Assembly (NCBI GenBank): GCA_947475445.1
Contig: CANJLC010000003.1
Coordinates: 124,001 to 188,000 of the forward strand
From: Alphaproteobacteria bacterium
GTDB lineage: Bacteria > Pseudomonadota > Alphaproteobacteria > Micropepsales > Micropepsaceae
Length of the DNA: 64,000 nucleotides
Reading direction: 5' to 3'
Program-made: the position numbers and the translations under genes
The notes under the pieces: model-generated
What the model was told of the DNA's origin: nothing
Seen by the model: only the letters and a program-made list of their open reading frames with translations
Database searches by the model: none
Shown: one piece after another, positions 1-64,000 of the stretch
Position numbering within the stretch: the stretch's first letter is position 1
Layout of the letters: each line of letters begins with the position of its first letter

Positions 1-170
1 TCGCCCGATACCGGGCTGACCCGCATGGTGATGCGCCGGGCCCGGGGATTGAGGCGCACCAGCACCGGCACGCTTTCGCCGTCAATCGCCAGCAATTCGC
101 GCATCAGGCTGAGCTTGCGCGTTGTCTTCTTTTTCAGGATACGCAGGACGGCTCGCATTTTGCCCATCAT
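1..170 (-). CDS. YgjP-like (DUF45) metallopeptidase, N-terminal fragment
   Basis: Partial gene whose start lies inside the window and whose body runs off the left edge. Two ATG codons stand in tandem at 168-170 and 165-167. The 56 visible residues are a basic leader followed by the pattern VPVLVRLNPRARRITMRV. That pattern resembles the opening strand of DUF45/YgjP (SprT-like) zinc proteases, which normally have the HExxH catalytic motif near the C-terminus; that part is not in the window. It is divergent from the VOC gene with a 35-base gap. The family call rests on the N-terminus only. Confidence 0.5.
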   Translation of the reverse strand, partial: MMGKMRAVLRILKKKTTRKLSLMRELLAIDGESVPVLVRLNPRARRITMRVSPVSG

Positions 171-205
171 CTGGTTAGGCTCCGTCCGTCAAGCAGAGAC
201 GGAAA

Positions 206-628
206 ATGGCCGAGCGTCCGCGATTTCATCTTGCCTTTCCCGTGCGTGATTTTGCCGAAGCGCGCGCCTTTTACGGCGCGTTGCTCGGCTGTCCCGAGGG
301 ACGTTCGAGCGATGAATGGGTGGACTTTGATTTCTTCGGCCATCAGATCGTCGCCCATTTAAGCCCGAACGAAGCCGGACACAAGCAGCATAATCAGGTT
401 GACGGGAAGGCCGTGCCCGTGCGCCATTTCGGAACAATCCTCAGCATGACGGATTGGAAGCAATTGGCGGATCGCCTGGTGGAAAAGAAAATCACTTTCA
501 TCATCGCGCCGGGCATTCGCTTTGCCGGGCAACCGGGCGAGCAGGCGACATTTTTTTTCCGGGATCCCAGCGGCAATGCGCTGGAATTCAAGGCCTTCGC
601 GAATGAGGAGCAGATCTTTGCGCGCTGA
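206..628 (+). CDS. VOC family (glyoxalase/dioxygenase fold) protein
   Basis: 140-residue single-domain protein of the vicinal oxygen chelate superfamily. It has the characteristic opening FHLAFPVRDFAEARAFYGALLG and the closing FFFRDPSGNALEFKAF, where the Glu in ALEFK occupies the usual metal-ligand position. Members include glyoxalases, extradiol dioxygenases and resistance proteins, and the sequence does not say which reaction is catalysed. The 3' end overlaps the start of dsbB by 26 bases, so the two are probably co-transcribed and translationally coupled. The ATG at 206 is the only start that preserves the first beta strand. Confidence 0.8.
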   Translation: MAERPRFHLAFPVRDFAEARAFYGALLGCPEGRSSDEWVDFDFFGHQIVAHLSPNEAGHKQHNQVDGKAVPVRHFGTILSMTDWKQLADRLVEKKITFIIAPGIRFAGQPGEQATFFFRDPSGNALEFKAFANEEQIFAR

Positions 629-1100
629 CCAAATCGCACTGGGTGTTGGGCTTGGCGCCCTGGCGTTGCTGCTGGGCGCTCTGGGCTTTCAATATATCGG
701 CGGGCTGGCCCCCTGCGAAATGTGTCATTGGCAGCGCTGGCCACACATTGCCGCCGCCATCATCGGCATCGCAGGTGTTCCATTGTTGTCTTCGCGCGCT
801 TCTGGCTCGGCTGCCCGCGACAGGGCGCGCATGCTGGCCTGGATCGCGGTGGGGCTGGTCGCGGTGTCGGGCCTGATCGGCCTTTACCAGAGCGGCATGC
901 AATGGGGCATCGTGCCGGGACCTTCTTCCTGCAGCGGCCAGCGTTTTGTCATGGGCAGCAATGTGGTGCCGGAAATCCAGTGCGATGTGGTGAGCTGGTC
1001 CCTGTTTGGCCTGTCCATGGCGAGCTATAACATGATCTTCTCCTTCCTGATCGCGGGGCTTGGCAGCCTGGCGCTTTTGAAAGACAAAAATGCCGCGTAA
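603..1100 (+). CDS. dsbB: Disulfide bond formation protein DsbB
   Basis: 165-residue inner-membrane protein with four predicted helices. DsbB reoxidises DsbA and passes the electrons to ubiquinone. Both periplasmic cysteine pairs are visible: PCEMC (Cys38/Cys41) followed by WQRW, and Cys110 with Cys127 in the second loop (SSCSGQ, IQCDV). The ATG at 603 lies inside the VOC gene and gives an N-terminus of normal DsbB length; an upstream in-frame ATG would add a non-DsbB leader. It overlaps coq7 by 11 bases. Because DsbB consumes ubiquinone, the pairing with a ubiquinone-biosynthesis gene makes functional sense (inference). Confidence 0.92.
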   Translation: MRSRSLRADQIALGVGLGALALLLGALGFQYIGGLAPCEMCHWQRWPHIAAAIIGIAGVPLLSSRASGSAARDRARMLAWIAVGLVAVSGLIGLYQSGMQWGIVPGPSSCSGQRFVMGSNVVPEIQCDVVSWSLFGLSMASYNMIFSFLIAGLGSLALLKDKNAA

Positions 1101-1635
1101 AGCAAAACCCCTTGCGCCGGGACGCACCGGCCCTGACAGCGACGCCATGATTCGCGTCGATCATGCCGGCGAATATGGCGCGGTGCGCATTTATGAAGGC
1201 CAGCTGGCGGTGCTGAAAGGCCGCGCCAGCGCGCAAACGATCCAGCACATGGCCGAGCAGGAACAGGCTCACCTGAAGGCCTTTGACAAGCTGATCAATG
1301 AACGCCGGGTGCGGCCCACCGCGCTGGAGCCGGTATGGCGGGTGGCCGGTTTCGCGCTGGGCGCCGCCACCGCCCTGATGGGCGAGAAGGCCGCCTTCGC
1401 CTGCACCGCAGCCGTGGAAGAAGCGATTGATGAACATTATGCCGCCCAGATCGAGGCCATCGGCGCATCCGATCCGGTCTTAAAAAAAACCGTCGAGGAG
1501 TTTCGCGCGGATGAGGCGGCCCATCGCCAGACCGCGCTGGACAATGGAGCGGAATCCGCTCCCGGCTACAAATTCCTCAGCGAAGCGATCAAGGCGGGTT
1601 GCCGCGTGGCAATCAAGCTCTCGGAAAAAATCTAG
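1090..1635 (+). CDS. coq7: Demethoxyubiquinone hydroxylase, COQ7 family
   Basis: 181-residue carboxylate-bridged diiron hydroxylase for the penultimate step of ubiquinone synthesis, hydroxylation of demethoxyubiquinone. The ferritin-like iron ligands are visible: Glu28 in DHAGEYGA, the ExxH pair Glu58/His61 in EQEQAHL, and later EEAIDEHY and ADEAAHR. The length fits bacterial COQ7 proteins. The start overlaps the end of dsbB. The stop overlaps the end of the convergent HNH nuclease gene by 4 bases, so no separate terminator is visible. Confidence 0.95.
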   Translation: MPRKAKPLAPGRTGPDSDAMIRVDHAGEYGAVRIYEGQLAVLKGRASAQTIQHMAEQEQAHLKAFDKLINERRVRPTALEPVWRVAGFALGAATALMGEKAAFACTAAVEEAIDEHYAAQIEAIGASDPVLKKTVEEFRADEAAHRQTALDNGAESAPGYKFLSEAIKAGCRVAIKLSEKI

Positions 1636-2180
1636 GCTTCCAGCTCGCTGTCCCAGTAGAGATAGTCGGCCCAACTCTCGTGCAGGTAATTGGGCGGGAA
1701 TTTGCGTCCGCGTTCGCGCAATTCGGTAACCGTGGGCTGGCGCGGCGTCTGGCGCGGATACATTTTCGCCTTGGCCGGCATCAGCCCGCCTTTGGTGAGA
1801 TTGCAGGGGCTGCAGGCGGTGACGACATTTTCCCAGGTGGTGCGTCCGCCCCGCGAGCGCGGCACCACGTGATCGAAGGTCAAATCCTGGGGATCGCCGC
1901 AATACTGGCATTCAAAGCGGTCGCGCAGGAAAACATTGAAGCGCGTGAAGGCGGGATGGCGGGCCGGCTTGATATAGGTCTTGAGCGACACCACCGACGG
2001 CAGGCGCATTTCAAAGCGCGCCGAGCGCACCACCCGGTCATATTCCTCAAGGATGGTGACGCGCTCCAGGAACACCGCCTTGATGGCATCCTGCCAGGAC
2101 CAGAGCGACAGGGGATAATAGCTGAGCGGCCGGTAATCGGCATTGAGCACCAGCGCCGGACAGGCAGTGGCGGAGCGCAT
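1632..2180 (-). CDS. HNH endonuclease family protein
   Basis: 182 residues. The N-terminal half carries the conserved PALVLNADYRPLSYYPLSLW segment of the common alphaproteobacterial HNH family. The C-terminal half has a zinc-bound HNH core: CQYC, then FDHVVPRSRGG (catalytic His), then WENVV and CSPCN. The role is unknown; relatives are chromosomal housekeeping genes rather than restriction enzymes. The ATG at 2180 gives the usual family N-terminus. A TTG at 2261 would add 27 residues with no family resemblance. No strong ribosome binding site is visible before either start. Confidence 0.85.
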   Translation of the reverse strand: MRSATACPALVLNADYRPLSYYPLSLWSWQDAIKAVFLERVTILEEYDRVVRSARFEMRLPSVVSLKTYIKPARHPAFTRFNVFLRDRFECQYCGDPQDLTFDHVVPRSRGGRTTWENVVTACSPCNLTKGGLMPAKAKMYPRQTPRQPTVTELRERGRKFPPNYLHESWADYLYWDSELEA

Positions 2181-2287
2181 GGGAGCTAACACGGACAAGA
2201 TCCTGTGAAGGCGTTTTCCTTTGCTGCCCCGATAGTAAGGGCGATTCTTCGGCCCTGCCAAGATCGCCCAAAGCCATGACAGGCCTG

Positions 2288-2980
2288 TTACGTCTTTGTC
2301 CCCAGCCTGCTGGACGCCGGGCCTTGGCGCGCCAGAAGACCGCGGAAAGCCAGGCTTAAAAAGCCGCCCGCCAGGGCGATGGTGGTGGGGTCAACGCCAT
2401 GGCCGATGCCGCGGGCCAGGTGCCATTGCACCGCCCGCCCGGCCGCTCCCAGCGCGGCCGCGCCCGCCAGCATGGCCTGGACCGGTACCACCTCATCCAC
2501 GTCACCATGCGCCAGGAAGACGGGCGGACCGTCGGCGCTGGCCGGCGGCGCGCCAGCCAGCATGCCCGAAAGGCCGACAATGGCGGCGGGCGGGACGGCG
2601 CGGCGCAGTCCAACATGCAGCGACAGCATGGCGCCCTGGCTGAAGCCCAGCAGGATCAGCTTGTCGGGCGGGAGCGACAATTTCGCCAATTCCTCATCCA
2701 GGAACTGGTCCAGCACCGGGCCGGCGCTTTCCACGCCGCGGGCCATGTCGTCGGGCGTGATGCGGGAAATGGGAAACCATTGATAGCCGGGCGAGCCCGG
2801 CAGGCGGGCCGGAGCGTTGGGCGCGACAAAAGCCGCGCCGGGCACATGGCTTTGCCAATGCTCCGCAAGCCCGATCAGGTCATTGCCGTCCGAGCCATAG
2901 CCATGCACCAGCACCACCAGATGGCTGGCAGGCCCTTCAAGGGGCGGGACGAAGGGGCCGGACAGAGAAGGCAGAGCCAT
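2288..2980 (-). CDS. Phospholipase/carboxylesterase-type alpha/beta hydrolase
   Basis: 230-residue serine esterase of the phospholipase/carboxylesterase family (YpfH-like). The nucleophile elbow is GFSQGA near residue 115, the acid is in HGDVDEVVP and the catalytic His is in GIGHGVD near the end. The N-terminal VVLVHGYGSDGNDLI supplies the oxyanion region. There is no signal peptide, so it should be cytoplasmic. The substrate cannot be read from sequence; acyl-protein, lysophospholipid and small esters are all known in the family. It is divergent from gluQ with a 28-base gap, so the two promoters must overlap. Confidence 0.88.
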   Translation of the reverse strand: MALPSLSGPFVPPLEGPASHLVVLVHGYGSDGNDLIGLAEHWQSHVPGAAFVAPNAPARLPGSPGYQWFPISRITPDDMARGVESAGPVLDQFLDEELAKLSLPPDKLILLGFSQGAMLSLHVGLRRAVPPAAIVGLSGMLAGAPPASADGPPVFLAHGDVDEVVPVQAMLAGAAALGAAGRAVQWHLARGIGHGVDPTTIALAGGFLSLAFRGLLARQGPASSRLGTKT

Positions 2981-3008
2981 GCGGCAAAATTTTGTCTAGA
3001 TTTGCGCC

Positions 3009-3827
3009 ATGACTGTTACACGCTTCGCGCCGTCGCCAACAGGTCACCTGCATCTGGGCCATGCCTATGCCGCGCTGATAGCGGCCGAGGCCGGTTCGCG
3101 CTTCCTTCTGCGAATCGAAGACCTGGACCAGGGCCGGGCGCGCGATGAATTCGTCCTGGGAATTTTCGAGGATCTCGCCTGGCTGGGCCTGGCATGGGAA
3201 GAGCCGGTGCTGCGCCAATCCTCCCGCATGCCGGCCTATCGCGGCGCGCTGGAGACGCTGCAGGCGCAAGGCCTGCTCTATCCCTGCTTCTGCACCCGCA
3301 AGGACATCGCCGACGAAATCCAGCGCGCGACCGAGGCACCGCAAGGCCCTGACGGCGCCCTCTATCCCGGCACCTGCCGGCATTTGACCCAAGCGCAGCG
3401 CGCGGCGCGGATCGCGGCGGGCGAAAGCTATGCGATGCGGCTGGATGCAGCGCGGGCGGCAGGGCTGGTCGGCGCCCTCAGCTTTCTGGAGCGCGGCCAC
3501 AGCGTGAGCGTGGATCCGCTGCTGTTCGGTGACCTGGTGCTGGCGCGCAAGGATGTGCCGGCGGCCTATCACCTGGCCGTGGTGGTGGACGATGCCTTCC
3601 AGGGCGTGACCCTGGTGACGCGCGGCGAAGACCTTTTGCCCGCAACCCATGTCCAGCGCCTGCTGCAGGCGCTTCTGGAATTGCCGGAGCCGGCTTACGC
3701 GCATCACCGCCTGATAGTGGACGCGCAAGGGCGCAAATTCTCCAAGCGCGACCAGGCGATGACATTGCGCAGCCTGCGTGCCGGTGGCAGCACCCCGGCC
3801 GATATCCGCGCCCGTCTTGGTCTATAA
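3009..3827 (+). CDS. gluQ: Glutamyl-Q tRNA(Asp) synthetase
   Basis: 272-residue GluRS paralogue lacking the anticodon-binding domain; this truncation defines GluQ (YadB). It charges glutamate onto queuosine at position 34 of tRNA(Asp). The class I signatures are present: FAPSPTGHLHLGH (HIGH-type) near the start and KFSKRDQAM (KMSKS-type) near residue 240. A CFC plus later Cys cluster matches the zinc site. The next gene, hisE, follows after a short gap. Confidence 0.93.
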   Translation: MTVTRFAPSPTGHLHLGHAYAALIAAEAGSRFLLRIEDLDQGRARDEFVLGIFEDLAWLGLAWEEPVLRQSSRMPAYRGALETLQAQGLLYPCFCTRKDIADEIQRATEAPQGPDGALYPGTCRHLTQAQRAARIAAGESYAMRLDAARAAGLVGALSFLERGHSVSVDPLLFGDLVLARKDVPAAYHLAVVVDDAFQGVTLVTRGEDLLPATHVQRLLQALLELPEPAYAHHRLIVDAQGRKFSKRDQAMTLRSLRAGGSTPADIRARLGL

Positions 3828-3851
3828 GGCAGGCTTGTGCTAGGAGGCGGG

Positions 3852-4178
3852 ATGGCCAACGAAAACCCCCTGGACCGGCTGTTCGCCACCATCGCCACCC
3901 GCAAGGCGGCCGGTGACGTTTCCAGTTCCTATACCGCCAAGCTCCTGTCCGAGGGCGTGGAGAAATGCGCCAAGAAATTTGGTGAGGAAGCGGTTGAAAC
4001 GGTCATCGCCGCCATGTCCGGCGACAAAGCGCACCTGGCGGCGGAATCGGGCGACGTGCTTTATCATCTTCTGGTGCTGTGGGCCGCGGCGGGGATCACG
4101 CCTGACGACGTTTATGCCCAGCTGCAAAAGCGCGAAAGCCAGTCGGGCCTGGCTGAAAAAGCCGCGCGTCCGAAATAG
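3852..4178 (+). CDS. hisE: Phosphoribosyl-ATP pyrophosphatase HisE
   Basis: 108-residue all-alpha NTP pyrophosphatase for the second step of histidine synthesis (PR-ATP to PR-AMP). The MazG-like metal site is visible as KFGEEAVETVIA with a later ESGDVLYHLLVLW. The ATG at 3852 is chosen because AGGAGG stands at 3842-3847; a GTG at 3837 lies before that site. The gene is separated from hisA-hisH at the other end of the window. It stops one base before the end of the convergent XRE gene. Confidence 0.93.
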   Translation: MANENPLDRLFATIATRKAAGDVSSSYTAKLLSEGVEKCAKKFGEEAVETVIAAMSGDKAHLAAESGDVLYHLLVLWAAAGITPDDVYAQLQKRESQSGLAEKAARPK

Positions 4179-4179
4179 A

Positions 4180-4593
4180 TTACTGCTCGCCGGATTCTTC
4201 GTTGGCCAGGCTTTTGACCAGGTCCAGCACGCGCTTGCGCACCTTGGGATCCTTGATCTTCATGAAGGCCAGGCTGAGCTGCAGTCCCTCGCCGCTGGAA
4301 ACAAATTCCATGACCGGCGGCGCATTCTCGGATTCGGCAAAGCCTTCGCCCGTGCCCGCCACGCTTTCATAAAAGAAATCGATCGGCACGCCCAGGATGC
4401 GGGAAATTTCATAAAGCCGTCCCGCGCCGATGCGGTTGACGCCCTTTTCGTATTTCTGCACCTGCTGAAATGTCAGCCCCAGCAAGTCGCCAAGCTTTTC
4501 CTGGCTCATGCCGATGAGCATGCGGCGGATACGGACACGATTGCCCACCTGGGCATCGATCGGGTTGGCCTGTTTCTTGGGCACGCAATACAC
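4180..4593 (-). CDS. XRE-family helix-turn-helix regulator
   Basis: 137 residues with an N-terminal Cro/CI-type HTH (VRIRRMLIGMSQEKLGDLLG, then FQQVQKYEKGVNRI) and an alpha-helical C-terminal tail. This form, downstream of lnt, is common in alphaproteobacteria; relatives are poorly characterised DNA-binding regulators. The start is a GTG at 4593, with a second in-frame GTG at 4584; both precede the conserved KKQANPID segment. It is probably the last gene of the lnt-side operon. In many alphaproteobacteria metK comes next, but here the next gene is the convergent hisE. Confidence 0.88.
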   Translation of the reverse strand: MYCVPKKQANPIDAQVGNRVRIRRMLIGMSQEKLGDLLGLTFQQVQKYEKGVNRIGAGRLYEISRILGVPIDFFYESVAGTGEGFAESENAPPVMEFVSSGEGLQLSLAFMKIKDPKVRKRVLDLVKSLANEESGEQ

Positions 4594-4663
4594 ACGCGTT
4601 CAGTGGCGGCGGGAACTTAGCCGCATTGGTCACAGAACTGAAAGAAATAATTCAAACGCTGCG

Positions 4664-6208
4664 TCACTTTCGTCCCAGAACGAAACCCAGCGCAACCGCA
4701 GCTAGCAGCAGCAAGCCAAATCCCAGGTCGCCGAAACGCGCATAGGGCGACGGGCTGGCAGCTTTGGGCAAACGCGCATCCAGAACGCCCATGACGCCAA
4801 GACCTAACTGCGCCGTAATCCGGCCATAAGGATCAATCACCGCTGAAATGCCGGTATTGGCCGCACGCGCAACGGGTAATGCTTCTTCGATTGCGCGCGC
4901 ACGCGCGATGGCGAGGTGCTGGTAAGGGCCGGCCCAGGGACCAAACCAGGAATCATCGGTAACGTTGACGAACCAGCCGGGCCGCTGAGCACCCTGACGG
5001 GGTGTCACTGCCCCGGGAAAAATAATCTCGTAACAGATGAGAGGCGTGACCGCAGGCGCGCCCGTCAGCGCATAGGTGTGCGGGCCATCGCCGGAGGCGA
5101 AGCCTTCCTGACCTTCTGTCAGCTTGGTGATGCCCAGCCGGTTGAGCACGGGCGCGAAGGGAACATATTCGCCGAACGGCACCAAGTGGAATTTGTCATA
5201 GACCACCGGCGCACCGGGACCGAAGATAAAAAGGCTGTTGTAGAAGGATAATCCGTTCGCCGTGCGCACGGCGCGGGTGGCGCCGGTGATGAGCGTGCCG
5301 CTGGCGCCGGTCAGCAAGGCAATCTGGTCCAGGCTTGCCGGCGAACGGTTGAAGAGGAATTGCGGCGGGGCCGCTTCCGGCCAGATGATATGGGTGGGCT
5401 TGCCCGGCGCAACGCTGAGATCGAGCAGCCGCTGCCAGTTGCGGGCATAGAAAACCGAATTTTCCTTTTCCCTTTGGGGCACGTTGGGCTGCACCAGCCG
5501 CAGCGATACGCCCGGCACCAATTGCGTCGGGTTCGTCATCAGGCGCAGCGCGCCGCCTGCCCAGAGCAGGACAAACAGCGCCAGCATCATGGCAGGTATT
5601 TTATAAGCGCCGCGCCAGGTGACGTCCGCCAGGGATGCGCCCAGCAAGATGGTCAGGAAGGACAGGCCATAGGCGCCGATCACCGACATACACTGTAAAA
5701 TTTCCAGCGAGGCGCCCCAGCCATAGCCCTGCAGGTTCCAGGGAAAGCCGGTGAAGACATGGCCGCGCAGCCATTCGAACGCGGCATAGCAGGCGGCGAA
5801 AACAAAATGCCGCGCCGCTCCATCCTGCCAGAAATATTGCGCCAGCATGCAAGCCAGGCCCGCGAAGATCGCCACGCCTGATGTCATCAGGGCCAAGGCA
5901 AAGGGCATCTGCCACAGATGCGCGGAAGGGTCGACCAGGAAGGCATAGCCGATCCAGTGCCAGCCGATCAGATACTGGCCAAAGGCAAAGCCCCAGCCGC
6001 AAAGAAAAGCGGTGCGCAAGGGGTGGGGGCTTTCGTCAGCGCCATCCAGCGCCAGCATCAGCCCGGCAAAGCCCAGCAGCAAAGCCGGGAAGAATTGCAA
6101 CGGCGCAAAGCCCAGCGCCGACACCGCGCCGCAAGCGAATACAAAACCCAGACGGCGAAAACCGCTGAGACCGCGCGCAAAGACGCCGATGCGCGCCAAC
6201 GCGATCAT
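4664..6208 (-). CDS. lnt: Apolipoprotein N-acyltransferase Lnt
   Basis: 514-residue inner-membrane enzyme that adds the third acyl chain to lipoproteins. An N-terminal block of about six membrane helices (residues 15-220) is followed by a periplasmic nitrilase-like domain and a final membrane helix. The catalytic triad is visible as Glu278 (WPEAA), Lys339 (YDKFHLVPFGEYVP) and Cys392 (ICYEIIFP). The ATG overlaps the stop of the corC-like gene by 4 bases. Downstream, 70 bases separate it from the XRE gene. Confidence 0.95.
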   Translation of the reverse strand: MIALARIGVFARGLSGFRRLGFVFACGAVSALGFAPLQFFPALLLGFAGLMLALDGADESPHPLRTAFLCGWGFAFGQYLIGWHWIGYAFLVDPSAHLWQMPFALALMTSGVAIFAGLACMLAQYFWQDGAARHFVFAACYAAFEWLRGHVFTGFPWNLQGYGWGASLEILQCMSVIGAYGLSFLTILLGASLADVTWRGAYKIPAMMLALFVLLWAGGALRLMTNPTQLVPGVSLRLVQPNVPQREKENSVFYARNWQRLLDLSVAPGKPTHIIWPEAAPPQFLFNRSPASLDQIALLTGASGTLITGATRAVRTANGLSFYNSLFIFGPGAPVVYDKFHLVPFGEYVPFAPVLNRLGITKLTEGQEGFASGDGPHTYALTGAPAVTPLICYEIIFPGAVTPRQGAQRPGWFVNVTDDSWFGPWAGPYQHLAIARARAIEEALPVARAANTGISAVIDPYGRITAQLGLGVMGVLDARLPKAASPSPYARFGDLGFGLLLLAAVALGFVLGRK

Positions 6209-7089
6209 GGCTTGGGCGGTAATGCGACCGGGGGACAGATGCGCAGCCGCCGCACCCGGCGCGGATCGGCTTCCAGCACTTCGAATTCATAACCGGCCGG
6301 ATGGCTGACAATTTCGCCGCGCTGCGGCACCCGGCCCAGCAGGGCCGTCACCAGCCCGCCCAGCGAATCCACATCTTCGGCCGTGTCCGGCGTGGAAAGA
6401 TCAATCCCGGTCTCGCCCTTGAAATCATCCAGGTCGAGCTTGGCATCCACCACGAAACAGGCGCCATCCAGGCGCAGCGGCACGCCTTCATCATCATGCT
6501 CGTCGGCGATGTCGCCGACAATTTCCTCGATGATGTCCTCGATGGTGACAAGCCCTTCGGTGCCGCCATATTCGTCAATCACCAGCGCCAGGTGGGTGTG
6601 GCTGGTCTGCATTTTAAGCAGCAGGTCGAGGGCGCGCATGGAAGGTGGCACGAACAGAACGGGGCGTTTTATTTTCGCGGTGGAAGACGGCTCCAGCCGG
6701 TAATCGCCATCGTCGCGCATTTCCAGCAGCGCCATGACATCCTTGACATGCACCAGCCCGATCGGGTCATCGAGCGTTTCGCGATAAACCGGCAGGCGCG
6801 AATGCTGGGCGGCGCGGAACAAAGTCACCAGTTCGGGCAGCGGCATGGTCTCGTCCACCGCCACGATCTCGGCGCGCGGCACCATCACGTCGCGCACTTT
6901 CAGTTCGCCAAAGGCCAGCAGGTTGGAAAGCATCACCCGCTCGGGCTGCGACAGGGCCGGCGAGACGCGGTCGCTATCCTCGATCACTTCGGTCAGGCTT
7001 TCGCGCATGGCGGCGCTGGAAGCGTCTTCGCCCCGCAGCACCTGCAACAGGCGCTTGAAAAATGACGGCGGCTGGGCGGGATCGCTCAT
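6205..7089 (-). CDS. CorC/HlyC-type CBS-domain protein
   Basis: 294 residues with no membrane helices: an acidic N-terminal region, two CBS domains (VRDVMVPRAEIVAVDE and the following repeat, through LVIDEYGGTEGLVTIEDIIEEIVGDI), then a CorC/HlyC C-terminal domain. This is the soluble CorC form, associated with magnesium/cobalt efflux; adenosine nucleotides typically bind the CBS pair. It sits between ybeY and lnt, overlapping each by 4 bases, which is the standard ybeY-corC-lnt order. Confidence 0.9.
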   Translation of the reverse strand: MSDPAQPPSFFKRLLQVLRGEDASSAAMRESLTEVIEDSDRVSPALSQPERVMLSNLLAFGELKVRDVMVPRAEIVAVDETMPLPELVTLFRAAQHSRLPVYRETLDDPIGLVHVKDVMALLEMRDDGDYRLEPSSTAKIKRPVLFVPPSMRALDLLLKMQTSHTHLALVIDEYGGTEGLVTIEDIIEEIVGDIADEHDDEGVPLRLDGACFVVDAKLDLDDFKGETGIDLSTPDTAEDVDSLGGLVTALLGRVPQRGEIVSHPAGYEFEVLEADPRRVRRLRICPPVALPPKP

Positions 7090-7550
7090 GCCGTGGCCTT
7101 GTAGGGATCGGAAATTCCCATGCCCTTGAGTATTTTCACTTCCAGGGCTTCCATGCGCTGCGCATCGGCGTCCTGCTCATGGTCATGGCCGGCCAGGTGC
7201 AGCACGCCATGCACCACCAGATGGCTGGCATGGTCGCCAAAGGCCTTGCCCGATTCCCTGGCTTCTTTCTGCGTCACGCCAAGCGCCAGGGCGATATCGC
7301 CGCGATAATTTCCGGCATTGTCCGCGGCGGGAAAGGACAGGACATTGGTGGGCTTGTTCTTGCCGCGAAAATCGCGGTTCAGCGCCTTCAGCCGGGCGTC
7401 ATTGCTGAGCAGGATGGTGAGGGCGCTTTTGCCCTTGAAGCCGGCAGCCTTGAGGGCCACCTGCGCCGCTTCGGTCAGCCGCGTGGTCAGGCCGCGCGTT
7501 TTGCGCCAGCCCGGCTCTTCCACCAAAAGCGTAATATCCCCAGCGCTCAT
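7086..7550 (-). CDS. ybeY: Endoribonuclease YbeY
   Basis: 154-residue metalloprotein required for 16S rRNA 3' end maturation and ribosome quality control. The diagnostic zinc motif HGVLHLAGHDHEQDADAQRM (H-x3-H-x5-H) is near the C-terminus, preceded by TNVLSFPA. The ATG at 7550 begins just before the conserved region; a longer reading frame to 7634 adds a non-family leader. It is coupled to the corC-like gene by a 4-base overlap. It lies directly after miaB, without the phoH gene usually found between them. Confidence 0.93.
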   Translation of the reverse strand: MSAGDITLLVEEPGWRKTRGLTTRLTEAAQVALKAAGFKGKSALTILLSNDARLKALNRDFRGKNKPTNVLSFPAADNAGNYRGDIALALGVTQKEARESGKAFGDHASHLVVHGVLHLAGHDHEQDADAQRMEALEVKILKGMGISDPYKATA

Positions 7551-7602
7551 CGTCTGACGGCAGTATAGGGACGGATAACGGCGCTGACGAGAGCGGATTT
7601 GC

Positions 7603-8934
7603 TCATGCGCTTGCGGTTTGCGCCAGGGCGCCATGCAGGGAGTTGGCGGTCAGGGCGGCAATTTTCACGGCGCCGATGGTGCCGATGCGGCTTGTCCCGG
7701 CCTGCACATGCACCGGCTGCAGCCAGGGCGAACGGCCGACCAGCTGGCCGTTTTCGCGGCCTGCTTTTTCAAACAGCACATCCATGGTCTGGCCGATGGA
7801 CGCCTTGTTGGCCTCATCCTGCTGTTCCAGGAGCAGCGCCTGCAGCGCCAGCAGCCGGCTGGTCTTGACGGATTCGGCCACCAGCTTCTTGGCGCCCGCC
7901 GCCGGGGTGCCCGGACGCGGGCTGTATTTGAAGGAAAAGCACTGGGAGAACTTGACGCTGCGCACCAGGGCCATGGTGGCTTCGAAATCGGCGTCGCTTT
8001 CGCCGGGGAAGCCGGCAATGAAATCCGAGGAGAAGGCGATGTCGGGACGGGCTGCGCGCAGCCGCCCGATCAGGCGAAGATAATCATCCGCCGTATGCTG
8101 GCGGTTCATCGCCGCCAGCACGCTGTCCGAGCCCGACTGCACCGGCAAATGCAGGAACGGCATCAGCTTTTCGATATTGCCATGCGCCGCGATCAAGTCA
8201 TCATCCATGTCGCGCGGGTGACTGGTGGTATAGCGGATGCGATACACGTCATGGATCTGCGCCAGGGCATCAATCAGCCGCGCCAGGTTCCAGTCCTTGC
8301 CATGACTGTCCACGCCGCGATAGGCGTTCACATTCTGGCCCAGCAGGACAATTTCGCGCGCGCCGCGGGAAACAAGATTTCTTGCCTCAGCCAAAATGCT
8401 TTCCGGCGAACGGGAATGCTCGGGACCGCGCGTGTAAGGCACCACGCAGAACGTGCAGAATTTGTCACAGCCTTCCTGCACCGTGAGAAAGGCGCTGACA
8501 CCGCTTTCGCTGCTGGCCTGCGGCAGGGCATCGAATTTTTCCAGCGCGGGAAAATCGGTTTCCAGCACATGGCCGGCGTCGCGCGCGTGCCGGGCGATCA
8601 TTTCGGGCAGGCGATGATAGGATTGCGGCCCCACCACCATGTCCACCGCGCCCTGGCGGCGCACCATCTCTTCGCCTTCCGCCTGGGCGACACAGCCGGC
8701 CACCGCCACCAGCATGCCGGGCTTTTCGCGCTTGAGCACGGCCAGGCGTCCCAGTTCGGAATAGACTTTCTCGGCGGCCTTTTCGCGGATGTGGCAGGTG
8801 TTGAGGATCACCATGTCGGCGCCCTCCTGCTTTTCCACCGGCGCATAGCCCAGCGGCGCCAGCAGATCCGCCATGCGGGCGGAATCATAGGCGTTCATCT
8901 GGCAGCCATAGGTCTTGATGAAGAGCTTCTTCAT
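7603..8934 (-). CDS. miaB: tRNA-2-methylthio-N6-adenosine synthase MiaB
   Basis: 443-residue radical-SAM methylthiotransferase acting on i6A37 of tRNA. An N-terminal UPF0004 domain ([10 protein letters not shown]) carries three cysteines for the auxiliary cluster. The radical-SAM motif is [15 protein letters not shown] (CxxxCxxC) near residue 155, and a TRAM domain closes the protein. The ATG at 8934 places YGCQMN at its usual position; the frame upstream to 9006 is not family-like. The gene lies 43 bases after the acyltransferase gene in the same leftward run. Confidence 0.96.
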
Positions 8935-8977
8935 GCGGGGGTTATCGGCGGCGGGGCGGCAGAATTCAAGATTTGCT

Positions 8978-9757
8978 TCAGACAAGGCCGGCCAGCGCCC
9001 GCACATGACCGTCCCGCACGGCGGTTTCGGCGGTTTGCGCCAGAAGCTTGCGGTCCATCGTGTCGAGGCTGAGGGGCGAATGAAATTGCACCACCACGTC
9101 CAGCGGCCCCGCTTTCAGCGCTTCCCACAGATGCGGCACAAGTTCCATGTCGCCATACCAGGCGAAGAAAGGCCGGTTTTCGCGCCCCATGGGAATGCCA
9201 TGCACAGCGGTATAGGCAGCGCTGACCGGCTGCACCAGCACGTGGCGGCCGCCCTCCAGCTGGGCCTGCGCCGCGCCCAGCAGCGCACTCTTGAACGGCA
9301 GCACGCGATTGCCATCGCTGGACGTGCCTTCGGCAAACAGCACCAGCGTGTCGCCCACCAGCAATCTTTCGCGGATCACGTCGCGCGCCACGCCGGTCTG
9401 GCTGCGCTGGGCGCGCGCCACGAAAACGGTGCGCTGCAGCCGCGCCAATGTGCCGAAGAAAGGCCATTGGCCCACTTCCGTCTTGGCGATGAAGCTCAGC
9501 GGCAGCAGGGCCGAGAAGACCACGATATCGAGCCAGCTGGTGTGATTGGCGACGATCAGCAGCCCCCTGCCCCTGGGAACCGCGCCCAAGGCGCGGATGC
9601 GGATGCCAAACAGGCGCGCGACAAAGCGGTGATAGGCGTGCGGCAGGATGCGGATGTAAGGCAGGCCAAGAACCACGCCCAGCCACTGCACGGGAATAAG
9701 AATGACGGTGACAAGGAGAAACACCGCCAGGATGACGGCGGCACGGATGGTGGGCAT
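8978..9757 (-). CDS. Lysophospholipid acyltransferase (PlsC/OlsA-like)
   Basis: 259-residue 1-acylglycerol-3-phosphate acyltransferase-type enzyme. An N-terminal membrane helix (residues 7-30) precedes the catalytic NHTSWLD motif (H-x4-D) and the substrate motif [16 protein letters not shown]. It may be PlsC (phosphatidic acid synthesis) or OlsA (second acylation of ornithine lipid). The presence of olsB elsewhere in the window keeps OlsA open, but sequence alone does not decide. Its start codon shares one base with the fur stop region (9757). Confidence 0.88.
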
Positions 9758-10179
9758 CAGGTTTTTTGCGGCTTGCGCCCCTTGCGCACGCCGTAGAGTT
9801 CCAGCCGGTGATCCACCAGCTCGAAGCCAAGTTCTTCGGCGACGCGGCGCTGCAGCTTCTCGATATCCTCGTTGCGGAATTCGATCACGCTGCCGGTCTG
9901 CACGTCGATCAGATGGTCGTGATGATTCTCCGGCGCCTCTTCATAGCGGGCGCGGCCGTCGCGGAAATCATGGCGCTCCAGGATGCCCGCATCCTCGAAC
10001 AGCTTGACGGTGCGATAGACCGTGGCGATGGAAATATGCGGATCGATTGCGGCGGCGCGGCGGTACAATTCTTCCGCATCGGGATGGTCACCCGCACCCG
10101 ACAGCACGCGGGCAATCACCCGGCGCTGCTCGGTCATGCGAAGCCCCTTGTCGACGCAAAGTTTTTCAATACGCGTCAC
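9757..10179 (-). CDS. fur: Fur-family metalloregulator
   Basis: 140 residues with an N-terminal winged helix (LRMTEQRRVIARVLS, TVYRTVKLFEDAGIL) and a C-terminal dimerisation domain with the metal site HHDHLID. It is the ordinary Fur/Mur form located by tsaB-rimI-miaB in alphaproteobacteria. It may respond to iron or, as in rhizobia, manganese. The CxxC structural zinc motif of gammaproteobacterial Fur is absent, as in many alphaproteobacterial Fur/Mur proteins. The GTG start at 10179 gives the typical TRIEKLCVDKG opening. Confidence 0.9.
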   Translation of the reverse strand: MTRIEKLCVDKGLRMTEQRRVIARVLSGAGDHPDAEELYRRAAAIDPHISIATVYRTVKLFEDAGILERHDFRDGRARYEEAPENHHDHLIDVQTGSVIEFRNEDIEKLQRRVAEELGFELVDHRLELYGVRKGRKPQKT

Positions 10180-10214
10180 GCCGGTCCCGTTCTTGAGGAA
10201 TTGCGGCCCGGACG

Positions 10215-10661
10215 TTAGGCGAATTTTCCGCGCGGCGAAAGCGGCAGGCCGGTTTTCAGGATCAGGGCATCCTTGCCGGCATAATAGCCGGGACGCTGCC
10301 CCACGGGCGCAAAGCCCAGCCCGGCATAAAGGGCCAGCGCCGCAACGTTATGGCCGCCAACCTCCAGGAACATGTGCGTTGCGCCCAGTGCCTGGGCATG
10401 GCCGGCGGCGGCGGCAAGCAGGGCGCGGCCCTGCCCCTGGCCCCGCGCCGCGGGCGCAACGGCGATGGTGAGAATTTCCGCCTCTTCCGCCACTGCCCGC
10501 GCCATGACAAATCCGTCCTGGGTAAAGAAGACGAAGACGCCTGGACCTGCGAGCAATTCGCAGATGGCTTTTTCATCCCAGGGATCGGGAAAGGACAGGC
10601 GGTGCAGGGCAGCCAGGGGCGCAGCATCATCGCCCGCTGCATCAAACAGGCGCGACGTCAT
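10215..10661 (-). CDS. rimI: Ribosomal-protein-alanine N-acetyltransferase-type GNAT (RimI)
   Basis: 148-residue GNAT acetyltransferase. The acetyl-CoA loop is VAPAARGQGQGRALLAAA and the C-terminal strand has NVAALALYAGLGF. Position directly after tsaB with a 4-base overlap is the classic tsaB-rimI pair. RimI acetylates the N-terminal alanine of S18, though bacterial RimI enzymes can be promiscuous. The assignment relies on both sequence type and neighbour. Confidence 0.88.
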   Translation of the reverse strand: MTSRLFDAAGDDAAPLAALHRLSFPDPWDEKAICELLAGPGVFVFFTQDGFVMARAVAEEAEILTIAVAPAARGQGQGRALLAAAAGHAQALGATHMFLEVGGHNVAALALYAGLGFAPVGQRPGYYAGKDALILKTGLPLSPRGKFA

Positions 10662-11308
10662 GACAGCGGCGCTTTCACCGCCGGCAGCTTGGCATCGGGC
10701 GCGCGCAGATAAAGCGGCGCCGGGGCAATATCGGTTGCTGCGCGCTGCTGCCCCAGGCGGGCCACCCAGAGCGCGTCAGGCTGGCGAATGGCGGTGAGGG
10801 AAAATGTCTCGTCCAGCAGGGAGGCCGCCTGCTGGCTGCCGGTACCGGCCAGAACACAAGCCCCAAATGCACGGATTTTTTCCACGGCTTCTGCGAAGGC
10901 CATGACGGCGGGCGCAAAGGTGGTTTCACCATTTTCCCACAGCAGCAGATAGGCCTCGTCGCGCTTGGCGTCGTGAATGACGGCGGCGCGCGGCGCCGTG
11001 GTGGCGGCAGCCATCGCTTCAAGCGTGGTGACGCCGACCAGCGGTTTTTTCAGCGCCACGCGCAGGCCGCGCATGAAGGCAAGGCCGACACGCTGGCCGG
11101 TGAAGGTGCCGGGGCCGGTGGTGACGGCAAGGCGATCCAGCTGGGAAAATTTGACGCCGGCCTTTTGCATCGCCGCCTGCACCATTGGCGCCAGCGCTTC
11201 GGCATGGCCGCGCGCCATTTCCTCGAAATGATGCGCGAGGATTTTTGTCCCATCCAGTATGGCGACACTGCAGGCGCCCAGCGCCGTTTCCGCGGCGAGG
11301 ATTTTCAC
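10658..11308 (-). CDS. tsaB: tRNA t6A37 synthesis protein TsaB
   Basis: 216-residue ASKHA-fold scaffold that pairs with TsaD and TsaE to form threonylcarbamoyl-A37 in tRNA. Recognised by the N-terminal ILAAETALGACSVAIL and the core TTGPGTFTGQRVGLAFMRGL. It lacks the metal-binding His pair of TsaD, as expected. Overlaps of 4 bases on both sides (nitroreductase and rimI) indicate a tightly coupled operon. Confidence 0.93.
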   Translation of the reverse strand: MKILAAETALGACSVAILDGTKILAHHFEEMARGHAEALAPMVQAAMQKAGVKFSQLDRLAVTTGPGTFTGQRVGLAFMRGLRVALKKPLVGVTTLEAMAAATTAPRAAVIHDAKRDEAYLLLWENGETTFAPAVMAFAEAVEKIRAFGACVLAGTGSQQAASLLDETFSLTAIRQPDALWVARLGQQRAATDIAPAPLYLRAPDAKLPAVKAPLS

Positions 11309-11898
11309 AGGATCCCGCAGGCTTCGTCGAAGGACAGGCGGGGGCCGCGCGGCCGGATGCCGGCAGGATCACCATGGCCCATGGCGCAAAGCAGGTTGGA
11401 TTTTATGCCGGTGCCGGCGAAGAATTCCGCGTCCACCCCGTCTCGGTCAAAACCGCCCATCGGTCCGCAATCCAGTCCCAATGCCCGCGCTGCGATAATG
11501 AAATAGGCGGCCTGCAGCGTGCCGTTGAAACTTGCGTCGCCCTGAACCAGTTCGGGCTTGCCGATATAGTTGTCTTTCTTTTTGGGATTGTGCGGCACCA
11601 GCTTTGGCAGCGTTTGCGGAAAATCCAGGTCATAACCGATGATCGCCACGGCCGGCGCGGCCATGGTTTTTTCCTGGTTGCCCTTGTCGAGGTGCGCCTT
11701 CAGCCGCGCTTTTGCTTCAGGCGAAGTCAGAAACACAAACCGCGCCGGGCTGACATTGCCGCCGGTAGGACCCCAGCGCATCAGGTCATAGACCGCCATC
11801 AGCAGCGCGTTGGAGACAGGCTGATCGGTCCACCTGTTCTGGGTGCGGGCGGTGCGGAAGATCGTATCCAGCGCTTCGTCGCTGATGGCGTGCGGCAT
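11305..11898 (-). CDS. Nitroreductase-family flavoprotein (RutE/malonic semialdehyde reductase type)
   Basis: 197-residue FMN-dependent nitroreductase-fold protein. It has the N-terminal FRTARTQNRWTDQPVS, the FMN-contact MRWGPTGGNVSPARFVF and the C-terminal SNLLCAMGHGDP. It most resembles the RutE/HadB subfamily (malonic semialdehyde reductases). No other rut genes are present, so a role in pyrimidine catabolism is unsupported and a general oxidoreductase is equally possible. It lies 20 bases after nifU and overlaps tsaB by 4. Confidence 0.85.
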   Translation of the reverse strand: MPHAISDEALDTIFRTARTQNRWTDQPVSNALLMAVYDLMRWGPTGGNVSPARFVFLTSPEAKARLKAHLDKGNQEKTMAAPAVAIIGYDLDFPQTLPKLVPHNPKKKDNYIGKPELVQGDASFNGTLQAAYFIIAARALGLDCGPMGGFDRDGVDAEFFAGTGIKSNLLCAMGHGDPAGIRPRGPRLSFDEACGIL

Positions 11899-11918
11899 GG
11901 CCCGGCTCCAGGGAAAAG

Positions 11919-12473
11919 TCAGACCGCTTCGACGGCGGTCACTTCCGGCACATAATGGCGCAGCATGTTCTCGATGCCGTTCTTCAGCGTCATGGTGGAA
12001 GACGGGCAGCCGGCGCAGGAGCCTTGCAGATGCAGGGAGACGATGCCGGTGGAATCATCGAAGGCGCGAAAAATTATATCGCCGCCATCCTTGGCGACGG
12101 CGGGACGCACCCTTGTTTCGATGAGCTCCTTGATCTGCTCGACGATTTCCGAATCTTCGCCGGGACTGGCTTCCACTTCCTCGGCGCTGCCCGACATCAG
12201 GGGCAGGCCCTGGGTGAAATGCTCCATGATGGTGCCCAGCAAAGCGGGCTTGAGATGCTTCCAGTCGCCGTCGCGCTTGGTGATGGAAATAAAATCGCTG
12301 CCGAAGAAAACCCGGCTGACTTCCGGGGTCTGGAACAGGGCCTTGGCCAGGGGCGAACGGCCGGCGGTGTCGGCGCTGGGGAAATCGGCCACGGCGCCTT
12401 CGCCCATCACCTCGCGCCCCGGCAGGAATTTGAGGGTGGCGGGGTTGGGAGTGGATTCGGTCTGGATGAACAT
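11919..12473 (-). CDS. NifU-family Fe-S scaffold/carrier protein
   Basis: 184 residues: an N-terminal Nfu domain (MFIQTESTPNPATLKFLPG) and a C-terminal NifU domain with the cluster-binding CAGCPSS (CxxC). It matches the NfuA/HIRIP5-like proteins that deliver Fe-S clusters. The ATG at 12473 marks the conserved start; the frame further upstream is not family-like. It heads the long leftward cluster. MiaB, downstream in the same run, is an Fe-S enzyme, a possible functional link (inference). Confidence 0.93.
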   Translation of the reverse strand: MFIQTESTPNPATLKFLPGREVMGEGAVADFPSADTAGRSPLAKALFQTPEVSRVFFGSDFISITKRDGDWKHLKPALLGTIMEHFTQGLPLMSGSAEEVEASPGEDSEIVEQIKELIETRVRPAVAKDGGDIIFRAFDDSTGIVSLHLQGSCAGCPSSTMTLKNGIENMLRHYVPEVTAVEAV

Positions 12474-12542
12474 GGCGGCGCCTGCCTGAATGACACAGGA
12501 TAGATGAACCTTCAGGTGCACAGCATCAAGTGTTGGGCCTGA

Positions 12543-12588
12543 TATAATAATACCCGGATGTTATTTACTTACGTTTTATACCCGGGTA
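12543..12588 (+). promoter_or_regulatory. Promoter and operator-like repeats upstream of the DUF2239 gene
   Basis: An AT-rich island of about 60 bases in GC-rich DNA. It holds a perfect TATAAT at 12543-12548, two direct copies of ATACCCGG at 12550-12557 and 12578-12585 (28 bases apart), and the 10-base palindrome TACCCGGGTA at 12579-12588 ending 10 bases before the ATG. No good -35 is seen. The arrangement looks like a repressor operator covering the transcription start; the regulator is unknown. Confidence 0.5.
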
Positions 12589-12598
12589 AATATCGAAA

Positions 12599-13090
12599 AT
12601 GAGCTACACCGCCTTTTCTGGGTTCGACCATATCGCCTCCGGCTCGCTTGGCGAGGTTTATGCCGCCAGCCGGGACGTGGCCGGGGCGCTGATTTTCGAT
12701 GAGCAGACCGGCCGGGTGGTGGATATCGACCCCCGCTACCCCCCAAGCGACGAAACCGCCCGCCCTGGCCGCCCCAAGCTGGGGGTGGTGGCGCGGGAGA
12801 TAACCCTGTTGCCCCGGCATTGGGACTGGCTGGCGACCCAGCCGGGCGGGGCCTCGGTCGCCCTGCGCAAGCTGGTGGAAGAAGCCCGCAGCAATCCCAG
12901 GATGGCCATGCGGGCGGCGCGCGACAGCGCCTTTCGCTTTATCACCGCCATCGTGGGCAATGCGCCGGGCTATGAAGAAGCCATCCGCGCGCTTTATGCG
13001 GGACAGCGCGAGGAATTCGCCGCCCATATCGAAGCCTGGCCGGGTGATGTGCGCGCCAAGCTGGAAAGCCTGACCCAGGCCTGCTTCTAG
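12599..13090 (+). CDS. DUF2239 family protein
   Basis: 163-residue soluble protein. The pattern SGSLGEVYAA, IFDEQTGRVVDID, then GRPKLGVVAREITLLPRHWD and LAGQPGG-like WLATQPGGASVALRKLVEEAR matches DUF2239. The function is not established. The LLPRHWDWL and helical C-terminus are the most conserved parts. There is no clear Shine-Dalgarno sequence before the ATG at 12599, and the operator-like palindrome ends just upstream. Its TAG stop shares the tetranucleotide CTAG (13087-13090) with the stop of the convergent DUF1674 gene. Confidence 0.85.
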   Translation: MSYTAFSGFDHIASGSLGEVYAASRDVAGALIFDEQTGRVVDIDPRYPPSDETARPGRPKLGVVAREITLLPRHWDWLATQPGGASVALRKLVEEARSNPRMAMRAARDSAFRFITAIVGNAPGYEEAIRALYAGQREEFAAHIEAWPGDVRAKLESLTQACF

Positions 13091-13266
13091 AAATCCGAGA
13101 TCAGGCCCTTTTTTTCCCAATCGCCATAGCGGGTGGGTTCAGGGCCTTTGGGGCCGCCGCGTTCGGGGGGCAGGGCACCGGGCTTTTGCGCTTCGCGGCG
13201 GGCCTGCGCCTCCGCATTGGCACGCTTGGCGGCTTCGGCAATACGGGCCTGGACTTTATCGGTCAT
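13087..13266 (-). CDS. DUF1674 / SDHAF4-like succinate dehydrogenase assembly factor
   Basis: 59-residue protein ending in GPKGPEPTRYGDWEKKGLIS-DF, the C-terminal signature of DUF1674 (SDHAF4/Sdh8). In eukaryotes that factor protects flavinylated SdhA before complex II assembly. The N-terminal half is charged, helical and Ala-rich. It is convergent with the DUF2239 gene and its start is 57 bases from the divergent htpX. No sdh genes are in the window, so the role is inferred from the family only. Confidence 0.85.
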   Translation of the reverse strand: MTDKVQARIAEAAKRANAEAQARREAQKPGALPPERGGPKGPEPTRYGDWEKKGLISDF

Positions 13267-13323
13267 GCTTGATCCTGACTTGGCAAAGCTTACATCAACT
13301 GTGCCCTTTTTGAGTAGAGGACC

Positions 13324-14190
13324 ATGAACAGTTTCAAGACCGCCTTGCTGATGAGCCTGCTGACAGGATTGTTCCTGGTGGTGGGCGCCGCAATCGGCGG
13401 CGGCAGCGGCATGCTGTTTGCCTTTGTGCTGGCGGCCGGCCTCAACCTGTTCGCCTACTGGAACTCCGACAAGATGCTGCTGCGCATGTTCGGCGCGCGC
13501 CAGGTGGATGCGCAAAGTGCGCCCGATCTTTATCATTTGGTGGAAAGGCTGTCGGCCAAGGGCGGCCTCCCCATGCCCAAGGTTTTCATTTCCGAAAATC
13601 CGCAGGCCAACGCCTTCGCCACGGGGCGCAATCCGTCCCATGCCGCTGTCTGCGTGACCACCGGCCTGCTGGCGCAAGTCAGCCAGGAGGAACTGGCAGG
13701 CGTGATTGCCCATGAGCTTGGCCATGTGCGCAATCGCGATACCCTGACCATGACCATCACCGCAGTGATTGCGGGGGCCATCGGCATGCTGGCCAATTTT
13801 GCTTTCTTCATGGGCGGTGACCGCCGCAACAACGGCATGGGGATGATCGCCATGCTGCTGGTGACCTTGCTGGCGCCTTTCGCCGCCATGCTGGTGCAGG
13901 CCGCGATTTCGCGTTCGCGCGAATTTGAAGCCGACCGCGCCGGCGCGGAATTGACGGGGCGGCCGCTCTGGCTGGCCAATGCGCTGGCCTCCATCGACGC
14001 CTCGGCCAAGCGCACGCTCAATCCGCAGGCTGACGCCAATCCCGCGGCGGCGCACCTCTTCATCATCAATCCGCTGCATGGTGGCCTGGGCGGCTTGTTC
14101 GCCACCCATCCGCCCACCGCCGAACGGATTGCGCGCCTGCGCGCCATGACCGGGGAAAGTCGCGCGCCTTCGAGCGGGCCCTGGTCCTAA
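13324..14190 (+). CDS. htpX: Zinc metalloprotease HtpX
   Basis: 288-residue M48B membrane protease for quality control of membrane proteins. Two N-terminal helices (residues 5-45) precede the catalytic HELGH motif near residue 138. A second hydrophobic pair follows, then the third zinc ligand in [13 protein letters not shown]. The C-terminus has [12 protein letters not shown], typical of the family. The gene is followed 44 bases later by rsmB, the frequent alphaproteobacterial pair. Heat or envelope-stress control is common in the family but not visible here. Confidence 0.95.
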
Positions 14191-14234
14191 GCGGCACGCT
14201 ATCGCCAAGAGGTGCAATTGGCGTAGATAGGGCC

Positions 14235-15506
14235 ATGTCATCCTCCGGTCTCCCCGCACGCAAGGCAGCCCTCGCGCTTTTATCCGGCGTGCTGCGCAAG
14301 GCCAAGCCGCTGGACGCCTTGCTGGATGAATTGAAGGGCCTGGAACCGCGCGATGCCGGTTTTGCCCGCGCCCTGGCCAGCAGCACGCTGCGCCATTTCG
14401 GCGAGCTGGACGCCACCCTGCGCCATTTCGTGCCCAAGGCGCTGGCGCCGCACAAGGCGGGCGCGGCCACGGAGATATTGCTGCTGGGCGCGGCCGAACT
14501 CCTGATCCTGAAAGTCGCGGCCCATGCCGCGGTGGATGCCGCCAACCGGCTGGCCTCCGCCGATCCCAAGGCGGTGCATTTCAAGCCGCTGATCAATGCC
14601 GTGCTGCGCAAGATTGCCACCGAAGGCGAAGCGGTGCGCGCGAAGCTGGACACGGTGCGCCTCAACACGCCGGACTGGCTGTGGATGCGCTGGACCTTGC
14701 AATATGGCCAGAAGACCGCGCGCGCCATCGCCAGCGCGCACCTGCTGGAGGCGCCCATCGACATCTGCGTCAAGGATACGGCTTTTCCCGAAAGCATCGC
14801 CCTGTTCGGAAATACACGGCGGATAACGCAGGAAGGCCGTGTTGAAGAGTTGCCGGGTTTTGCACAAGGCGGCTGGTGGGTGCAGGACGCCGCCGCGACT
14901 TTGCCGGTGCTGATGCTGGGCGATGTGCGCGGCAAGCGGGTGATGGATTTGTGCGCCGCGCCGGGCGGCAAGACCATGCAGCTTGCAGCGCTGGGCGCCG
15001 AGGTGACCGCGGTTGAACTGGATCCGGCCAGGGCGGGACGGATCCGCGAAAACCTCGCCCGTACAAATCTGACCGCCACCCTGGTCGAGGCCGATGCGCG
15101 CGATTTCAAGGCCAGCGCGCCTTTTGTGCTGATCGACGCGCCCTGCACCGCCACCGGCACCATCCGCCGCCATCCCGACCTGCCCTGGATCAAGCAGGCG
15201 GGCGATGTGACGGCGCGCGCCCCGCTGGCTTATGAAATACTGGAAAATGGCGCGGCCATGCTGGAGCCGGGCGGCGTGCTGGTCTTTGCCGTCTGCTCGC
15301 TGGAGCGCGAGGAGGGCGAAGAGCAGATCGAAGCGTTTTTGAGCGCCCACCCCGAATTTGCCCGCATGCCGCTGACGGCGGACGAACTGTTTGGACATGC
15401 GGAATGGATTTCGCCGGTGGGTGACCTGCGCACCCTGCCCTGTCACTTGTCCGAGCAGGGCGGAATGGATGGGTTCTACGCGTCCCGCCTTAAAAGAATG
15501 GCCTGA
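14235..15506 (+). CDS. rsmB: 16S rRNA m5C967 methyltransferase RsmB (Fmu/Sun)
   Basis: 423 residues: an N-terminal NusB-like RNA-binding domain (to about residue 130) and a Rossmann methyltransferase domain. Visible motifs are DLCAAPGGKTMQLAALGA (SAM), DAPCTATGTIRRHPD (first catalytic Cys) and FAVCSLEREEGEEQ (second catalytic Cys). The last codons (GFYASRLKRMA) are also the left arms of the nested hairpin element at 15474-15565, and the stop codon lies in the loop of the first hairpin. Confidence 0.94.
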   Translation: MSSSGLPARKAALALLSGVLRKAKPLDALLDELKGLEPRDAGFARALASSTLRHFGELDATLRHFVPKALAPHKAGAATEILLLGAAELLILKVAAHAAVDAANRLASADPKAVHFKPLINAVLRKIATEGEAVRAKLDTVRLNTPDWLWMRWTLQYGQKTARAIASAHLLEAPIDICVKDTAFPESIALFGNTRRITQEGRVEELPGFAQGGWWVQDAAATLPVLMLGDVRGKRVMDLCAAPGGKTMQLAALGAEVTAVELDPARAGRIRENLARTNLTATLVEADARDFKASAPFVLIDAPCTATGTIRRHPDLPWIKQAGDVTARAPLAYEILENGAAMLEPGGVLVFAVCSLEREEGEEQIEAFLSAHPEFARMPLTADELFGHAEWISPVGDLRTLPCHLSEQGGMDGFYASRLKRMA

Positions 15507-15565
15507 ACAAAGGCCGTTCTTTTAAGGCGGGCGAAATGGTCCAGTGGACCATTTCGAGCGTAGAA
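15474..15565. repeat. Nested inverted-repeat element (predicted three-way junction) at the end of rsmB
   Basis: Three stems nest exactly. The outer arms TTCTACGC (15474-15481) and GCGTAGAA (15558-15565) enclose two adjacent hairpins. Hairpin 1 has 20-base arms, 15484-15503 and 15512-15531, with an 8-base loop holding the rsmB stop; its single mismatch (T15499/G15516) is a G-U wobble in RNA. Hairpin 2 has 11-base arms CGAAATGGTCC (15532-15542) and GGACCATTTCG (15546-15556). No U-tract follows, so it is not a standard terminator. It may be a dispersed palindromic repeat or a structured 3' end. Confidence 0.75.
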
Positions 15566-15610
15566 GGCCGCGAGCCTAAAGCGAGCGGCCGGGCGGCGCG
15601 GCTGCGGCGT

Positions 15611-17647
15611 TTATAGACGACCCAGTGCGTAAGCAATCGCCAGATAGATTTTACCGGTATCCGCAGACAAAAGCGTAGATGTCAGCAAGCCATCGCCTTC
15701 GCGCGCCTTGGCCAGCAGGATTTCAAATTCGCTTAAGTAAGAATCCGCCGCGTCTTGAAAGCGCGCATCTTCACGGTACAGCGCGGTGATGCGGTTGATC
15801 GCCTCGTCGTCAATGGCCTTGGCCAGCTTGCGGGCAAAGACGGCGCGGTCGCCGGAGAGATAGCGCTTCCAGTTTTCATCGCCGGGTGTTGCGTCCACCG
15901 CAATCGCGTCAAGGTCCACCGCCATGTCGGCCAGTGCCGCTTCAAGTGCGCCGATGGCCGCGGCATTGCCGGGCTGAAGCTGGGGCTGGCTGGTTTCCAC
16001 CGCCGCCAGCAGGGTTTTCATTTCCCAGCTTTTATTGCCCAGCGGCTTGTCGCCCGTCTCGCGCAGGTCGCGCCTGGGGCGCTGGGTGAGTTTGCGCGCC
16101 AGGCCCTTGAGGCCTTCGCTTTCCGGTTCGGGCGCCGGCGCAGCCGGCGATTGCGGCGTGCGGCTCTGGGCGCTCCTGGCATGCATGGTGGAAAGGGTGC
16201 GGGCGGACAGATCGAGGATCTGGTCGGTCTCGTTCTGCACCATCTGGCGGATGCGCTGCGCTTCGCCCTGCGCCAGGGTGGGCAGGCGCGTTAAATGACG
16301 TTCCACTTCCTCGATGGCCTTGGACAGGCCGGAGCGAATCTGGCTGGCTTCGGCCGACAATTCGCCGGCGGCGCGCAGCAGGCGTTCGCATTCCGCCATC
16401 GCCTCGCCCACCAAAGCGCGGGCATCCTGCTTGGCCTGGGCGGCGCTTTCGCCGATCAATGTCTGCGCGCCCGTGCCCGCATCATGCAGGGTGGCGACCA
16501 GCGCCGTCAGGACCGCATTGGCGGCTTCGGAGGAATCCTTCAGTCTTTCGGCTTCGCGCGAGAAGGCGGCGGTGAGCTGGCTGGCGCGGCTGGCGGCATT
16601 GGCCATGATCAGTTCGAGATGGCGCTCGGCGTCGCCGGTGAACATTTCGAAGCGCTTGGCTTCGCCGCCCAGCGAACCGATGGCCTGCTCCATGCCGGTG
16701 CGCTGCTGCGCCTGGGCGCTTTCAAAGGTGGCGCTGTCTTCCTTCAGCCGGGCCAGCATTTCATTCATCTGGATGCGATGCTTTTCCTGCCGCGCCAGGA
16801 CAAATTCGGCGCGCGCCAGGGCGGCGTCCGAAACCTGTTCGATTTTCTTGGCCTGGTTGTCCAGTTCAACCGCCGCTTCATGGGGCGCATCCGCCGCCGC
16901 CGTGGCCGCGGCGCGAAAGCCCGCCGCCTGCACATCCAGCGCCTGGGTCGCCATTTTCAATCCGCCTTCGGCGCTCTCGATGCTGGCGCGCAATTGCGCG
17001 GTGCGTCCCGCCACGGTTTCCGAGGCGCGGTTGGCAGAGTCCGTCAGTTGGTCACCCAGCGTCTCAAGGCGCTGGCTTTCCTGCGACAGGCGCGCGGCAA
17101 TCGCTTCGGCGCGGACCGCAGCGCGCGCGCCCGCTTCGTCCAAAGCGGCGACCTGGCTTTCCAAGGATGTTTCCAGGGCCCGCAAGCGCGAGAAGGCCCC
17201 ATCAAGACCCACATTCAAGGCGTCGAGTTCGCGCCGCACGGCGCGGCCCAGCCTGGCGGCGCTGCGCGCGACACTTTCATCAGCGGTGAAAAGCTGTTCG
17301 GCGGCGGCCTGCAATGCCATGGCCGTGTGGCCCATCTGGCTGGCGCGGCCAAAGGCGGCGGCGATGGCGACAAAGAGAAAGGGCGGCAGGACCATGGCGC
17401 CGGCGAACAGCGCGACCTGCTGCAAGTCCAGCGCGGCAAGACCCCCAGGTCCGAAATAGCCCCACAGATAAGCGCCCCAGACGCCGATCCAGAAGGCCGA
17501 CAGCACCCCGGCGAAGGCCAGGGCGGTGGCAGGGAACCGGGAGGGCGCAGGCGGCGCCAGGCGGGGCGCGGGACGTGCGTCCCCCTCGTCGGCAATATTG
17601 GCCGGCGCTGGCATAAGCTGTTGATTTTTCTCAAAATTCCTGATCAT
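15611..17647 (-). CDS. TipN-like polarity protein: two membrane helices plus long coiled coil
   Basis: 678 residues. Two membrane helices lie at about 41-64 and 78-99. A long, Ala/Glu/Arg/Gln-rich coiled coil spans about 110-470, followed by a Pro-rich linker near 490-510 and a conserved-looking C-terminal domain with DENWKRYLSGDRAVFARKL and the ending KIYLAIAYALGRL. This layout matches TipN, the Caulobacter new-pole marker, though that protein is longer; no enzymatic motif is present. The start is the ATG at 17647 with AAAGG upstream; an internal ATG at 17614 has no such site. It is divergent from an Hpt-domain gene across a CtrA-like site. The TipN assignment is inference from architecture. 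Confidence 0.6.
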   Translation of the reverse strand: MIRNFEKNQQLMPAPANIADEGDARPAPRLAPPAPSRFPATALAFAGVLSAFWIGVWGAYLWGYFGPGGLAALDLQQVALFAGAMVLPPFLFVAIAAAFGRASQMGHTAMALQAAAEQLFTADESVARSAARLGRAVRRELDALNVGLDGAFSRLRALETSLESQVAALDEAGARAAVRAEAIAARLSQESQRLETLGDQLTDSANRASETVAGRTAQLRASIESAEGGLKMATQALDVQAAGFRAAATAAADAPHEAAVELDNQAKKIEQVSDAALARAEFVLARQEKHRIQMNEMLARLKEDSATFESAQAQQRTGMEQAIGSLGGEAKRFEMFTGDAERHLELIMANAASRASQLTAAFSREAERLKDSSEAANAVLTALVATLHDAGTGAQTLIGESAAQAKQDARALVGEAMAECERLLRAAGELSAEASQIRSGLSKAIEEVERHLTRLPTLAQGEAQRIRQMVQNETDQILDLSARTLSTMHARSAQSRTPQSPAAPAPEPESEGLKGLARKLTQRPRRDLRETGDKPLGNKSWEMKTLLAAVETSQPQLQPGNAAAIGALEAALADMAVDLDAIAVDATPGDENWKRYLSGDRAVFARKLAKAIDDEAINRITALYREDARFQDAADSYLSEFEILLAKAREGDGLLTSTLLSADTGKIYLAIAYALGRL

Positions 17648-17707
17648 CAGACGCCTTTGGACACCAACTCTATGGTAAATATGAGGAGGCGGGAAGGCGC
17701 GGCTTCA

Positions 17708-17722
17708 TTAACGCCACTTTAG
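17708..17722. promoter_or_regulatory. CtrA-box-like site between the TipN-like and Hpt genes
   Basis: TTAA-CGCCACT-TTAG at 17708-17722 matches the CtrA consensus TTAA-N7-TTAA with one mismatch. It lies in the 124-base divergent region, 61 bases from the TipN-like start and 49 from the Hpt start. An overlapping 6-base inverted repeat, AACGCC with GGCGTT, is also present. One near-match in a short region could be chance, so this is a candidate only. Confidence 0.45.
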
Positions 17723-17771
17723 CGGCGTTGGGCGGACACTGTGGGGGTTCGAACAACCGGAAAAAAACATC

Positions 17772-18110
17772 GTGCCCCATCCGATCGATCTTGAGCATCT
17801 GGCCCGCTACACCGGCGGCGAACGCGCGCTCAACGCGGAGATCCTGCGGCTGTTCGATTCCCAGGTCACCGACATGGTGGGCCAGCTCAACGAACTTCTG
17901 GCCGTGCGCGACATCAAGCGCTGGCGCGAAATCACCCATACCATCAAGGGCGCGGGGCGCAGCGTGGGCGCTTTTGAAATGGGCGAAGCGGCGGCAGCGG
18001 CGGAGCCGGTTCATCCGGCCAATGCGGAAAAAGCCAAGGCGGCGATTTCAGTCCTGGAAAATGAAGCCCGGAATGTGCGCGGCTTTATCCAGACCTACCT
18101 GGCGGCCTGA
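17772..18110 (+). CDS. Stand-alone histidine phosphotransfer (Hpt) domain protein
   Basis: 112-residue four-helix Hpt protein. The phosphoacceptor motif HTIKGAGRSVGA (H-x2-KG) is near residue 57, preceded by an ARYTGGERALNAEILRLF helix and followed by an acidic/Ala-rich helix. Such proteins relay phosphate between hybrid kinases and response regulators. The start is a GTG at 17772. The 3' end overlaps the convergent chorismate mutase gene by 16 bases. The only hybrid kinase in the window is the one at 25.4 kb, a possible but unproven partner. Confidence 0.85.
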   Translation: MPHPIDLEHLARYTGGERALNAEILRLFDSQVTDMVGQLNELLAVRDIKRWREITHTIKGAGRSVGAFEMGEAAAAAEPVHPANAEKAKAAISVLENEARNVRGFIQTYLAA

Positions 18111-18418
18111 TCCCTTAAATCGAATTTCTCGAATTCATGCGCGATGCTGGCTTCGATCAGCGTGCGCCAGACCGGCTCGGCAATGGCGGGACTAAGTCCC
18201 GCCTCTTTCGCCGCCACGATCACTTTTTGCACCACATCCTCAATGCGGGCAGGATCGCGCACCTGGTCGCGGCCCGTTTTCAATTGCGCCGCCCGCTCGA
18301 TATAGGCCTGGCGCACCGCCAGCAGCTCCACCAGCCTGGCATCCAGCGTGTCGATCGCCAGGCGCAATTCCTCCATGGAACCGTAGGCTTCCGGCGGTTT
18401 GATCGCGTCATTTTGCAT
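18095..18418 (-). CDS. Chorismate mutase (AroQ class)
   Basis: 107-residue all-helical enzyme converting chorismate to prephenate for Phe/Tyr synthesis. The AroQ signature is visible: SMEELRLAIDTLDARLVELL, the active-site Arg/Lys in RQAYIERAAQLKTGRDQVRDP, and the C-terminal Glu/Gln helix. The ATG at 18418 is preferred over a 13-residue longer start at 18457. It is a free-standing form, not fused to prephenate dehydratase. It is convergent with the Hpt gene and divergent from the ferredoxin reductase gene. Confidence 0.9.
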   Translation of the reverse strand: MQNDAIKPPEAYGSMEELRLAIDTLDARLVELLAVRQAYIERAAQLKTGRDQVRDPARIEDVVQKVIVAAKEAGLSPAIAEPVWRTLIEASIAHEFEKFDLRDQAAR

Positions 18419-18469
18419 TACAGGGACCCGGCGGACAGGGGTTGTTGCGCTGCCCATTTTTACATATAA

Positions 18470-19557
<1,088 letters not shown>

Positions 19558-19558
<1 letters not shown>

Positions 19559-19869
19559 TGAAGATCATCGCCAAGAATCGCGAAGGCAAAGTCCATGAAC
19601 TCGAAGGCCGCGACGGCTGGAGCGTGATGGAAATTTTGCGCGACGGCGGCCTGGGCGTGGCGGCGGAATGCGGCGGCGCCTGTGCCTGTGCCACCTGCCA
19701 TGTCTATGTCACGGACGGCTGGTACGAAAAACTGCCCGAACCCTCGGAAGCCGAAATCGACATGCTGGACATGGCGCTGGCGGTGGAGCCGGGCTCCTCG
19801 CGCCTGAGCTGCCAGGTGATCTGCAGCGCCGAGACTGACGGCATCAAGGTGACGGTCGCGCCGGAGTAG
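19558..19869 (+). CDS. 2Fe-2S ferredoxin (adrenodoxin type)
   Basis: 103-residue electron carrier. The cluster ligands are in CGGACACATCHVY (C-x5-C-x2-C) and in the later LSCQVI. The acidic patch EPSEAEIDMLDMA is characteristic of adrenodoxin-like ferredoxins that serve P450s or Fe-S cluster assembly. It is translationally coupled to the upstream ferredoxin reductase and followed 14 bases later by a DUF4188 gene, suggesting an NADPH-reductase-ferredoxin-acceptor chain (inference). Confidence 0.95.
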
Positions 19870-19883
19870 TGCATGATCGCCGC

Positions 19884-20357
19884 ATGGCGATCATTCCCGG
19901 GCGTCAGAACGCAATTCCCCGCAAAAGCTATGCGCTGTTCCTGATCGGCATGCGCATCAACAACCTGTTTGCGTTAAGCAAATGGGGACCCGTGGCGATG
20001 GCCATGCCGCGCATGCAGGCCGAACTGAGGCGCAAGCCGGAAGCAGGCCTGTTGTGGCAGCGCAATTTTCTCTCCGGCCGCATCGCGCTTTCCCTGCAAT
20101 ATTGGGATTCGATGGAAAAGCTGTTCGCCTATGCCCATGACCGGGACGGACAGCATTTTCCCGCCTGGGCCGCCTTCAACCGCAAGTTCAAGGACAACAA
20201 GGCGGTCGGCATCTGGCATGAAACCTATCTGGTGACCCCGGAAAATGCCGAGAATATCTATTCCAACATGCCCGCCTTTGGCCTTGGCGGGGCCATCGGC
20301 GTGGAAGCTGCAAAGGCAAGAATGGGCGGCTTGCGCGATCCCTTTGCCAAGCCCTAG
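19884..20357 (+). CDS. DUF4188 (monooxygenase-like) family protein
   Basis: 157 residues matching DUF4188: IGMRINNLFALSKWGPVAMAMPRM, SLQYWDSMEKLFAYAHDRDGQHFPAW and ETYLVTPENAENIYSNMP. The family is sometimes labelled monooxygenase-like (dimeric alpha/beta barrel), but no activity is established here. The ATG at 19884 is chosen over a GTG at 19869 because the conserved region begins immediately after it. Position right behind a reductase-ferredoxin pair is the only functional hint. Confidence 0.85.
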   Translation: MAIIPGRQNAIPRKSYALFLIGMRINNLFALSKWGPVAMAMPRMQAELRRKPEAGLLWQRNFLSGRIALSLQYWDSMEKLFAYAHDRDGQHFPAWAAFNRKFKDNKAVGIWHETYLVTPENAENIYSNMPAFGLGGAIGVEAAKARMGGLRDPFAKP

Positions 20358-20381
20358 TCTCTTCCGCGTTGGGGAGCGGCG

Positions 20382-20558
20382 ATGAAAATTTCCACCTTTG
20401 AACTTGTGGCCGCCGCGATCGTGGGCGTGATCGCCCTGTTCGTCCTCAAGCTGCTGGGGCTGGTGATCAAGTTCGCCTTCATCATCGCCTTGCTGTTGAC
20501 GCTGGCAGGTTGGCTTGTGTTTCGCTCGATCAGCCGGACTTTCTCCAAACGCCGTTGA
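20382..20558 (+). CDS. Small two-helix membrane protein, unknown function
   Basis: 58-residue hydrophobic protein beginning MKISTFELVAAAIVGVIALF, then LLGLVIKFAFIIALLLTLAG and a basic tail FRSISRTFSKRR. It could form one long or two short membrane helices with the basic end inside. A good ribosome binding site (GGGGAGCGG) precedes the ATG. It ends 7 bases before yifB/comM. I do not recognise a family. Confidence 0.65.
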   Translation: MKISTFELVAAAIVGVIALFVLKLLGLVIKFAFIIALLLTLAGWLVFRSISRTFSKRR

Positions 20559-20565
20559 GCTGCCC

Positions 20566-22083
20566 ATGACCGTTGCGCATATCTACACCGTCGCGTTCCA
20601 GGGAATAGAAGCGCGCGATGTGGACGTGCAGGTGCATGTGGGCGAATCCGGCGGCGGCCAGTTCAACATTGTGGGGCTGGCCGACAAGGCGGTGGCCGAG
20701 AGCAAGGAGCGGGTGCGCGCCGCGCTCAGCGCCATCGGACTGGCGCTGCCCTTCAAGCGCATCACCGTCAACCTGGCGCCGGCCGACCTGCCCAAGGAAG
20801 GATCGCATTATGACCTGCCCATTGCGCTGGGGCTTTTGGCGGCGATGGGCGTGCTTCCCGCCAGCGAAATGGAAAATTATGTCGCGCTGGGAGAATTGTC
20901 GCTCGATGCCGCCGTGACGCCAGTGGCGGGCGTGCTGCCGGCGGCGCTGGCGGCATCGTCCGCGGGTCGCGGCCTCATCTGTCCGGCGGGTAACGGACCG
21001 GAAGCGGCCTGGGCGGGCGAAATGGAAATATTGGCGACGCCCTCGCTGATCGCGCTGGTCAATCACATGAAAGGCACACAGGTCTTGTCGCCGCCTTCGG
21101 CCAAGCTGGCGCAGGACACGCGCGCCGTGCCGGACTTGAAGGATGTGAAGGGGCAGGAATCCGCCAAGCGCGCGCTGGAGATTGCTGCCGCGGGCGGCCA
21201 TAATCTCTTGATGATCGGCCCGCCCGGCGCGGGCAAATCCATGCTGGCGCAGCGCCTGCCGGGCATCCTGCCGCCGCTGGATGCGCGCGAGGCGCTGGAA
21301 ATTTCCATGGTGAAAAGCCTGGCCGGCGAATTGGCCGACGGCGCCATCAGCAAGGCGCGGCCTTTCCGCAATCCGCATCACAGCGCTTCCATGGCGGCGC
21401 TGGTGGGAGGCGGCCTTCGTGTCAGGCCGGGCGAAGTTTCGCTGGCCCATCTGGGCGTGCTGTTCCTGGACGAGCTTCCCGAATTCCAGCGCGGCGTGCT
21501 GGAGTCGTTGCGCCAGCCGATTGAAAGCGGCGAGGCGGTGGTGGCGCGGGCCAATGCGCATGTGCGCTATCCGGCGCGCTTCCAGCTGGTGGCAGCGATG
21601 AACCCCTGCCGCTGCGGCTATCTCAGCGATCCGGCGCAAGGCTGCGGCCGCGCCCCCAAATGCGGCAACGATTACCAGAGCCGCATTTCCGGTCCGCTGT
21701 TCGACCGCATTGATTTGCATGTCGAGGTCGCGGCCGTGAGCGCCAGCGATCTGAGCCTGCCGCCGCCCGCTGAAGGCAATGCCGAGGTGGCGGCGCGCGT
21801 GGCCAGGGCGCGCGCCATCCAGCGCGAAAGGTTCAAGGACCATCCCATTCGCACCAATGCGGAAGCGGAAGGCGAATTGCTGGATGCGGTGGCGACGCCA
21901 GATAGCGCGGGCGCCAAGCTGCTGGCTGAAGCCTCGGAGCGCATGAAATTGTCGGCGCGCGGTTATCACCGGGTGCTGCGGGTGGCGCGCACCATTGCTG
22001 ACCTGGCGGGGGCGGAAAATGTGGCGCGGCCGCATGTGGCCGAAGCGCTGTCCTACCGGCGGCTCACCAGTATCGCGGGTTAG
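20566..22083 (+). CDS. comM: YifB/ComM-family Mg-chelatase-like AAA+ ATPase
   Basis: 505 residues. An N-terminal Lon-like (ChlI) domain (VDVQVHVGESGGGQFNIVGL, KRITVNLAPADLPKEG) is followed by an AAA+ domain with Walker A GPPGAGKSMLAQRLPGILPP, Walker B VLFLDELPEF and an arginine-finger region. A zinc-type CRCGYL/CGRAPKC loop and the C-terminal SARGYHRVLRVARTIADL region follow. ComM is a branch-migration helicase promoting integration of heterologous DNA in natural transformation. The ATG at 20566 is the family start. Confidence 0.93.
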   Translation: MTVAHIYTVAFQGIEARDVDVQVHVGESGGGQFNIVGLADKAVAESKERVRAALSAIGLALPFKRITVNLAPADLPKEGSHYDLPIALGLLAAMGVLPASEMENYVALGELSLDAAVTPVAGVLPAALAASSAGRGLICPAGNGPEAAWAGEMEILATPSLIALVNHMKGTQVLSPPSAKLAQDTRAVPDLKDVKGQESAKRALEIAAAGGHNLLMIGPPGAGKSMLAQRLPGILPPLDAREALEISMVKSLAGELADGAISKARPFRNPHHSASMAALVGGGLRVRPGEVSLAHLGVLFLDELPEFQRGVLESLRQPIESGEAVVARANAHVRYPARFQLVAAMNPCRCGYLSDPAQGCGRAPKCGNDYQSRISGPLFDRIDLHVEVAAVSASDLSLPPPAEGNAEVAARVARARAIQRERFKDHPIRTNAEAEGELLDAVATPDSAGAKLLAEASERMKLSARGYHRVLRVARTIADLAGAENVARPHVAEALSYRRLTSIAG

Positions 22084-22271
22084 GGCGCGGGCGGCCGGGC
22101 CTTGCGCTCGATATCGGTGATCGCCGCGCAAATCCTGTTCCAGGCGTAGAATCCTTCGATATTGCCCTTGGCCAGCATGTCTTCGGCCTTGAGGGCGGAA
22201 ACCGACATGGCCTGGCCGCCATGCAGCTTGATCATCTTGTCCACGGCCTGGTGCAGCGTGTCGTCATCCAT
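22080..22271 (-). CDS. Small conserved hypothetical protein
   Basis: 63-residue protein beginning MDDDTLHQAVDKMIKLHGGQ and continuing with ALKAEDMLAKGNIEGFYAWNRI; largely helical and soluble. I do not recognise a domain, although the charge pattern and codon use are those of a real gene. Its stop overlaps the end of the convergent yifB/comM gene by 4 bases. The ATG at 22271 is preferred; a start at 22307 adds an unrelated leader. Confidence 0.6.
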   Translation of the reverse strand: MDDDTLHQAVDKMIKLHGGQAMSVSALKAEDMLAKGNIEGFYAWNRICAAITDIERKARPPAP

Positions 22272-22364
22272 TGCGCCACCGTAGGCGCTCTGTATCGGAT
22301 AGGCCAATGGCCGGGAACTTTTGTTCCGGAGTTCCGTTTATTCCCCGATAACGGGAGATCAATC

Positions 22365-22583
22365 ATGAAAAATATGGGCATTTTGGGCGCTGTTTTGATC
22401 GCCATTGGCGTGGGCGCATTGCTGTTCGGCCATTTTTCCTTCACCGAAACCAAGCCGGTCCTGAAGGCCGGTCCCCTGGAAATCAATTCCCAGGAACAAC
22501 ACACCGTGTGGATTCCCACCGCTGCCGGCATCGTGATTGTGCTGGCGGGCGTTGGCCTGATTCTGGCCGGCCGCAAGGCTTAG
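22365..22583 (+). CDS. Small membrane protein with two helices, unknown function
   Basis: 72 residues. Helix 1 lies at about 5-22 (ILGAVLIAIGVGALLFG). A short soluble loop follows containing FTETKPVLKAGPLEINSQEQ, then helix 2 at about 49-68 (WIPTAAGIVIVLAGVGLIL), ending GRKA. Small DUF3185-like or YeaQ-like membrane proteins have similar layouts, but I cannot assign a family. The ATG at 22365 has GGGAG seven to eleven bases upstream. It is monocistronic and followed by a large hairpin. Confidence 0.7.
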   Translation: MKNMGILGAVLIAIGVGALLFGHFSFTETKPVLKAGPLEINSQEQHTVWIPTAAGIVIVLAGVGLILAGRKA

Positions 22584-22596
22584 GGCAAAACAGTCT

Positions 22597-22658
22597 GGCG
22601 CGGGCCTTCTGCGTCCTGGGTGCGTCGCGCGTGCCCAGGCCGCAGAATTGCTCGCGCC
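22597..22658. terminator. Large imperfect hairpin between the small membrane protein gene and pstB
   Basis: Core arms of 14 bases, TTCTGCGTCCTGGG (22607-22620) and CCCAGGCCGCAGAA (22634-22647), pair with one mismatch. Outer arms GGCGCG (22597-22602) and CGCGCC (22653-22658) extend it. It lies between converging genes, where a terminator is expected, but has no U-run. It may be a Rho-independent-like stop for both strands or a dispersed repeat. Confidence 0.45.
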
Positions 22659-22671
22659 TTACGCGGCACTC

Positions 22672-23442
22672 TTAGCCAAATCTTCCGGTAATATACTGCT
22701 CGGTTCTTTTATTGTCCGGCGCGGTGAAGATTTTTTCCGTGGCGCCATACTCGACCAGCTCGCCCAGATACATGAAGGCGGTGTAGTCGCTGGCGCGCGA
22801 GGCCTGCTGCATATTGTGGGTGACGATCACGATGGTGTAATCGGCCGAGAGTTCGTCGATCAGTTCCTCGATCTTGGCGGTGGAAATCGGATCGAGCGCC
22901 GAGCAGGGCTCATCCAGCAAGATCACTTCCGGGCGCGTTGCCACGGTGCGGGCGATGCACAGGCGCTGCTGCTGGCCGCCGGACAGCGAGAGGCCCGAAG
23001 CGTTCAGCTTGTCCTTCACTTCGCCCCACAGCGCGGCGCGCGTCAGCGCATCCTCGATGCGGCCATCCAGTTCCGAGCGCGGCAGATTCTCGTACAGCTT
23101 TATGCCGAAGGCGACATTGTCGTAGATGGTCATGGGGAACGGCGTGGGCTTCTGGAACACCATGCCGATGCGCGCGCGCAGCAGGTTGAGGTCCTTGACC
23201 TTGAGGGTGTTCTCGCCATCCATCAGGATCTCGCCTTCGGCGTGCTGGCCAGGATAGAGCTCGTAGATGCGATTGATGGCGCGCAGCAAGGTGGACTTGC
23301 CGCAGCCGGACGGGCCGATAAAGGCCGTCACCTTGCGGTCATACAGCGGCAGCGAAATATTCTTTAGCGCCTTGGACGCACCATAGAAGAAGGACAAATC
23401 CTTGATCTCAACCTTGGTTTTGATGTTGGCCGGCATGTCCAT
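22672..23442 (-). CDS. pstB: Phosphate ABC transporter ATP-binding protein PstB
   Basis: 256-residue ABC ATPase energising high-affinity phosphate uptake. Walker A is [17 protein letters not shown], the signature is [16 protein letters not shown] and Walker B is [13 protein letters not shown], followed by the H-loop VTHNMQQA. The [13 protein letters not shown] opening and the ending ITGRFG are diagnostic of PstB rather than other ABC ATPases. It is the last gene of pstC-pstA-pstB, 3 bases after pstA; phoU, often next, is absent. Confidence 0.96.
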
Positions 23443-23445
23443 GGA

Positions 23446-24294
23446 TCAGTTCCGTTGTTTGTTTTCAAGCATGCGCGCAAGGATGGAAAGGGTCAGCACC
23501 GTGGCGGTGACCAGAAGCGCCGCGGCCCAGGCCAGGCGGTGCCAGTCTTCATAGGGCGATAGCGCATACTGGTAGATCACGGTCGGCAGCGAGGCCATCG
23601 GGCCGTTGAAATTGGTGGTCATGAACTGGTTGTTGAGCGCGGTGAACAGCAAGGGCGCGGTTTCGCCCGAGATGCGCGCCACCGCCAGCAGAACGCCGGT
23701 GACGATGCCGGCCTGCGCCGCTTTCCAGGTGACGCGGCGGATCAGGTAGCTGGTGGGCGCGCCCAGCGCGCTGGCGGCTTCGCGCAGGCCGTTGGGCACC
23801 AGCAGCAGCATGTTCTCGGTTGTGCGCACCACAACGGGAATGACGATCACGGTCAGCGCCGCCGCGCCCGCCCAGGCCGAGAAGTGGCCCATTGGCTTGA
23901 CCAGCATTTCATAGATGAACAGGCCGGTGACGATGGAGGGCGCGCTGAGCAAGATGTCATTCACGAAACGCACGACAAAGGCGAAGCGGGTATGCTTGCC
24001 ATATTCGGCCAGGTAGGTGGCGGCAAAGACGCCGATGGGTGTGCCCACGATCACCGCGACCAGGCTCATCATCACGCTGCCCAGGATGGCGTTGGAAAGA
24101 CCGCCTTCCGATCCGGGCGGCGGCGTGGCTTCGGTAAACAAAGTGGGCGAGAGGGCGGCGACGCCGTCCTTGAGCAGCGCGCCCAGGATAAAGCCCAGCC
24201 AGATCAGGCCGAAAATTGCCGCGGAAATGGAAAGCGCGATGAAGATGGCGTTGGCGGCTCTGCGGCGGGCATAGAGCACGGGGTTGATGACCAT
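23446..24294 (-). CDS. pstA: Phosphate ABC transporter permease PstA
   Basis: 282-residue inner-membrane permease with about six helices. The EAA-type loop is visible as [21 protein letters not shown], and the partner-facing region has [19 protein letters not shown], characteristic of PstA. It pairs with PstC to form the translocation channel. It starts one base after the end of pstC and ends 3 bases before pstB, so the three genes form one operon. Confidence 0.95.
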
Positions 24295-24295
24295 G

Positions 24296-25294
24296 TTATT
24301 TCCCCGCCCGCTGTTCGAGAGAACGCAGCATCAGCTGGGCGCTGGCAAGCACGATGAAAGTTATGAAGAACAGGATCAGGCCCAGGTAAATCAGCGACGA
24401 GGTGTAGATCTCGCTGGTGGCTTCCGCGAATTCATTGGCGATGGTGGCCGAGATGGTGGTGCCCGGCGCAAACAGGGACGGCGCGATGCGATGGGCGTTG
24501 CCGATGACAAAGGTGACGGCCATGGTTTCGCCCAGCGCCCGGCCCAGCGCCAGCATCGCCCCGCCCACCACGCCGGAGCGCGCATAGGGAAGCACCACGC
24601 GCCACATCACTTCCCATGTGGTGCAGCCAAGTCCGTAAGTGGCTTCCTTGAGCATGGCGGGCACGGTTTCGAATACGTCGCGCGTCACCGCCGAAATGAA
24701 AGGCAGGATCATGATGGACAGGATCAGGCCGGCCGTGATGATGCCGATGCCGTAAGGCGTGCCGCCGAAGAGCGAGCCCAGGACCGGCACATCCACCAGG
24801 GAATCGATCACTGGCAGCTGGACATGTTCCTGGAACCAGGGCGCGAACACGAACAGGCCCCAGATTCCGTAAATGATGGAGGGAATGCCTGCCAGAAGTT
24901 CGATGGCGATGCCGATGGGCCTGCGCAAGAAGCGCGGGCAAAGCTCGGTGAGGAATATGGCGATGCCGATGCCCACCGGCACGGCCACCAGCATCGCCAG
25001 CAGCGAGGTGACCAGGGTGCCATAAATGGAGGCCAGCGCGCCGAAGCGTTCGCGCGAGGGGCTCCAGCGCTCGGTGGTCAAGAAGCTCCAGCCAAATTCC
25101 CTGACGGCAGGAATGGAGCCGATGACCAGGGAGATGATCACCCCGGCAAACAGCAGCAGCAGCAAGGCGGCGGCCAGCCAGGTGAGAAAATGAAAACGCT
25201 TGTCCCCCGCGCTGGCGCGGCGCGTAGTTTGGGCCCTGTCGGCCAATAGCCGGGCGTCGCTGCTGGTTTCGTCTCTCAAGGCGATATCGGCCAT
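24296..25294 (-). CDS. pstC: Phosphate ABC transporter permease PstC
   Basis: 332 residues with a cytoplasmic N-terminal tail of about 35 residues, a first helix near 45-65 and five more helices. The EAA loop is [20 protein letters not shown] and the [16 protein letters not shown] stretch is typical of PstC. The ATG at 25294 is preferred over a 13-residue longer start at 25333. It leads the operon behind the Pho-box-like sequence at 25354-25382. No pstS is adjacent, so the binding protein must be encoded elsewhere. Confidence 0.95.
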
Positions 25295-25353
25295 TTTGTG
25301 GGGGAAGTCCGTTGGCAGGCGGCGCCAATTCACAATGCTCCCGCGCCACGAAC

Positions 25354-25382
25354 ATCACAGTTTTGCAAAGCTTTTGTGACGC
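25354..25382 (-). promoter_or_regulatory. Pho-box-like direct repeats upstream of pstC
   Basis: Read on the minus strand: GCGTCAC-AAAA-GCTTTGC-AAAA-CTGTGAT. Three heptamers are spaced by A-runs at an 11-base period, the architecture of PhoB sites (CTGTCAT, A/T-rich spacer, CTGTCAY). The last heptamer matches 6 of 7 and the first 4 of 7; the middle one is poor. The block ends 60 bases before the pstC ATG, a sensible position for activation. Confidence 0.5.
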
Positions 25383-25424
25383 CGAATCAGGCGGCCCAAG
25401 TGCGCCCGTAAGCATTTGATTATT

Positions 25425-27875
25425 ATGAGTTTTCTTTCGTTTTTGCGGCCTGCGGCGGTGCAGCCGCAGCCCTGGCCGGGGAACTTCAGGCTTTTTTATG
25501 GGGTCCGGGGCCACACTCAGGGCCAAACACAAGGGAATTTCAGTCGCTTGACCATCGCAAGGGTCATCCGGGTCGTATTTGGCGTGCTGGCGGGCTTGAT
25601 GCTCGTCGCGGCGCTGGCCGATATCGTGCTTCTGGGCCAGCTCACCATCGTGTCGCCCGCCAGCTTCGGCGCGCTGCTCACCATTGCCCTGGCCTTCCTG
25701 ATCAACAACGCCCTGACCAGCCGCGAGAAGCGCGAGCTGCTGGAAAAGCAGACCGCCGAACTGCGCGCCAGCGGTGCCAGGCTGGAAGCCAGCTTGCGCA
25801 ACGCTGCGGCGATGAATGCGCGGCTCTACCAGAGCGAGCTTCGCTACAAGGGGTTGGTGGATGCGCAGGGTGACGCGATTTTCCGCAGCGATTCCTCCAG
25901 CCGCCTGACATACGCCAATGAAGGCTTCTTCAAGATTTTCGGCCTCGATCCCAAGCGGGCCATCGGCTATCCCTTCGCGCCCGAATTGCATCCCGAAAGC
26001 AGGGCGCCCTTGTTCGGCAGCTTCGCCGCGCTGGAGCAGGGCCGGGGCCGCGCCCGCTATGACCAGCATGTCAGGACGCCCTATGGCTATCGCTGGATCG
26101 CCTGGGAGGACTATGCCATCCGCGACGGCTATGGCCGCCTGGTCGAAGTGCAAAGCGTCGGCCGCGACATCACCGAGCGCAAGGCGCTGGAAGATGCGCT
26201 GACCGAAGCGCGCGACAATGCCGAGGCCGCGTCACGCGCCAAGTCCGGCTTTCTGGCCACCATGAGCCATGAAATCCGCACGCCCATGAATGGCGTGCTG
26301 GGCATGGGACGGCTGCTGCTGGAAACCGACCTGCGCGCCGACCAGCGCACCTATGCCGAAGCCATCACCCAGTCGGGTGAAGCGCTGCTCACCTTGATCG
26401 GCGACATCCTGGATTTTTCCAAGATCGAATCCGGCACCTTGACGCTGGACGAAGACGAAGTGGAAATCCGCACCCTGCTCAACGGCGTGTCGGAACTGCT
26501 GGGGCCGCGCGCCCATGCCAAGAGCATCGAGATCGCCACCATGGTGGCCGGCGATGTTCCGCGCATCATCCGCGCCGATGAAGTGCGCTTCCGCCAGGTG
26601 TTGACCAACCTGATCGGCAATGCCGTGAAATTCACGGAAAAAGGCGGCATCTGCGTCGAAGTGAAAATGGCCGATGGTCAAAGCCGCAATTTCCTGCGCG
26701 TCGAAGTGCGCGATACCGGCGTGGGCGTGCCGGTGCAAAAACGCCAGGATATTTTCCAGGAATTCGTGCAGGCCGATTCCAGCCATGCGCGCAAGTTCGG
26801 CGGTTCGGGCCTGGGGCTGGCCATTTCCAAGCGCCTGGTCGAGGCGATGGGCGGCGAGATCGGGCTGGAGGCGGTGGACGATGGCGGCTCGTCCTTCTGG
26901 TTCACTTTGCCCGCCATCGTGGCCGAACTGGCGCCGGAACAGCAAAAGCCGCTGGACGGAAAACGCATCGCCATCGTCACCCGCAACAAGCCGCTGCGCG
27001 ACGGGCTGACCTACCAGGTCGAGGCGGCGGGCGGCGAGGCGATCAATTTCAACCACCTGGCGCCCAGCGGACGCATCGACGCCATGCTGATCGACGCTGG
27101 CACCGAGGCCGAACCTGTTCCCTTCATCCAGCCGCAATTCAATATTCCGGCCCTGGTGCTGCTGACACCGGCGGCACGCGGCAAGCTGGACGCCCTCAAG
27201 GCGATGGGCTTTGCCGGCTACCTGGTCAAGCCGGTGCGCGAAGTCTCCCTGCTGGAACGGCTGCTGATCTGCATGCAGGCGCATGGCAAACCCCAGGCGC
27301 CGGATGCCGAGCATGAATTCGCGACGCCGCCGGTGCTGGAAGCGGCGATTGAAGCGGCGCCGCCTGCGCCTTATGAGCCCTCGCCCTATGAGCGTGCCTA
27401 TTATGAGCCCCCGATGCTGGAGCCCGAACCCAGGGTCGAGGCACCGGCTGTCGCTGCACCGCAGGCCGGCAACGGCCTTCGCATCCTTCTGGCCGAGGAC
27501 AATCCCGTCAACGCGCTGCTCATCCGCGAATTGCTGCGCCGGCGCGGCCACAGCACGAGGGAAGTCACCACCGGCACCGCCGCCGTGGCCGCCATGGAAG
27601 AAGAACGCTTCGACCTGCTGCTGACCGATATCCACATGCCGGGCATGGACGGCATTGATGCGGCCCGCGCCATTCGCGCCAATGAGCAGGCACAAGGCCG
27701 CGCCCGCACCCCCATCGTGGCGCTCACCGCCGACGCGCTGGAAACCGGCAAGCGTGCCTGCCAGGAAGCCGGCATGGACGGCTTTTTGACCAAGCCGGTG
27801 GACCCCGCCGAGCTGGAAGAAATGTTCCTGATGCTCTTTCCCAATGAAGACGGCTTGCAGACCGCCGCCGCCTGA
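25425..27875 (+). CDS. Hybrid sensor histidine kinase (PAS-HisKA-HATPase-REC-REC)
   Basis: 816 residues. Two membrane helices lie near 44-63 and 76-94, then a coiled coil, a PAS domain (about 140-250) and HisKA with phosphoacceptor His282 in [11 protein letters not shown]. The ATPase domain has [14 protein letters not shown] (N box), RDTGVGVP (G1) and [14 protein letters not shown]. The first receiver (about 512-615) is degenerate: IVTRN replaces the acidic pair. After a Pro/Glu-rich linker comes a complete receiver with [10 protein letters not shown], Asp735 in [12 protein letters not shown], and TKPV. The ATG at 25425 lacks a clear ribosome binding site. It is divergent from pstC. Confidence 0.93.
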
Positions 27876-27938
27876 CAGGGCTAGGCAACCTCTAGAATTC
27901 CTATAGCTTTCCGTTCGCCGAGGTTTGGGGGACGAAGC

Positions 27939-29258
27939 ATGGCGGTCGCATCACGGACATGGCTCGATGGCGTAAAGCCTTACATTGAGAAGGAGCCAAT
28001 TGCAGCCTTCTTCCTGGGCGTCTCTTCCGGCTTTCCCTATGCGATGATCGGCGCCACCCTGACCACAAGGCTGGCGCAGGATGGCATCAGCAAGAAAAGC
28101 GTCACCGCCTTCGCGCTGGCCTTTCTTGCCTACAATCTCAAATTCCTCTGGGCTTGGCTGGTCGACGGCGCGCGCATTCCCGTGCTGGGAAAACTGGGCC
28201 AGCGTGTATCATGGCTGGTGCTGGCCGGCGTGCTGGTGATGGCTGCTGTCGCCAACCTGGCGCTGGTAGATCCCACCACCAGTCTGATCCAGACCGCTTA
28301 CGCCGCCGTGCTGGTGGGCATTGCAGGCGCGACCTTCGATATTGTGATTGACGCCTATCGCATCGAAATCCTCAGGCCCGACCAGATGGGCGTGGGATCG
28401 GGCATGACGCAATATGGCTGGCGCATCGGCTCGGTGGCGGCGGGCGCAATCGCCCTGGTGCTGGCGTCACGCGTCGGCTGGTCTGTTGCTTACCTAGCGT
28501 GCGCGAGCCTGGCGCTACCTGCAATGTTGGTCGGCCTGATCATGGGTGAGCCCAAGCGCCACCATCCCATTTCGCAGACAAAGGGCGTGGGCGCGGCCGT
28601 GAAGGCGATCTATGGCCCATTTGTGGAATTTTTCATGCGCCGCGGCGCTTTCCTGGTGCTGCTGTTTATTCTGCTGCACAAGATTGGCGATACGCTGGGC
28701 CAGTTGACGGTACGGCTGTTATTCAACGATCTGGGCTTCACCAATGACGAAATCGCCGTCTTCGACGTCGGTGTCGGCTTCTGGGCCTACCTGATCGGCA
28801 TTTTCGTGGGTGGCGTTCTCTATGCGCGGCTAGGGATGAAGCGTTCTGTACTGATCAGCCTGATCCTGATGGGCGTTTCCAATTTCAGTTTCGCAGTGCT
28901 GGCCCATGTTGGACATTCCAATTGGGGCATGGCGGCTTCTATCGGGTTTGAGAATTTTGCCAGTGGCATCGGCGGCGTAACGGTGGTGGCATATTTCTCC
29001 GCCCTGACGGATCTGCGCTTCACCGCTTCGCAATATGCCCTGATCTCAGCCGCCGCCAGCGTGTTCGGACGGATCCTGACAGGCACCACGGCAGGGGCGC
29101 TTGTGGAATCCATGGGCTATGCAAATTTCTATCTGCTCACCACGCTGGCCGCCGTCCCGGGCATCCTACTGTTCTGGCTGATGATGCGGGCGGGACTGAT
29201 TGACGCCTCCATCGGCACGGCGGGTAAGGAGAAGGGTTCCGGCCAACGGCCAATTTAA
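27939..29258 (+). CDS. AmpG-like MFS permease
   Basis: 439-residue transporter with about 12 helices. The opening EPIAAFFLGVSSGFPYAMIG and the helix 2-3 region NLKFLWAWLVDGARIPVLGK resemble AmpG, which imports anhydro-muropeptides for cell-wall recycling. The DAYRIEILRPDQMGVGSGM loop supports this. Substrate specificity cannot be confirmed from sequence; other AmpG/SLC33-like carriers share these features. It lies 63 bases after the hybrid kinase gene in the same direction, possibly co-transcribed. Confidence 0.87.
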   Translation: MAVASRTWLDGVKPYIEKEPIAAFFLGVSSGFPYAMIGATLTTRLAQDGISKKSVTAFALAFLAYNLKFLWAWLVDGARIPVLGKLGQRVSWLVLAGVLVMAAVANLALVDPTTSLIQTAYAAVLVGIAGATFDIVIDAYRIEILRPDQMGVGSGMTQYGWRIGSVAAGAIALVLASRVGWSVAYLACASLALPAMLVGLIMGEPKRHHPISQTKGVGAAVKAIYGPFVEFFMRRGAFLVLLFILLHKIGDTLGQLTVRLLFNDLGFTNDEIAVFDVGVGFWAYLIGIFVGGVLYARLGMKRSVLISLILMGVSNFSFAVLAHVGHSNWGMAASIGFENFASGIGGVTVVAYFSALTDLRFTASQYALISAAASVFGRILTGTTAGALVESMGYANFYLLTTLAAVPGILLFWLMMRAGLIDASIGTAGKEKGSGQRPI

Positions 29259-29402
29259 GGCGGTAAACAGCCGCTTTCGGGAGCATTGTCACAATTGATT
29301 GCCCAGCAGCCCGCCTTGCGGTAAAATTGCCAAACTGTCGCACGAAGGGCTTAAGCCTGAGGCGTAGAAGCGCCCCTCGACAAGTGCCTGAAGGACTTTC
29401 AC

Positions 29403-30245
29403 TTGGTCAATATTTACGAAGCCGGACCTTTCGAAGGCCGTCTGGAGCAATGGCCGGTTCTGGCCGCTTCCGGCGCGCTGGAAGTGCGCCTGGCCGAGAC
29501 CGAGCATGAAGTCGAGCAGGCGCAGCGCCTGCGCTACCAGGTTTTCTATGAAGAGATGAGCGCCATCCCCTCGCCCCAGATGCGCGAGGCCAGGCGCGAT
29601 TTCGACAAATATGACGATGTCTGCGACCACCTGCTGGTGGTGGACCGCGACACGCTGGGCGATGACGGCCAGCCTTTGGTGGTGGGCACCTATCGGTTGA
29701 CGCGCGAACATGACGCGATGCGCGCCGGCGGCTTTTATACCTCCAGCGAATATGACTTAGAGCCCATGCTGAAGGGCCTGCCGCCCGAAACCAAATCCCT
29801 GGAGCTGGGGCGTTCCTGCGTGCTGAAAAGCTATCGCAGCCATCCGGGCAGCATGCAGCTTTTGTGGAAAGGGCTGATGGCCTATGTCGCGCGCTTTGAC
29901 ATCGACCTGATGTTCGGCTGCGCATCGCTGCCGGGCACCGATGTCAGCGCCATGGCGCTGCCGCTTTCCTACCTGCATCATTTCCACGCCATGCCGGAAA
30001 ATCTGCGCGTCAGGGCGCGGCCCGAACTGTTCGTGGACATGAACCGCATGGCCAAGGACGATATCGTGGCGCGCGACGGGCTGCGCAGCCTGCCGCCGCT
30101 GCTCAAGGGTTATGTGCGCGCCGGCTGCTGCATCGGCGAGGGCGCGGTGATCGACCGGCAGTTCGACACCACCGACGTGTTCATTTATTTCCCGCTGTCA
30201 GGCATTGACGCGCGCTACAAGAGCCGTTTTGGCTTGACCAAGTGA
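29403..30245 (+). CDS. olsB: L-ornithine N-alpha-acyltransferase (OlsB-type GNAT)
   Basis: 280-residue acyl-ACP-dependent N-acyltransferase for lyso-ornithine lipid, the first step of phosphate-free membrane lipid synthesis. It matches by EVRLAETEHEVEQAQRLRYQ, VFYEEMSA, RRDFDKYDDVCDHLLVVD, and LELGRSCVLKSYR. The start is a TTG at 29403, chosen because GAAGGA stands seven bases upstream (29390-29395). Ornithine lipids often rise in phosphate starvation, and the pst operon lies 4 kb away; that link is inference. No Pho-box is evident before this gene. Confidence 0.88.
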   Translation: MVNIYEAGPFEGRLEQWPVLAASGALEVRLAETEHEVEQAQRLRYQVFYEEMSAIPSPQMREARRDFDKYDDVCDHLLVVDRDTLGDDGQPLVVGTYRLTREHDAMRAGGFYTSSEYDLEPMLKGLPPETKSLELGRSCVLKSYRSHPGSMQLLWKGLMAYVARFDIDLMFGCASLPGTDVSAMALPLSYLHHFHAMPENLRVRARPELFVDMNRMAKDDIVARDGLRSLPPLLKGYVRAGCCIGEGAVIDRQFDTTDVFIYFPLSGIDARYKSRFGLTK

Positions 30246-30264
30246 CGGCGCAATAGCGTTGCCG

Positions 30265-30283
30265 TCCCGGGCTTGAACCGGGA
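30265..30283. repeat. Small palindromic hairpin (TCCCGG/CCGGGA) between olsB and pirin
   Basis: Arms TCCCGG (30265-30270) and CCGGGA (30278-30283) flank the loop GCTTGAA, followed by TCCGTTCCTCT. Sequences of the form CATCCCGG-N7-CCGGGATCC occur as dispersed repeats in many alphaproteobacterial genomes. Here it sits between convergent genes and may end transcription. It is not a tRNA remnant: no acceptor or anticodon arm is present. Confidence 0.5.
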
Positions 30284-30292
30284 TCCGTTCCT

Positions 30293-30991
30293 CTAGGCCA
30301 GGTCGAACAGCAGAACTTCGCTGGGCGCACGCGACCGCACCTGGATCTGTGTCATGTCGGTCAGGGCGGCGGCGTCGCCGGCTTTCAGTTTTTCTTCGCC
30401 CACGCTGACATCGCCCTTGACCACCTGCAGCCAGGCCTTGCGGCCGGGGCGCAGATTGTGGACGGCCTCATTGCTCTCATCCAGCTTGGCAACCCAGATT
30501 TCGGCATCCTGCACCAGGCGCACTTCGTTTGCTTGCGGGTCAGGGCCGGCGATGCGGGCGAAATGATTTTCCATGGACCCGGGCGCGATTTTTTTCTGCT
30601 CATAGCCGGGCGCGATGCCGTTCCTGGACGGCATGATCCAGATTTGCAGCAGGTGGCAGACTTCGGTGGGGCTGGCATTGAATTCGGCATGGACGATGCC
30701 GCTGCCCGCGCTCATGCGCTGGATTTCGCCAGGCCGGATGGTGCCGCCGCCGCCGGTGGAATCCTTGTGCGAAATCGCCCCGTCAATGATGTAGGTGACG
30801 ATTTCCATGTCGCGGTGCGGATGGGGCGGAAAGCCGGCGCCACCCTTGATCCAGTCTTCGTTGATGACGCGCAGCGGCCCGAAGCTCTCAAAGGCGGGAT
30901 CGTAATATTCGCCGAACGAAAAGGTATGGCGCGATTCCAGCCAGTCGATCTTGTTGTAACCGCGGTCGCCGGACCGCCGGACCGTAATCAT
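30293..30991 (-). CDS. Pirin family protein (YhhW-like)
   Basis: 232-residue bicupin. The first cupin carries the metal ligands in [18 protein letters not shown], with further ligands in [12 protein letters not shown] (His, Glu). The second cupin is shorter. YhhW-type pirins have quercetinase activity in vitro, but the physiological role is unclear. The start overlaps the stop of gshB by 4 bases, so the two are coupled. It is convergent with olsB. Confidence 0.92.
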
Positions 30992-31929
30992 GATTTGCGC
31001 CTCTCAATAGCGTCCCACACCAGGGCCGCGATATCAGCGCCGCCGAAACGCGCCACTTCATGGATTCCTGTCGGAGAGGTAACGTTTATCTCGGTCATAT
31101 AGTCGCCTATCACGTCAATGCCTGTGAAAATCAGGCCGCGGCGTTTCAGTTCGGGACCGATGGCGGCGCAGATGTCACGCTCGCGTTTTGAAAGTTCCGT
31201 CTTTTCCGGCCGGCCGCCGACATGCATGTTGGAACGCGCCTCCCCCGTGGCGGGAACGCGGTTGATGGCGCCGGCAAACTCGCCGTCCACCAGGATGATG
31301 CGCTTGTCGCCCTTGCGCACCTCGGGAAGATAGCGCTGGACGATGACAGGCTCGCGATAGAAAGCGGTGAACATCTCCAGCAGGGAGCCAAGATTTTCAT
31401 CGTCGGGCCGCACCCGGAACACGCCTGCGCCGCCATTGCCGTAGAGCGGCTTCAAAATAATGTCCTTGTGCTCATCCCGAAATTCGCGGATGGCGCGGCC
31501 ATCGCTGGTGATCAGGGTGGGGGGAATGAAATCGGCAAATTCGGTGACAAAGAGTTTTTCCGGGGCGTTGCGCACTTGCGCCGGATCATTCACCACCAGC
31601 GTCCTGGGATGGATGCGTTCCAGAATATGCGTGGCGGTGATGTAGGCCATGTCGAAGGGCGGGTCCTGGCGCATCAAGACCACATCGGCCGCCGACAGGT
31701 CGTAGACAAATTCCTCGCCCACCGCGAAATGATCGCCGCGCACGGCGCGCACATTCAAAGGCCGCACCCGCGCCGTCACCTTGTTTTCGCGGAAGGTCAG
31801 GTCGCGCGGACCATAATATAACAGGCCATGCCCGCGCTTCTGGGCTTCCAGCGCCAAGGCAAATGTGGAATCGCCGCCGATATCGATTTTCTCGATCGGG
31901 TCCATCTGGATTGCGACGGTCAGCGCCAT
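30988..31929 (-). CDS. gshB: Glutathione synthetase GshB
   Basis: 313-residue ATP-grasp enzyme joining gamma-glutamylcysteine to glycine. It begins with the family's [20 protein letters not shown]. The ATP-grasp segment [14 protein letters not shown] and metal/ATP residues in [20 protein letters not shown] follow. It lies 12 bases after yraN in the common alphaproteobacterial order lppC/rsmI-yraN-gshB, and is coupled to the pirin gene downstream. Confidence 0.96.
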
Positions 31930-31941
31930 GAACGAATCTTT

Positions 31942-32316
31942 CTAATCATCGGCTCGCCATACATCCTTGAAATGTCTTACACCAAAAAGACCGGGCGATC
32001 CCGCAACCGCGATAATATCAAAGCGCATGCCCCGCCGGGCCAGAGCCGGGCGGCTGGCGAGATATAATGACGCCGCCCGGGCAATGCGAGTCCGATGCGC
32101 CGGAGCCACCGAATCCGCGGCATTGCGGGCATCGGCGCGGGCCTTGACCTCGACAAAACAGACCGGCCCGAAAAGCGGCAGGGCGACCAGGTCAATCTCG
32201 CCGGCATGGGTCTTGATGCGCCGTCCCAGGATGCGATGGCCCTTGAGCCGCAGCAGCAGCGCCGCCAGCGCCTCGCCGCGATGGCCGCGCTTTTGCGCGG
32301 CCTCACGGCTGGTCAT
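31942..32316 (-). CDS. YraN family (UPF0102) nuclease-like protein
   Basis: 124 residues of the UPF0102/YraN family, which has a restriction-endonuclease-like fold. The conserved core is GEALAALLLRLKGHRILGRR, then THAGEIDLVA and CFVEVKAR (the D...ExK pattern of PD-(D/E)xK nucleases). Function in the cell is not settled. The ATG at 32316 overlaps the end of rsmI by 14 bases; an in-frame ATG at 32340 would extend it by eight residues. Confidence 0.9.
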   Translation of the reverse strand: MTSREAAQKRGHRGEALAALLLRLKGHRILGRRIKTHAGEIDLVALPLFGPVCFVEVKARADARNAADSVAPAHRTRIARAASLYLASRPALARRGMRFDIIAVAGSPGLFGVRHFKDVWRADD

Positions 32317-33250
32317 TTTTCTTTTCGAGCCCGCGGGCATAAATTTCCTTGCGCGGCATGTCCAGCAGGCTTGCGATCATGTCTGCGGCTGCCTTGAGCG
32401 GCATGAAAGGCAGGGCCGCATCCAGCGCCGCGTCGATCTTGCCATAGTCGAGTTCGGGTTTGTGCGGCGGGCCGACCAATAATGTCACCTCGCCTTTTGG
32501 CGTATCGGCTTTGGCATAATGCGCCGCCAGCTCGGCGAGTGTGCCGCGCCGCACCTCTTCATGCATTTTGGTGAGTTCCCGCGCCACGCAGGCGGTGCGC
32601 AGGCCCAACACTTTTTCCATGTCCCCCAAGCTGTCGGCCAGGCGCTGGGCCGATTCAAAAAATACCAAAGTTGCCTGCAGCGGTTTCAATTCCGCCAGCG
32701 CGCTTTTGCGCTCGCCGCTTTTGGAAGACAGAAAGCCGGCGAACAGGAAACGGTCCGAGGGCAGGCCCGACACGGTGAGGCCCGCCAGCAAGGCGCTGGC
32801 GCCCGGCACCGCATGCACCGGGATGCCGGCTGCAATGGCTTCGCGCACCAGCTTGAAGCCGGGATCGGAAACCAGGGGCGTGCCGGCATCGCTGACCAGG
32901 GCGATGCGCTCGCCATTTTTCAGTTTTGCCAAAAGGCGCGGACGCGCTTCTGCCGCGTTATGGTCATTATAGGGCGTCAGGCTGTTGGTGATTCCATGGA
33001 TGGTGAGCAATTTGGAGATGACGCGGGTGTCCTCGGCGGCGATCTGTTCCACCCCCGCCAGGACTTCCAGCGCCCGCAGGCTGACATCGCGCGAATGGCC
33101 GATGGGTGTGGCCACCACATACAAGCCTGCCGCCAAATCGCCCAAAAGTTGGGTTTTACCGTGAATCTGTTTACCGGGAGCGGCCAACGCCTTACGCTCC
33201 CCGGACAAGGGAATCTTTGATGTCTTTGATTGTTTCGCAGCGCTTTTCAT
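32303..33250 (-). CDS. rsmI: 16S rRNA 2'-O-ribose C1402 methyltransferase RsmI
   Basis: 315 residues of the tetrapyrrole-methylase fold: LYVVATPIGHSRDVSLRALE at the domain start, EDTRVISKLL, DAGTPLVSDPG and PGASALLAGLTVSGLPSDRF, ending with a short C-terminal domain. The ATG at 33250 would overlap the divergent lipoprotein gene by 31 bases. In-frame TTG codons at 33208 and 33187 are alternatives, the latter with GGGGAG upstream, so the true start is uncertain. The methyltransferase core is unaffected. Confidence 0.9.
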   Translation of the reverse strand: MKSAAKQSKTSKIPLSGERKALAAPGKQIHGKTQLLGDLAAGLYVVATPIGHSRDVSLRALEVLAGVEQIAAEDTRVISKLLTIHGITNSLTPYNDHNAAEARPRLLAKLKNGERIALVSDAGTPLVSDPGFKLVREAIAAGIPVHAVPGASALLAGLTVSGLPSDRFLFAGFLSSKSGERKSALAELKPLQATLVFFESAQRLADSLGDMEKVLGLRTACVARELTKMHEEVRRGTLAELAAHYAKADTPKGEVTLLVGPPHKPELDYGKIDAALDAALPFMPLKAAADMIASLLDMPRKEIYARGLEKKNDQP

Positions 33251-34464
33251 TGCGTCTTTGTGCCATTGCGCTGGCCTTCGGCATAGCCGGTCTTGCTTCC
33301 TGCGTCGCGCCCCCGCCCCCGCCGCCTCCGCCGCCCGTGGTGGTTGCCGCGCCGCCGCCCCCGGTGGCCGGCCACCCCCTGCTCAGCGATTCGCCCCAGT
33401 TCCTGCGCCTGCCCAACCTGCCCCCGGGCCAGACCCCCGTGCGGGTGGGCGTGATCCTGCCCACCGGCAACAGCACCCCGGCCACCAAGGCGCTGGCCGC
33501 GGCCATGATGAAAGCGGCGCAGCTGGCGCTTTATGACGCCAAGAATCCGAACATTCTTCTGATGACCGCCGATGAGGGCAACCGGCCCGAGGATGCGGCG
33601 GCCGCCGCCAACAAGCTGCTGGCGCAGGGCGCCGAGATCATCGTGGGGCCCCTGTTCGGCGCCAATGTCGGCGCCGTGGCGCCCATCGCCAGGGACCGCG
33701 GCGTGCCGGTGCTGGCTTTCTCCACCGAAAAATCAGTGGCGGGCAAGGGCGTCTATCTTCTGTCCTTCATGCCCCAGAGCGAAGTGAAGCGGGTGGTGGC
33801 CTATGCCGCATCCCAGGGGCATCGCGATTTCGCCGCCCTGGTGCCGCAGAATCCCTATGGCGATGTGATTGCCGAAAGCTTTTCCCAGTCGGTGAAAGCG
33901 GCTGGCGGCAACACCCTGGATGTAGAGCGCTTTACGCCCAATTCCAGCGCCGTGATCCCGCCTGCCGAAAAGATGGCCACAACACCGGCGGACGCGCTGA
34001 TGATTGCGTCGGCCGGGGCGCTGCTGCGCGCCATCGCGCCCAGCCTTGGCTTCAGCGGATTGGACAAGGAAAAGGTCAAGCTGTTGGGCACCCGCCAGTG
34101 GAACGATTCCACCCTGGCGCGCGAGGACATGCTGCTGGGCAGCTGGTTCGCTGCGCCCTCGCCCGAGGCCGACGCCGCTTTCACGGCGCGCTATCACGAA
34201 ACGTTCGGCACCAATCCGCCGCAACTGGCCTCGCTGGCCTATGATGCCGTGGCGCTGGTGGCGTTGCTGTCGGGCGGCACGCCTTATCATCGCTTTACCC
34301 AAGAAGCGCTGATGGACCCCAATGGCTTTGCCGGGGTGGACGGGATTTTCCGCTTTAACGCCGACGGCACGTCGGAGCGCGGCCTGGCCGTGCTGGAAAT
34401 CCAGAATGACGGCTTTCATGTCGTCAGTCCGGCGCCGGCATCTTTCCAGGCGGCAGGATTTTAA
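33220..34464 (+). CDS. Penicillin-binding protein activator, LppC/LpoA-like lipoprotein
   Basis: 414 residues. A signal peptide with lipobox LASC (about residues 26-29) is followed by a striking run of prolines and Pro/Val segments, then a type 1 periplasmic binding protein-like domain (VRVGVILPTGNSTPATKALA, GAEIIVGPLFGANVGAVAPIA). It resembles the C-terminal domain of LpoA, which activates PBP1A from the outer membrane. The LpoA N-terminal TPR domain is missing, as in other alphaproteobacteria. The ATG at 33220 precedes the signal peptide, with AAGGGA upstream. Confidence 0.87.
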   Translation: MSLIVSQRFSLRLCAIALAFGIAGLASCVAPPPPPPPPPVVVAAPPPPVAGHPLLSDSPQFLRLPNLPPGQTPVRVGVILPTGNSTPATKALAAAMMKAAQLALYDAKNPNILLMTADEGNRPEDAAAAANKLLAQGAEIIVGPLFGANVGAVAPIARDRGVPVLAFSTEKSVAGKGVYLLSFMPQSEVKRVVAYAASQGHRDFAALVPQNPYGDVIAESFSQSVKAAGGNTLDVERFTPNSSAVIPPAEKMATTPADALMIASAGALLRAIAPSLGFSGLDKEKVKLLGTRQWNDSTLAREDMLLGSWFAAPSPEADAAFTARYHETFGTNPPQLASLAYDAVALVALLSGGTPYHRFTQEALMDPNGFAGVDGIFRFNADGTSERGLAVLEIQNDGFHVVSPAPASFQAAGF

Positions 34465-35621
34465 TTCAGCAGGTTTGCAATCACGGCATTGAGCAGCAGG
34501 CGTCCGCGCGGGCTGGCGCGCAGGATGTCATGCTCCAATGTCAGCAGCCCCTGTTCCATCAGCGCCGCCATGCGCGCCGCATCGGGCCGCACGCCCCAGC
34601 GCAATTCATAGCCGCCAAGATCCATGCCTTCCGACAGGCGCAGGTTCATCAGCAAATGCTCGCGCGCGGCATCGCCGTCCAGTATTTCCATGAAATCGGT
34701 AAAGGCCTTGCCGTCTTTTGCGACGGCATCGCTCCAGCGTTCCGGCAGGCGGATGGTGGCGGTTGCCATGCGCTTTGCACCGATCATGACGCGGCCATGC
34801 GCGCCCGGACCAACCCCGGCATAATCGCCGTAACGCCAATAGATCAGATTGTGCCGGCTTTCCGAACCGGGACGGGCGTGATTGGAAATCTCATAGGCTG
34901 GAAGGCCCGCGCCTTCCGTCATTTCCTGGGTGACTTCGTAAAGCCCCGCCGCGACATCCTCATCGGGAATTTTCAGCGCGCCGCTTTGATACAGAAGGGC
35001 GTAAGGCGTTTGCGGCTCGATGGTCAGCTGGTAAAGCGAAAGATGGTCGGTGCCGAACGCCAGCGCCTGTTTGAGTTCCGCGCGCCATGCCGCCTCGCTT
35101 TGATCGGGACGGGCATAAATCAAATCCAGCGAAACGCGGCTGAAATTTTTCATCGCCAGCGCCAGCGCATCCTTTGCGTCCTGCGCATCGTGAAGACGCC
35201 CCAAAGCCTTTAAATCCGCATCATTCAGCGCCTGCACGCCGAGCGACAGGCGATTGACGCCGGCGGCCCTGTAATCGGCAAAGCGCGCCGCATCGGCGCT
35301 GGCGGGATTGGCTTCCAGCGTGATTTCCACATCATTGGCCATGCGCCAGTTGCGGGAAATGCTGTCGAGAATGCGGGCGGTGGATTTGCCCTGCATCAGG
35401 GACGGCGTGCCGCCGCCAAAGAAGATCGTTTCCACGATGGGGCGGTCAGCGCCTTGCGCGCCTGCGATCCAGTCCAGTTCTTTTTCAATGGCCTGCACCC
35501 AGCCGGCTTCGTCAAAGCCGCCGTCACGGACATGGGAGTTGAAATCGCAATAGGGACATTTGGCGGCGCAGAAAGGCCAGTGCACGTAAATGCCGAAGGC
35601 CAAATCAGAGACTCTCGGCAA
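34461..35621 (-). CDS. hemW: Radical-SAM heme chaperone HemW
   Basis: Up to 386 residues of the HemN-like radical-SAM family. The cluster motif is [14 protein letters not shown] (CxxxCxxC). It lacks the extra N-terminal residues of true HemN, and the GGGTPSLM and ANPAS segments fit HemW, a heme-transfer protein. No ATG is available near the start. TTG codons at 35621 (overlapping rdgB by 17 bases) and at 35603 are both possible. It follows rdgB in the common rph-rdgB-hemW order and meets the lipoprotein gene end-to-end. Confidence 0.92.
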
Positions 35622-36216
35622 AGATGCCGCTGTGCAGCAGCCTGGTGAAGGCGATGGCGCGGTGGCTCATGTCGTTCTTCACTTGCGGGTCGATCTCGCC
35701 AAATGTCTGGTCCCAGCCATCGGGAATGAAAATCGGGTCGTAGCCGAAGCCCTGCACACCGCGCGGCGGGAATGTCAGCTTGCCATGCACTTCGCCTTCG
35801 AAGCTCTTGATCTCTCCATGCGGCAAGGCGATGGAAAGAGCGCAGACGAATTTGGCGGAAAAATCCGTGGCGCTTTTTTCGCGCAATTCCTTTTCGATTC
35901 TAGCCATGGCGATGCGGAAATCCTTGGTGGGTCCCGCCCAGCGCGCCGAATAAATTCCCGGATCGCCGTTCAGCGCATTCACCCACAGGCCGGAATCATC
36001 GGCCAGCGCCGGATGATGGCTGGCGTCGGCGGCGGCGCGCGCCTTCAGTTCGGCATTGGCGAGGAAGGTGAGGCCTGTTTCTTCCGGCTCCGGCAGATTG
36101 AGAGAAGCGGCGCTGACCGGCTCGATGCCGTGCGGGCCCAGCAGGGCCTTGATCTCGCGCACCTTGCCCGGATTGTGGCTGGCGACCACCAGCACGGAGC
36201 CGCGCGGCAGGCGCAT
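35605..36216 (-). CDS. rdgB: XTP/dITP diphosphatase RdgB
   Basis: 203-residue house-cleaning nucleotidase removing dITP and XTP. The signature opening [17 protein letters not shown], the [20 protein letters not shown] catalytic loop and [10 protein letters not shown] (substrate specificity) with MSHRAIAF are all present. The ATG at 36216 shares its first base with the rph stop (TAATG), so translation is coupled. Confidence 0.95.
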
Positions 36217-36929
36217 TACGCCAGCGCCTTTTTCTGCAGCTCCACCAGTTCGGTGATGCCCTTGCGCGCCAGGCGCAACAATGCGGTCAATTGCTCTTCG
36301 GTGAAAGGCGCCCCTTCGGCGGTGCCCTGGATTTCCACCAGCCCGCCCGCGCCGGTGAGAACGAAATTGGCATCCGTCTCGGCGGTCGAGTCTTCGTCGT
36401 AATCCAGGTCCAGCATGGCTTCGCCCTTGACGATGCCGCAGGAAATCGCCGCGACATGGTCTTTCAGCAACGGCGTCTTGAGCATGCCGGTCTTCTGCAT
36501 GAAGGCGGCGCATTGGCCCAGCGCAACATAGCCCCCGGTGATGGCGGCGGTGCGGGTGCCGCCATCGGCCTGCAGCACGTCGCAGTCGATCACGATCTGG
36601 CGTTCGCCAAGCGCCGTCAGGTCACAGATGGCGCGCAGGGAGCGGCCCACCAGGCGCTGGATTTCCTGGGTGCGGCCCGACTGTTTTCCGGCAGCGGCTT
36701 CGCGGCGCATGCGTTCATGTGTGGAGCGCGGCAGCATGCCATACTCCGCCGTGACCCAGCCCTTGCCGGAACCTTTGAGGAAGGGCGGGGCTTTTTCTTC
36801 CAGGCTGGCGGTGACCAGCACATGGGTGTCGCCGAATTTGACCAGGCAGGAGCCTTCGGCATGGCGGGAAAAGCCGGGGGTCAGGCTGACGGCCCGGAGG
36901 GCGTCGTGCCCGCGGTTGGAGTGGCGCAT
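36216..36929 (-). CDS. rph: Ribonuclease PH
   Basis: 237-residue phosphorolytic 3'-5' exonuclease trimming tRNA 3' ends. It opens with the standard R-x-N-R-x2-D-x-LR pattern ([13 protein letters not shown]). [20 protein letters not shown] and the phosphate-binding [15 protein letters not shown] region are intact. It is divergent from hrcA, a widespread bacterial neighbourhood, with 115 bases between the two starts. Confidence 0.97.
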
Positions 36930-37044
36930 GGGGTGTAATATCTTGAAGTTGAGGAATGGGGCGGTTACCTAGCCTTTTTGCCGCCGGGCGTCCAATGTGA
37001 GGGGGGCCTCCCTTTAAAAATCGTTTTATGTCAAAGGTTTAAGT

Positions 37045-38112
37045 TTGGACTCGCGCGCATCTCCCTTTTCCGGCCTGGCTCTGGGCGAACGTCCGCGCGA
37101 GGTCTTCCGCCATCTGGTGGAAGCCTTCCTGGCCTCCGGCGAGCCGGTGGGCTCGCGCACCCTCAGCCAGCGCCTGCCCGTGGCCCTGTCCCCGGCCTCG
37201 ATCCGCAATGTCATGGCCGACCTGGAAATGATGGGCCTGCTATATGCCCCGCACACCAGCGCCGGGCGGGTGCCGACCGAGCGGGGGCTTCGGCTTTTCG
37301 TCGATGGCCTGCTGGAGATCGGCGAGCTGGCCCCGGACGAGCGCGTCGCCATCGAAGCGCGCATGACCGGGACGGGCCGGCGGATGGACGAGTTGCTGAT
37401 CCAGGCCACCCAGTCGCTGGCAGGCCTGTCGCGCTGCGCCGGCCTGATGATCACGGCCAAGCAGGATTCGCCCCTCAAGCATGTCGAGTTCGTGGCGGTG
37501 GGCCCGGGCAAGGCGCTGGTGATCATGGTCAGCGAAGACGGCCAGGTGGAAAACCGGGTGATTGATACGCCCATGGGCCTGCCGGGTTCGGCGCTGGCCG
37601 AGGCGTCCAATTATCTCAATGCCCGGCTGACCGGACGCACCATTGATGCGGCGCGGGCCGAGATATTGGCCGAGCTGGAGAGCGAGCGGGCCATGCTGGA
37701 TTCCCTTACCGCCAAGGTGGTGGCCGAGGGCCTGGCCACATTGAGCCAGCCCGGCGCCGACGCCGACGACAAGGTGCTGATCGTGCGCGGCCAGTCGCAT
37801 CTGCTGGATTCGGTGGAAGCCCAGGCCGATATCGAGCGGGTGCGCACCCTGTTCGAGGATATCGAGCGCAAGAATGACCTGATCCGCCTTCTGGAACTGG
37901 CCAAGGATGGCGACGGGGTGAGCATCTTCATCGGCTCGGAAAACCGGCTATTTTCCCTGTCGGGATCCTCCATCGTGGCGGCGCCTTATGCCAATGCAGC
38001 GGGCAAGATCGTGGGCGTGATCGGCGTGCTGGGTCCCACCCGCCTGAATTATGGCCGCATCATCCCCATGGTGGACCATACCGCGAAAGTCATTGGACGA
38101 TTGCTGGCCTAG
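37045..38112 (+). CDS. hrcA: Heat-inducible transcription repressor HrcA
   Basis: 355 residues. An N-terminal winged helix (EPVGSRTLSQRLPVALSPAS, IRNVMADLEMMGLL, HTSAGRVPTERGLRLFVD) is followed by a GAF-like dimerisation domain and the closing GPTRLNYGRIIPMVDHTA. HrcA represses groESL-type operons at CIRCE sites with GroEL as cofactor. No CIRCE palindrome is present in front of hrcA or grpE, so its targets are elsewhere. The start is a TTG at 37045 with AAAGG upstream. It forms an operon with grpE 17 bases later. Confidence 0.95.
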   Translation: MDSRASPFSGLALGERPREVFRHLVEAFLASGEPVGSRTLSQRLPVALSPASIRNVMADLEMMGLLYAPHTSAGRVPTERGLRLFVDGLLEIGELAPDERVAIEARMTGTGRRMDELLIQATQSLAGLSRCAGLMITAKQDSPLKHVEFVAVGPGKALVIMVSEDGQVENRVIDTPMGLPGSALAEASNYLNARLTGRTIDAARAEILAELESERAMLDSLTAKVVAEGLATLSQPGADADDKVLIVRGQSHLLDSVEAQADIERVRTLFEDIERKNDLIRLLELAKDGDGVSIFIGSENRLFSLSGSSIVAAPYANAAGKIVGVIGVLGPTRLNYGRIIPMVDHTAKVIGRLLA

Positions 38113-38129
38113 AGTTTAAGGAAAATGTG

Positions 38130-38696
38130 ATGAGCGACGAACAAGAAACCCAGACGCCCGAAACCATGGACGACAATCCCCATGCGGCGGAATTCGCCGT
38201 GCTGGAAGCCCTGAGGGCCGAAGTCGAAGCCCTCAAGGACCAGCGCCTGCGCGCCCTGGCAGAAGCGGAAAATGTCCGCCGCCGTGCCGACAAGGAAAAG
38301 CTGGAAGCCAGCCAGTATGCGGTGACCAAGTTCGCCCGCGACATGCTGGGCATTGCCGACAATTTTGCCCGCGCCCTCGCCGCCTGCCCGCCCGCCTTGC
38401 GCGAAGCGGCGGATGCGCAGGTCAAGGCGGTGCTGGATGGCGTGGAAGCCACCGACCGGCAATTGCTGGCCACGCTGGAGCGTTATGGCGTGCGCCAGGT
38501 GGACACCAGCGGCAAATTCGATCCCAACATGCACCAGGCAATTGCCGAGGTGCCGGGCAATGGCACCCCGGCCGGCAATATCGTGGATGTGATGCAGACC
38601 GGGTTCATGATCGGCGACCGGCTGCTGCGGCCGGCCATGGTGACGGTGGCGCGGCGCGAAGCCCCTGCCGCCGATTCCGTCGATGCGAAAGTCTGA
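38130..38696 (+). CDS. grpE: Nucleotide exchange factor GrpE
   Basis: 188-residue DnaK cochaperone. An acidic N-terminal stretch and a long helix (LRALAEAENVRRRADKEKLE) precede the beta-wing segment FDPNMHQAIAEVPG and the closing GFMIGDRLLRPAMVTVAR. The ATG at 38130 is chosen because AAGGAA stands six bases upstream; a GTG directly before it is also in frame. It follows hrcA and precedes dapB by only 3 bases. DnaK/DnaJ are not in the window. Confidence 0.95.
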   Translation: MSDEQETQTPETMDDNPHAAEFAVLEALRAEVEALKDQRLRALAEAENVRRRADKEKLEASQYAVTKFARDMLGIADNFARALAACPPALREAADAQVKAVLDGVEATDRQLLATLERYGVRQVDTSGKFDPNMHQAIAEVPGNGTPAGNIVDVMQTGFMIGDRLLRPAMVTVARREAPAADSVDAKV

Positions 38697-38699
38697 GCA

Positions 38700-39503
38700 A
38701 TGGCGGATGTGAAGATCATTGTCGCCGGAGCTTCGGGCCGCATGGGCCGCGCTTTGGTGCGCGAAATCGCGCAAGGGCACGGCGTCGTGCTGGGCGGCGC
38801 ATTGGAGGCCGAGGGCCATCCCGACCTGGGGATGGATGCCGGTTCGCTGGCCGGCCTGCAGCCCAATGGCGTCAAGCTGACTGCCGATCCGCTGCCGCTG
38901 CTGGCCGATGCGCAGGCGGTGATTGATTTCACCCGTCCCCTGGTTTCGACCATGCTGGCCGACCTGGCCGCGCAGGCGCGCATCGTCCATGTCATCGGCA
39001 CCACGGGATTTTCCGCCGCCGACGACAAGCGCATCGAAGCCGCCGCCCGCCATGCCGTAATCGTCAAGTCGGGCAATATGAGCCTGGGTGTGACGCTGCT
39101 GGCGGCGCTGGTGGCGCAGGCGGCAAAATCGCTGCCCGATTACGACATCGAAATCCTGGAGATGCACCACAAGCTCAAAGTGGATGCGCCGTCCGGCACT
39201 GCGCTGCTGCTGGGCGAGGCGGCCGCGAAAGGCCGCGGCATTGCGCTTGACAAGCATTGGGTGAAAAGCCGCGATGGTCACACCGGCGCGCGCGAAGATG
39301 GCAGCATCGGCTTTGCCACGCTTCGCGGCGGCAGCGTGGTGGGCGAGCATGAAGTGATCCTGGCGGGCATCGGCGAGCGCATCACCTTGTCCCATACGGC
39401 CGAAGACCGCTCCATTTTCGCGCGCGGCGCCCTGACGGCGGCGCGCTGGGGTCACGGGAAGAAGCCTGGCCTTTATGGGATGACAGATGTGCTGGGGCTG
39501 TAA
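38700..39503 (+). CDS. dapB: 4-hydroxy-tetrahydrodipicolinate reductase DapB
   Basis: 267-residue NAD(P)H-dependent enzyme of lysine and diaminopimelate synthesis. The Rossmann motif is [13 protein letters not shown]. The catalytic/substrate region is [20 protein letters not shown], and VIDFTRP lies in the nucleotide site. Its stop shares the final A with the nth ATG (TAATG), so nth is translationally coupled to it. Peptidoglycan precursor supply and DNA repair have no obvious link, so the coupling is probably organisational. Confidence 0.96.
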
Positions 39504-40201
39504 TGCCCAAGCTGATGACGCGCGCCGAAATCGAAGAGTTTTTTTCGCGCCTTCAGAAAATCGATCCCGCGCCCAAGACCGAACTCCAGTATAAAAATCC
39601 CTATACCCTGCTGGTGGCCGTCGCCCTGTCGGCCCAGGCCACCGATGTCTCCGTCAACAAGGCCACCGCGCCCTTGTTCAAGACCGTCGACACGCCGCAA
39701 AAAATGCTGGCGCTGGGCGAGGACAAATTGCGCGAGGCGATCAAGACCATCGGGCTTTTTCGCGGCAAGGCGAAGAACGTCATTGCGGCGGCGAAAATCC
39801 TCATCGACAGTCATGGCGGCCAGGTTCCGAAGGATCGGGATGCCTTGCAGCAATTGCCGGGCGTGGGCCGAAAGACCGCCAATGTGGTTTTGAATGTCGC
39901 CTTTGGCCAGCCCACCATTGCGGTGGACACCCATATCTTCCGCGTCTCAAACCGCACTGGGCTGGCGCCGGGAAAAGATGTCTTGGCGGTGGAGTTGGGA
40001 TTGGAAAAACGCGTGCCGGAAAAATATCTCGGCCATGCGCATCACTGGCTGATCCTGCATGGCCGCTATACCTGCGTGGCGCGCAAGCCCTTGTGCCCCA
40101 CCTGCGTGGTGCGCGATTTGTGCCACTTTCCGGACAAGACCAGGGAGCTTGCGCCCGAAAAACCGCGGTTGAAGATCAAGAAGCCTTCTTCAACCCGTTG
40201 A
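39503..40201 (+). CDS. nth: Endonuclease III Nth
   Basis: 232-residue base-excision repair glycosylase/AP lyase for oxidised pyrimidines. The helix-hairpin-helix LPGVGRKTANVVL carries the catalytic Lys, followed by the catalytic Asp in VDTHIFRVSNRTG. The 4Fe-4S cluster is bound by CVARKPLCPTCVVRDLC (C-x6-C-x2-C-x5-C). The C-terminal tail is slightly extended and basic. Its last 26 bases overlap the convergent lipoprotein gene. Confidence 0.96.
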   Translation: MPKLMTRAEIEEFFSRLQKIDPAPKTELQYKNPYTLLVAVALSAQATDVSVNKATAPLFKTVDTPQKMLALGEDKLREAIKTIGLFRGKAKNVIAAAKILIDSHGGQVPKDRDALQQLPGVGRKTANVVLNVAFGQPTIAVDTHIFRVSNRTGLAPGKDVLAVELGLEKRVPEKYLGHAHHWLILHGRYTCVARKPLCPTCVVRDLCHFPDKTRELAPEKPRLKIKKPSSTR

Positions 40202-40523
40202 GGCAGGCGGTGTCGGCGGCGGCGTTGGCCGGGCGCGGCGTGGTCTCGACATGGGTGACCTTGCCGCCCTGCAAAAAGAAGAAGGCGCGGCAGTCGCCAT
40301 TGTCATAGCGCCACATTTCGGTCGGCCCGTCCTTGCGCGAAAAAGCGGGCGCGCCCAGCCGGGCGGTCAGGGCATCGGCGGCAAGGCCGCTGAAGCCGGG
40401 CGGCTCGGGGCGCTGCGGCGGAGCGGTCGGAATCGGCACGCTTCCCGGCGGGGCCGGTGGCGCTTTGGCGGCGCAACCGGCCAGCAAAAGCAGCGCGGCG
40501 GCCGCCAAAATCTTGTGAAACAT
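40176..40523 (-). CDS. Small Pro-rich lipoprotein, unknown function
   Basis: 115 residues with a clear lipoprotein signal: MFHKILAAAALLLLAGCAAK, cleaved before Cys17. A Pro-rich linker follows (PPAPPGSVPIPTAPPQRPEP), then a compact domain in which LTARLGAPAFSRKDGPTEMW and RYDNGDCRAFFFL can be read. The pattern LGxPxxxxxxGxxxxWxY resembles SmpA/OmlA-like outer membrane lipoprotein domains, but that is only an impression. It is convergent with nth and 117 bases from the divergent kinase gene. Confidence 0.75.
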   Translation of the reverse strand: MFHKILAAAALLLLAGCAAKAPPAPPGSVPIPTAPPQRPEPPGFSGLAADALTARLGAPAFSRKDGPTEMWRYDNGDCRAFFFLQGGKVTHVETTPRPANAAADTACLNGLKKAS

Positions 40524-40640
40524 GGGCTTCTCCCGTAGGCACGCATCATGGCGCTGCGGCGCCGGGCCTGCCAGCAAAATCCGATGCTTGCGAAGAGGCA
40601 AAGGGTTGCTTATGGCAGGGACGCGCAAAAAGAGGGCCGC

Positions 40641-41642
40641 ATGAGCAAGAAATACGACGTCGCGGGACTGGGCAACGCCATTGTGGACGTCATCGCCGCG
40701 GTGGATGACGGCTTTCTTCTGACCCATACCATCGCCAAGGGCGGCATGACGCTGATCGACGAATTTCGCGCCAAGGAATTGCACAAGGCGTTGGCCGCGG
40801 TGGGCCAGCCGCATGAAGTGGCGGGCGGCAGCGCCGCCAACACCATGGCGGGGCTGGCCTCGCTGGGCGGAAAATGTCTTTTCGTCGGCAAGGTATTTGA
40901 CGACCGGCTGGGCGCGGTGTTCGCAAGCTCCATGGATGCGCAGGGCATCACCTTTGTCACTCCGCCCGCGGGCCAGGGCTCGACCACGGCCAGCTGCATG
41001 ATCGCGGTGACGCCGGACGGCCAGCGCAGCATGAGCACGTATCTGGGCGCCTGCCGCGAGCTGGTGCCGGATGATGTGAATGAGGAAGAACTGGCGAAGG
41101 CGCACATCCTCTATATCGAAGGCTATCTGTGGGACGAAGAAACAGCCAAGGACGCCTCGCGCCAGGCCATCGCCGCCGTGAAGGGCGCGGGCGGCCGCAT
41201 CGCCCTGTCCTTGTCCGACGCCTTTTGCGTGGGACGCTTCCGCGACGAATTCCTGCATCTGCTGGCGCGCGACGTGGATATTCTCTTCGCCAACGAGGAC
41301 GAGGCCAAGGCCCTTTTCGAGCAGGAAGAGTTTGACGGCGTTATCGCGGCGGCAAAAAAATGGGGCGGCATCGCCGCCATCACCCGTTCGGCCAAGGGCT
41401 GCGTCGTGCTGGGTGACGGGGCGGCGCATGTCATTCCCGCCGCGCCAGTTTCGAAAGTCGTGGACACCACGGGCGCGGGCGACCAGTTCGCCGCCGGATT
41501 CCTCTATGGCCTGACGCACGGCAAGGCGCTGGCGGATTGCGGGAGGCAGGGCGCGCTGGCGGCCGCCGAAGTGATTTCGCATTATGGCGCGCGGCCGGAA
41601 ACATCGCTCAAGGAATTGGCGGCGAAGGCAGGCCTAGCTTAA
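40641..41642 (+). CDS. PfkB-family carbohydrate kinase (adenosine kinase-like)
   Basis: 333-residue ribokinase-fold enzyme. The N-terminal GLGNAIVDVIAAVDD and GGSAANTMAGLASLGG are the substrate-side signatures. The C-terminal DTTGAGDQFAAGFLYGL carries the catalytic Asp and anion hole. This close form is often called adenosine kinase in alphaproteobacteria, but ribose- or nucleoside-kinase activity cannot be separated by sequence. The ATG at 40641 has AGAGGG upstream. A hairpin at 41660-41687 follows. Confidence 0.9.
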   Translation: MSKKYDVAGLGNAIVDVIAAVDDGFLLTHTIAKGGMTLIDEFRAKELHKALAAVGQPHEVAGGSAANTMAGLASLGGKCLFVGKVFDDRLGAVFASSMDAQGITFVTPPAGQGSTTASCMIAVTPDGQRSMSTYLGACRELVPDDVNEEELAKAHILYIEGYLWDEETAKDASRQAIAAVKGAGGRIALSLSDAFCVGRFRDEFLHLLARDVDILFANEDEAKALFEQEEFDGVIAAAKKWGGIAAITRSAKGCVVLGDGAAHVIPAAPVSKVVDTTGAGDQFAAGFLYGLTHGKALADCGRQGALAAAEVISHYGARPETSLKELAAKAGLA

Positions 41643-41659
41643 GTCTTTATTTATTCTCG

Positions 41660-41687
41660 CCATGGCCGGCCTCCGAGCCGGCCATGG
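41660..41687. terminator. Perfect hairpin between convergent kinase and smr genes
   Basis: Arms CCATGGCCGGC (41660-41670) and GCCGGCCATGG (41677-41687) pair perfectly over 11 bases with a 6-base loop. It lies in the 62-base gap between two converging genes. No strict U-tract follows on either strand, so termination is plausible but not certain. Confidence 0.6.
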
Positions 41688-41704
41688 AGGTTGGAATTTC
41701 TAAC

Positions 41705-42181
41705 TCATCTCAGCTTGCGCAAATAAACATACATCGCGCCGCCGCCGCCATGGCGGACATGCGCCGCTGCCGTTCCTGATACCAGCGCGGCAAAGTCCGG
41801 CTCCTTCAGCCAGCGCGGCACCATTTCCTTCAGCACGCCGCGCTCGCGCATCGTCCAGGCGGCACCCTCGTCATTTTTCGGATTGCCTTTTCCGGTCACC
41901 ACCAAAGTGAGTTTCAGGCCGTTTTTCTGGCCCCGCTCCAGGAAGGTCAGCAGGGCGCGATGCGCCGCGGTCTCGGTCATGCCATGCAGGTCGATGCTGG
42001 CCTGGGGCTTGAGCGCGCCGCGTTTGAGTTTTTCCTTGGTGTTGCCGTCCAGGCCGCCCTGCTTGCCTTTCAGGGGCGGTTTTTTGGCAAGTGATCTTGC
42101 AATCACCTGCGGCCTGGTGGTTTCCACCGCTTCCTTGAACAGGATTTTTTCGTCTTCGCGGACGGGCCGGCGCGCAGTCAT
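41705..42181 (-). CDS. Smr domain protein
   Basis: 158-residue protein with a basic N-terminal region and a C-terminal Smr (small MutS-related) domain. It is recognised by SIDLHGMTETAAHRALLTFL, the VVTGKGNP turn and the closing GAMYVYLRKL. Smr domains have nicking endonuclease activity on DNA or RNA in some proteins, and recent work ties some to collided ribosomes. The start overlaps the stop of mltA by 4 bases, the standard timA-mltA-smr order. Confidence 0.92.
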   Translation of the reverse strand: MTARRPVREDEKILFKEAVETTRPQVIARSLAKKPPLKGKQGGLDGNTKEKLKRGALKPQASIDLHGMTETAAHRALLTFLERGQKNGLKLTLVVTGKGNPKNDEGAAWTMRERGVLKEMVPRWLKEPDFAALVSGTAAAHVRHGGGGAMYVYLRKLR

Positions 42182-43437
42182 GGAAATTCTTTTTGCCTGC
42201 CCAATTTTGCCGCCAGCGCGCGCGGCAGCAGCACAACCATTTTTCCTGTCGCTTTCATGACGCCGGCCGCACGCTCTGCCGCTTCGCCGAAGCCGAAAAA
42301 CACATCGCCCCGCACCGCCCCGCGAATGGCGCCGCCCGTATCCTGCCCGATCAGAAGGCCCCTCACCGGGGCGGCATCCACATAATAGGGCGCGCCCAGC
42401 ACATTGACGCGCGGATCAATCGCCAGGCTGGCGCGCGGGGTGAGTGGCACGCCCAGCGTGCCGGTGGCGCCCAGCGCCACATCGCCCAGCGGCCGTTCCT
42501 CGAAAAATATGTAGGAGCGGTTATTCTCCATCATGGCCTGGGCCTTGCCGGGATTTTTTGCCAGCCAGTCACGGATGGTGGCCAGGGAAACTTTTTCCCG
42601 TGTCAGCGCGCCCTGGGCAATCAGGTTGCGGCCGATGGCGGTGTAGGGAAGGCCGTTCTCGCCGGCATAGCCCAGGCGTGCGCTGCTGCCATCGTCAAGC
42701 TTTACCCGGCCCGAGCCCTGGATCTGCAAAAAGAACAGCGCCACCGGATCATCCGTCCAGAACAGGATCCTGGCATTGGCGATGCCCGCCTTGTTGATGG
42801 CGGCGCGGTCGGCATAGGGCACTAGGCGCTGGCCAATGATCCGGCCGGAAACATGCTCGCCGGTGAACTGTTTTGAGAACAGCGAAAGATCAACGCGGAT
42901 GACATCGGGCGGCAAGGCATAGACGGGTGTCTGGAAGGCGCCATGACGGGCGCGGCTGCCTTTTATTTCCGGTTCGAAATAGCCTGTGAAAAGACCTGTT
43001 TTCTGGTTGCCGGCGGAAAGCTGGTAGGGCGTGAAGTTTTTTTCAAAAAAATCGGCCGGCGCGTTCTGCGCCGCGGCGCAGGCGGAAAGCCAGTCGGAAA
43101 CCTGTCCCGCATAGCCCTTGCCGCCCATCGAGGCCCCCGCCGGTTTGGCGGCGAGCCGGACGCAGCCGCGCTGGAAAGACTGCAGGGCGGAAATCTTGTC
43201 GGCCGCTTTCCAGCCGGGCAATTGCGCAAACCCGATTTGCGTCAGGCGCAGATTGAGATTTTTTTCCGCTTGCGGAACAGGGGGCTGGGGAATGCGCCAC
43301 AAGGCAAAAAAGACCACCGTCGCGGCCAGCGCGATCAGGACCAGCGCGATGCGAAAGCTGCTCAGGCAGGATCGCCAGCGGTCGCCACCAGCACCCAGTT
43401 GGGATCTGGCGCGCCCAGCGTGCGGGCGAAGCTCCAA
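42178..43437 (-). CDS. mltA: Membrane-bound lytic murein transglycosylase MltA
   Basis: Peptidoglycan lytic transglycosylase with an N-terminal membrane anchor (SFRIALVLIALAATVVFF). MltA and 3D domains are marked by LFTGYFEPEIKGSRARHGAF, DDPVALFFLQIQGSGRVKL and the catalytic LIGQDTGGAIRGAVRGDVFF. No lipobox is seen. The start is unresolved: the farthest in-frame candidate is a TTG at 43437, overlapping timA by 76 bases, and no ATG/GTG lies between there and the anchor. A start nearer the timA stop (43362) is likely. Confidence 0.9.
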   Translation of the reverse strand: MELRPHAGRARSQLGAGGDRWRSCLSSFRIALVLIALAATVVFFALWRIPQPPVPQAEKNLNLRLTQIGFAQLPGWKAADKISALQSFQRGCVRLAAKPAGASMGGKGYAGQVSDWLSACAAAQNAPADFFEKNFTPYQLSAGNQKTGLFTGYFEPEIKGSRARHGAFQTPVYALPPDVIRVDLSLFSKQFTGEHVSGRIIGQRLVPYADRAAINKAGIANARILFWTDDPVALFFLQIQGSGRVKLDDGSSARLGYAGENGLPYTAIGRNLIAQGALTREKVSLATIRDWLAKNPGKAQAMMENNRSYIFFEERPLGDVALGATGTLGVPLTPRASLAIDPRVNVLGAPYYVDAAPVRGLLIGQDTGGAIRGAVRGDVFFGFGEAAERAAGVMKATGKMVVLLPRALAAKLGRQKEFP

Positions 43438-43961
43438 TGATCGCCAACGTCACGCATGCTGCCGTCCGGCGCGGCAAACTGGGCGCGGTAGGCAACCGTG
43501 ATTTCGGCGTGGCTGCCATGCAGTTCGGCGCCGATGATGCGCGCCTCGCTGATGGCGCTCATGCGTTCGGGCGCACCGGGGCGGGCCGCGATCTCGCGCT
43601 CGAAGGCGGCAAAGACTTCGTCGGACAAAAGCGGGCGCAGCGCCAGGCGGTCGGCATCGGCATAGGCCTTCTGGATGATTTCATAGGCGGTGCGGGCGCC
43701 GTTGAGGAAGTGCGCGCGGTCAAAGCTGCTGTCCGCCATCTCGATGTCCATCAGGCCGCGGGCGCAGGCGCCTTCGGGCGGCAGGCTTTCCACGGGCGCG
43801 GGCACGCGGACCTGCGCCAGCGGCGAAGGGGGGCGGGGCTTCTCGGCGCCCGGCTGGGGCTCGTGACCCGTGCGGCGGCCCAGCACGGCATACAGCCGAA
43901 ACAGCAGCACGCCGGCCACCATGGCGGCGATCAGAATTCCCAGCAATTGCGAGTCGGGCAT
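43362..43961 (-). CDS. timA: Tim44/TimA domain protein
   Basis: 199 residues. An N-terminal membrane helix (LLGILIAAMVAGVLLFRLYA) is followed by LGRRTGHEP, a signature of alphaproteobacterial TimA. After a Pro-rich linker comes a Tim44-like domain (FLNGARTAYEIIQKAYADAD, LRPLLSDEVFAAFE). TimA is the presumed ancestor of mitochondrial Tim44; its bacterial role is unproven but linked to membrane protein handling. The ATG at 43961 begins at the helix. It is divergent from secB by 150 bases. Confidence 0.93.
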   Translation of the reverse strand: MPDSQLLGILIAAMVAGVLLFRLYAVLGRRTGHEPQPGAEKPRPPSPLAQVRVPAPVESLPPEGACARGLMDIEMADSSFDRAHFLNGARTAYEIIQKAYADADRLALRPLLSDEVFAAFEREIAARPGAPERMSAISEARIIGAELHGSHAEITVAYRAQFAAPDGSMRDVGDHWSFARTLGAPDPNWVLVATAGDPA

Positions 43962-44110
43962 CTGTTTCTTCCTGTCTGCCCCGGACCCTAGCGCCCCCGC
44001 CGCGGAGGGTCCAGATTTTATCCATAACGCCGCTGAGGCGTGTTCCAGCCTTGTCTTAATCGCACAATTCGTGGTAGCGCGCGGGCCGATCATCAAAGGA
44101 CGGCCACACC

Positions 44111-44575
44111 ATGAGCAGCGGCGGCAGCGAAAATCAGCCCAATCTTCAGATTATGGCCCAGTATATCAAGGATCTCTCATTCGAGAATCCGGGCGCACCC
44201 CAGGGCTTTACCACCAATCCGCAGATGGAATTCGGCGTGGACCTGCAGGCCCGTGCCGTCAGCCCGGAATTCCACGAAGTCGTCCTGATCATGCGCGTCA
44301 ACGCCAAGAGCGAAGACAAGGCCGTATTTGTGCTGGAACTGGCCTATGCCGCCCTGGTGCGGATGGTGAACATCCCCGAAGAGGCCGCGCAGACCATCCT
44401 GCTGATCCAGACGCCCACCCTGCTGTTCCCCTTCGCCCGCCGCATTGTCGCCGACATGGTGCGCGATGGCGGCATGCCGCCGCTGGTGATCGAGCCGATC
44501 GACTTCGTGGCGCTGTACCAGAGCAAGATGGGCAAGGCGCCGACGCCGCCCACTCCGGTTGCCGGAAACGCTTAA
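44111..44575 (+). CDS. secB: Protein-export chaperone SecB
   Basis: 154-residue tetrameric chaperone delivering unfolded precursors to SecA. The sequence matches throughout: AQYIKDLSFENPGAPQ, FEVDLQ-like FGVDLQARAV, FVLELAYAALVRM, and the TLLFPFARRIVADMVRDGG segment that forms the SecA-interacting face. It is divergent from timA and convergent with dnaQ across a strong hairpin. Confidence 0.97.
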   Translation: MSSGGSENQPNLQIMAQYIKDLSFENPGAPQGFTTNPQMEFGVDLQARAVSPEFHEVVLIMRVNAKSEDKAVFVLELAYAALVRMVNIPEEAAQTILLIQTPTLLFPFARRIVADMVRDGGMPPLVIEPIDFVALYQSKMGKAPTPPTPVAGNA

Positions 44576-44585
44576 TATTGGTCGC

Positions 44586-44612
44586 GCGGCCTGCGGAAAA
44601 CCGCGAGGCCGC
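44586..44612. terminator. Hairpin terminator between secB and dnaQ
   Basis: GCGGCCTGCGG (44586-44596), loop AAAA, then CCGCGAGGCCGC (44601-44612): a stem of 11 pairs with one bulged base. It is followed on the plus strand by ACTTTTCC. It lies in the 64-base gap between converging secB and dnaQ, so it probably terminates secB and possibly dnaQ. Confidence 0.65.
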
Positions 44613-44639
44613 ACTTTTCCGGGCCGACGCTCCAAGCCC

Positions 44640-45332
44640 TCAAGCTTGCGCGTTCCATAGCGAAGTGTCGCCAAGTTCCTTGGCGACAAAGGCCAGATGC
44701 GCGGTCACTTCGTCCCCCGTGATGCGCGGTTCCAATTTCGCGGGCCGCTGGCGGGCGCGGATGCTGCCCGGTTCGTCCGCCGCCGCCGCAATCTCGGCCG
44801 GAGCCAGCGCCAACCCGCGCTGACGCCCGCCGATCAATTCCAGATAGATCTGCGCCGTCAGTTCGGCGTCCAGCAGCGCGCCATGCCTGGTGCGCGCTGA
44901 AGTGTCCACGCCGAACCGCTTGCACAATTCGTCAAGCGAATAGCGCGCGCCCGGCACCTTGCGCTTGGCGATCTCGATCGTGTCGATGGCGCGGGCCAGC
45001 GGGATTGGGGGGTGCCCGGTGCGGGACAATTCCGCATTGATGAATTTAATGTCGAAGCTGGCATTGTGGATCACCAGTGGCGCATCGCCGAGAAAGGCGA
45101 GGAATTCCTCCACCACATGGGCGAAGAACGGCTTGTCGCTGAGGAATTCATTGGAAAGGCCGTGGACGCGCTGGGACTCGATGGGCACGACGCGCTCAGG
45201 GTTCAGATAGGCCTGGAAGCTCTTGCCGGTGGGAAAATGATCCACCAGCTCGACACAGCCAATCTCGACGATCCTGTGGCCGTCGCCGGGCTCAAAGCCG
45301 GTGGTTTCGGTATCGAAAACAATCTCGCGCAT
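44640..45332 (-). CDS. dnaQ: DNA polymerase III epsilon subunit (proofreading exonuclease)
   Basis: 230-residue 3'-5' exonuclease of the DEDDh class. ExoI is IVFDTETTGFEPGDGHRIVE, ExoII is LVIHNASFDIKFIN, and ExoIII is the H-x4-D of HGALLDAELTAQIYL. A C-terminal tail contacts the alpha subunit. The ATG at 45332 coincides with the coaE stop (TGATG-type overlap). It is the last gene of the ppsR-maf-aroE-coaE-dnaQ run leading away from the origin region. Confidence 0.96.
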   Translation of the reverse strand: MREIVFDTETTGFEPGDGHRIVEIGCVELVDHFPTGKSFQAYLNPERVVPIESQRVHGLSNEFLSDKPFFAHVVEEFLAFLGDAPLVIHNASFDIKFINAELSRTGHPPIPLARAIDTIEIAKRKVPGARYSLDELCKRFGVDTSARTRHGALLDAELTAQIYLELIGGRQRGLALAPAEIAAAADEPGSIRARQRPAKLEPRITGDEVTAHLAFVAKELGDTSLWNAQA

Positions 45333-45940
45333 CAGCCCAGTTTCTTTTGGATTTCCGCCAGGATCATGCGGACCTGGGCCTGAGCGTGATCCAGCCCCTT
45401 GTCGGTCACAACCACGAAATGCGCTTTTGCCCGCTTGTCCACATCCGGCAATTGCCGCGCCAGCAGCTTTTCGAATTTTTCCGCCGTCATGCCGGGCCGC
45501 GCCAGCGCCCGCTGCCGCTGGATGGCGGCCGGAGCCGATGCCACCACCACCGCGTCGACGCCACTTTCCCGGCCGGCCTCAAACAGCAGAGGCATGTCCA
45601 GGACCACGATTTTTTCGCCCTTTGCGGCAGCCTGCGCCAGGAAGGCGTCGCGGTCGGCGGCGACCAGGGGATGGACCAGGGCTTCGAGTTTTTCCAGCGC
45701 AGCCGGATCGGACGCGATGCGGGCTGACAGCGCGGGCTTGTCCACGGCGCCTTGCGAAACGCTTTCGGGGAATGACGCGGCAATCGCTTCAGCCGCGCCG
45801 CCGCCCTTGGCATAGAGTTTTTGAATGACGGCGTCGGAATCATGCACGCTCACGCCTTCAGCCGCGAACAGTCTTGCGGTCTGGCTCTTGCCCATGGCGA
45901 TGGAGCCGGTCAGGCCGATGATGAAGGGGCTACGCGGCAT
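45332..45940 (-). CDS. coaE: Dephospho-CoA kinase CoaE
   Basis: 202-residue P-loop kinase for the last step of CoA synthesis. Walker A is GLTGSIAMGKSQTARLF. The core has HDSDAVIQKLY and the CoA-site LVHPLVAADRDAFL, with VVLDMPLLFEAG in the lid region. It overlaps aroE by 11 bases upstream and dnaQ by one base downstream. Confidence 0.96.
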   Translation of the reverse strand: MPRSPFIIGLTGSIAMGKSQTARLFAAEGVSVHDSDAVIQKLYAKGGGAAEAIAASFPESVSQGAVDKPALSARIASDPAALEKLEALVHPLVAADRDAFLAQAAAKGEKIVVLDMPLLFEAGRESGVDAVVVASAPAAIQRQRALARPGMTAEKFEKLLARQLPDVDKRAKAHFVVVTDKGLDHAQAQVRMILAEIQKKLG

Positions 45941-46757
45941 TCAGCGCGGCCTCCAGCACGGCGCGCAGTTGCGGCGTCACCTCAGGGCGAACGCCGTAAA
46001 AGGCCTCAAAGGAGGGCACCGCCTGGTGCATCAGCATGCCAAGCCCATCAATGGTCTGGTGGCCCCGCGCCGCGGCATCTTTCAGCAATTGGGTTTGCAG
46101 CGGATTGTAGACGATGTCGCAGACCACGGCATTTGGGGGCAAGGCCGACAGGTCCAATGCCAAGGGATCATTGCCCTTCATCCCGGCGCTTGTGCTGTTG
46201 AGCAGCAGCGCCGCCTCGCCCGCAACCTGCGGCCATGTTTGCAAGGCGCCAGGAACAAGCTTGGCGGAAACAGAGGATTGCAAAGCGGACGCAAGCGCCT
46301 GCGCTTTCCCGGCGCTGCGGTTGAGGATGTGGATTTTCGCCGCGCCAAGCTGGCCCAGCGCCAGCACCGCCCCGCGCGCCGCGCCGCCGGCGCCCAGCAG
46401 CACGGCTGTCTTGCCACCCAGCGCAACCGCTTTCAGGCTTTGGACAAGGCCATACGTATCGGTGTTGTCGGCTGCGATACCGTCCTTGAAAACAAGCAAA
46501 TTGGCAGCCCCCGCCTGCAATGCAGAAGGAGTCTTGCGCTCCGCCAGCGCGAAAGCGGCTTCCTTGTGCGGGACCGTGACGTTGACGCCGGCAAACCCGT
46601 CCTTGCGGGCCTGGGCAATCACGGCAGCGAAATTGCCGGGCGCCGCCGGCAGGCGGACATATTCGCCCGCGATGCCGAGCTGCTTCAGCCAGAAGCCGTG
46701 CAGCAGCGGCGACAAGGAATGGCTGACGGGCCAGCCGATGATTCCTGCGCGTTTCAT
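45930..46757 (-). CDS. aroE: Shikimate dehydrogenase AroE
   Basis: 275-residue NADPH-dependent enzyme of aromatic amino acid synthesis. The shikimate site is IIGWPVSHSLSPLLHGFWL, the catalytic Lys/Asp pair is in NVTVPHKEAA and NTDTYG, and the NADP motif is VLLGAGGAARGAVLAL. The start overlaps the stop of maf by 4 bases. Conserved order with maf and coaE marks the origin-proximal segment of alphaproteobacterial chromosomes. Confidence 0.96.
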   Translation of the reverse strand: MKRAGIIGWPVSHSLSPLLHGFWLKQLGIAGEYVRLPAAPGNFAAVIAQARKDGFAGVNVTVPHKEAAFALAERKTPSALQAGAANLLVFKDGIAADNTDTYGLVQSLKAVALGGKTAVLLGAGGAARGAVLALGQLGAAKIHILNRSAGKAQALASALQSSVSAKLVPGALQTWPQVAGEAALLLNSTSAGMKGNDPLALDLSALPPNAVVCDIVYNPLQTQLLKDAAARGHQTIDGLGMLMHQAVPSFEAFYGVRPEVTPQLRAVLEAALNAA

Positions 46758-47350
46758 GCCGCAATGATTCCCTGGCCGCGCAGCGCTGCCAGCACCGGCA
46801 AGAGCGGCAGGCCCAAAATGGTGAAGACATCGCCTTCGACATTGTCGAACAGCTGCGCCCCGCGCCCTTCATAGCGATAGCCGCCCACACTGGACAATGC
46901 CTCATCGCCTTCCTGCAGGAGGTAATCTTCCAGGAATGCCGGACTGAGGGCGCGCATCGTCAGGTGGGCCGTGCCGGTATGATGCCAGAGCTGCACGCCG
47001 TCACGCACCAGCGAGGCGGCGGAAATCAGGTGGTGGGTCTTGCCGGACAATCGCTGCAAAAGGCTGCGAAGCTCGGCGATATCACGGCATTTGGAAATGA
47101 TCTCGGAGCCGAAAGCCAATACCGAATCCCCGCCCAGCACCAGGGCGCCCGGACTGCGGCGCGACACAGTCAGCGCCTTTTGCTCGGCCAGGGTCGCGGC
47201 GATATTTTGCGCCGGGGCCCCGTCATCGAGCAAATCGGCAATCAGCCCGGCCTCATTGATGTCGGCGGCGGAAACGCGGAACGGCACGCCCGCCGCCGTC
47301 AGCATGCGCTGGCGCGAGACACTGGCGGAGGCCAGCACCAGCCCGCTCAT
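46754..47350 (-). CDS. maf: Maf-family nucleotide pyrophosphatase
   Basis: 198-residue house-cleaning enzyme hydrolysing non-canonical or modified (methylated/uridine) NTPs. The Maf signature ASASVSRQRMLTAAGVPFRV opens the protein. LVLGGDSVLAFG and the KTHHLISAASLV region supply the active-site residues. It overlaps ppsR and aroE by 4 bases each. Sequence does not separate the dTTP/UTP and m7GTP subtypes for me. Confidence 0.93.
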   Translation of the reverse strand: MSGLVLASASVSRQRMLTAAGVPFRVSAADINEAGLIADLLDDGAPAQNIAATLAEQKALTVSRRSPGALVLGGDSVLAFGSEIISKCRDIAELRSLLQRLSGKTHHLISAASLVRDGVQLWHHTGTAHLTMRALSPAFLEDYLLQEGDEALSSVGGYRYEGRGAQLFDNVEGDVFTILGLPLLPVLAALRGQGIIAA

Positions 47351-48177
47351 GCGCCTGCTTCCGCCCGCTCGCGCCTGTCGGTGATCAGATTCATCACCGC
47401 CGCCGCGGTTTCCTCGATCGAGCGGCGCGTCACGTCCAGCTGCGGCCAGTCATGCTGTTCGAACAGGCGCCTTGTGGCGTTGACTTCCTCGCGCACCACG
47501 TCGGGATCAATATAATCGGTGCTGCGCACTTCGCCCATGCTGGCCAGCCGGTTGCGGCGCACCTGAAGCAGCCGGTCCGGCGACACCCACAGGCCCACGA
47601 TCAGGGGTTTTTTCGCCGCCAGCAATTGCTGCGGCGGGGGCATGCGCGGCACCAGGGGAACATTGGCGGCCTTGACGCCGCGAATGGCGAGATAGACGCA
47701 AGTTGGCGTCTTGGAGGTGCGGCTGGCGCCAGCGAGGATCACTTCGGCATCGCCGATCGTATCGAGCGACTGGCCATCATCATGGGCGATGGTGAAATTG
47801 AGGGTGTCGATGCGCTCCAGGTAGCGCTGGTCCACCTGGTGCTGGCGGCCGACCTTGTGGGTTTCGGTGGAGCCCAGGAACTGGCGCAGCGCCGTCACCG
47901 GCGCGTCCAGCACATCCACACATTCTATCAACAAGGCGTCGCAGCGCGCCACCAGCCTGTCGCGCAGGCCCTGGTTGGCAAGGGTGAAGAAAACCAGTCC
48001 CGGCGCGATGGTGACATGGTCCAGCGCCCTGGCCAGTTGATGCTCGGTGCGCACCAGGGCATAGAAATGCACTTGGACGTCGACATTCTCGAACTGCGCC
48101 AGCGCCGCATTGGCCAGGGCATTGAGGGTCTCGCCGGTGGAATCGGAGACCAGGTGAATATGAAATTTTTTCTCCAC
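47347..48177 (-). CDS. ppsR: PPDK/PEP-synthase regulatory kinase-phosphorylase (DUF299)
   Basis: 276-residue bifunctional ADP-dependent kinase/Pi-dependent phosphorylase regulating pyruvate phosphate dikinase or PEP synthase. It begins FHIHLVSDSTGETLNALANA. The P-loop is VILAGASRTSKTPTCVYLA, and the C-terminal TRRSIEETAAAV is typical. The start is a GTG at 48177. This protein (RP001-type) sits next to the origin in Caulobacter and Rickettsia; here it bounds the candidate origin region. Confidence 0.94.
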   Translation of the reverse strand: MEKKFHIHLVSDSTGETLNALANAALAQFENVDVQVHFYALVRTEHQLARALDHVTIAPGLVFFTLANQGLRDRLVARCDALLIECVDVLDAPVTALRQFLGSTETHKVGRQHQVDQRYLERIDTLNFTIAHDDGQSLDTIGDAEVILAGASRTSKTPTCVYLAIRGVKAANVPLVPRMPPPQQLLAAKKPLIVGLWVSPDRLLQVRRNRLASMGEVRSTDYIDPDVVREEVNATRRLFEQHDWPQLDVTRRSIEETAAAVMNLITDRRERAEAGA

Positions 48178-48455
48178 AGACCGTCCCGATTATTCGCTTC
48201 TGTCCAGAGCCCCAGCCCCTTATCCCCATCGGTCATGGCACAAGCCGCCATCCCGGATGGATGATTGTGCATGACAGGAGCGTGACAAGGATAGCATTTC
48301 GGGACAATTTGGCGAGGCTTGTTTGACCTAAGGCCTTGACCGGGCTCACCCTGCCGGCCCCGTCCGGCCAAAGCTTCCACAGATTCACAGGGCCTACTAC
48401 ATCTTCATCATTACCTTTAGGAAGAAGTTCTTATGAAGAAGGGACTGTGGGAACT
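48170..48455. other. Candidate chromosomal replication origin (oriC)
   Basis: The longest non-coding gap, between divergent ppsR and hemH, in the conserved alphaproteobacterial ori position. DnaA-box-like 9-mers with one mismatch to TTATNCACA/TTATCCACA: TTCTCCACA (48170-48178, +), TTATCCCCA (48220-48228, +) and TGTGCATGA (48266-48274, minus-strand box). AGATTCACA (48381-48389) is weaker and contains a CcrM-type GATTC. An AT-richer stretch (48395-48440) with TCTTCAT/ATGAAGA inverted repeats could unwind. Genes on both sides run away from it. Confidence 0.65.
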
Positions 48456-49487
48456 GTGAGAGTTGCGATCATCCTGTTCAATCTGGGCGGACCGGATAGT
48501 CCCGACGCGGTTGAACCGTTCCTGCGGAATCTTTTTTCCGATCCTGCGATCATTTCCCTGCCCTGGTTCTTGCGTCTTCCGCTGGCACGGCTGATTGCGC
48601 GGCGGCGGGCGCTGGTGGCCAGGGCGATCTATGATCACATCGGGGGACGCTCACCCATCCTTGAGGAGACCCAGCAGCAGGCCAGGGCGCTTGAGACGGC
48701 TGTGTCCGGGGGTGGGGTGACCGCCCGGGCCTTTGTCGCCATGCGGTGCTGGCATCCCTTCAGCGACGGCACGGCGCAGGCGGTCAAGATGTTCGCGCCG
48801 GACCATATCGTGGCGCTGCCGCTCTATCCGCAATATTCCGCCGCCACCAGCGGCTCTTCGCTCAAGGACTGGGACCGCGCTGCGAAAAAAGCGGGGCTGA
48901 CCCAGCCCATGACGCAAATCTGCTGCTATCCCGCGGAGCCGGGATTTATCGCGGCGTCTGTGGAAAAAATCCGCGCCGCGATGGCGGACCGCAAAGCGGG
49001 CCTGCAATACCGCCTGCTGCTGTCGGCGCACGGCCTGCCAAAAAAGAACATCAAGGCGGGCGATCCCTATCAATGGCAGGTGGAGCGCACCGCCCGCGCC
49101 CTTGTGGATGCGCTGGGGATAAAGGACTTGGACTGGAAAGTGACCTATCAAAGCCGGGTGGGACCGCTGCAATGGCTGGAGCCGGCGACGGATGCCGAGA
49201 TTGAACGGGCGGGCGCGCAAGGGATGGGCGTCATCGTGGCCCCCATCGCCTTTGTCAGCGAACATTCAGAAACCCTGGTGGAGCTGGATATTGAATATGC
49301 GGCGCTTGCGCGCAAATCCGGGGTGAAGGATTATCGGCGGAGCCCCACCGTGGGCGCCGACCCCGCATTCATTGCCGGGCTGGCCACGCTGGTGCGGCAG
49401 GCCATGAAGAATGGCGGCACGATCAGCAATGAAGACACAAGGCTGTGTCCGGAACAATTTTGCCGCTGTGCTCAGGAGAAAAGTTGA
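48456..49487 (+). CDS. hemH: Ferrochelatase HemH
   Basis: 343-residue enzyme inserting Fe2+ into protoporphyrin IX. It opens with VAIILFNLGGPDSPDAVEPF. The catalytic His lies in LLLSAHGLPKKNIKAGDPY, with the acidic partner in PIAFVSEHSETLVELDIEY. The ending CPEQFC gives a C-terminal cysteine pair, possible ligands of a 2Fe-2S cluster. The GTG at 48456 (or the in-frame GTG at 48447) starts the conserved region; longer readings would invade the origin gap. It is followed directly by hemJ. Confidence 0.93.
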   Translation: MRVAIILFNLGGPDSPDAVEPFLRNLFSDPAIISLPWFLRLPLARLIARRRALVARAIYDHIGGRSPILEETQQQARALETAVSGGGVTARAFVAMRCWHPFSDGTAQAVKMFAPDHIVALPLYPQYSAATSGSSLKDWDRAAKKAGLTQPMTQICCYPAEPGFIAASVEKIRAAMADRKAGLQYRLLLSAHGLPKKNIKAGDPYQWQVERTARALVDALGIKDLDWKVTYQSRVGPLQWLEPATDAEIERAGAQGMGVIVAPIAFVSEHSETLVELDIEYAALARKSGVKDYRRSPTVGADPAFIAGLATLVRQAMKNGGTISNEDTRLCPEQFCRCAQEKS

Positions 49488-49946
49488 ATGGACGCGCTGC
49501 GCGAAACATTGGCCAACTATCTGGACTGGATCCTGGTCGCCCATATCGTGGCGGTGATCACCTGGATGTCGGCCATGCTCTATCTGCCGCGCCTCTACGT
49601 CTATCACACGCAAACCCAGCCCGGCTCGGAGAGCAGCGAGCGCTTCAAGGTGATGGAGCGCAAGCTCCTCAAGGGCATCATGAACCCGTCCATGATTGCG
49701 GTCTGGATCCTTGGTCCCACCCTGGCCTGGATCACCGGCGCCTATCTGGACACCTGGCTGCATGTGAAATTCGTGCTGGTGATCGCGCTGAGCGCCCTGC
49801 ATGGCTTGAATGTGCGCCACTGGCGGGCCTTTGCCGAGGACCGCAACATGCACAGCGCGCGCTATTTCCGCATCGTCAATGAGCTGCCGGCCGTGCTGAT
49901 GGTGCTGATCGTGATCCTGGTGGTGATCAAGCCATTTGAGGCCTAA
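49488..49946 (+). CDS. hemJ: Protoporphyrinogen IX oxidase HemJ
   Basis: 152-residue four-helix membrane protein (UPF0093). The heme-ligand His is in WILVAHIVAVITWMSAMLYL, and LPRLYVYH and the Arg/Lys region ERKLLKGIMNPSM are conserved. It catalyses the step before ferrochelatase, matching its position immediately after hemH (adjacent, no gap). The C-terminal helix ends VVIKPFEA. Confidence 0.95.
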   Translation: MDALRETLANYLDWILVAHIVAVITWMSAMLYLPRLYVYHTQTQPGSESSERFKVMERKLLKGIMNPSMIAVWILGPTLAWITGAYLDTWLHVKFVLVIALSALHGLNVRHWRAFAEDRNMHSARYFRIVNELPAVLMVLIVILVVIKPFEA

Positions 49947-49981
49947 AAGCGGTTAAGCTTCTTTCACCTGCCCGGGAGGAT

Positions 49982-50009
49982 TTGCAAGGCCGTAAAATCC
50001 GGCTATAAC
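49982..50009 (+). promoter_or_regulatory. Sigma-70-type promoter of rho with long leader
   Basis: TTGCAA (49982-49987), a 16-base spacer and TATAAC (50004-50009) form a near-consensus vegetative promoter. The predicted transcript has a leader of about 165 bases before the rho ATG at 50184. The leader is G/C-rich with several short inverted repeats (for example around GCCGGAAAGCCGG) but no RNA family I recognise. Rho genes often autoregulate through their leaders. Confidence 0.6.
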
Positions 50010-50183
50010 AGACCGGTTCCCCCAAGACCCGAAGGCCTCCCGCGAGCAGTCGCCGGAAAGCCGGGGCCGGACAGATCTCCAAGATTTGGGCGGCGCGGGT
50101 CAGACCAACTCCCGATGAAAAACCCAGGGGCCTTCCTTTCCAGGCTCCATTCACCGGGTCAATTTCCTCTCAAGGTATTCGCC

Positions 50184-51467
50184 ATGACCGTTCAAGAAGG
50201 CCTGCAGACCATGAAGCTGCAGGAGCTCAAGAATAAAAAACCCGCTGATTTGCTGGCCTTTGCCGAGGACCTCGAAATCGAGAATGCCTCGTCCATGCGC
50301 AAGCAGGACATGCTGTTCGCGATCCTCAAGGAGCTCGCCGAGCGCAATGTCGAGATCATGGGCCAGGGCGTGGTGGAAACCCTGCAGGATGGCTTCGGCT
50401 TCCTGCGCTCCCCGGAATCCAATTATCTGCCGGGCCCCGACGATATCTATGTTTCGCCCTCGCAGATCCGCCGCTTCGGCCTGCGCACCGGCGACACGGT
50501 GGAAGGCCCGATCCGCGCCCCCAAGGATGGCGAGCGCTATTTCGCCCTGCTCAAGGTTTCCACCATCAATTTCGAAGACTCCGAGCAGATCAAGCACAAG
50601 GTCCATTTCGACAATCTGACGCCGCTCTATCCCACCCGCTGGCTGAAGATGGAATTGGACGATCCCACCATCAAGGACAAGACGGGCCGCGTCATCGACA
50701 TCGTGGCGCCGCAGGGCATGGGCCAGCGCGCGCTGATCACCGCGCCGCCGCGCACCGGCAAGACCGTCATCCTCCAGAACATCGCCAAGGCGATGGCCGC
50801 CAATCATCCCGACGCCTTCCTGATCGTGCTGTTGATCGACGAACGCCCGGAAGAAGTCACCGACATGCAGCGCACCGTGGTGGGCGAAGTAATTTCCTCC
50901 ACCTTCGATGAACCGGCGACGCGTCACGTCCAGGTCGCCGAAATGGTGATCGAAAAGGCCAAGCGCCTGGTCGAACACAAGCGCGACGTCATCATCCTGC
51001 TGGACTCGATCACCCGCCTGGGCCGCGCCTACAACACCGTTGTCCCTTCCTCGGGCAAGGTGCTGACCGGCGGCGTGGACGCCAACGCCCTGCAGCGCCC
51101 CAAGCGCTTCTTCGGCGCGGCGCGCAATATCGAGGAAGGCGGCTCGCTGACCATCATCGCCACGGCGCTGATCGATACCGGCAGCCGCATGGACGAAGTG
51201 ATTTTCGAAGAGTTCAAGGGCACCGGCAACAGCGAAATCATCCTGGACCGCAAGGTCGCCGACAAGCGCGTCTTCCCGGCCATCGACATCATGCGCTCGG
51301 GCACCCGCAAGGACGAATTGCTGGTCGAAAAGGGCACGCTGGCCAAGACCTATGTCCTGCGCCGCATTCTTTCGCCCATGGGCACGGTGGACGCCATCGA
51401 GTTCCTGCTCGACAAGCTGCGCTCGGCCAAGAACAATGCCGACTTCTTTGAAAGCATGAATACTTAA
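50184..51467 (+). CDS. rho: Transcription termination factor Rho
   Basis: 427-residue hexameric RNA helicase. The N-terminal Rho-N/RNP domains ([40 protein letters not shown]) precede the ATPase domain. That domain has Walker [18 protein letters not shown], Walker [12 protein letters not shown] and the R/Q loops [20 protein letters not shown]. It is compact, with no extra insertion. ATG codons at 50184 and 50211 both fit; an in-frame ATG at 50115 would add 23 non-family residues. A clear terminator follows. Confidence 0.97.
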
Positions 51468-51490
51468 GCCGTATAGCCGATACGAAGCTC

Positions 51491-51520
51491 AAAAGGCCGG
51501 AGCGTTTGCTCCGGCCTTTT
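51491..51520. terminator. Rho-independent terminator after rho (bidirectional)
   Basis: AAAAGGCCGGAGC (51491-51503), loop GTTT, GCTCCGGCCTTTT (51508-51520): a perfect 13-base stem with A and T tails. The T-run at 51517-51521 ends rho transcription. The A-run on the other side makes it a terminator for the leftward qor gene as well. Confidence 0.93.
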
Positions 51521-51523
51521 TGT

Positions 51524-52486
51524 TCAGGGGGTCAGGACGGTTGCGCCGGTGGTTTTCCGGGCGGCCAGGTCTTCCTGGGCGCGGGCCGCATCCTTCAGCG
51601 CATAGCGCTGGTTGACCGCCACTTTCACGGCGCCCGACAGGATCACGGCGAACAGATCATCGGCGGTCGCCTGAACTTCTTCGCGGGAACGCGTGTAATG
51701 CGCCAAAGTCGGCCGCGTCACATAAAGCGAGCCCTTGCCCGCCAGGATGCCCGGTGCGAAAGGCGCAACCGGACCTGAGGAATTTCCATAGGTCACCATC
51801 ATGCCGCGGGGCGCAAGGCAATCCAGCCCGGCTTCGAACGTGTCCTTGCCGATGGAATCATAGATCACCGGTACGCCGGCGCCGCCGGTGATCGCGCGCA
51901 CCTGCTTTTCCCAGCCCGTGTCACGTGTATTGAGGACATGGTCGCAGCCATTGGCCCGCGCCTGCGCGACCTTGTCCGGCGACGTGGTGGTGCCGATCAC
52001 GGTCGCGCCGAGATATTTTGCCCATTGGCAGGCGATCTGGCCGACGCCGCCGGCGGCCGCATGAAACACGATGGTCTCCCCGGGATTGACCGTATAGGTG
52101 CGCGTCAGGAGATATTGCGCCGTCATGCCCTTGAGCATGGCGGCGGCGGCAATCTCGTCGCTGATGCCATCGGGCAACCGCACCAGCTTGTCGGCCGGGA
52201 CATTGGCGGCATCGGCATAGGCGCCGATCACGCCGCCGCAATAGGCCACCCGCTCTCCCTTCCTGAAGCCGCAGGCATCGGCCTCCACCACGCCGGCGGC
52301 TTCCGAACCCAGGCCCGATGGCAGCGGCATCGGATACAGGCCCGTGCGCTGGTAGATATCGATGAAATTGACGCCGATGGCGGTATGGCGAACCCGAATC
52401 TGGTTGGCGTCGGCGGCCGGCAGATCAAAATCCCGGTATTGCAGAACCTCGGGGCCGCCGGTTTTTTCGAAGCGGATGGCTTTCAT
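51524..52486 (-). CDS. qor: NADPH:quinone oxidoreductase, zinc-independent MDR family
   Basis: 320-residue medium-chain dehydrogenase/reductase. It begins KAIRFEKTGGPEVLQYRDF, has GVNFIDIYQRTGLYP (typical of QorA) and the NADPH-binding AAAGGVGQIACQWAKYLGA. The catalytic and structural zinc cysteines are absent, as expected. The stop falls next to the shared terminator. Its ATG at 52486 overlaps the stop of the dienelactone hydrolase gene by one base. Confidence 0.93.
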   Translation of the reverse strand: MKAIRFEKTGGPEVLQYRDFDLPAADANQIRVRHTAIGVNFIDIYQRTGLYPMPLPSGLGSEAAGVVEADACGFRKGERVAYCGGVIGAYADAANVPADKLVRLPDGISDEIAAAAMLKGMTAQYLLTRTYTVNPGETIVFHAAAGGVGQIACQWAKYLGATVIGTTTSPDKVAQARANGCDHVLNTRDTGWEKQVRAITGGAGVPVIYDSIGKDTFEAGLDCLAPRGMMVTYGNSSGPVAPFAPGILAGKGSLYVTRPTLAHYTRSREEVQATADDLFAVILSGAVKVAVNQRYALKDAARAQEDLAARKTTGATVLTP

Positions 52487-53184
52487 CAGCTCAAGTGCTG
52501 ACGCAAGAAGGTGGCGCTGCGGATATTGGCGAGATCGGCATTCGCCTTGTCGTAATGCTTGCCGCCCACCCGCGCGAAGGCGTGATCCATCAGCGGATAG
52601 GTATGGATGGTGACATTGGGATTGGACGCCAGCGCGTCTTCGATTTTCTTTTGCGCCGCCGGGGGTGTGAATTCGTCAGCCTCGGCGATATGCAGCAGCA
52701 GCGGATGTTTTATGGTTTTTGCCTCGTCCAGCTGGTCCTGGATGCGGATGCCGTAATAGCCCACGCTGGCATCGGCATCGGTGCGGGTTGCGGTGAGATA
52801 GGCCAGCTGTCCGCCCAGGCAATAGCCCAGCGCTCCCACCTTGCCGGTGGCGCCGGGAAGCGCGCGCAGCAGGCTGATGCTGGCCTGGATATCATCCACG
52901 CCCTTGGCCATGTCGAAACGCTGCAGCAGGCCGAACGCCTCTTTCCATTCCGCGTCGGTCTGGTCGGACAGCTCCACGCCCGGCTTGATGCGCCAGAACA
53001 GGTCGGGCACCAGCGCGAAAAATCCGCGCGACGCCAGTCCGTCGGCGATGTCACGCATCACCTTGTTGACGCCGAATATCTCCTGGATGACGACAATGCC
53101 GGGCCCGCGCCCGGACCCCGGGGCAGCGAGATAGCCGCCAAAGCTGCCATCAGCCGTGGTGATGCTGACGCTGCTGCCGGTCAT
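52486..53184 (-). CDS. Dienelactone hydrolase family protein
   Basis: 232-residue alpha/beta hydrolase of the carboxymethylenebutenolidase type. The nucleophile is Cys in GALGYCLGGQLAYL (GxCxGG). The acid is in HIAEADEFTP, and the His is in YPLMDHAFARVGG. The N-terminal GIVVIQEIFGVNKVMRDIAD is diagnostic. The substrate is unknown; many family members are general detoxifying hydrolases. The ATG (53184) overlaps the upstream stop as ATGA, so it is coupled to the YyaL-type gene. Confidence 0.92.
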   Translation of the reverse strand: MTGSSVSITTADGSFGGYLAAPGSGRGPGIVVIQEIFGVNKVMRDIADGLASRGFFALVPDLFWRIKPGVELSDQTDAEWKEAFGLLQRFDMAKGVDDIQASISLLRALPGATGKVGALGYCLGGQLAYLTATRTDADASVGYYGIRIQDQLDEAKTIKHPLLLHIAEADEFTPPAAQKKIEDALASNPNVTIHTYPLMDHAFARVGGKHYDKANADLANIRSATFLRQHLS

Positions 53185-55220
53185 GCCGCTCCCAGCGCGC
53201 GCTGCGTCGGCAAGGTCAAGGTCTGGCTGAGGGTGACGGCGCTGGTGATGGCGTCGCTGCAGCTGTTGCGCTGGCAGATGAAGACGGCAGGCTGGCCGCC
53301 CGGCGTTTCCTTGCCATAGGCCGGATGGCCCGGCGGCAGATCCTGGGTGCTTTCCACCTGCAGCAGCAGGCGGTTGGGCAAGGCCTTGCCCCAGATGGTG
53401 CGCGCCAGTTCCTGGGTGGCGGCATTGCCCTTCTTGCCCACCACGACCAGCTGCAGGCCGGTGGCGAAACATTCAAAACCGTTGAGGAATTCGCCGCCCG
53501 CAACCAGGTTGCGGTTGAATTCGGTGATGAAGGCCTGCAACACGCTTTGCGCCCGCATGCCGTGGTCATGTTCGCCCGTGAGCAGGGCGAGCTTGGTGAG
53601 CACGGAAATCATGGTGCCATTGGCCGAAGGCGTGGGCTGGTCGAAGATCGTCTTGGTACGGACGATCAGCTTTTCCGCGTCATTGGCGGTGAAGCAATAG
53701 CCGCCGCGGGCCTCGTCCCAGAAATTGGCGTCCAGGGTGCGGGTCCAGGCCTTGGCGTGCTCGATATAACGCTTGTCGCCGGTGGCTTCGTAGAGCTGCA
53801 GCGCGGCATGGGCCATGTGGGCATAGTCGTCGGAAAAGCCCTTGGGGCCGCGCTGGCCATTGCCCCAGGCGTGATACAGAACGCCGTCATCATCCATCAA
53901 TTTGCGGATGGCGTCGTAGGCCGTGACGGCGGCGGCGATCCATTCGGGGCGTTCAAAGGCCGAGCCGGCAAGAGCCAGGGCGCGGATGGCGAGGCCGTTC
54001 CAGTCGGCCAGCAGGATATCGCCACGCAGCGGTGCGGGGCGCGAATTGCGCACCTCCAGCAGCAAGGCGCGCTGCTTGGCCATCAGCACTTCGTCGGCTT
54101 CGGTGGGCGGGGCGGCGATGCTGTGACGGCGCAGGAGAGTCTTGCCGTTCATGTCGCCTTCGCGCTGCACGCCATAGACCTGCTTGAAGCGGGCCGAGAA
54201 GGTGCCCTGCAGGGCGGCGTCCACTTCGGCTTCGGACCAGAGATAATATTGGCCGTCGCCGCTTTCGGAGGCGTCGGACTGGCCGCTGGCAAAGGCGCCT
54301 TCCAACGTCATCTCGCGCAGCATCCAGCCGATGGTTTCGCTGACGCGCTCCTTGCAAAGGTCGTTGCGGTTGAACTGCCACATCTGGGTCATGAAATTGA
54401 CCAGCAGCGCATTGTCGCAAAGCGATTTTTCGAAATGCGGCACCATCCAGCGCTCGTCATTGGCGTAGCGGAAGAATCCGCCGCCGACATGATCGTAAAG
54501 GCCGCTGAGCAGCATGTTGTTCATGGTGGTGGTGATCAGCTGCAGATACTGGCCCACGCCGGTGCGCAGGAAGGCGCGCCACATCACTTCCAGGAGCGCG
54601 ACGGAAGGGAATTTCATCGGGCCGATCAGCCCGCCCATGAAGACGTCAAAGCGCTGGCCGATGCGGATGGCGCAGAGTTCCATCTGCAGCTCGTCCAGCG
54701 TGCCGCGCATTTCGCGGCCGTACACTTCGCCCAGCTGGGCGGTTACGCCGCTGGTGTTGCGCGCCACATCCTCGGCCTGGTTCTTGGGCATGGCGGCCAT
54801 GTCGGTCAGCACGCGCTGCAAGGAGGGGCGGTCGGGACGGTCGTCCTTGGCCAGGTAGCCGGCCACGAAATAGGGCGCGCCTGTTGCGTCAAGGAACAGG
54901 TTGAGCGGCCAGCCGCCATTGTGACCCATCAAGGCGGCGGCGGCTTGGTAGATCTGGTCCAGGTCGGGGCGCTCTTCGCGGTCCAGCAGCACGGGAATGA
55001 AATTGTCGTTGATCAGCTTGGCGGTTTGGGGATCGCTGAAGCTTTCCCGGTTCATCACCTGGCACCAGTGACAGCCGGCATATCCGCTGGAAAGAAAAAT
55101 GGGTTTGCCGCTGGCCTGCGCCTCCGTCAGCACGGCATCGCTCCAGGGCCGCCAGGCAATGGCGTTGTCCTTGTGCATCTGCAGGTAGGGGCTCATGGAC
55201 TTGTTCAGCGCATTCATCAT
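53181..55220 (-). CDS. YyaL/SPATA20-type protein (thioredoxin-like DUF255 domain)
   Basis: 679 residues. An N-terminal thioredoxin-like DUF255 domain carries GYAGCHWCQVMNRESFSDP (CxxC) and LDREERPDLDQIY. A long alpha/alpha-barrel glycosidase-like domain follows, with LLADWNGLAIRALA, DDYAHMAHAALQLYEATGDK and EARGGYCFTAND. Relatives are widespread but uncharacterised; a glucosaminidase or epimerase-like activity has been suggested from the fold only. It starts a three-gene leftward operon. ATG codons at 55220 and 55217 stand in tandem. Confidence 0.92.
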   Translation of the reverse strand: MMNALNKSMSPYLQMHKDNAIAWRPWSDAVLTEAQASGKPIFLSSGYAGCHWCQVMNRESFSDPQTAKLINDNFIPVLLDREERPDLDQIYQAAAALMGHNGGWPLNLFLDATGAPYFVAGYLAKDDRPDRPSLQRVLTDMAAMPKNQAEDVARNTSGVTAQLGEVYGREMRGTLDELQMELCAIRIGQRFDVFMGGLIGPMKFPSVALLEVMWRAFLRTGVGQYLQLITTTMNNMLLSGLYDHVGGGFFRYANDERWMVPHFEKSLCDNALLVNFMTQMWQFNRNDLCKERVSETIGWMLREMTLEGAFASGQSDASESGDGQYYLWSEAEVDAALQGTFSARFKQVYGVQREGDMNGKTLLRRHSIAAPPTEADEVLMAKQRALLLEVRNSRPAPLRGDILLADWNGLAIRALALAGSAFERPEWIAAAVTAYDAIRKLMDDDGVLYHAWGNGQRGPKGFSDDYAHMAHAALQLYEATGDKRYIEHAKAWTRTLDANFWDEARGGYCFTANDAEKLIVRTKTIFDQPTPSANGTMISVLTKLALLTGEHDHGMRAQSVLQAFITEFNRNLVAGGEFLNGFECFATGLQLVVVGKKGNAATQELARTIWGKALPNRLLLQVESTQDLPPGHPAYGKETPGGQPAVFICQRNSCSDAITSAVTLSQTLTLPTQRALGAA

Positions 55221-55347
55221 TCTGTTCCAATTGGAGGCGGGGCAGGCGATGCTCGCGCCGTTGATTTTTGGCCTGTTTTTGGGCCGCGCTTCTTAGCCCG
55301 AAAGGGTGCGGCTGTGAAAGGCCGGGGGCCAGACGGAGGAATTAGCC

Positions 55348-55599
55348 ATGAAAGTGCATGTCGAGGTGGATATGACCCCGCAGGAGGCCCGGGCCATGAT
55401 GGGCCTGCCCGACGTGGTCCCGCTGCAGCAAAAAATGATGGAGGAGATGCAGGCGCGGATGAAATCGGCCTTCGATACCGGCGATCCCGAAGCCATGATG
55501 CAGGCCTGGATGCCGCTGGGCGGGGCCAAGGCGTTTGAGCAGTTCCAGAAATTCCTCTGGGACAGCGCCAGCATGGTGGCGGGCAAGAAGGGCAAGTGA
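55348..55599 (+). CDS. Small DUF6489-like protein coupled to mnmE
   Basis: 83-residue helical, Met-rich protein beginning MKVHVEVDMTPQEARAMMGL, then PDVVPLQQKMMEEMQARMK, ending [15 protein letters not shown]. It resembles DUF6489, a small alphaproteobacterial family. A strong ribosome binding site (GGAGGAA) precedes the ATG. Its TGA overlaps the mnmE GTG (GTGA), so the two are translationally coupled. The function is unknown. Confidence 0.75.
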   Translation: MKVHVEVDMTPQEARAMMGLPDVVPLQQKMMEEMQARMKSAFDTGDPEAMMQAWMPLGGAKAFEQFQKFLWDSASMVAGKKGK

Positions 55600-56879
55600 G
55601 CACGATTTTTGCCCTGGCCAGCGCCCCCGGACGGGCGGGGCTGGCGGTGGTGCGGGTGTCCGGGCCCCTGGCAGGCGCCGCGCTGGATGCGCTGGCGGGC
55701 TCACGGCCCAGCCCGCGACTTGCCAGCGTCCGGCGCCTGGCCTGGAAGGGTGCGGCGCTGGATGAAGCGTTGCTGCTGTGGTTTCCGGGCCCGGGCAGCT
55801 TCACCGGCGAAGACGTTGCCGAATTCCATATTCATGGCGGACGGGCGGTGCGCGAGGGCTTGTTCGCAGCCCTGATCGAGCTCGAGCTTGTACCCGCCCA
55901 GCCGGGAGAATTCAGCCGAAGGGCGGTGGAAAATGGCCGCTTTGACCTGACACGGGCCGAAGCGGTGGCCGACCTGGCGGATGCCCAGACCCCCGCCCAG
56001 CTGCGCCAGGCGCTGGGGCAATATCAAGGTGCATTGGCCCGGCTTTATGAGGGCTGGCGCGCATCGCTGATCGGGGCGCTGGGGCGGGCCGAGGCGGCGA
56101 TTGATTTTTCCGACGATGGCGTGGGGGAAGCGGAATTTTCAGCCGCCAAGGCTGTGGTTTCTGATATTATTCAGCAAATACAACGGCATATTGATGATGG
56201 GGGCCGGGGTGAGGCGCTTCGTGAAGGCGTGAGGCTGGCAATTGTCGGCCCGCCCAATGCCGGCAAATCCTCGCTGATCAATGCCTTGGCCAACCGGGAC
56301 ATCGCCATTGTCTCGCACATCCCCGGCACCACACGGGACGTGATCGCGGTGCAGCTGGATCTGGGGGGCTATCCGGTTCATGTCGCCGACACGGCGGGCC
56401 TGCGCCAGACCAGCGATGCCATCGAGGCGGAAGGGGTGCGCCGGGCGCGCGCCGAGGCGGCTGCCGCCCATCTCACCTTGCTGCTGCTGGATGGTTGCGA
56501 CGGCCAGATCCCGGACGGCGTCAAAGCCGATCTGGTGGTCTGGAATAAAAGCGATCTGCCGAATTTCAAAAAACAAGATGGCCTGTCCTTGTCCCTGAAA
56601 AGCGGCGAAGGCTTTGATGCATTGCTGGCGGCCCTCACCGCCAAAGTCGCGCAGCGGCTGGAAACAAAGGGCGAAAGCCCTGCCCTGACCCGGCCGCGCC
56701 ATCGCCACGCGTTAACGCAGGCGCTGGCTTCGCTGCGCCATGGTCTTGATGCGCGCGAGCCGGAACTGTTTGCAGAGGATTTGCGGCTGGGCCTTCGCGC
56801 CATCGGCCGCATCACCGGCGCGGTGGATGTGGAAGAGATTCTGGATTCGGTTTTCCGCGACTTTTGCATAGGCAAGTAG
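55596..56879 (+). CDS. mnmE: tRNA modification GTPase MnmE
   Basis: 427 residues: an N-terminal tetrahydrofolate-binding domain ([34 protein letters not shown]), a helical domain and an inserted Ras-like G domain. The G motifs are GPPNAGKSS (about 218-226), DTAGLRQT and NKSD. The C-terminal CIGK supplies the catalytic Cys. With MnmG it makes (c)mnm5 modifications at U34 of tRNA. The start is a GTG at 55596. The length is slightly below the E. coli protein (454). Confidence 0.96.
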
Positions 56880-56892
56880 TATTCACCCCGCC

Positions 56893-58779
56893 ATGAAATA
56901 TGACGTCATCGTCATTGGCGGCGGCCATGCCGGTTGTGAAGCGGCTGCTGCGTCGGCGCGCGCCGGCGCCAAAACACTTTTGCTGACGCACAAGATTTCC
57001 ACCCTGGGCGAGATGTCCTGCAATCCCGCCATTGGCGGCGTCGGCAAGGGTCATCTGGTGCGCGAGATCGATGCGCTGGACGGATTGATGGGACGCGTCG
57101 CGGACGCGGCGGGAATCCAGTTTCGCCTGCTCAATCGCCGCAAGGGGCCGGCAGTGCGCGGACCGCGCGCCCAGGCCGATCGCGCGCTGTACCGCGCGGC
57201 CATGCAATCCGGGCTGCGCAACATTGCCAATCTGGAAATTTGTCAGGCGAGCGCAGAAGACCTGGTTTTAAAGGACGGGATCATCAGCGGTGTCATCACG
57301 GCGGATGGCGAGGAATTTTCCTGCGCGTCTGTTGTTCTGACCACGGGGACATTCTTGCGCGGCCTGGTGCATATCGGCGAAGTGCAATTTCCCGCCGGCC
57401 GCATGGCGGCGCATACCGCCGATGCCGACAAATCCGATCCGCCTTCCATCGGTCTTTCCAAAACGCTTTATGGTTTTGGTTTGCAGATGGGCCGATTGAA
57501 AACCGGCACGCCGCCGCGCCTGGATGGAAAGACGATTGATTGGCCGTCGCTGGAGATGCAGCAGGGCGACGAGCCGCCGGTGCCATTTTCGTTTCTGACC
57601 CGCGCCATCACCACGCCGCAGATCGCTTGCGGCATCACCCGCACCACGCTTGCCACCCATGCCGTGATCCGGGCCAACCTGCACCGCGCCCCGATGTATA
57701 CCGGCCAGATCGAAAGCACCGGGCCGCGTTATTGCCCGTCGATCGAGGACAAGGTGACCCGCTTCGCGGATCGGGAGAGCCACCAGATTTTCCTTGAGCC
57801 AGAAGGACTTAACGACGATACCATTTATCCCAACGGTATCTCGACCTCCCTGCCCCAGGATGTCCAGCTGGCCCTGATCGCCACCATTCCGGGGCTTGAA
57901 AAGGCGGTGGTGCGCCGGCCCGGCTATGCCATCGAATATGATTATGTCGATCCGCGCGAACTGACCCCTGCACTGGCGGTGCGAAAAGTCCCGGGTCTTT
58001 ACCTGGCGGGGCAGATCAATGGCACCACCGGCTATGAAGAAGCCGCCGCCCAGGGGCTGATGGCGGGGCTCAATGCCGCCCGCGCCGCTGGCGGCCAGGC
58101 GCCGGTCATTCTGGACCGGGCCCAGGCCTATATCGGGGTGATGATCGACGATCTGGTGACCAAGGGGGTCAGCGAGCCCTATCGCATGTTCACCTCGCGG
58201 GCTGAATACCGCCTGTCCCTGCGGGCCGACAATGCCGACCAGCGCCTGACCAAGCTGGGTGAAAGCGCCGGAATCGTGGGGGTTGAGCGCCAAAAAGCCT
58301 TTGCCGCCAAGATGGAAGAGTTGGCTGTTTCACGTGAAACAATGACCGCGCTGAGCCTCACCCCCAATGAAGCCGCCAAGCTGGGTCTCTTGATCCGCCA
58401 GGATGGCGTACGCCGCACGGCCCTCGATCTCCTCAGCCTGCCCGGCGTGGACTTCCCGGTGCTGACCCGGATTTGGCCGTCCCTGGCCCAGATGAAGCCC
58501 GAGATTGTCGAGCAGCTGGAAATTGACGCGCAATATTCCGGCTATCTGGACCGGCAGGAAGCCGATGTCCTGGCGTTCCGCCGGGACGAAGCCCGCGCCC
58601 TGCCCTCCGGCCTGGATTATTCAGCCGTTATTGGCCTTTCCACGGAAGTGCGCGGCAAGCTGGAGCGCATCCGCCCCCTGACCCTGGGCCAGGCCGCCCG
58701 GATCGAGGGGGTCACCTCGGCCGCCCTGACCTTGGTGCTGGCGCATGTCAAGAGCCTGAAAAAGGCAAAAAGTGCCTGA
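56893..58779 (+). CDS. mnmG: tRNA U34 carboxymethylaminomethyltransferase MnmG (GidA)
   Basis: 628-residue FAD enzyme, partner of MnmE. The FAD motif is [20 protein letters not shown], followed by [20 protein letters not shown], the catalytic-loop region and the C-terminal [13 protein letters not shown] perfect parS (58326-58341) is embedded in its 3' part as codons for VSRET. It lies 13 bases after mnmE and overlaps rsmG by 8 bases, the standard gidA-gidB order. Confidence 0.97.
58326..58341. other. parS centromere site 1 (inside mnmG)
   Basis: TGTTTCACGTGAAACA is an exact match to the 16-base consensus ParB site, a perfect palindrome. Read in the mnmG frame it encodes Val-Ser-Arg-Glu-Thr in [11 protein letters not shown]. 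It lies about 10 kb from the candidate origin and 1.9 kb before parB. Confidence 0.95.
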
Positions 58780-59464
58780 TTTCAATGACTTAGAACCAGA
58801 CGAATTCGCCGCCGGAACCGGTGTTTCACGTGAAACATTGGCCAGGCTGAGGGCCTATGTCGCCCTGCTGCAGGACTGGAATAGCCGGCACAATCTGGTG
58901 TCCCCCGGGTCCCTGGCGAATGTCTGGCGGCGGCATATCTGGGACAGCGCCCAGCTTGTACCCCTCGTTCCGCCTGACGCCCGGACATTGGTCGATCTGG
59001 GTTCGGGCGCCGGCTTCCCCGGCCTGGTGCTGGCGGAAATGCTGCGGGACCGGGTTTCCGTCACCCTGATCGAGGCCACCGGCAAGAAATGCGATTTCCT
59101 GCGGGCGGCAGCCGAACTGATGGCCCTGCCGGTCAAGATCCGCAACATGCGTTCGGAGGATTGCCCGCCGCAGGTGTTTGACGTGGTCACCTCCCGCGCC
59201 TGCGCCCCCCTGCCCCGGCTGCTGGGATTCGCCCATAAATTCACAGGCCCGAACAGCGTTTGCCTGTTCCTGAAAGGACAAAATCTGGGGTCTGAATTGA
59301 CGGAAGCCCGTAAATCTTGGAGTATGAAGGACAGGCAGATACCAAGCCTGACTGACCCTTCCGGAACGGTTCTGGAGGTCACGGAACTGGTGCCAAATGA
59401 CTTCGAGCCCCCAAAAGAAGCCCCGCATCCTGGTGGTCGCCAATCAAAAAGGCGGCGTCGGTAA
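58772..59464 (+). CDS. rsmG: 16S rRNA m7G527 methyltransferase RsmG (GidB)
   Basis: 230-residue SAM methyltransferase. The SAM motif is [16 protein letters not shown] and the acidic substrate motif is [19 protein letters not shown], followed by [17 protein letters not shown]. The start is a GTG at 58772, overlapping mnmG by 8 bases. A parS lies in codons 18-22 (VSRET). The C-terminus is a basic tail (KRRRR) that overlaps the parA start by 68 bases, an unusually long overlap. Confidence 0.94.
58822..58837. other. parS centromere site 2 (inside rsmG)
   Basis: A second exact TGTTTCACGTGAAACA, 496 bases after the first. It is read in the rsmG frame as Val-Ser-Arg-Glu-Thr ([11 protein letters not shown]). 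Two perfect sites this close to parAB indicate the ParB loading zone of the chromosome. Confidence 0.95.
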
Positions 59465-60209
59465 AACCACGACCGCCATCAATCTGGGGACCGCCCTGGC
59501 CGCGGTGGGCGAGCCCACCCTGGTGATCGACATCGACCCCCAGGGCAATGCCTCGACGGGACTGGGGGTGCCGCGCTCGGCCCGCAAGCTCACCACCTAT
59601 GACGTGCTGATGGGCGAGGCCAAGCTGGCCGACTGCATCGTGGCCACGCGCATTCCCAAATTGTCGCTGGTGCCGGCCACCGTGGACCTGTCGGGCGCCG
59701 AGCTGGAATTGATTGACCGCGAGCGCCGCAACTTCATCCTGAAGGACGCGCTGGAAGAATATTCCGTACACGGAGAAAATGCCTTTTCCTATGTGCTGAT
59801 TGACTGCCCGCCTTCCCTGACGCTGCTGACCATCAACGCCATGTGCGCCGCCGACGCCGTGATGGTGCCGCTGCAATGCGAATTCTTCGCGCTGGAAGGC
59901 TTGAGCCAGCTGCTCAAGACGATTGAGCTTGTGAAGGTCAATCTCAATCCGTCGCTGGCGATCCAGGGCATCGTGCTGACCATGTTCGACAAGCGCAACA
60001 AATTGTCGGACCAGGTGGCCGCGGATGTGCGGGAAAATATGGGCGAAATCGTTTATTCCACCGTGATCCCGCGCAATGTGCGAATCTCCGAAGCGCCGTC
60101 GCACGGCGTGCCGGCCCTGGTCTATGACCTGCGCTGTCCCGGCAGCCAGGCCTATATCAAGCTGGCGGGCGAATTGATCCAGCGCGAAAAGATCCGGGTC
60201 GCGGCATGA
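59397..60209 (+). CDS. parA: Chromosome partitioning ATPase ParA (Soj)
   Basis: 270-residue Walker-type ATPase. The deviant Walker A is KGGVGKTT at 18-25 (with the signature Lys), Walker A' is IDIDPQGNASTGLGV, and Walker B is VLIDCPPSLTLLTINAM. It forms the ATP-dependent gradient that moves ParB-parS complexes. The ATG at 59397 lies in the end of rsmG; starting later would cut the Walker A strand. It overlaps parB by 4 bases. Confidence 0.96.
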   Translation: MTSSPQKKPRILVVANQKGGVGKTTTAINLGTALAAVGEPTLVIDIDPQGNASTGLGVPRSARKLTTYDVLMGEAKLADCIVATRIPKLSLVPATVDLSGAELELIDRERRNFILKDALEEYSVHGENAFSYVLIDCPPSLTLLTINAMCAADAVMVPLQCEFFALEGLSQLLKTIELVKVNLNPSLAIQGIVLTMFDKRNKLSDQVAADVRENMGEIVYSTVIPRNVRISEAPSHGVPALVYDLRCPGSQAYIKLAGELIQREKIRVAA

Positions 60210-61060
60210 CACCCAAGGAAGAACCGCGCCGCGGTCTTGGCCGCGGCCTGTCCGCCCTGATCGGCGACGAGGCGGCGCCCACGCGCGGCGAGATGCCCAA
60301 GGGCACGCGCACGCTGCCGGTCGCATTCCTGCGGCCGGGCAAATTCCAGCCGCGCAAATATTTCGCCGAAAGCGAACTTTCGGACCTCGCCAATTCGGTG
60401 AAGGAGAAGGGCGTCCTGACCCCCATCCTGGTTCGCCCGCTGGGCGGGGATTCCTACGAGATCGTGGCGGGCGAGCGGCGCTGGCGCGCCGCCCAGATGG
60501 CCCAGCTACACGACGTCCCGGTGGTGGTGCGCGAGCTGGCGGACGCCGAGGCGCTGGAGCTGGCGATCATCGAAAATGTCCAGCGGGCCGACCTCAATGT
60601 GATTGAGGAAGCGGCCGCCTATCAGGAGCTGGTCAACCGCTTTGGCCGCACCCAGGAACAGGTGGCGCAGCAGGTGGGCAAGAGCCGCCCCCATGTGGCG
60701 AACAGCATTCGGCTGCTCAAGTTGCCTGAGAGCGTCCAGGCCCTGATCCGGGAGGGAAAACTCACCGCCGGCCACGCCCGAACACTGTTAAGCGCGGCTG
60801 ATCCCGAGGCTGCTGCCAAGGAAATCCTGTCGGGGCATCTCAATGTCCGGCAGGCCGAACAGCGTTCGGCGGCAAAGAAAAAGCCTGTGGGCGCAAAGCG
60901 GGTGGACCCCAATATTCACCAACTGGAATCCAGCATTTCCAACAAGTTGGGGCTGAAGGTTCAGATTATGCACAAAGGGGATAAGGGTGGGGAAATCCGC
61001 GTTTCCTACCGCACCCTGGAGCAGCTGGACGAAGTCGCCCGCCGCCTGGGCAAGGCCTGA
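60206..61060 (+). CDS. parB: Chromosome partitioning CTPase/DNA-binding protein ParB
   Basis: 284 residues. An N-terminal ParA-activating basic segment (RRGLGRGLSALIG) precedes the CTP-binding N-terminal domain with GERRWRAAQ (about 89) and ENVQRADLN (about 122). An HTH domain for parS follows (EQVAQQVGKSRPHVANSIRL), and a C-terminal dimerisation helix ends the protein. It is the binder of the two parS sites upstream. Its ATGA start overlaps the parA stop. Confidence 0.97.
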   Translation: MTPKEEPRRGLGRGLSALIGDEAAPTRGEMPKGTRTLPVAFLRPGKFQPRKYFAESELSDLANSVKEKGVLTPILVRPLGGDSYEIVAGERRWRAAQMAQLHDVPVVVRELADAEALELAIIENVQRADLNVIEEAAAYQELVNRFGRTQEQVAQQVGKSRPHVANSIRLLKLPESVQALIREGKLTAGHARTLLSAADPEAAAKEILSGHLNVRQAEQRSAAKKKPVGAKRVDPNIHQLESSISNKLGLKVQIMHKGDKGGEIRVSYRTLEQLDEVARRLGKA

Positions 61061-61080
61061 AGTCTCAAATCGGGCAAGCC

Positions 61081-61806
61081 TTAAAAACGGGCAAGCGTCA
61101 AAGCTTCCGCCGGATCGATCCGGCCGTCATACAAGGCCCGTCCCACCACGACCCCTTCGATATTGGGTTCATTGGCCGCCTTGAGGTCATGGATGTCGTC
61201 GATCGAACCCACCCCGCCCGAGGCAATCACGGGAATGGACAGGGCCCGGGCCAGGGCGGCGGTAGCCGTGACATTGACCCCCTGCAGCAAACCGTCCCCG
61301 TCTATGTCGGTGAAAAGCAGGGCTGCCACCCCGGCGTCTTCAAAGCGCCGGCCAAGCTCCACAGGGGTCAACTCTGAAACCTCGGCCCAACCCTGGGTGG
61401 CGATCCTGCCGCCCTTGGCATCGGCCCCCACCACGATCTTTCCGGGAAATTTGCGGGCGGCCTCTTTGACGAACTCCGGATTGGTCAGTGCCGCCGTGCC
61501 CAGGATCACGCGGGTGATGCCCGCCGCCAGCCAGCCCTCGACCGCGGCCAGGTCGCGAATGCCGCCGCCCAGCTGGATGGGAAGGTCAATCGCGGCGCGG
61601 ATGGATTTGATCGCCTCGCTGTTGGCGGACCTGCCCGCGAAGGCGCCGTTCAGGTCGACGCAATGCAGCCAGTCGAAACCCTGCTCCTGAAAACTCTTTG
61701 CCTGCGCCGCCGGATCATTGTTGAACACGGTGGCCTCAGCCATCTCGCCCTTTTTCAGGCGCACGCACTGGCCGTCCTTCAGATCAATGGCAGGAAAAAT
61801 AATCAT
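61081..61806 (-). CDS. hisA: ProFAR isomerase HisA
   Basis: 241-residue TIM-barrel isomerase of histidine synthesis. The catalytic Asp residues lie in [17 protein letters not shown] and in [15 protein letters not shown], and the phosphate sites are LGGGIRD and VIASGGVGS. It overlaps hisH by 4 bases. hisF does not follow, since the next gene leftward is the convergent parB. In many relatives hisH-hisA-hisF-hisE stay together. Confidence 0.96.
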
Positions 61807-62438
61807 GGCTTCCAGCCCAAGAAATTCTCGAGCAGCCTGAGGCCGGTGGCCTGGCTTTTCTCGGGGTGAAACTGCGTGCCGGCGATATTCTCGTTGCCCA
61901 CCATGGCGGTGAGCGCGCCGCCATAATCGGTGGTGGCAAGCAAATCGTCGGGCAGCGTGGGTTTAAGCTGATAGGAATGGACGAAATAGGCATGCGCGCC
62001 GCTGGCAATGCCGGTCAGCAGCGGATGCGGCTGCAGCAGCGTGAGTTCATTCCAGCCCATGTGCGGAATCTTCAACGTGGGATCTGATGGCGTGATCTTG
62101 ACCACTTCACCGGCAATCCAGCCCAGTCCCGCATGATCGCCAAACTCGCGGCCCACCGTGGCGAGCAATTGCATGCCGACACAGATGCCCAGGAACGGCG
62201 CGCCATCCTTGAGCACGCGCTCGCGCAGTATCTCGATCATGCCGGGAACCGCCACCAGGCCCTTCATGCAATCGGCGAAAGCGCCCACGCCGGGGAGAAT
62301 GATGCGTTCGGCATCGCGCACCACCTCGGGGTCAGCCGTGGTGACGATCTCATGGCCGGTATTGGTCGCGGCGCGCGCCAGCGCCTTCGCCGCCGAGGCG
62401 AGATTGCCGGAGCCATAATCGATAAGAGCAGCGCGCAT
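61803..62438 (-). CDS. hisH: Imidazole glycerol phosphate synthase glutaminase subunit HisH
   Basis: 211-residue class I glutamine amidotransferase. The nucleophile Cys is in [12 protein letters not shown], and the His/Glu of the triad lie in [14 protein letters not shown]. It supplies ammonia to HisF. N-terminal [17 protein letters not shown] is typical. HisF itself must be encoded outside the window. It begins 41 bases from the end of the DUF4153 gene. Confidence 0.96.
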
Positions 62439-62479
62439 TTATGGCGGGGTCTATAGCCGCGCAGGGCCAGAATCACAAA

Positions 62480-64000
62480 TTAGTTCGGGCAGGCGGAAGG
62501 CTCGGATGGACGGTCCACGCTCAGGCGGACGCCATTCACCAGCAGATCGCGCCAGTTTCCGGCCGGGCGGATCAGCGAGAATTGCCCCTGGCGCAGGGCC
62601 GTCAGGCTGCCCGGGCAGGGCGGCGCGGCCAGCGTGCCCGCCACGGTCCAGCTGCCGAATGCATCGCGCTTCATCAGCCCGGCCCACCAGCGCGCATCGC
62701 TGCCATAGGCCAGCAGGATTTCCTTGCTTCCATCGCCGTCCAGGTCCGTGAAAAAGGCGTCGCAGGCCAGAAGGGCGCTGGTCAGGCAGGGCGGCGCGTT
62801 CCGCACGCCGGACCAGTCGCGGCCGAGCAGGGCCGCCGGCAGCACGCCATCATGAACCCGGATATTGGCGCCGATTTCGGTGGGGGTGGGACGAGCCATC
62901 TGCGCCGGCGCCGACAAGGCGGCAAAGGCGCCGCGCGAAATGCCGCTCTGGTCCTTCATCGCCGCCATTGCGGTCAGCGCGCCCCGGCCAAAGCGCAGGC
63001 CCTCATCACGCAGCCAGAGAAAATCAAAAGCATCCGCGGTCACCTTGTGCTGCTCCAGGCGCCGCCTTTGCGTCGCCACCGCCAGCCGGGCCGGATCGGC
63101 AATTGGTGACGCGAGCGCCGCGATCAAAGCCAGGGCCGCGAATGCCATGGCCAGGTTGCTGCCTTCGATCCGCTGCATCCAGCTGCCGCCGCCCAGGCTG
63201 ATGAGCGCGGACGCCGTGTAGCAAAGGGCATGGCCGCACAGCAGCAACAGCCCGGCCACCGCGTAAACCCGGTTGCTGGTCCAGCCATATTGGGCGACGC
63301 GCGCTGCCAGCGCATTCACCGCCAGCAGCGCCAGCGGCACCAGGATGATGGCGGCGGCGAATTCGGCGCGCCTGCGCCAGGAAGGCCGCCAGCTCACGCC
63401 GTCGCGGTACGAAGCATTGATGCAGACGATCAGCGTGGCGGCGAGGATGGCGGCGACACCCAGCGAAGGCTGCCAGAGGCGAAAGGCGCCCAGGCCGGCC
63501 ACGGCGATGCCCAGCAAAAGCACAAAGGGCAGGGCCGACGTGAAAACGAACAGCGCCCCTTCGGCCAGTGCGCCCAGCAATTTCTCGCCCGTCAATTGCG
63601 CCGCCAGTGCGGCGCTGAGCGCCACCAGCGGCCAGACCAGGGCGGGAAATTGCAGCAGCGGAAAATGTTCGCGCATGAAGCCCATGGCGGCGCCCGCCGC
63701 CGCCCAGGCGAGGGCGGCAAACATCACGCAGATCACAATGCGGATCGCCAGACGCCAGGCGCTGCGATGGTAGCTTGGGTAATTGTCCAGCTGTCCCTGG
63801 GCGATGGACTGGCCGACAAACAGAAACAGGCTCGTCAGCGCCAGCAGCGCCAGGCCCGGATGGCCGCCATCGGAGGAAAGGGTGCGCCAGTAATGATAGA
63901 AGCCGGCCGCCGCCAGCAGCATCGCCGCGAAAGCGGTCCACAGCACCAGGCTGCCCAATTTCATGCGGCCCAATCCGGCCAGCAGCAGCAATGGCGCGAA
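62480..64000 (-). CDS. DUF4153-type multi-pass membrane protein, partial
   Basis: At least 507 residues; the frame is open to the right edge, so the N-terminus is missing. About ten hydrophobic helices make up the visible first 340 residues, with the pattern NYPSYHRSAWRLAIRIVICV typical of DUF4153. The C-terminal soluble part includes FFTDLDGDGSKEILLAYGSD, an FG-GAP/EF-hand-like calcium motif. The function is unknown. Confidence 0.7.
   Translation of the reverse strand, partial: FAPLLLLAGLGRMKLGSLVLWTAFAAMLLAAAGFYHYWRTLSSDGGHPGLALLALTSLFLFVGQSIAQGQLDNYPSYHRSAWRLAIRIVICVMFAALAWAAAGAAMGFMREHFPLLQFPALVWPLVALSAALAAQLTGEKLLGALAEGALFVFTSALPFVLLLGIAVAGLGAFRLWQPSLGVAAILAATLIVCINASYRDGVSWRPSWRRRAEFAAAIILVPLALLAVNALAARVAQYGWTSNRVYAVAGLLLLCGHALCYTASALISLGGGSWMQRIEGSNLAMAFAALALIAALASPIADPARLAVATQRRRLEQHKVTADAFDFLWLRDEGLRFGRGALTAMAAMKDQSGISRGAFAALSAPAQMARPTPTEIGANIRVHDGVLPAALLGRDWSGVRNAPPCLTSALLACDAFFTDLDGDGSKEILLAYGSDARWWAGLMKRDAFGSWTVAGTLAAPPCPGSLTALRQGQFSLIRPAGNWRDLLVNGVRLSVDRPSEPSACPN

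Follow-up and report, generated by a model that had tools for sequence, protein, structure and literature searches.

REPs carry a hairpin that is preceded by a tetranucleotide of the GTAG or GGAG type. Miniature elements derived from IS200/IS605 insert beside a fixed short motif. In Bradyrhizobium, the repeats Br-REP1 and Br-REP2 are located in 3'-UTRs, Br-REP1 consists of three adjacent stem-loops, and copy number varies strongly (excerpted text of PMC5082802). REPs near stop codons stabilize mRNA or stall ribosomes (works cited in the same excerpts of PMC5082802). For Escherichia coli REPs no more than 15 nt from a stop codon, ribosome stalling and recruitment of trans-translation have been reported (Liang et al. 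2015, as cited in those excerpts of PMC5082802). The element analyzed here also lies at a stop codon, at the 3' end of a gene in a 64-kb window (the whole stretch of DNA under analysis). It belongs to a dispersed repeat family of Alphaproteobacteria.

The gene (14235-15506, plus strand) is an open reading frame encoding a 16S rRNA m5C methyltransferase-like protein, for which rsmB is the candidate name given in the preliminary description. Its last codons form the 5' arms of the element. An outer stem of 8 bases enclosing two abutting hairpins with few unpaired bases had been proposed for 15474-15565, and folding of 15464-15575 bears this out (minimum free energy -69.2 kcal/mol, z -10.5; 0 of 200 shuffles equal it). 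In the outer stem, P1 (8 bp), rsmB codons at 15474-15481 pair with GCGTAGAA at 15558-15565, a 3' arm whose canonical form is GCGACGAA. P2 (15484-15531) has 21 bp (15484-15504/15511-15531), including one U·G pair, instead of the 20 originally counted, and a loop at 15505-15510. P3 (15532-15556; CGAAATGGTCC-AGT-GGACCATTTCG) has the 11 bp described (15532-15542/15546-15556) and is the most conserved part of the family. Apart from the loops, only GU at 15482-15483 and A at 15557 are unpaired. P2 is the sole hairpin in the window with 20-nt arms, at most one mismatch, and a 3-12 nt loop; the scan returned two overlapping registers, both of the same hairpin. The rsmB stop codon (TGA, 15504-15506) had been placed in the first loop, which is accurate for its G and A, but its T is the loop-closing base of P2.

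The right half of the element is the inverse complement of the rsmB end, much as the preliminary description had it, with the 25-nt P3 hairpin inserted into it; the P2 3' arm (15511-15531) is an inverted copy of that end. A fourth hairpin had been overlooked. P4 (15566-15590; GGCCGC-GA-GC-CTAAA-GC-GA-GCGGCC) has a tandem G·A motif at 15572-15573/15583-15584, abuts the P1 3' arm without a gap, and co-folds with the rest of the element; its addition brings the fold to -82.9 kcal/mol (z -11.5). Pairing was also said to be better as RNA than as DNA. There is indeed one U·G pair, but the minus strand is nearly as stable (-76.2 kcal/mol), so for the rsmB copy this argument depends on a single base pair. 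Strand asymmetry is present when all members of the family are considered.

Copies of the element are numerous. When its DNA was used as a query against its own genome (G000; 2.17 Mb, 29 contigs, 98% complete), partial copies sharing P3, the P1 3' arm, and P4 were returned, and a common plan was evident on reading. A covariance model (R1) was built from 42 copies. It has 35 matches in G000 at E ≤ 0.01 and 49 in the close relative G009 at E ≤ 0.001. In the window, its only plus-strand match is the rsmB copy (15500-15589, G000:C3:139500-139589; 56.5 bits, E 2e-9), along with a partial minus-strand echo of P3 at 0.65. The P3 core pattern GGTCC-RGT-GGACC is present in 34 of 61 genomes of the genus (0-63 per genome), and the reversed control pattern occurs 0-3 times per genome in the same set. 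Among the matches listed for the pattern GGTCCRGTGGACCN{8,14}CGAACGC in named genomes, 112 of 119 stretches are alphaproteobacterial by title, and carriers include Paracoccus, Mesorhizobium, Parvibaculum, Celeribacter, Jannaschia, Hyphomonadaceae, and a Rhizomicrobium. The other seven listed are three actinobacterial stretches, which look like chance matches (P3 extends by 1 bp at most), and four titled Gammaproteobacteria or Thiotrichales. When 100 of the 119 listed named loci were searched, R1 matched 114 times at E ≤ 0.01; this count is not independent, because 97 of the 100 were chosen as pattern-bearing. Across the class, at least 10 of 289 sampled genomes have R1 matches; this is a lower bound given the strict filters and a model of the type containing P2. 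The rsmB copy had no match in plasmids, and the pattern also occurs in 37 stretches labeled viral. Most copies are single. Inverted pairs were seen (L038, L135), and the element is in tandem, with two or three copies, at L134:6205-6518, L131:5239-5387, and L147:2971-3369.

Canonical copies are about 75-90 nt long and have the order GTGA, P1 5' arm (about 5 nt), optional P2, P3, P1 3' arm, GAAC, and P4. P2 is missing from some copies, and a few have a single hairpin formed by fusion of P1 and P3 (L163, L091). Conservation beyond what pairing requires is seen at the P3 apex, the 5' GTGA, and the 3' GAAC, which are nearly constant; other positions are variable. At L041, L226, L248, L270, and L358, a second repeat (CCTCCCTCGCTTCGCTCGAAG-like) adjoins or replaces parts of the element, which suggests mosaic units.

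Pairing in the family is conserved. In alignment A1 (42 of 211 copies, selected on P1, P4, and spacing), 20 of the 30 pairs of the named structure show two-sided changes, a result that overstates P1 and P4 because A1 was filtered on them. In alignment A2 (51 distinct matches), 30 of 30 pairs do, which none of 500 shuffles reach; A2 was fitted to the model, so both tests lean towards structure. P1 was also examined without selection for pairing, by comparing the five bases that follow the last GTGA with the five that end at the C of CGAACGC. It is fully Watson-Crick in 55 of 104 named copies (123 examined; shuffle mean 1.9, maximum 8 in 1000 shuffles) and in 27 of 58 congeneric copies (126 examined; shuffle mean 1.3, maximum 6), and the fully paired copies include 32 and 17 different stems, respectively. 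RNAalifold without a guide recovered P3 and P4 only from A1; P1 and P2 depend on the named structure, and P1 additionally on the unselected pairing test. A genome-wide covariance-model search and a look for compensatory changes in relatives had been suggested as checks on a dispersed palindromic element that landed at rsmB, a proposal to be given up if neither further copies nor covariation appeared. Both were found: the 35 matches in the element's own genome, two-sided changes in all stems, and element-free rsmB loci all bear the proposal out.

Occupancy of individual sites is changeable. Full-length rsmB homologues were found in 38 of 41 relatives searched, and their GFYAxRL-type protein end is conserved. 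Of the 30 loci returned, the element is at the rsmB end in its own genome only. In the 29 others it is absent, and in close relatives rsmB abuts the convergent gene directly (CTATAG). By this comparison the insert spans approximately 15498-15610, with edges judged from the sequences and not from exact mapping, and the convergent neighbor is an open reading frame ending just past it (15611-17647, minus strand). The uvrC site is occupied in one of 30 loci and the smpB site in four of 30. At the empty rsmB, uvrC, and smpB sites no clear target duplication was seen by eye, and the 3' end of the element is not fixed. Nucleotide BLAST found no flanks common to 30 loci of G000 and 30 of the 49 loci of G009, among the matches listed. 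Turnover is incomplete, as a few sites are common to congeners (e.g., L307 and L276). Several element-free relatives also terminate in GGGTGA or a variant; therefore, the TGA is often native.

The copy at rsmB departs from the usual form in that its 5' arms are rsmB codons. Its 5' half (GGGTTCTACGCGTCCCGC) resembles the start of other copies (TGAGGCGCGTCCCGC, e.g., L002), and the rsmB end is native, since the GFYAxRL-type end it encodes is conserved in relatives. Its 3' arm (AGGCCGTTCTTTTAAGGCGGG) is an inverted copy of this native end, which suggests a template switch at a chance quasi-palindrome.

The position of copies relative to genes was determined with a codon model trained from rsmB orthologues, which passed a sanity check on two window genes, including the convergent neighbor. 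Two other codon models were discarded: one called too few genes, and the other, whose training set of longest open stretches was probably antisense in many cases, gave results that disagreed between the two sets. The gene on the 5' side was callable in 180 of 211 copies and co-oriented with the element in 141; the remaining 39 are 3' of no co-oriented gene. Where both neighbors were called (142 copies), 59 are tandem sense, 24 tandem antisense, 51 convergent, and 8 divergent. For 97 copies that have GTGA and follow a co-oriented gene, the stop codon of that gene coincides exactly with the TGA of the element's GTGA in 47 and is within 6 nt of it in 56. An earlier count from open frames alone placed the stop at GTGA in 34 of 61. 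The smpB gene, which functions in trans-translation, carries the element at its stop codon in G000 (G000:C6:109398-109482), G015, G036, and G048 (L357-L360, L229). In G009, the smpB 3' end has a different structured insert with a weak R1 match (30.8 bits), and element types differ among G000, G009, and G015 at the same GGGGTGAG.

In three species, a copy is flanked by an intact tRNA-Ala(CGC) gene on one side and by a repeat of that tRNA's 3' half on the other (L014 about 610-851, L057 about 1325-1560, L070 about 1-230). This arrangement looks like an old integration-site duplication.

The many copies, the few sites common to close relatives, the conserved pairing, and the bias to gene ends and stop codons are best explained by a REP-like mobile family that would act as a translation-coupled RNA structure at gene 3' ends, a reading to which we assign a probability of roughly 55%. 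The element would spread as DNA through some mobiliser, and folding of its single-stranded plus strand would be under selection. Because the plus strand is usually sense-transcribed at gene ends, a structured mRNA 3' end is the most likely cellular effect. By analogy with REPs, such a structure may block 3'-5' decay, and it could delay or arrest termination. With P1 starting at the stop codon, the fold should form only when no ribosome is at the gene end. At rsmB, the element would have landed at the gene end; template switching at the quasi-palindrome would then probably have converted its 3' arms into the inverse complement of the last codons. Since rsmB codons now form the 5' arms, the last ribosome would have to open the structure to reach the stop codon. 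Stabilization of a 3' end and sensing by a protein, both raised in the preliminary description, are compatible with the sense position at gene ends and with the conserved P3 apex, GTGA, and GAAC.

Tandem G·A pairs and strand asymmetry characterize the family. Short P3 stems flanked by NGA...GAN have a matching outer pair (C-G or T-A) in 37 of 39 copies, with two exceptions; the flanks differ in six more copies that share this P3 extension. The P4 module NGAGC...GCGAN' is present in 72 of 211 copies (flanks C-G in 57, T-A in 12, and T·G in 3) and in 1 of 4220 shuffles. In P1 the module occurs as GGAGC/GCGAC in 26 copies and in the compensated forms GGAAC/GTGAC and GGAGG/CCGAC in two copies each. 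The 5' TGA and 3' GAA make up a further tandem G·A of this kind, with T-A as its outer pair in 116 of 127 copies and C-G in 4. Mismatches in the alignments, which were fitted to the model, are also unequal between strands (G·T 76 vs. A·C 32; G·A 160 vs. T·C 13). A duplex or cruciform would treat the strands alike, and the plus strand was therefore taken as the folding strand, whether as RNA or as single-stranded DNA. From the conservation of the G·A modules and of the P3 apex, a binding partner is predicted.

Single-stranded DNA transposition would account for the strand asymmetry and for the GTGA edge just as well as a role in RNA would. The family could be a pure mobile element of the IS200/IS605 style, with a fold that serves transposition only and GTGA targeted through the internal GAAC as a guide; the element would have no RNA function, and its gene-end bias would reflect what selection tolerates. 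Patchy copy number, empty sites, a fixed 5' GTGA that is often native to the gene, and the TGA-GAA pairing are all consistent with this explanation. We consider it possible but clearly less probable than a translation-coupled structure, as it does not predict the excess of tandem sense over tandem antisense copies (59 vs. 24) and the expected transposase is mostly missing. No RAYT (Y1_Tnp, PF01797) was found in G000, despite 98% completeness, and Y1_Tnp was found in only three of 21 congeners that have at least four copies of the pattern. In most carriers the resident mobiliser is not a Y1 transposase, and RAYT was rejected as a candidate.

DUF559 was the second of the two candidate mobiliser families examined. 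In Mesorhizobium sp. 1M-11, an inverted pair of elements surrounds a complete DUF559 gene (L135:1709-2628), and many copy-rich congeners encode a single divergent DUF559 protein with an altered version of the usual VEVDG motif (L447-L464, L466). R1 found no element at E ≤ 0.1 in 20 loci of such weak-scoring DUF559 matches and gave two matches in 30 ordinary DUF559 loci, both in one locus at 19.5 bits. Among the 119 named loci listed, DUF559 is present in only three, and G025 has many copies without a DUF559 match. DUF559 was rejected as an unsupported candidate.

A more doubtful proposal combines target choice in DNA with a function in RNA. A site-seeking DNA element would find GTGA, very often the stop codon of a gene, by pairing it with its internal GAAC (G-C, T-A, and tandem G·A across the three-way junction), and would then act as a translation-coupled RNA switch. 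The finishing ribosome would open P1 and the element would refold behind it; at rsmB, the gene's codons would have been recruited as the 5' half.

Mutation alone, through template switching and quasi-palindrome correction, might keep the palindromes perfect with no selection for structure. The overlong perfect arms at rsmB resemble products of such a process, as do the 10-17 bp extensions of P3 in five other copies. One of these (L277, minus strand) is extended by 17 further bp, giving a perfect arm of 22 nt similar to the long P2 of the rsmB copy, and the five copies suggest that arm extension recurs. However, correction would erase mismatches, and the tandem G·A is kept with covarying flanks (37 of 39); mismatches are also strand-asymmetric. 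As the sole cause, palindrome correction is largely refuted, and we regard this account as improbable. The least probable explanation is a bidirectional 3'-end barrier or terminator between the convergent rsmB and its neighbor, unrelated to mobility: the convergent setting, folding of both strands, and one weak minus-strand terminator-like site would suit it, but the terminator scan found no U-tract on the plus strand (in agreement with the preliminary description), the minus-strand site is at chance level (1 vs. 0.7 in shuffles), and the family is equally common between tandem genes (59 sense) and convergent genes (51).

A strongly covarying repeat family is present in many alphaproteobacterial genera without a match in Rfam, where neither the window nor nine loci with copies gave a hit above the gathering threshold or at E ≤ 0.5. 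It provides a test case for the causes of gene-end location, namely tolerance, targeting of stop codons, or regulation of mRNA ends and termination. Copies at the smpB stop codon in several species make a link to termination quality control directly testable.

No description of the family was found in the open-licence literature, although an older or subscription paper could exist, and the literal P3 core was not found in the open-licence papers searched. Intrinsic terminators have a G+C-rich hairpin followed by a U-tract on the sense strand, and the plus strand here has no such tract. Pairing of an internal guide with a target, as in IS200/IS605 elements, is imaginable for GTGA and GAAC; these elements differ in having a Y1 transposase, which was not found in G000. 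Br-REP1 and Br-REP2 are likewise alphaproteobacterial repeats in 3'-UTRs with variable copy number, and Br-REP1 has adjacent stem-loops (excerpted text of PMC5082802). Compared by eye, their consensus sequences as printed there (CCGGAATCTCGAGATTCCGG; CGAGATTCCGGG...) are unlike P3 or the GTGA and GAAC edges (PMC5082802). E. coli REPs share the placement of a structured repeat right after a stop codon; they lie near the stop, whereas here the stop is often inside the first four bases of the element. The action proposed here in RNA, as a 3'-end barrier or through ribosome stalling, is drawn by analogy with them. The family resembles REPs and REPINs as characterized in the excerpted text of PMC3116915, being short, dispersed, extragenic, and palindromic, with many copies, spread that is inferred, and a strand-specific single-stranded fold. 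A short palindromic unit dispersed at gene ends, with 35 matches in G000, corresponds to this pattern. The unit here is a three-way junction with a P4 containing tandem G·A, compared with the simple or doublet hairpin of REPs; the 5' edge of canonical copies is GTGA instead of the REP tetranucleotide, and no RAYT gene flanked by copies was found in G000. The family therefore departs from REPs in its tetranucleotide and in its lack of a RAYT partner, but it works like REPs.

Follow-up and report, generated by a model that had tools for sequence, protein, structure and literature searches.

The chromosomal origins of Caulobacter crescentus and Rickettsia prowazekii sit between hemE and a COG1806 gene, equivalent to ppsR (PMC1914354). 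A T-to-G substitution is a feature of the Caulobacter G-boxes, and CtrA sites are absent from most alphaproteobacterial origins outside Caulobacter and, possibly, Rickettsia (both PMC4468827). The bacterial core origin unwinding system (BUS) comprises DnaA-boxes, a spacer and DnaA-trios, and its published rule calls for a DnaA-box with no more than two mismatches within 16 bp of at least three trios (PMC8287927).

The window, by which we mean the whole 64-kb stretch of DNA analysed here (G000:C3:124001-188000, from a genome of 2.17 Mb in 29 contigs, 98% complete), contains a locus of this kind. Reading from left to right, the order is secB, dnaQ, coaE, aroE, maf and ppsR (minus strand), a 278-bp gap, then hemH, hemJ, rho, a few unrelated genes, mnmE, mnmG, rsmG, parA and parB, with the names rho and rsmG resting on translated reading frames only. 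Judged by gene order, this is the standard setting of an alphaproteobacterial origin, with ppsR as its canonical left flank, and the gap at 48178-48455 is very probably the chromosomal oriC. The first-pass annotation likewise placed the Caulobacter and Rickettsia origins beside ppsR-like and heme genes, in agreement with the COG1806/hemE placement of PMC1914354. The features of the locus are as follows.

47347-48177, minus strand: ppsR (COG1806 / RP001-type PPDK/PEP synthase regulator; NCBIfam NF003742, 314 bits), start codon at 48175-48177
48170-48178, plus strand: DnaA-box-like TTCTCCACA, sharing bases with the start codon of ppsR; its CCACA stands in a block conserved among the 31 aligned genomes
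48178-48455, no strand: putative oriC intergenic region between ppsR and hemH, 278 bp, 54% GC
48220-48228, plus strand: TTATCCCCA, containing a weak TCCCCA motif, without conservation in relatives
48266-48274, minus strand: TCATGCACA, differing from TTATCCACA at two positions; conservation only partial (box search and alignment)
48334-48340, plus strand: conserved CTTGA element (near-invariant alignment columns)
48373-48389, plus strand: a tandem pair of weak DnaA-box-like sites, GCTTCCACA and AGATTCACA, and a single GANTC between them; conserved columns, three mismatches each from TTATCCACA
48390-48412, plus strand: GGGC(C) spacer and DnaA-trio-like run CTA CTA c ATC TTC ATC ATT (core motif match; pattern defined in PMC8287927)
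48400-48440, no strand: AT-richest block, candidate duplex unwinding element (68% AT at 48400-48439; alignment)
48433-48459, plus strand: 8-codon open frame MKKGLWEL*, a hemE start remnant overlapping the hemH GTG (alignment)
48456-49487, plus strand: hemH (ferrochelatase; TIGR00109), the present right flank, GTG start at 48456
58327-58340, no strand: parS GTTTCACGTGAAAC in the 3' part of mnmG (motif search)
58823-58836, no strand: parS GTTTCACGTGAAAC at the start of rsmG (motif search)
59397-60209, plus strand: parA (ParA/MinD-type models)
60206-61060, plus strand: parB (TIGR00180, 195 bits)

As had been noted from the sequence, the flanking genes point away from the gap, ppsR and hemH being divergent around 278 non-coding bp. 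An AT-richer block, also noted, is present in the terminal part listed above, and the gap as a whole exceeds the genome average in AT content (54% versus 63% GC). That the gap is the largest non-coding stretch of the window is less certain: a first gene call leaves bigger apparent gaps at 32.3-33.1, 35.6-36.2 and 40.2-40.5 kb, and because all of these contain open frames, the gap ranks at the least with the largest. Searches for tRNAs and Rfam families found none within the 64-kb window.

The ppsR flank of the Cori-type definition is present, whereas the hemE flank is replaced by hemH; hemE itself is located on contig C4. In most sampled members of the genus, and in other families, hemE adjoins the site, and since other families have it there we take this to be the ancestral state. 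It is missing from the site in eight of the 30 genus members placed in a PpsR tree, which requires five hemE changes, at least four of them on well-supported branches. The classical hemE border of the origin thus appears to be dispensable. A vestige of the former hemE start, an open frame of five to eight codons that overlaps the hemH start, persists in the window species and in the two relatives closest to it. Five-codon frames akin to the one listed above occur in L021 and L022, and the overlap of its stop with the hemH GTG makes translational coupling possible.

When 31 genus members are aligned, conservation within the gap is strongest at its hemH end (48373-48440, CTTCCACAGATTCACAGGGCCTACTACATCTTCATCATTACC...), in a core of weak tandem boxes, spacer and trio-like triplets that the first-pass annotation overlooked. 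In the relatives this core reads CCACAAyTCACAGCCCTAACATCATCTTCATCATC, and the AT-richest block continues into the ribosome site of hemE and its TTG start codon. The bases kept by selection are those of weak tandem boxes and triplets, not of high-affinity boxes. A search with the core pattern TNCACAGNCCNNACAWCATCTTCATCATC, allowing up to three mismatches, returns exactly one match in each of 29 genus members out of 61, as against 0 for the reversed control; the remaining 32 have a core too divergent for the pattern, or unread. The match here is at 48384-48412, and in genomes with a known ppsR coordinate it falls about 200 bp from that gene. In most of the other families that were read, the same layout stands just before hemE: one or more boxes, a spacer, triplets of the CTAC type and AT-rich sequence, as in TTATCCACAGCCATCCACCACCACTACCACC and TTACACAGCCATCCACTACTACTACATTAC. 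The window has 17 instances of a box this weak (three mismatches) with four triplets after it, so the origin call rests on conservation and not on the single sequence.

Such conservation might also be read as that of a hemE/hemH promoter and 5' leader and nothing more, the true origin lying elsewhere. The CTTGA element at 48334-48340 probably represents the -35 of the promoter that ancestrally belonged to hemE and now belongs to hemH, and together with the AGGAGTC-TTG block of the relatives it would supply a hemE promoter and translation start. However, the tandem-box and triplet block is upstream of the ribosome site and is kept in all eight sampled genomes without hemE at the site, across about five independent changes; no Rfam leader is found there, and parS, dif and synteny still point to the ppsR-hemH gap. 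We consider the promoter reading very improbable.

The genome has only two parS sites (GTTTCACGTGAAAC), both approximately 10 kb from the gap, and in four other genomes (G028, G029, G002 and G044) parS lies 12-16 kb from ppsR. Neither of two initial dif patterns matches the window's genome or G028; a motif found once in G002 has a single match in each of eight genus members. This genus-specific dif-like site, one per genome, is ATCGTATAAGTAATATTATGTAAAA at G000:C1:266740-266764. In G028, a single contig of 4.64 Mb, the dif-like site at 1.34 Mb is nearly opposite the ppsR locus at 3.516 Mb, and 59% (54-63%) of genes are on the leading strand if the origin is placed at that locus. It is because synteny, parS, the dif-like site, this gene bias and the once-per-genome core all agree that we read the ppsR-hemH gap as oriC, as the first-pass annotation had proposed.

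GC skew tells a different story. A skew minimum at the site, proposed earlier as a check, is not what the contig shows: the cumulative skew of C3 keeps rising through the gap. In G028, cumulative skew peaks at 3.5-3.6 Mb, at the locus, and is lowest near 1.05 Mb (60 samples covering 26% of the genome), with an equally good two-part division arising in 1 of 200 permutations. We separated coding-strand and replication-strand components at four-fold sites, calling genes with a simple heuristic based on codon position. For G028 this gives a leading-strand component of -0.038 (-0.057 to -0.019). That of G029 within 0.9 Mb of the locus (-0.021) and that of C3 in the window's genome (-0.009) both have intervals that include 0. 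For the window's genome the skew data cover C3 and positions 1-77 kb of C1; this part of C1 gives -0.070, provided that the dif orientation is taken to be that of G028. G044, which belongs to another family with the same locus, has a component of +0.097 and a normal sign change (minimum) at the locus, with dif near the opposite change; in G002 the shift is weak and runs the normal way, one side being represented by two samples. Support for the reversal is thus good in G028 and suggestive elsewhere, and the pattern is not uniform. Most of the relatives appear to be draft or metagenome assemblies.

Read in the usual way, the G028 curve would put the ppsR locus near the terminus and the origin at the minimum. 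This we regard as very improbable, since the positions of parS (at the locus) and of the dif-like site (1.34 Mb) would then be the wrong way round, and G044 has its minimum at the very same locus. We lean instead towards a replication-linked GC skew that is reversed in the genus, with a C-rich leading strand, around an otherwise normal, conserved origin, the skew of the other family being normal. The locus is then an ordinary oriC, and the surprising part is the reversal. Being weak and apparently reversed, skew is not usable here in the usual way. GC skew has been found insufficient for several alphaproteobacteria (PMC1914354), and among 185 chromosomes significant negative values were confined to two actinobacteria and three epsilonproteobacteria (PMC2031905). 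Should the reversal hold, skew-based finders would name the terminus as the origin throughout this group, which would become a test case for the causes of GC skew.

The three 9-mers first listed as one-mismatch DnaA boxes all exist, although TCATGCACA is one base off only against TTATNCACA. As key elements they fare unequally across the 31 genomes: TTCTCCACA is conserved, TCATGCACA partly so and TTATCCCCA not, and the main core is elsewhere. At the ppsR-start position several relatives carry TGATCCACA, a box with the T-to-G substitution of the Caulobacter G-boxes. The weak boxes at 48170, 48373 and 48381 are conserved and, as predicted sites, supply the DnaA boxes of a Cori-type oriC. Near-boxes show no genome-wide enrichment (TTATCCACA with up to one mismatch, 167 sites versus 184 for the reversed control); this, in conjunction with a three-box cluster before dnaE, makes their number alone weak evidence. 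That cluster (C1:27193-27429, one perfect and two one-mismatch boxes in 237 bp) was rejected as a most unlikely origin, lying between lolD and dnaE with rpsB-tsf beyond, which is not an origin neighbourhood, and having no parS nearby. A DnaA-regulated dnaE promoter would fit it better, and DnaA control of the replicative polymerase gene is possible.

The genome encodes CtrA (424 bits against a cut-off of 350 in a profile search), GcrA and one CcrM-type N6-methylase. TTAA-N7-TTAA with up to one mismatch is absent from the gap, consistent with the earlier remark that no clear CtrA full sites are visible, and the relatives' gaps hold one near-match among 31 genomes. We do not count CtrA sites as defining for the class, because PMC4468827 finds them missing from most other alphaproteobacterial origins; CtrA control differing from that of Caulobacter is possible. 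GANTC, by comparison, occurs in the gaps of the genus at 9.25 per kb versus 1.45 in the window (86 observed versus 34 expected from composition, in sequences related to each other), mostly at the hemE promoter, ribosome site and start. The window species retains one, within the tandem boxes, the others having been lost together with hemE.

In the predicted course of events, DnaA would bind at the ppsR start, where there is a weak box, and at the weak tandem sites of 48373-48389, and would then be passed onto the single-stranded triplet run at 48394-48412. The AT-rich stretch to approximately 48440 would open for helicase loading, and ParB-parS 10 kb away would separate the new origins. Such an assignment fixes the origin for an alphaproteobacterial genus known here mainly from metagenome-assembled genomes.

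Compared with Caulobacter Cori, the locus lacks the five CtrA full sites and is shorter (278 bp versus more than 400 bp); relative to both Cori and the R. prowazekii oriC, hemE is gone and hemH directly adjoins. The ppsR (COG1806) flank and the heme side are shared with both, as are DnaA boxes that are few and weak (PMC4468827). With regard to BUS, the boxes are weaker than the published rule permits, and a one-base slip follows the second triplet. The best core box is followed by four trios, and the copy here falls outside the rule because both core boxes have three mismatches; 13 of the 31 genomes satisfy it, 10 of them within the core. As a putative BUS, the copy has its tandem pair of box-like sites, its GGGC(C) spacer and its triplets in the right order and on the right strand, and the CTACTA triplets are those of other alphaproteobacterial families.
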